Shown: positions 1 to 15,832 of the stretch, in pieces
Layout: the number at the start of each line of letters is the position of its first letter
Position numbering within the stretch: position 1 is the first letter of the stretch
DNA from: Planctomycetota bacterium
Lineage (GTDB): Bacteria; Planctomycetota; GCA-002687715; DRQF01
Length of the DNA stretch: 15,832 nucleotides
Reading direction: 5' to 3'
Assembly (NCBI GenBank): GCA_015485455.1
Contig: WFTN01000216.1
Coordinates: 1-15,832 of the forward strand
Translations under genes and position numbers: made by a program
Notes under the pieces: generated by a model
Told to the model about the DNA's origin: nothing
The model's database searches: none
Seen by the model: the letters and a program-made list of their open reading frames with translations, nothing else

Positions 1-1386
1 ACTCTTGACAATGATGTCTTGAGAACCTTCGGGGGTTTGGGGCTGTGTCAATTGAAGGTCGAAAGTGGTCTTGCCGCAATTGTAGGATTTCTCTCCCAGG
101 GGGCCACCGGTCAACTTGAGAGCATCGACTAAAACCTTGAGATCAATAGGGTTTCGAGTCATGTCACCAGGAATAAGCCCACCAACCTGGACTTTGCCAC
201 CCAAATCTGGGATGCCTTCGAAGTAAGTTGACCAAATGGACAAATCTGTGTTTGCGTCCAAACGCATGCCACGACTGGGTTGATCTCCCATGGCATAGTC
301 ACCGCTGAGAGAGAATTTCCCACCAGGGACAGCAACTTCACATTGGCTCAAAGTCAGTAGGTCCCCCGCCATCTTGACATTCACCACCCCTGTGCCGCAT
401 GGAACTGCCTTCTTTTGATTGGGCATTCCGACAATCTCAACGTCGCTGAGATTGATGAGAGCTTCGACGACCGGGGGCTGCCCCTCAGCCATGAGGACAG
501 TGTTGTCAATCGTTCCCGAAGTCGAAGCCACGCCGCCAGCAGAGGTTTTTGCCACGAGGCCTTGCCACTGTGTCTTACCGCTTACCCGAGTAGCACCTTG
601 AGGGCCGTAGTTCAGGTTATAGTGGGTGTTCACTGTGCCGGAAAGACCACTCAGGTATTGACCCAGATGTGGTTGGTAATCGAAGAGTTGCAGATCGCTC
701 CAGGACAAAGTTCCTGTGGCTGTTATTTTGTCATTGGGAAGCAAGCGATCGCCATCAAACAACTGGCACTTTAGGTCACAGTCAAGACCAGATGGTCCCG
801 TGACTTTTACCTTCAGGTCAGCACCTCGAGAAGCCTCCAAAGAAACGTTCATTCCTGGGAAATCGAGGGCTCGATCCAATTTGATGTCCGAATAGACGAT
901 ACGAAGGTTGTTGACGCGAGCTCTGACCAAGAAATCTGGAATCTCAGTAGATTCGGATCCGGTCTTCTCTCCCTTCTTCTTCGGCCCCTTGGCAATGTCT
1001 TGCCAATCGACCCCTGTTTCGTTTCGTTTGATTCTCACAGTCACATTTTCTGCGACGATGTCCTCAACGATAAAGCGGGACGCCAAGATATCACTCAAAC
1101 TTGGGGCGGTCGTCACCTTGCCAACGGACAAGCAAGGCTCCGATTCTCCCGGCCGGGTCATCGTAAATCCTTCGATTTGGCTGCCGCTCATCCACCCGAA
1201 AGAAAAATCCTCCATGGTGACTTTGGCATCGAGACTCTCCTCCATGGCTTCAACGATCTTTCCTTGGATAAAACCAGAGAAAAGTGTGGGAGCCAGGGCC
1301 ACGAGAACGGCGACGAGAAGAATGAGAAGCAAGACAGCCCGCATGATGCGGCCGAGTGCTGATTTCTTGGGTTTATCTGTGGTCAT
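1..1386 (-). CDS. AsmA-like membrane-anchored protein, partial (C-terminus beyond the left edge)
   Basis: An open minus-strand frame runs without a stop from an ATG at 1384-1386 to base 1, giving 462 residues; the 3' end lies outside the window. The N-terminus is a short basic cytosolic tail followed by one hydrophobic helix (about residues 14-36, rich in Leu, Val and Ala). Next comes a segment typical of AsmA-family N-termini, in which a helix leads into 'amphipathic beta' stretches (around FSFGWMSGSQIEGFTM). The rest alternates short beta-like stretches with Gly, Asp and Asn turns and has no catalytic motif, as in AsmA/DUF748-type proteins. That family is anchored in the inner membrane, extends into the periplasm, and in Proteobacteria is linked to outer-membrane lipid transport or assembly. 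The role here is inferred from general architecture only. No strong Shine-Dalgarno lies before the ATG (only GGAAA about 10 bases upstream). It is transcribed away from the helicase gene. Confidence 0.72.
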   Translation of the reverse strand, partial: MTTDKPKKSALGRIMRAVLLLILLVAVLVALAPTLFSGFIQGKIVEAMEESLDAKVTMEDFSFGWMSGSQIEGFTMTRPGESEPCLSVGKVTTAPSLSDILASRFIVEDIVAENVTVRIKRNETGVDWQDIAKGPKKKGEKTGSESTEIPDFLVRARVNNLRIVYSDIKLDRALDFPGMNVSLEASRGADLKVKVTGPSGLDCDLKCQLFDGDRLLPNDKITATGTLSWSDLQLFDYQPHLGQYLSGLSGTVNTHYNLNYGPQGATRVSGKTQWQGLVAKTSAGGVASTSGTIDNTVLMAEGQPPVVEALINLSDVEIVGMPNQKKAVPCGTGVVNVKMAGDLLTLSQCEVAVPGGKFSLSGDYAMGDQPSRGMRLDANTDLSIWSTYFEGIPDLGGKVQVGGLIPGDMTRNPIDLKVLVDALKLTGGPLGEKSYNCGKTTFDLQLTQPQTPEGSQDIIVKS

Positions 1387-1411
1387 AGCAAGTATTTCCA
1401 AAGTTTGATGA

Positions 1412-1426
1412 CGGGACTCTATACTA
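1412..1426 (-). promoter_or_regulatory. Candidate -10-like element for the AsmA-like gene
   Basis: Read on the minus strand this is TAGTATAGAGTCCCG. TAGTAT or TATAGA could serve as a -10 hexamer about 30 bases before the AsmA-like start codon. It matches the element facing the helicase gene at 12 of 15 positions. No good -35 hexamer lies 16-18 bases upstream, so the promoter call is weak. A shared regulator site is an alternative. Confidence 0.3.
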
Positions 1427-1540
1427 AGAAAACTGGCCGAAATTGCGGGGTATTTTCTCAAGCTTTAAGGCATCTTGGCCAAAGGCTTTAGAACGGTAGA
1501 GTGAGAGGGCGCCTCCCCCCAGGCCTTATTCGGGGACAAA

Positions 1541-1555
1541 TAGTATAAAGGCGCG
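1541..1555 (+). promoter_or_regulatory. Candidate -10-like element for the helicase operon
   Basis: The sequence TAGTATAAAGGCGCG lies 80 bases before the helicase start codon and contains TATAAA, a fair -10 hexamer. It mirrors the minus-strand element at 1412-1426 with 12 of 15 identical bases. No recognisable -35 hexamer lies at the usual spacing, so a non-housekeeping sigma factor, an activator-dependent promoter, or chance are all possible. Confidence 0.3.
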
Positions 1556-1634
1556 AGAAATTGCGAATCGTATCCATGCCTCCAAGGTACGTGAACCATA
1601 GCGAAACGAGAGATAAGAGAGAGCTTTTTGACTC

Positions 1635-4600
1635 ATGGCAGACCAGGACAGCAAAATCGGCGAAAATAGCTCAAATGAAGATGGGGATAGGGTGAATTCC
1701 TCGATTCAAGCAGATCAAACAAGTGACTTAGAGGAAAATAGGGAAGAAACCACCCCAGAATTGCCCCCTACCACTGTTGAGCTCCATTTGGATTACGACC
1801 GTTTGGTCAATTTCGCCATGCAACAAAACGATGTTCCGGTGGTGAAGCGCCTCAACTTGGTCAACTCTTCAGAGGCCTTGGACGATGTCACGATCGCCAT
1901 TCAATTGGGTAGCGGCCTCTCAGAAGAACTTCACATTCGCCTGGATCGAATCGCCCCAGAAGAAGAAATCAACCTCGAGCACATCAGTTTGCCTCTCAAC
2001 GTCGATCGTCTGAAAGAGCAATCCGAACGTCAAGAAACCGAATTAGAAGTAACTGTTTCGGCTCGTGGCAAGAGCCCTTCCGTGAAGGGATTCCCCGTTG
2101 AAGTCTTGGCATTTAATGAATGGCCCGGTCTTAGCACTCTCCCGGAAGTCTTAGCAGCCTTTGTTCTTCCGAACAGCCGAGGGGTCAATGCACTCATCGG
2201 AAAGACCGTCCGCACTCACGAAGAGCGTCAGTCCATTCCGATCTTGGATGGCTACCAAAGCGGTGACCCCAACGGCGTGATCGAACAGATTCGATCCATT
2301 TATGAAACTCTGGCCCGAGAAGATTTGGGTTATGTGGGCGTGCCAGCCAGCTTTGAAGATGACGGCCAAAAGGTCCGTTTTCCGGACGTGATTCTCCAAG
2401 ACAAAGTTGGCAATTGCCTGGACCTTTCCCTCCTCGCTGCCAGTGTCATGGAACAATGCGGCCTCAACCCCATTATCGTCTTGACCAAAGGTCATGCCTT
2501 TTGTGGAGCTTGGGTCAGCGATCACTGTTTCCCAGAACCAACAATCGATGACGTGACTTCTTTGCGCAAGCGAATCGACGTTGAAGACATTGTTGTCTTC
2601 GAGTCCACCTTACTGGCCAATCGACCTTTAGTTCCCTTTCATGTTGCCAGAAGTGATGGCAGGAAACACCTGGACAACGGAGACGACTTTTGCGCTGTCA
2701 TTGACATCCGCAGAGCCCGCAAGCTCAAGATTCGCCCACTACCCCAAGCCTCGCAAGAATTCGAAAGCGAGGGAGAATATTTCGGCGTCACCACAACAAG
2801 GATATCTCCTGAAGACTTGGCCACCCTGGGAGCTGAAGTCGAAGATGCCACCACCATCGTGCCCCTTCAGGCAATCGAAGCCCCAACTGTCGAACAACAA
2901 GCGCCTGAGGAAGACAGCCGCATTCGTCGATGGCAAAGAAAACTCTTGGACTTGTCCCTCCGCAACCGTCTTCTCAATTTCCGCCCAACCAAGAAGAATA
3001 TTCCTCTCTTAATTCCCGACTTGGGAGGGTTCGAAGATGCCGTGGAAGGTGGCGTCTCCTTCACCCTCCGCGGGCGCCCTGGCGAGCAAATAGCCAATTC
3101 ACCCCGCGACATGACTATTCAGAAAGATCGCCTTCATGAAGACAGTAAAGTATCGATTCTGGCTGAAGACCTGAACAACCGCATCGTCCATGTTGACACC
3201 GACGAAAAAAATCTCGACGGCAAATTGCTGGATCTGTATCGAGCCAGCCGTAACGAGTTGGAAGAGACGGGCTCCAACACGCTCTTCTTGGCTTTGGGAT
3301 TCTTGTCCTGGAAAGAAAACGAAAGCAGCAACCTGGAACGATTGGCACCCATTATTCTCTTGCCCATGCACTTGACGCGCAAGAGCATCCGCGAGGGATT
3401 CCGCCTTCAGCGAGGCGACGAGGATGCGCGCATCAATACCACCTTATTGGAGAAGTTGAAGCAAGACTTCGGCTTGGATACCGATCACCTGAAGACGCTC
3501 CCCGAAGATGAAAACGGCGTCGACATCGACCTTGCTCTGAAGAACTTCAGAAAGGTCATCATGGATGTGCCACGCTGGGACGTGGTCAACAACTGTGCCC
3601 TGGGGTTATTCTCCTTTAATAAGTTTCTCATGTGGGCAGACTTGGAGAGCCATCAAGATTCTCTTCTCAATAGCAAAGTCGTACGTCATTTGGTCGAAAC
3701 CCCAGGCTCGGCATTCGAGGGTAACGTTGTTTACCCTCAAGCTTCTGAACTAGACAAGATCCTGCCTGCTGGCGAAAATCTTTGCCCCATGGACGCTGAC
3801 TCATCCCAGCTGAGCGCCGTTATAGCGGCGGCCCAAGGTCATACCTTCGTACTGCAAGGCCCCCCAGGAACGGGAAAGTCTCAAACGATCACCAACCTCA
3901 TTGCTCATTGCCTATCGAGGGGAAAACGTGTCCTTTTCGTGGCAGAGAAAATGGCTGCCCTCAACGTGGTTCACGATCGCTTAAGCAAGATCGGCCTGGC
4001 GTCCAGTTGTTTAGAGCTCCACTCTAAGAAAACCAGCAAACGCCATGTCTTAGATCAACTTCAGACAGCAATGACCGCCACAGCCCACAAAAGTACAGGA
4101 GAATGGGAAGAGTTAGCAGAAGAACTCACGGACCGTAGAAAAGACCTCAACGACTATGTCCAAGAGATTCATTCTCGAAGACCCCCGGGCCTCAGCATCT
4201 TTCAAGCCACCTCAAGACTAGCCAACATGGGCGACTTGCCACGCGTCCAATTGAATCTCGCCCACGTTCATGAAATCCACCGGAGCGAAGTCGATGAATT
4301 AGGAGAGTTAGCCGGTTCATTAGGAACAGCTGCCAAGATGGTCGCCCCCGTGAATGACCATTTGTTGCATTCGATTCAAGTCAGCGATTGGAGCCCCAAG
4401 CTAGCCGACCATATTGACCAAGCCGTTCGAGCCGCACAAAAGTCAAAAAAGGATCTTAGCCGAAGTCGCATTGCCATTGGCGAAGAGCTCGGATTACCAG
4501 AGAACGTCGAAACAGACTCCCGTGGCCAGCTTGACGGCTTGAGGCGTCTTTTCGCCTTGCTCTTAGAAAACCCTGGCAGTAGCCGCGATCTACTGACCGA

Positions 4601-7600
4601 ACCTGGATGGGAAGGAATCAAAGAGAGTCTAAAACCTTCATTGGATCGAGGTCGCCAACTGGCCGATCTCCGAATGGAATTGGAGAGACGATACTTAGAT
4701 GAGCTTCTGGCCACAGATGTCACGTCATGGCTCACTTCTTTGCAGAAGGCCCGTTCCTCATTCCCACCCCTCTCCTGGATTCGAGTCTTCCTCACCAAAA
4801 GAGCACTCAAACCCTTCGTAAGAGGTTCTCTGGCGGACACGGACACCCTGGTCCTCGACTTAGGACGCATCCAAAAACTAAGAGAAGAAGAACGCCAGCT
4901 GGCAGAGATTTGCGACCAAGAAAAGCGATTCTTCGGTCATCATTGGCGAGGGGCCAGGAGCGACTGGCAGAAACTACAAGAGATCATTGCCTGGGCCGAA
5001 TCCTTCCGTCAGGAATTAGCTCAACTCAGCCACAACGCTGACTGGGTCGCTGGCGGTTTTCGTGAACGGGCAATCAGACTTGCAGTTGAAGACAGTGACC
5101 AACTTATTGGTCCATCTTCTCTGCGTCAAGACATGGACACCTTCTTGAACGATCTCCTCCAATTAGATCATCGCTTGGAGGCCCTCGATAACATTGTCCA
5201 TTTCGACAAACTTGCGGCCTTTGGGTCAGAAAACGACGAGGGATATTTCGACCGTCTGGGGAAAACTCTCGACAACCTCCTCGACGGCAGAAGAGATCTG
5301 CGAGATTGGTGCCATTGGTCACACTTGATGGCAAGAGCTCAAGAGAAAGGCTTAGAAGAACTAGGGAAAAGTTTGGGCGATGGTTCATTGGCAGGAGAAA
5401 ATGCTCTCAAGGTCTTCAAGAAAAGCCTCTTGGAAGACTGGCTCAATCAGCAATTGGAGGACTCCCTCCTCTTGCGACGCTTCAACAGTTTAGAGCATGA
5501 GCGTAAGATCGCAGCATTTGCTGCCTTGGACCAAAAGATGATCTCCCTTAGTTCAGAGGTGATCAAGTCACGCATCAATGCCAACCTTCCAGGTTTCTCG
5601 AAAGAGGCATCGGCCAAGTCAGAAGTTGGTATTCTCCAGCGGCAGCTCAAACTCAAGCGCCGCCATATGCCGATTCGTCGGTTGTTTGAATCCCTACCGG
5701 ACCTACTCCCTCGCCTAAAGCCCTGTCTCCTCATGAGCCCCTTAAGCGTCGCCCAATACTTGAGCACCGACTACCCTCGCGCTGACATCGTAGTCTTCGA
5801 TGAAGCCTCGCAAATCCCGGTATGGGACGCAATCGGCGCCCTGGCCCGGGGGGAATCCGCCGTCATTGTGGGCGACTCGAAACAACTTCCCCCGACCAGT
5901 TTCTTTCGCACCCAAGATGACGAAGACGATGACCCAGATAGCGACATGGTAGAAGAAGTTGAGAGCATCTTAGACGAATGCGAGGCCGGAGGATTCACCT
6001 CCCTCAACCTCTCTTGGCACTACCGATCTCGACACGAAGACCTCATCTCCTTTAGCAACCATCACTACTACAATAACCGTCTCATGACTTTCCCTTCCCC
6101 GGGAGATACGAATAACCACATGGGCGTCCACTTCGTCCAAGTTGAAGACGCCCACTACGACCGAGCGAAGACCAGAACTAACAAAAATGAAGCCAAAGCT
6201 GTTGTCAGCGATGTTCTTCGCCGCCTGACCGATCCTCAGTTGAGCCAGGACACCATCGGCATCGTCGCTTTCAGTCAAGCACAACAAAACTGCATTGAAG
6301 ACTACTTGGATGAAGCCCGCAGAGAGCACCCAGAAATCGAGTCTTTCTTCGGCGAAGATGTCGCCGAAGCCGTTTTCGTTAAGAACTTAGAAAATGTCCA
6401 AGGTGACGAAAGAGACATCATCCTGTTCTCAATCTGCTACGGTCCTGATGCCGACGGTCGCGTGTCCATGAACTTTGGGCCACTGAATCGGGAAGGGGGA
6501 GAACGTCGTCTCAATGTCGCGATCACCAGGGCAAGAAAAGAACTGCGAGTTTTCTCTACCTTACGCCACGAACAAATTGATCTCTCGCGAAGTCGGGCCT
6601 TAGGCGTGGCGCACCTGAAGTCATTCTTGGAATACGCCGACCGTGGTCACGTCGCCCTGCCTTCGAATTTGGGCCAACGTGGTTTGCGGGAAGCCGAATC
6701 TCCACTCAACGAAGCCATTGCCAAACGCCTGCGGGAACGAGGTTACAAGGTATCCTTACATGTCGGTTCTTCCTCCCAGCCCATCGACTTGGCCATTCAT
6801 GATCCAGACAATGCCGATACCTTCATCTTGGGGATTGAATGCGACGGCAGCAACTATAGCGACTCCGCCAATGCCCGGGATCGCGACCGTATTCGCCCCA
6901 ATGTTCTGAAAGGGCTGGGGTGGGAGCTTTGCCGAGTATGGAGCGGTGACTGGTTGCAGGATCCAGAGCGCGTCTTAGAAGCGATCGAAGCCAAACTCGT
7001 CGAGAAGAGTGATTCTCCCCCGCCACTTACGGAAGAGCAAGAACTTGCGAACGAATTGGAAGCGGAAGAGAACAGCGCCTCAATAACAGACGATGAGGAA
7101 GGAGAGCATCTCAAGCTCAAATTGGTGGAGGCCGTGGAGATATATCGGCCAACAGTGATCCCCAAGAGCAACCTGGGCGCTGAAGCTCTCTACGACGAAA
7201 ATCAAGAAGACGCGGTGCGGCAAGTCATCACTTCAATTCTTGTGCAAGAGTCGCCTGTGTCACTGAATCTCGTGTGTCGACGGTTGATGACAACCTTGGG
7301 TATTGACCGACTCACCAGCCGTGTGCGCAACCGTGTCACAACTTTAATCGCCGAACTGCCGGAGGGAGAAAAACCTAAGATCTTTGACGGCGTCTATTTC
7401 TTAGGTGATGATGAACCCAGCAACTACCGGAAATTTCGCACTGCGGCCTTGGGTGAGATCCCACGGCAAGCCGATGACATTCATCCCATAGAAATTGCCA
7501 ACGCCTGCAAACGGGTCATGGAAGAACAGATCGCCCTTCCCCTCACTGACCTACCAAAAGAAACCGCGAGAATGTTAGGCTTTCCACGTTTGGGCTCAAA

Positions 7601-7715
7601 GGTGAAAGCCGCCATGGACAAGGGCATCGAAGAAATCTTGACCAAGGGCTGGGGAATCCTCGACGACGGACAAGTTCGCCTGCCCCGACAAACTCCAAAA
7701 CAGGACGAGGTGTAA
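1635..7715 (+). CDS. Giant SF1 helicase-nuclease: transglutaminase-like, DUF4011, helicase, Vsr/MTES_1575-like nuclease, DUF3320 (Hhe-like)
   Basis: This 2026-residue cytosolic protein reads as a multidomain nucleic-acid enzyme. Residues 1-45 are acidic and probably disordered. A beta-rich part follows, then a transglutaminase-like domain (about 200-350) with Cys261 (GNCLD), His287 (GHAF) and Glu323 as candidate triad. DUF4011 starts near 429 (W433; RNRLLNF at 443-449). The SF1 helicase has Walker A GPPGTGKS at 742-749 (K748), Walker B D1389-E1390, motif III GDSKQLPP from 1413, motif IV WHYRSR from 1461, QGDE at 1589-1592 and motif VI NVAITR at 1627-1632. A long, largely helical insertion (about 800-1330) separates Walker A from Walker B. 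A PD-(D/E)xK nuclease follows (D1718, E1735, D1737 in GIECDG, then the R-W-rich WELCRVWSGDW), and DUF3320 fills about 1837-2010. This layout is that of the Hhe anti-phage family; the defence role here is inferred. It heads a three-gene unit, and all core motifs look intact. Confidence 0.92.
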   Translation: MADQDSKIGENSSNEDGDRVNSSIQADQTSDLEENREETTPELPPTTVELHLDYDRLVNFAMQQNDVPVVKRLNLVNSSEALDDVTIAIQLGSGLSEELHIRLDRIAPEEEINLEHISLPLNVDRLKEQSERQETELEVTVSARGKSPSVKGFPVEVLAFNEWPGLSTLPEVLAAFVLPNSRGVNALIGKTVRTHEERQSIPILDGYQSGDPNGVIEQIRSIYETLAREDLGYVGVPASFEDDGQKVRFPDVILQDKVGNCLDLSLLAASVMEQCGLNPIIVLTKGHAFCGAWVSDHCFPEPTIDDVTSLRKRIDVEDIVVFESTLLANRPLVPFHVARSDGRKHLDNGDDFCAVIDIRRARKLKIRPLPQASQEFESEGEYFGVTTTRISPEDLATLGAEVEDATTIVPLQAIEAPTVEQQAPEEDSRIRRWQRKLLDLSLRNRLLNFRPTKKNIPLLIPDLGGFEDAVEGGVSFTLRGRPGEQIANSPRDMTIQKDRLHEDSKVSILAEDLNNRIVHVDTDEKNLDGKLLDLYRASRNELEETGSNTLFLALGFLSWKENESSNLERLAPIILLPMHLTRKSIREGFRLQRGDEDARINTTLLEKLKQDFGLDTDHLKTLPEDENGVDIDLALKNFRKVIMDVPRWDVVNNCALGLFSFNKFLMWADLESHQDSLLNSKVVRHLVETPGSAFEGNVVYPQASELDKILPAGENLCPMDADSSQLSAVIAAAQGHTFVLQGPPGTGKSQTITNLIAHCLSRGKRVLFVAEKMAALNVVHDRLSKIGLASSCLELHSKKTSKRHVLDQLQTAMTATAHKSTGEWEELAEELTDRRKDLNDYVQEIHSRRPPGLSIFQATSRLANMGDLPRVQLNLAHVHEIHRSEVDELGELAGSLGTAAKMVAPVNDHLLHSIQVSDWSPKLADHIDQAVRAAQKSKKDLSRSRIAIGEELGLPENVETDSRGQLDGLRRLFALLLENPGSSRDLLTEPGWEGIKESLKPSLDRGRQLADLRMELERRYLDELLATDVTSWLTSLQKARSSFPPLSWIRVFLTKRALKPFVRGSLADTDTLVLDLGRIQKLREEERQLAEICDQEKRFFGHHWRGARSDWQKLQEIIAWAESFRQELAQLSHNADWVAGGFRERAIRLAVEDSDQLIGPSSLRQDMDTFLNDLLQLDHRLEALDNIVHFDKLAAFGSENDEGYFDRLGKTLDNLLDGRRDLRDWCHWSHLMARAQEKGLEELGKSLGDGSLAGENALKVFKKSLLEDWLNQQLEDSLLLRRFNSLEHERKIAAFAALDQKMISLSSEVIKSRINANLPGFSKEASAKSEVGILQRQLKLKRRHMPIRRLFESLPDLLPRLKPCLLMSPLSVAQYLSTDYPRADIVVFDEASQIPVWDAIGALARGESAVIVGDSKQLPPTSFFRTQDDEDDDPDSDMVEEVESILDECEAGGFTSLNLSWHYRSRHEDLISFSNHHYYNNRLMTFPSPGDTNNHMGVHFVQVEDAHYDRAKTRTNKNEAKAVVSDVLRRLTDPQLSQDTIGIVAFSQAQQNCIEDYLDEARREHPEIESFFGEDVAEAVFVKNLENVQGDERDIILFSICYGPDADGRVSMNFGPLNREGGERRLNVAITRARKELRVFSTLRHEQIDLSRSRALGVAHLKSFLEYADRGHVALPSNLGQRGLREAESPLNEAIAKRLRERGYKVSLHVGSSSQPIDLAIHDPDNADTFILGIECDGSNYSDSANARDRDRIRPNVLKGLGWELCRVWSGDWLQDPERVLEAIEAKLVEKSDSPPPLTEEQELANELEAEENSASITDDEEGEHLKLKLVEAVEIYRPTVIPKSNLGAEALYDENQEDAVRQVITSILVQESPVSLNLVCRRLMTTLGIDRLTSRVRNRVTTLIAELPEGEKPKIFDGVYFLGDDEPSNYRKFRTAALGEIPRQADDIHPIEIANACKRVMEEQIALPLTDLPKETARMLGFPRLGSKVKAAMDKGIEEILTKGWGILDDGQVRLPRQTPKQDEV
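7707..7710 (+). promoter_or_regulatory. Ribosome binding site of the receiver-EAL gene
   Basis: GAGG lies seven bases before the ATG at 7718 and inside the last codons of the helicase gene. It supports this start and translation directly after the helicase stop codon at 7713-7715, which leaves only two bases between the genes. Confidence 0.55.
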
Positions 7716-7717
7716 GA

Positions 7718-8853
7718 ATGCCCCAAAACCTGCCAACAGTTCTCTTGGTCGGGCCTCCAGCATTTCAAGAGCGTGTCCTGCCTCACATGGCACCCAAAGC
7801 CGAGGCCCCAATCACCCTCAAACAGTGCCAGTCCCTGAGTGACTTAGATCTCATGGGAGTCGACCTCGTTATCTTTCGGCTCTCTGCTGATCGACCGGAT
7901 GACTTGGCTGGCATGCTCCAGTTCCTGTCCCAAGTCGACCGTCCTGATGCCATCGCCGTGGTAGATTCGTCAACGGAAGACTTAGGTATTGGAGCCGTGG
8001 CCCGTGGCGCCATTGACTTCATCCATGACGACCCTGACGATCTGGCGCTGATACCCGAACTGGCCAAAGAGACGCTTCGCCTTAAATCTCGGGGCAAACC
8101 CAACATAGACGAACTCCTCAAGTCTTTCGCCTCTGATGAAACATTTCAGACGGTCTGTCATCCCATCCTGAGATTGCAAGACATGACCACTTTTGGCTGG
8201 GAGTTCCTCAGTCGCGGGCCCAAAGGCCCCCTTTACCAACCGAGTCGTTTCTTTCGTTGGGGTAAAGAAAAGGATCGCCTTGTAGAATTCGACTTAGCTT
8301 GTCTGGATGCTGCCTTGGAAGCGGCTCAGCACAGTTCTTGCTGTGGGTGTTTGCATTTCAACCTTTTTCCAGAAACTTGGGCAACAAAGGAAGTTCGACC
8401 ACGCTTAGATCGCATGGCTGAACTTTTTCCTGACCATTGCTGCCTTGAACTCAGCGAAACCAATTTGTCGGCAGCAAACCGGAATTCACCCAGGAAAGAA
8501 GGCACTTGAAGAAAATAGGGATTAACTTGGCCATCGACGACATCGGATTTCAGGCCCGAGGTTTTGGATTAGTGAGGGATCTCCAGCCAGAAGTGCTTAA
8601 GATTGATCGCCGAGTCGTCAACAACATCGCGCGCCATCAATCTCGACGAGACATCGTCTCGTCCGCCCTCAAATTAGGAGAATCCTTGGGGGCATGGGTG
8701 ATCGCAGAAGGCGTTGAGCAACGGCAGGAATTAACAATCCTAGAAGAACTTGGGGTATCCTTCGCCCAAGGTTTCTTGTGGGGCAAACCGACTCTCCCAG
8801 ATCAGGCCACCCGTGGTCTGCCATTGGGAGATTCCAGACAGGAGCAGTCATGA
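7718..8853 (+). pseudogene. Pseudo-receiver plus EAL c-di-GMP phosphodiesterase, split by a frameshift
   Basis: Two frames together encode one EAL protein. The first (7718-8509, 263 residues) has a receiver-like N-terminus (about 5-125) in which the expected phospho-acceptor Asp after VDLVI is Phe/Arg and no acidic pocket is visible, so it is probably not phosphorylated. It then has the first half of an EAL domain with EFL at 162-164, N215 and E244. The second frame is open from 8449 to 8853 and supplies LAIDDIG (DD at 8536-8541), LKID (Lys at 8599-8601), AEGVE and QGFLWGKP. Restoring one base near 8477-8482, for example AACCGG to AACCCGG, would join them as an approximately 378-residue protein. 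EAL enzymes hydrolyse c-di-GMP to pGpG, and the metal and catalytic residues seem present. The gene starts two bases after the helicase and its stop overlaps the glk start. A sequencing error could give the same picture. No canonical slippery heptamer is seen, so programmed frameshifting is unlikely. Confidence 0.82.
8841..8844 (+). promoter_or_regulatory. Ribosome binding site that fixes the glk start
   Basis: GGAG lies five bases before ATG 8850-8852. It favours this start over the in-frame ATG at 8778, which would add 24 residues without homology before the phosphate-binding motif and would overlap the EAL reading frame by 76 bases. Confidence 0.65.
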
Positions 8854-9881
8854 GTATTTTGGCCGGTGACATTGGCGGAACGAACTTGCGGTTAGCGATT
8901 TTCGACGACGAAGGCGGCTCCTGCCTCCGAGAGATCGTCCTTTCGACTCAAGACACCGCCGACTGCGGCGTCGCCATCCACGGTTTCCTACGTCAGGCAG
9001 AGGTGGACGGAACCCCCTTCCCTCATGCGGCTGCCATCGGCGTAGCAGGGCCAATCCAAGACGGTATTTGTCGCGGGACGAACTTACCGTGGAACCTTGA
9101 CGAAGAAGAACTGCGGGCCGTCACCGGAATCGAGCAACTTCGTTTAGTCAACGACTTCACCGCCATGGCCAGGGCCGTCCCAGCGCTCAAGACCAATGAC
9201 CTATTAGCCATCCAGGATGGGAAGGCAAAAGAATGGGGACCGGTTTTGCTTTTGGGCCCTGGCACCGGCTTGGGAGTAGCCTACCTCTTGCCCGACCCAG
9301 GATGTGCCGGGGGCTACCGCATTCAACACTCAGAAGGTGGCCATGCCAGCTTCGCCCCACGATCTGATTGGGAAGTGGGGTTGTTTAGCTTCATGCAAGA
9401 GCGCTTCGGACGCGTGTCTAACGAAAGGCTTCTTTCTGGGGCCGGGCTGACCGCTATCACCGCCTACACTGTTCGCGCCTACTTAGAAGAATCAGACGTT
9501 GACGAAGAGCTCCAAGCTATCGTCAATGGCGATCATCAAGATGCAGCGCGGGTGATTAGCGATCGTGCATTTAACCGCGACGATGCCATATGCCAAAAGT
9601 CGATCACAACGTTTTTCGACATCCTCGGCGCCGTAGCCGGTGACTTGGCTTTGATTCTCATGGCCACAGGGGGTATTTACGTGGGCGGAGGAATTGTCCC
9701 TCGCCTATTGTCTGCGTTTGACCCCAAACGGTTTCGCTCGAATCTAGAAGCGAAAGGACGGTTTGTCGATTTCTTAGAAAAAATCCCAGTTTGGCTTATT
9801 CGCAGTCCCAATTCTGGACTTCTCGGCGCCGCGCTTTTGGCCCGCGACCTTCACCGAACTTCAACGGCCTCAAGATCATGA
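8850..9881 (+). CDS. glk: Glucokinase (ATP-dependent, ROK/Glk type)
   Basis: This 343-residue cytosolic enzyme probably phosphorylates glucose with ATP to glucose 6-phosphate. The start at 8850 places the phosphate-binding motif GDIGGTN at residues 6-12, as in bacterial glucokinases. Other motifs in order are GVAGPI, TNLPWNL, LVNDFTA with the catalytic Asp at 102, GPGTGLG from 136, SEGGHASFAP with Glu162 and His165, LLSGAGL, and ATGGIYVGGGI near the C-terminus. The EGGH-x-xFAP form matches the Escherichia coli Glk group better than the zinc-binding ROK repressors, and the length is close to that group (about 320). The start overlaps the EAL gene's stop as ATGA, which suggests translational coupling. 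The stop overlaps the convergent ABC ATPase gene by six bases. Why it follows a helicase-nuclease gene is unclear; co-transcription may be incidental. Confidence 0.93.
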   Translation: MSILAGDIGGTNLRLAIFDDEGGSCLREIVLSTQDTADCGVAIHGFLRQAEVDGTPFPHAAAIGVAGPIQDGICRGTNLPWNLDEEELRAVTGIEQLRLVNDFTAMARAVPALKTNDLLAIQDGKAKEWGPVLLLGPGTGLGVAYLLPDPGCAGGYRIQHSEGGHASFAPRSDWEVGLFSFMQERFGRVSNERLLSGAGLTAITAYTVRAYLEESDVDEELQAIVNGDHQDAARVISDRAFNRDDAICQKSITTFFDILGAVAGDLALILMATGGIYVGGGIVPRLLSAFDPKRFRSNLEAKGRFVDFLEKIPVWLIRSPNSGLLGAALLARDLHRTSTASRS

Positions 9882-10679
9882 AGAAGGTGGAGGAAGCCAA
9901 GGGATAAACCAGGGTCTCTCTTCTTGGCAGATGGAAGACGTCTCTTGGCCTGTCAAGAAATTCTCACCCAGAAGCCCTTTGAGATAGCCAGGTGTGAGCA
10001 CGTCTTTCGGGTCGCCTTGCTTCGAGACAGCACCATCTTCCATCAAGACCACCCGATGGGAGAATTGGCTTGCTAAGTTAAGATCATGGGTCACAGCCAC
10101 AACAGCAGTAGAACTGGCGGCCAAAGACGCTAACTGTTCGAAAATCCAAAGCTGATGGCGACCATCCAAAGCGGCAGTGGGTTCATCTACCAAAAGAATA
10201 TCCGACTCCTGGGCCAATGCCCTGGCAAAAACTGCTCGTTGACGTTCACCACCTGAAAGTTGATTCATCGGACGGTCCTTTAGCCCTCCAAGTTCACATC
10301 GCTGAAGTGATCGTCCAATGACCTCCTCGTCCATTGCTCCCATATGCTGCCAGGAAGGTCGATGAACATATCGACCTTGCGCCACAAACTCAGCAACGGT
10401 AATCCCCTGGAGGTGTCGCAAAGACTGAGGGAGAACAGCAACCATTTTGGCTCGCTTTCCTAAGTCCATGGCACAAAGAGATTCTCCTGCGGCCTCAACC
10501 CTCCCTTCGCTGGGAGAAATCAAACCAGCAAGCCCCTTGATGAGGGTACTTTTGCCAGCTCCGTTTGGTCCAACGATGGTCAGGAGCTCTGCCTCTCGAA
10601 CCTCCAAGGAAACACCTCGGACGATGGGTCCTTCCCCGTATCCGAAGGAAGAATGAGTTGCCTGAATACGCACTACCAT
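9876..10679 (-). CDS. ABC transporter ATPase of a FecCD/BtuCDF-type importer
   Basis: This 267-residue ATPase would power uptake of a siderophore, haem, cobalamin or similar ligand. It has Walker A GPNGAGKST at residues 37-45, the Q-loop Gln85, signature LSGGERQRA at 141-149, Walker B LLVDEP ending at 167, D-loop near Asp172, and the switch His198 (VTHD). The length and the FecE/BtuD-like region around the Q-loop (VAVLPQ) fit the iron-chelate/B12 class. The ATG lies seven bases inside the end of the permease gene (10673-10679), with GGGAG ten bases before it, so the two are translated together. It is the last gene of the importer unit. Its stop codon overlaps the end of glk on the other strand, leaving no room for a separate terminator. 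The substrate cannot be read from the sequence. Confidence 0.92.
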   Translation of the reverse strand: MVVRIQATHSSFGYGEGPIVRGVSLEVREAELLTIVGPNGAGKSTLIKGLAGLISPSEGRVEAAGESLCAMDLGKRAKMVAVLPQSLRHLQGITVAEFVAQGRYVHRPSWQHMGAMDEEVIGRSLQRCELGGLKDRPMNQLSGGERQRAVFARALAQESDILLVDEPTAALDGRHQLWIFEQLASLAASSTAVVAVTHDLNLASQFSHRVVLMEDGAVSKQGDPKDVLTPGYLKGLLGENFLTGQETSSICQEERPWFIPWLPPPSS

Positions 10680-11749
10680 GACTGAATAGCTCCCTTCCGC
10701 CTGCTGAGCAGCAAGAGAAAGAATGGCCCCCCAACAAGTGACATCAAAACTCCTGGTCGGAGAGCTGAGTCCTTAAGAATCGCAATCTGTAGGCACTCGG
10801 CGCCAGTCAAAAACAAGGCCCCTCCCATAATAGAAAGAGGCAAGAGTTGGCGATGGCTTGCTCCAAAAACAGAACGCACTAGGTGCGGAACCACCAAGCC
10901 AACAAAGGCGATCTGCCCGGCTACGGCAACGGCAGTCGCGGCCATAAGAGCAGCGACGGAGATGGCCAACATTTTCGTCTTCCCGGTAGGCACCCCTAAA
11001 GATCGGGCGTCATCTTCACCACCAGCAAAGAGATCCAACTCGATCGCTAAGCGTGGAATCGCAATCACCCCGCAACCAACAGCCAACCAAATCAAGATCC
11101 CATGCATGCTTGTCTTGTCGTCAAGGTTGCCAAAGGTCCAAGCGAAGATAGCTTTAGATACTTCGTAGTCCTTCAAAGCATACGCCTGGGCAGCAGACAA
11201 CAATCCAGCAATACAAGCATTGACCGCGATGCCTGTGAGGAGAAGGGATGAAATCGACACCCGCCCCCTTTCGCTTGCCAACAAAACCACAGCCAAAACA
11301 CTCAAGAACGAGCCCAAGAAAGACGCCATGAGGATTCCGAAGGTCGAAAACTCAAACCCGGAAGCGAAAGCCATCGAAGGCAGAAAGCCCCCCAATGCCA
11401 TGATCGTCAAGGCAGCCCCAAGGCTCGCCCCAGCCGTAACGCCGATCACAGAGGGAGCTGCCAGTCCATTGCGAAAAACACCTTGCAAGAGAGCACCAGA
11501 ATAGGCCAGAGCCGCCCCCACCCCCGCTGTAGTGAGAGCCCGCCACAAACGGAGTTCGAGGACAAACTGAGTCTTGCGAGCTAAGTCTTGTTCAAATCCG
11601 AAGGTCGTCATTATGCCAGAGAGAACGGTGCCAAGCTCATAGTTCACTGTCCGCCCCCATGCCATAGACGCCACCACAAGCCCAGCAAATGCGACCCCAA
11701 AGAATGGCAAGAAAGCCATGGGGTTCGAGGGAGGAGAAAGGCGCTTCAA
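10673..11749 (-). CDS. FecCD-family ABC transporter permease
   Basis: This 358-residue integral membrane protein is the permease of the importer. The N-terminal half has a first helix around residues 12-32, then the family motif RLWRALTTAGVGAALAYSGA and the FRNGLAAPSVIGVTAGASLG stretch. The second half has AGQIAFVGLVVPHLVR followed by HRQLLPLS, and ends with PGVLMSLVGGPFFLLLL, all typical of FecC/BtuC permeases with about ten helices. The longest frame starts with TTG at 11747-11749, which overlaps the binding-protein stop as TTGA. The first in-frame ATG, at 11717-11719, would remove ten residues before the first helix. Neither start has a clear Shine-Dalgarno. The TTG is preferred because a four-base overlap suits translational reinitiation, but the ATG is possible. 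The ATPase start lies inside its last codons. Confidence 0.91.
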   Translation of the reverse strand: MKRLSPPSNPMAFLPFFGVAFAGLVVASMAWGRTVNYELGTVLSGIMTTFGFEQDLARKTQFVLELRLWRALTTAGVGAALAYSGALLQGVFRNGLAAPSVIGVTAGASLGAALTIMALGGFLPSMAFASGFEFSTFGILMASFLGSFLSVLAVVLLASERGRVSISSLLLTGIAVNACIAGLLSAAQAYALKDYEVSKAIFAWTFGNLDDKTSMHGILIWLAVGCGVIAIPRLAIELDLFAGGEDDARSLGVPTGKTKMLAISVAALMAATAVAVAGQIAFVGLVVPHLVRSVFGASHRQLLPLSIMGGALFLTGAECLQIAILKDSALRPGVLMSLVGGPFFLLLLSRRKGAIQSW

Positions 11750-12678
11750 TTTTGTGCTCGTTTGGCTTCTGCAGCTCGCCAGATTCGATGCAACTCTTCA
11801 GCTGCCGTGATCATCTCTTGAGAACTCGCCGAAAGAAGACTCGCAGGCAAACGAAGCAGGCGTCCATTCTTGACAGCGCGTAGAGACGCCGTTTGCTCAT
11901 GGTCTATGAGAGTTTGCTCGGTTGAACTTGGCTTGCCATTCTTACCTTCCACCACGATGATATAATCTGGATCGAGCTGTATGAGATCTTCAAAACTCAT
12001 GGCGAACGCTCCTGGGCGATTCAATTCAAGTGCAGCATTCTTCAATCCAGCTCTCTTGATCACACTATCGATCGACAGCCCGACACCAGCACCCCAACCT
12101 CCCGTTCCGTAGTTAGCGTAAGAAAGGACACGGTTCTCGTCCGTTGGTCTTGCCTGGGCTTCAACGATGGCGTCCAATGACTCCAAACGAGCCTCATGTT
12201 TGGCAATCAGAGAATCCGCCAAACCACGTTTCCCCAAGACCTTTCCTAATTTCTGAATCGAGCTCTTGAGGTCTTTCCAATTGGCTCGTTTACCTAAGGA
12301 CAAAAGAGAAATACCATACTTTTCCAACTGAAATCGCGTATCAGGAGCAACGAAGGGGCTAATGAGAACCAGGTTGGGATCCCATTGCAATGCCGTCTCA
12401 GTTACAAAACGCTCATAGGTCGGAATCTTTTGATATCGTGGGTCCACCATGGCGATGCGAGAATACTCCATGGCTTGTTCAGGGATGCCAACAATCGCAT
12501 CAGGAGTCAAAAACAACCCCAGTAGATCAACCTGATCCGAACTCGTTGGCAAGATGCGATAGTCACCGGCAACAAATTTGTTGTTGGTGCTCAGGGGATC
12601 GGATTGAACCTTGATGATGGCAATGGCTGCCAAAATCAGCAGGCTGACGACAGTTGTGATAGTTTGGAAACGCTTCAT
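11746..12678 (-). CDS. Substrate-binding protein of the importer (helical-backbone, BtuF/FepB-like)
   Basis: This 310-residue protein starts with an N-terminal hydrophobic stretch (about residues 9-24) after a short basic end. No Cys follows it, so it is not a typical lipoprotein, and no clear AxA site is visible; it may be a cleaved secreted protein or stay anchored. The body shows features of Peripla_BP_2-type domains: TPDAIVGIPEQ, WDPNLVLISPF, a long central helix rich in Lys and Ala, LSYANYGTGG, SFEDLIQLDPDYIIVV, and SLRAVKNGRLLRLP near the C-terminus. These proteins catch siderophores, haem or cobalamin in the periplasm and pass them to the permease. It precedes the permease with a four-base overlap and follows the kinase gene by 61 bp. 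No strong ribosome binding site is seen. The ligand is unknown. Confidence 0.86.
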   Translation of the reverse strand: MKRFQTITTVVSLLILAAIAIIKVQSDPLSTNNKFVAGDYRILPTSSDQVDLLGLFLTPDAIVGIPEQAMEYSRIAMVDPRYQKIPTYERFVTETALQWDPNLVLISPFVAPDTRFQLEKYGISLLSLGKRANWKDLKSSIQKLGKVLGKRGLADSLIAKHEARLESLDAIVEAQARPTDENRVLSYANYGTGGWGAGVGLSIDSVIKRAGLKNAALELNRPGAFAMSFEDLIQLDPDYIIVVEGKNGKPSSTEQTLIDHEQTASLRAVKNGRLLRLPASLLSASSQEMITAAEELHRIWRAAEAKRAQN

Positions 12679-12739
12679 GATGACTGGGTTTAGCGTACAA
12701 CCCTCACACCCTTCAAGATCGAAATGAAATGGTCCTCGA
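12679..12739 (-). other. Short gap between the kinase gene and the importer genes
   Basis: These 61 bases contain no ORF, no strong terminator and no obvious promoter hexamers. A small inverted repeat (GATCA, five-base loop, TGATC at 12738-12752) overlaps the kinase stop codon but lacks a T-tract and a long stem. Read-through from the kinase gene into the importer is therefore plausible but not shown. Confidence 0.4.
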
Positions 12740-15553
12740 TCATTTGTTGATCAGTTTCTTCAAATTGGCGAGTCCATCTTTGGTCGCAGAAATATAGAGT
12801 TGCTGTGCCTTGAAGGATCGTGCCACCCAAAACGGCGTCGGGTCCAAGTTTTTGAGTTTCAATAGATACTTATTGCCTTCCTGAAAGGCCACAAGAGCCT
12901 GCTCATAACAAGAAATTGTCATCTCAAGGGAGTCAGCCTGCCCCGGTTTATTCAAGAACACGTGCCCTTTCAGCGTCCATGATTCGGCCATGGCTCGTTG
13001 GCTAGCCAGAGAGTCAGGCATTTCGTTGAAGAGTTTCTTCGCCATGGCGAAGCTCTCTTCCGAGGCTGCCAAGGCAATTTCCTTGCGCTTCAGAATGTTA
13101 GCCAAACCCGCTTTGCGTCCGAGAGAAATCCGCAAGCGACTGACATGATCTAAAGAATCCGGAGAGATTTCTAACATGTGCCGCGTTATGGCGACCGTGC
13201 GATCAACATACTCGAATGCACGGCTATTATCTCCCGTGACGATGGCGGTCATTGTACTGCAGCGTTCCAACACCGTAGCCAAGCTCTCCATCCGGCTGAT
13301 GTTCGTTTCGTCTCCCACCGACAATGCCTGGCGGATTGCGAGAACCTCCAAGAAGAGATCTAAAGCTTCCTTTTCCTTTCCTTTCTGAACGCTCAACGCA
13401 TCCGCGAGCTGAAAGCGAATCACAGCCCCATCTTCCGCGGCGATGTTCCCCTCCTTTTCAGAAGCCAAAACTTCCGGCATGGTGGCGCGCAGCAGAGCTT
13501 CAGCTTCCTGGGCTTGCCCGTTGAGCCCAAGAAGCTGGGCCAACGTGTTCTTGTCCATGATGAGCTGACGTTTCTGGCTTCCATCGTTCTTGCCTGCTGC
13601 TATGACTGCTGACCTCATCTTGACAACGTCACGAAGGGCGTCGATGGCTTGCTGAGGTTTCCCTTCCTTAGCCCATACCATCGCCATGTCTCGTTTGAAA
13701 CTTGCCAAAAGAGAATCCCGCTTGAGCTTCAGATCTGCCTGGGGTTCTATGGCCAGTAAGCGAGCCATGCCAACCTCATAGATCTTTCTGGCCTCATCCG
13801 TATCCCCCATAGAATCCAAGATCTCCGCCGACAGAGATTGGGCTACACAGAGATCGATGGTTCGTCGAGGAGATGGGTCTTCCTCCCAGCGTTTGAGAAA
13901 ACGAGATTCCGCCTTTGCCAAGTGAACGAGGGCCTCTTTACGCTTCCCCAGATTCGGGCGAGTCGGCGTTCCCATGACCGACCCGATTTCCATGTAAGCC
14001 AAAGCGATCGTTCGCTGCATCTCTGGGTCCAAGGCCGCATCAGGAGCCATGGTGTCCAGATGATCAGCGACTTTGATTGCGAGTTTTTCTGCCAGTGGCG
14101 TACTGCCCGGTAGCGCCGCCACTTCATTGAGAAGGTCGATCACCAACCACTCAGCTAAGCTCCTTGTTTCGGCCAAAAGCCGAAGAGCTTGGTCCCGGCT
14201 CCTCGTTGCCTCAAGTGCTGCGGCTTTGGCCTTGCTTTCGGAATCACGGGCCATGTCGCGACTCTGAGTCGCTTCGCGAGCCGCAGCTACAGCCTTATTT
14301 TCTGACTCCCGAGCCGAAATTGCTTGGTTTACCGAAAAAACCGTTGCGACGATCAGGCCGACGACAAAGATGAGAGACAAAGTAACGAGCAAACGATTTC
14401 GCCTTGTGAACAACCGGACTTGGTAGCCCATCGTCGTTGGGCGTGCTTCTATGGGCAAGCCCCCTAAGTATCGCCGAATATCTTCGGCGAAATCATCCAC
14501 CGTTTGATAGCGATCCTTGCGATCTTTTCGCATGGACTTCAGGATGATGGTATCGAGGTCTCCGGCCAGGGAGGGAACAGATTTCGACGGCCGCTGTGGT
14601 GCCACCCCGCGAATCACCTCGATGGCCTGGGGTAAAGACTTTTGGTCAAAATTGTATGGCCTGAAACCACAGAGAAGTTCGTAGAGAATAACACCCAACG
14701 TATATTCGTCACTGCGAACATCAACGACTTCATCCCCTCCAACTTGCTCCGGACTCATGTAAGGCAAAGTCCCAACAATAGAGCCCGGGTTCGTTTCGAA
14801 AGACCGGGTTAAGTTGGCATCGTCTTCAACATGGGCCACGCCAAAATCGATCACTCGCGGTCGGCCATCTGCACCCACAAGAATATTCGCCGGTTTCAGG
14901 TCTCGGTGGATGATTCCATGTTGATGAGCAAAGAACACGGCTTCGCAAACTTGGACAAACAGTTCACAGGTTTCGTTGACTCCCAGGTGCTCTTCCCGCA
15001 CAAACTCCCGAAGGCTCCGGGCATCCGCCACCAGCTCCATGATTATATAAGGAACGGCAACGCCACCCCTCTCCGACTCGCAGACGCCGGAGCCAAACAC
15101 TTGCGCCACACCTGGATGAGCCAAATTGGCCACAAGTTTAGCTTCATAGTCGAATCGTTGCCGGGCTTCCCGAGAAACCAAACCATTCTTCATCAACTTA
15201 ACAGCCACTTTTCGCCCCATGGGCTGCTGGGTAGCCTCAAATACGGCCCCCATACCGCCCTCAGCGATCAATCCTTCGAGTTTGCAGCCCCCAATCTCCA
15301 TTCCCACTAAAGGCACATCAGTCTGGCGCCGAATTTTCTCGGAATGGGTGGGGGCATGTCCGCCATGAGCGGTTTTTTCTGCTCGAAATGCCCCCATTGC
15401 CATCGTTGTCGCATCCAATCGCACCCGAAGAGCCGCAGCTAGCTCTCTGTCTGCCAGGTGAATCGTGTCCAATTCTGCCTCAATCGCCTCTTGAGGCATG
15501 GTTTCAAGGCGTTTGGCAATTCGGGTGACTTCTTCTTCGAATGACTCGCTCAT
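12740..15553 (-). CDS. Transmembrane Ser/Thr protein kinase with coiled coil and TPR-like C-terminal half
   Basis: This 937-residue Hanks-type kinase has an N-terminal segment without recognisable domain (1-85), then a kinase domain (about 88-365). The Gly-rich loop is EGGMGAVFE near 98-106, with Lys119 in VAVKL, HRDLKPAN at 216-223, DFG at 236-238 and SPE at 267-269, so all catalytic residues are present. One membrane helix follows (about 388-410), then a coiled coil with a 21-residue tandem repeat (417-458). A long helical region to the end has spaced segments such as ALVHLAKAE and EALDLFLEVLAIRQAL that look like TPR. The kinase is probably cytosolic and the TPR part outside. Such kinases are common in Planctomycetes. 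It lies 61 bp before an importer operon on the same strand and is divergent from a secreted protein gene. The signal and targets are unknown. Confidence 0.92.
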   Translation of the reverse strand: MSESFEEEVTRIAKRLETMPQEAIEAELDTIHLADRELAAALRVRLDATTMAMGAFRAEKTAHGGHAPTHSEKIRRQTDVPLVGMEIGGCKLEGLIAEGGMGAVFEATQQPMGRKVAVKLMKNGLVSREARQRFDYEAKLVANLAHPGVAQVFGSGVCESERGGVAVPYIIMELVADARSLREFVREEHLGVNETCELFVQVCEAVFFAHQHGIIHRDLKPANILVGADGRPRVIDFGVAHVEDDANLTRSFETNPGSIVGTLPYMSPEQVGGDEVVDVRSDEYTLGVILYELLCGFRPYNFDQKSLPQAIEVIRGVAPQRPSKSVPSLAGDLDTIILKSMRKDRKDRYQTVDDFAEDIRRYLGGLPIEARPTTMGYQVRLFTRRNRLLVTLSLIFVVGLIVATVFSVNQAISARESENKAVAAAREATQSRDMARDSESKAKAAALEATRSRDQALRLLAETRSLAEWLVIDLLNEVAALPGSTPLAEKLAIKVADHLDTMAPDAALDPEMQRTIALAYMEIGSVMGTPTRPNLGKRKEALVHLAKAESRFLKRWEEDPSPRRTIDLCVAQSLSAEILDSMGDTDEARKIYEVGMARLLAIEPQADLKLKRDSLLASFKRDMAMVWAKEGKPQQAIDALRDVVKMRSAVIAAGKNDGSQKRQLIMDKNTLAQLLGLNGQAQEAEALLRATMPEVLASEKEGNIAAEDGAVIRFQLADALSVQKGKEKEALDLFLEVLAIRQALSVGDETNISRMESLATVLERCSTMTAIVTGDNSRAFEYVDRTVAITRHMLEISPDSLDHVSRLRISLGRKAGLANILKRKEIALAASEESFAMAKKLFNEMPDSLASQRAMAESWTLKGHVFLNKPGQADSLEMTISCYEQALVAFQEGNKYLLKLKNLDPTPFWVARSFKAQQLYISATKDGLANLKKLINK
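14180..14305 (-). repeat. Tandem 21-residue coiled-coil repeat inside the kinase
   Basis: Two 63-base units encode residues 417-437 and 438-458. By eye 14 of 21 positions are identical, including the shared run EAT-x-SRD. The period of exactly three heptads fits a coiled coil or stalk that follows the membrane helix. Confidence 0.8.
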
Positions 15554-15586
15554 AGTGCAAGATCTTACCTGTTCAGGAGGTGTATT

Positions 15587-15601
15587 CGAGCCTTTGGCTC
15601 G
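15587..15601. repeat. Perfect short palindrome in the divergent kinase / secreted-protein region
   Basis: CGAGCC and GGCTCG are separated by TTT and form a six-base inverted repeat in the 92-base gap between the divergent kinase (start 15553) and the secreted protein gene (start 15646). It has no T-tract, so a terminator is unlikely. It could be an operator for one or both genes, or chance. Confidence 0.35.
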
Positions 15602-15635
15602 TTAGAATCCATTTAGGAGATTCCAACGGAACACC

Positions 15636-15639
15636 GGAG
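15636..15639 (+). promoter_or_regulatory. Ribosome binding site of the secreted-protein gene
   Basis: GGAG lies six bases before the ATG at 15646. It supports this start, which is directly followed by a signal-peptide-like sequence. Confidence 0.6.
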
Positions 15640-15645
15640 AATTCG

Positions 15646-15832
15646 ATGAGAGCCCTGCTTTTATGCCTGATCCTGGCAACGATCTTGCCACAGGCCATTT
15701 GCCAAACGACGAAAAAATTCTCGCCCCAAAGCGAAAAAGAAGCCCTAACGCCGGAAAATGAAGCCCGTTTCCTGTCGGGAACCCGTCAATTGACGTTTGA
15801 AGGCCTGCGAGCTGGAGAAGGCTATTTCAGTG
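15646..15832 (+). CDS. Secreted protein, probable PD40/TolB-like beta-propeller, partial (C-terminus beyond the right edge)
   Basis: The frame is open to the window edge and gives 62 residues. It begins with a signal peptide: a single Arg, a Leu/Ile-rich core, and a likely cleavage near residue 20 (around AICQ). The mature start contains ENEARFLSGTRQLTFEGLRAGEGYFS. The segment RQLTFEG-xRAGEGYFS resembles, from memory, the opening of PD40/WD40-like propeller proteins of Planctomycetes and related phyla, where it leads into the first blade. No catalytic motif is visible in the part present. It is divergent from the kinase, sharing a 92-base promoter region. With so little sequence the propeller call is tentative; that it is an exported protein is firmer. 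Confidence 0.68.
   Translation, partial: MRALLLCLILATILPQAICQTTKKFSPQSEKEALTPENEARFLSGTRQLTFEGLRAGEGYFS

Follow-up and report, generated by a model that had tools for sequence, protein, structure and literature searches.

A gene in a 15,832-nucleotide stretch of a Planctomycetota draft genome (assembly GCA_015485455.1, contig WFTN01000216.1; hereafter the window) probably encodes a full-length, single-gene protein of anti-phage type, in which a nuclease would be joined by a thiol-peptidase-like domain as second effector. By sequence, the product is an ordinary full-length member of the ProA family, matching the whole of the NCBIfam model NF058533 ('anti-phage protein ProA') at 2067.9 bits against a curated equivalog cut-off of 1500. 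The family, which judging by the names alone is presumably the DefenseFinder system 'Prometheus', is already named and a new category is unnecessary; the label 'anti-phage' derives from NCBI curation. This match bears out the original prediction of a defence-type protein. The suggestion that the protein may be a divergent member was not upheld: it is not notably divergent, as four named plasmid homologues span 1771.6 to 2317.2 bits on the same model. The traits of long ProA forms, namely the N-terminal triad domain, the SF1 motifs and the Vsr-like nuclease residues, are all present, the first being a criterion from our own reading of the long forms and no NCBI rule. The gene moves from Hhe, the system first proposed for it, to a curated anti-phage family whose architecture was reported in 2013 in proteins that also carry a HEPN domain.

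The open reading frame begins with ATG and runs for 2026 codons with no internal stop. Pfam places DUF4011, an SF1 helicase, the PD-(D/E)xK nuclease family MTES_1575 and DUF3320 along the protein in the order predicted (Table 1), and since every match exceeds its curated cut-off these are not chance matches; DUF4011 and DUF3320, on which the prediction had been staked, are both significant. The helicase is covered by AAA_11 (residues 722-846, 2.4e-17) and AAA_12 (residues 1455-1640, 5.7e-20). Its Walker A, Walker B and motif VI are intact as claimed, and K748, D1389 and E1390 occur jointly in 75 of the 75 aligned rows that reach those sites. The nearest solved helicases by sequence are Sen1, SMUBP2 and UPF1 (E 2.7e-9 to 2.7e-4), eukaryotic helicases that, unlike the window protein, have no nuclease or peptidase domains. 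D1718, E1735 and D1737 of the nuclease core lie at exactly the predicted positions, and every catalytic residue examined in the window protein is intact.

Table 1. Features of the ProA-family gene and the genes that follow it (positions in the window)
Feature	Residues	Position	Strand	Evidence or remark
ProA-family protein, 2026 aa	1-2026	1635..7715	+	NF058533 2067.9 bits, model 1-1903 of 1903
N-terminal Ig-like beta-sandwich	48-157	1776..2105	+	
Transglutaminase-like / papain-fold core	about 160-370	2112..2744	+	
Cys261, proposed nucleophile	261	2415..2417	+	Helix start in model; Cys in 52/53 long rows
His287 of triad	287	2493..2495	+	His in 51/53 long rows
Glu323 (Glu or Asp) of triad	323	2601..2603	+	Acidic in 53/53 long rows
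DUF4011	436-608	2940..3458	+	Pfam E 2e-43
Helicase Walker A, GPPGTGKSQT	742-751	3858..3887	+	
Helicase Walker B, VVFDEASQ	1386-1393	5790..5813	+	
Helicase motif VI	1624-1634	6504..6536	+	Inside AAA_12 1455-1640
Vsr-like PD-(D/E)XK nuclease MTES_1575, D1718 E1735 D1737	1693-1788	6711..6998	+	Pfam 1.1e-27
DUF3320 winged-helix domain	about 1849-1922 (Pfam 1851-1899)	7179..7400	+	Pfam E 6.5e-8; model
Second winged-helix domain	about 1951-2015	7485..7679	+	
EAL-type gene, 5' part		7718..8509	+	2 bases past ProA stop; Pfam EAL 21 bits, below cut-off
EAL-type gene, 3' part, different frame		8506..8853	+	Pfam EAL 1.6e-24
Glucokinase		8850..9881	+	Overlaps EAL stop (ATGA); Pfam 8.8e-94; start from sequence

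The transglutaminase-like domain claimed for the N-terminus fared unevenly. Its Pfam match, Transglut_core, stays below the cut-off (E 0.24, 12.1 bits against 23), so that sequence support is weak; the predicted fold is transglutaminase-like and the triad is conserved. Fold matches of the N-terminus reach only middling Z, and a PDB profile search with the N-terminal alignment gave no match up to E 1. The Cys-His-Glu/Asp triad is retained in 56 of 58 long rows, the window protein counted. Structural model and alignment together support an Ig-like domain followed by a thiol peptidase of transglutaminase-like fold, whose Cys261-His287-Glu323 triad is intact; conserved residues and a predicted fold do not in themselves prove catalysis.

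Conservation of the two candidate enzyme sites was compared in an alignment of 78 rows. These are loci taken in order of score, to which copies on named plasmids, scaffold L116 and partial contigs with names were added; the set excludes matches for which no locus was available, fragments L015-L021, L025 and L026, and the smaller piece of G001, a second genome of the window's genus. Short rows were defined by where the ProA model match starts. Among the 53 long rows, 51 have an intact triad and 42 an intact nuclease when the latter is scored on all of Asp-Glu-Asp, with discordant rows 10 to 1 (exact McNemar p 0.012, here as below a guide only because the rows share ancestry). Removing four rows that share 80% identity or more with another row leaves 47/49 against 39/49 (9 to 1, p 0.022), and removing L007 and L054, which are possibly misaligned locally, leaves 49/51 against 42/51 (8 to 1, p 0.039). 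Scored on Glu1735 alone, the nuclease is intact in 46/53 against 51/53 for the triad (6 to 1), which is not significant (p 0.125); the same 51 rows compare with 49 for Asp1718 alone (p 0.69) and 53 for Asp1737 alone (p 0.5). Changes counted on a quick tree, which are approximate, number two for the triad, ten for Asp-Glu-Asp and six for the nuclease Glu alone.

We favour the ProA reading with two effectors because of the whole-model match, the intact residues, the patchy presence of the gene, its plasmid relatives, the conserved triad and the prediction made in PMC3710099. Under this reading the winged helices and the helicase would engage foreign nucleic acid with no need of a partner methylase, and ATP-driven movement would activate the protein. 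The Vsr-like nuclease would then cut DNA, and the thiol-peptidase-like domain may cut or modify a phage or host protein.

Which of the two enzyme sites of ProA is the effector has become a testable question. A tentative alternative, prompted by the contrast between triad and Asp-Glu-Asp in the long rows and clearly less probable than the reading above, is that ProA acts above all as a nucleic-acid-triggered thiol peptidase or protein modifier, in which the helicase would be sensor and motor, the Cys-His-Glu/Asp triad indispensable and the nuclease optional. Should the peptidase-like site prove indispensable, ProA would defend by cutting proteins under the control of its helicase and not as a restriction-like nuclease. 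We place this alternative slightly lower than at first because the difference for Glu1735 alone is not significant. That same comparison lends something to the converse proposal, nearly as possible but still doubtful, of restriction by helicase and Vsr-like nuclease with a structural or regulatory transglutaminase-like domain. Some relatives are short and lack the N-terminal domain, and 17 of the 20 short rows keep Asp-Glu-Asp; the PADLOC PDC-S37 model starts at DUF4011, and Asp1737 is present in all 53 long rows. Against restriction by the nuclease alone, it is the triad that the long forms keep more often than the nuclease triplet, and a mere scaffold would be expected to lose its nucleophile more often.

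The surroundings of the gene raise a different possibility. In the window's genus ProA occupies an ordinary conserved locus with neighbours in metabolism and signalling, and G001 shares eight genes in the same order. As predicted, the window shows no clear defence island: outside ProA, PADLOC matches among nine window proteins only an ABC ATPase and a Ser/Thr kinase, both of which we read as generic, the kinase scoring 124.7 on the NCBI MADS6 defence kinase model with its curated cut-off of 460. Across the phylum, at most two open reading frames per side were surveyed at 28 ProA or ProA-like loci, six of them short forms, from 27 genomes. The 109 mechanically called frames matched 35 PADLOC families at E <= 1e-10, the 25 listed including PDC-S01, SoFic, AbiEii, ThsB, PDC-M21A/B, HNH and mad3 (4 members, probably ABC ATPases). 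The control, 106 frames drawn from 18 other stretches of 18 surveyed genomes, matched 21 families, mostly methylases; these are family totals rather than member-by-member matches, and 35 against 21 carries no significance value. In a Pfam scan of the 109 frames no family had more than four members among the 25 of 151 families listed. Enrichment of defence genes around ProA in the phylum is only suggestive.

The family is patchily distributed. Of 392 genomes of the phylum, the window's own among them, 42 have ProA above its cut-off; the same holds in 31 of 397 genomes of the class of genome G077 (a set overlapping the 392), in six of 12 genomes of the window's class (own included) and in none of 14 control genomes, seven of which match below it. 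Shorter matches under the cut-off are common (at E <= 0.001, 200 of the 392 and seven of the 14 controls) and are taken to be mostly helicase kinship. The patchy full-length matches speak against the housekeeping helicase, present in all relatives, that the original prediction had considered. Among plasmid records 445 match the window protein, distant phyla included, with query coverage of 80% or more in 29 of them. Ten plasmid regions were hand-picked from 25 listed. With neighbours judged from annotation and no control set, genes of toxin-antitoxin, nuclease/ATPase, TIR, ubiquitin-like, reverse transcriptase or mobile-element type lie close to the ProA relative in nine of them and are absent from the tenth, that from Paracoccus. 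A quick tree places the Rhizobium copy within those from a single family that belongs to the window's phylum (SH-aLRT 96-100). A tree holding the three members of the window's family together improves on the quick unconstrained tree by 64 log units; the quick trees are therefore not optimal, and both the Rhizobium nesting and the change counts above are approximate. The test does not reject a clade of those three (p-AU 0.977) and marginally rejects one uniting the seven same-order rows (p-AU 0.042). Recent arrival of the gene in its genus is unsupported, the locus being syntenic with G001 and the family clade not rejected.

With its ordinary context, presence in all three family genomes examined and possible single clade, the window ProA could be a settled resident gene. 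It is unlikely to be a host gene that acts in DNA or RNA repair or under stress, is expressed together with EAL and glucokinase in this genus and does not serve defence here. Such a role would fit the gene order common to G001, the two-base gap between ProA and EAL, the ATGA overlap of EAL with glucokinase and the gene's occurrence in those three family genomes; it fits poorly with the same-family genome G002, where none of the window's other genes lies beside the ProA copy within the stretch fetched, with the fact that only eight of 39 relatives beyond its own genome exceed the cut-off, and with carriage of relatives on plasmids. Chance survival in a decaying locus is very improbable. In the window the adjoining EAL gene falls into two reading frames (a single 374-aa frame in G001), the G001 ProA frame is broken by one in-frame TAG, and the window and G001 genomes are fragmented drafts of 614 and about 820 contigs. 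The window frame of ProA, however, is intact over all its codons with its motifs kept, and both breaks could be assembly errors.

In the literature searched for ProA or Prometheus we identified no paper as testing the protein. Prometheus is named among detected systems in passages of PMC12629846, PMC12390725, PMC13356809 and PMC12447246, and the word also occurs in PMC12846349 and PMC13101515, among others; the passage seen in PMC7159879 does not concern the ProA family. A DUF4011 gene is called core in Pseudomonas aeruginosa in a passage of PMC10250203.

Of the known systems, Hhe is hardly credible as the family of the window protein: the order DUF4011, helicase, Vsr-like nuclease is alike and the PADLOC Hhe match is strong (E 1.2e-182, 607.6 bits), but the curated model NF042953 yields 854.8 bits, far under its cut-off of 2000, whereas the ProA cut-off is exceeded. 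The two share DUF4011, which the Hhe model carries in its name, an Upf1-type SF1 helicase (that of Hhe is classed SF1_Upf1 in a passage of PMC10925250) and alignment through the Vsr-like nuclease region. PADLOC PDC-S37 scores 1365.4 bits over residues 428-2004 (model 8-1535 of 1550); because the alignment takes in almost the very beginning of the model, that model lacks the N-terminal transglutaminase-like part. From ProA itself (NF058533) there is no defining difference, the window gene's genus showing an ordinary chromosomal context. The MTES_1575-type giants, in the part of PMC3710099 that describes them, share the transglutaminase-like peptidase (a likeness resting on fold and residues), the SF-I helicase, the Vsr nuclease and two winged helices overlapping DUF3320. 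They also carry a HEPN domain; no HEPN family is among the general Pfam matches of the window protein up to E 0.1. For this same architecture plus HEPN, that 2013 paper (PMC3710099) predicted restriction that is independent of modification, to which cleavage of proteins would add a further line.

The giant protein encoded in the window is a routine member of the known family ProA that had been filed under the wrong neighbouring family. Its 2026-codon reading frame is intact, helicase motifs are found in its sequence, and its parts were rightly described in the original prediction: the nuclease residues Asp1718, Glu1735 and Asp1737 lie where it had placed them, and the Pfam domains run as it proposed from DUF4011 through two SF1 helicase halves and the MTES_1575 Vsr-like nuclease to DUF3320, all above their own curated cut-offs. 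Its tentative placement of the protein as a divergent member of the Hhe family was rejected, as the curated Hhe model gives 854.8 bits (cut-off 2000), while NF058533, the NCBIfam curated equivalog 'anti-phage protein ProA', reaches 2067.9 bits (cut-off 1500) over all 1903 model positions. PADLOC likewise scored PDC-S37 (1365.4 bits) above Hhe (607.6). Four of five chosen plasmid proteins, all from named hosts, score 1771.6 to 2317.2 with the ProA model. On these scores the window protein is an ordinary ProA.

ProA exceeded its cut-off in 9 of 40 genomes, 42 of 392 genomes of the phylum and 6 of 12 of the window's class (the window's own copy counted in each), as well as in 31 of 397 genomes in the class of another genome, G077, a set overlapping that of the phylum. 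All three genomes examined of the window's family carry it. In the phylum-wide scan none of 14 control genomes passed the cut-off, and seven matched below it. Searches with tblastn matched 445 plasmid records, 244 of them from Klebsiella; in 29 of the records the match spans 80% or more of the query, and in the remainder it is shorter. Two phage-collection records matched; in one, an unverified scaffold, the sequence closely resembles a gene on a Bacteroides plasmid. In a quick tree a Rhizobium copy is nested among copies that all come from a single family within the phylum of the window, which suggests that the gene crosses between phyla.

Seven neighbours around ProA are shared, in unchanged order, with the same-genus genome G001, one being truncated by a contig end. 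In the window the EAL gene starts 2 bases past the ProA stop and overlaps the glucokinase gene by ATGA, and ProA is therefore probably the first gene of an operon. PADLOC and NCBIfam scans revealed no specific defence gene adjoining ProA there, in agreement with the predicted lack of a visible defence island. Among ten plasmid regions inspected of the 445 records, nine have defence-like, toxin-antitoxin or mobile-element genes near ProA, an uncontrolled count; the Paracoccus region has none. In two of the ten, from Rhizobium beringeri and Paraburkholderia phymatum, ProA lies next to a YhaN-family gene and a gene for a DNA repair exonuclease, possibly a recurrent SbcCD-like partner.

Coordinates of ProA genes, neighbours and related loci
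Feature	Location	Remark
ProA, window	1635-7715 (+)	
EAL-type gene, window	7718-8509 and 8506-8853	split over two frames; frameshift or assembly error
Ser/Thr kinase, window	12740-15553	937 aa; weak TPR matches; beside iron-type ABC transporter operon; gene end also in G001
EAL-type gene, G001	L027:4589-5710 (-)	single 374-aa ORF
ProA, G001	L027:5710-11982	one in-frame TAG; nonsense change or assembly error
Exonuclease/YhaN pair by ProA	L113:3840-14892	alphaproteobacterial plasmid; orientation differs from L115
Exonuclease/YhaN pair by ProA	L115:3123-15534	betaproteobacterial plasmid
Multiubiquitin, ThiF adenylyltransferase, DUF6527 genes	L113:1086-3434	ubiquitin-like system upstream of R. beringeri ProA
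ProA split by IS21 (istA, istB)	L118:8905-17411	Rhizobium leguminosarum plasmid
Sel1-repeat protein with transglutaminase-like domain	L084:585-4310 (G029:C92)	1242 aa; shares GTC and GHAF motifs; no helicase domain among Pfam hits

A point worth passing on is a possible contrast between the two enzyme sites of ProA. Our alignment of 78 rows comprises 58 long forms and 20 short ones, classed by the point at which their match to the ProA model starts. Judged from this alignment, the transglutaminase-like triad (Cys261-His287-Glu323) is seldom lost in long forms, being intact in 56 of 58. Among the 53 long rows reaching the nuclease, the triad is kept in 51 and Asp-Glu-Asp in 42; ten rows lost the nuclease triplet alone and one the triad alone (exact McNemar p 0.012, the rows not being independent). 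On a quick tree built without both sites, the minimum changes are 10 for the triplet and 2 for the triad, which suggests that the triad is the better kept. The contrast hinges on the criterion chosen: Glu1735 alone is kept in 46 of 53 (discordance 6 to 1, p 0.125; 6 changes) and Asp1737 alone in all 53. Several lineages thus seem able to do without the nuclease, whereas long forms rarely lose the triad. In the copy from the same-family genome G002, Pro replaces Asp1718. The helicase residues Lys748, Asp1389 and Glu1390 are kept in all 75 rows reaching them.

Our literature search found no paper reporting an experimental test of ProA. Giant proteins with HEPN, transglutaminase-like peptidase, SF-I helicase, Vsr nuclease and winged helices were described in a 2013 analysis (PMC3710099). 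It proposed that recognition of invading DNA by these proteins needs no modification partner, and suggested that they may additionally defend the cell by cleaving proteins; NCBI later named the family anti-phage protein ProA. Measured against that analysis, neither the architecture nor the general reading of the window protein is new.
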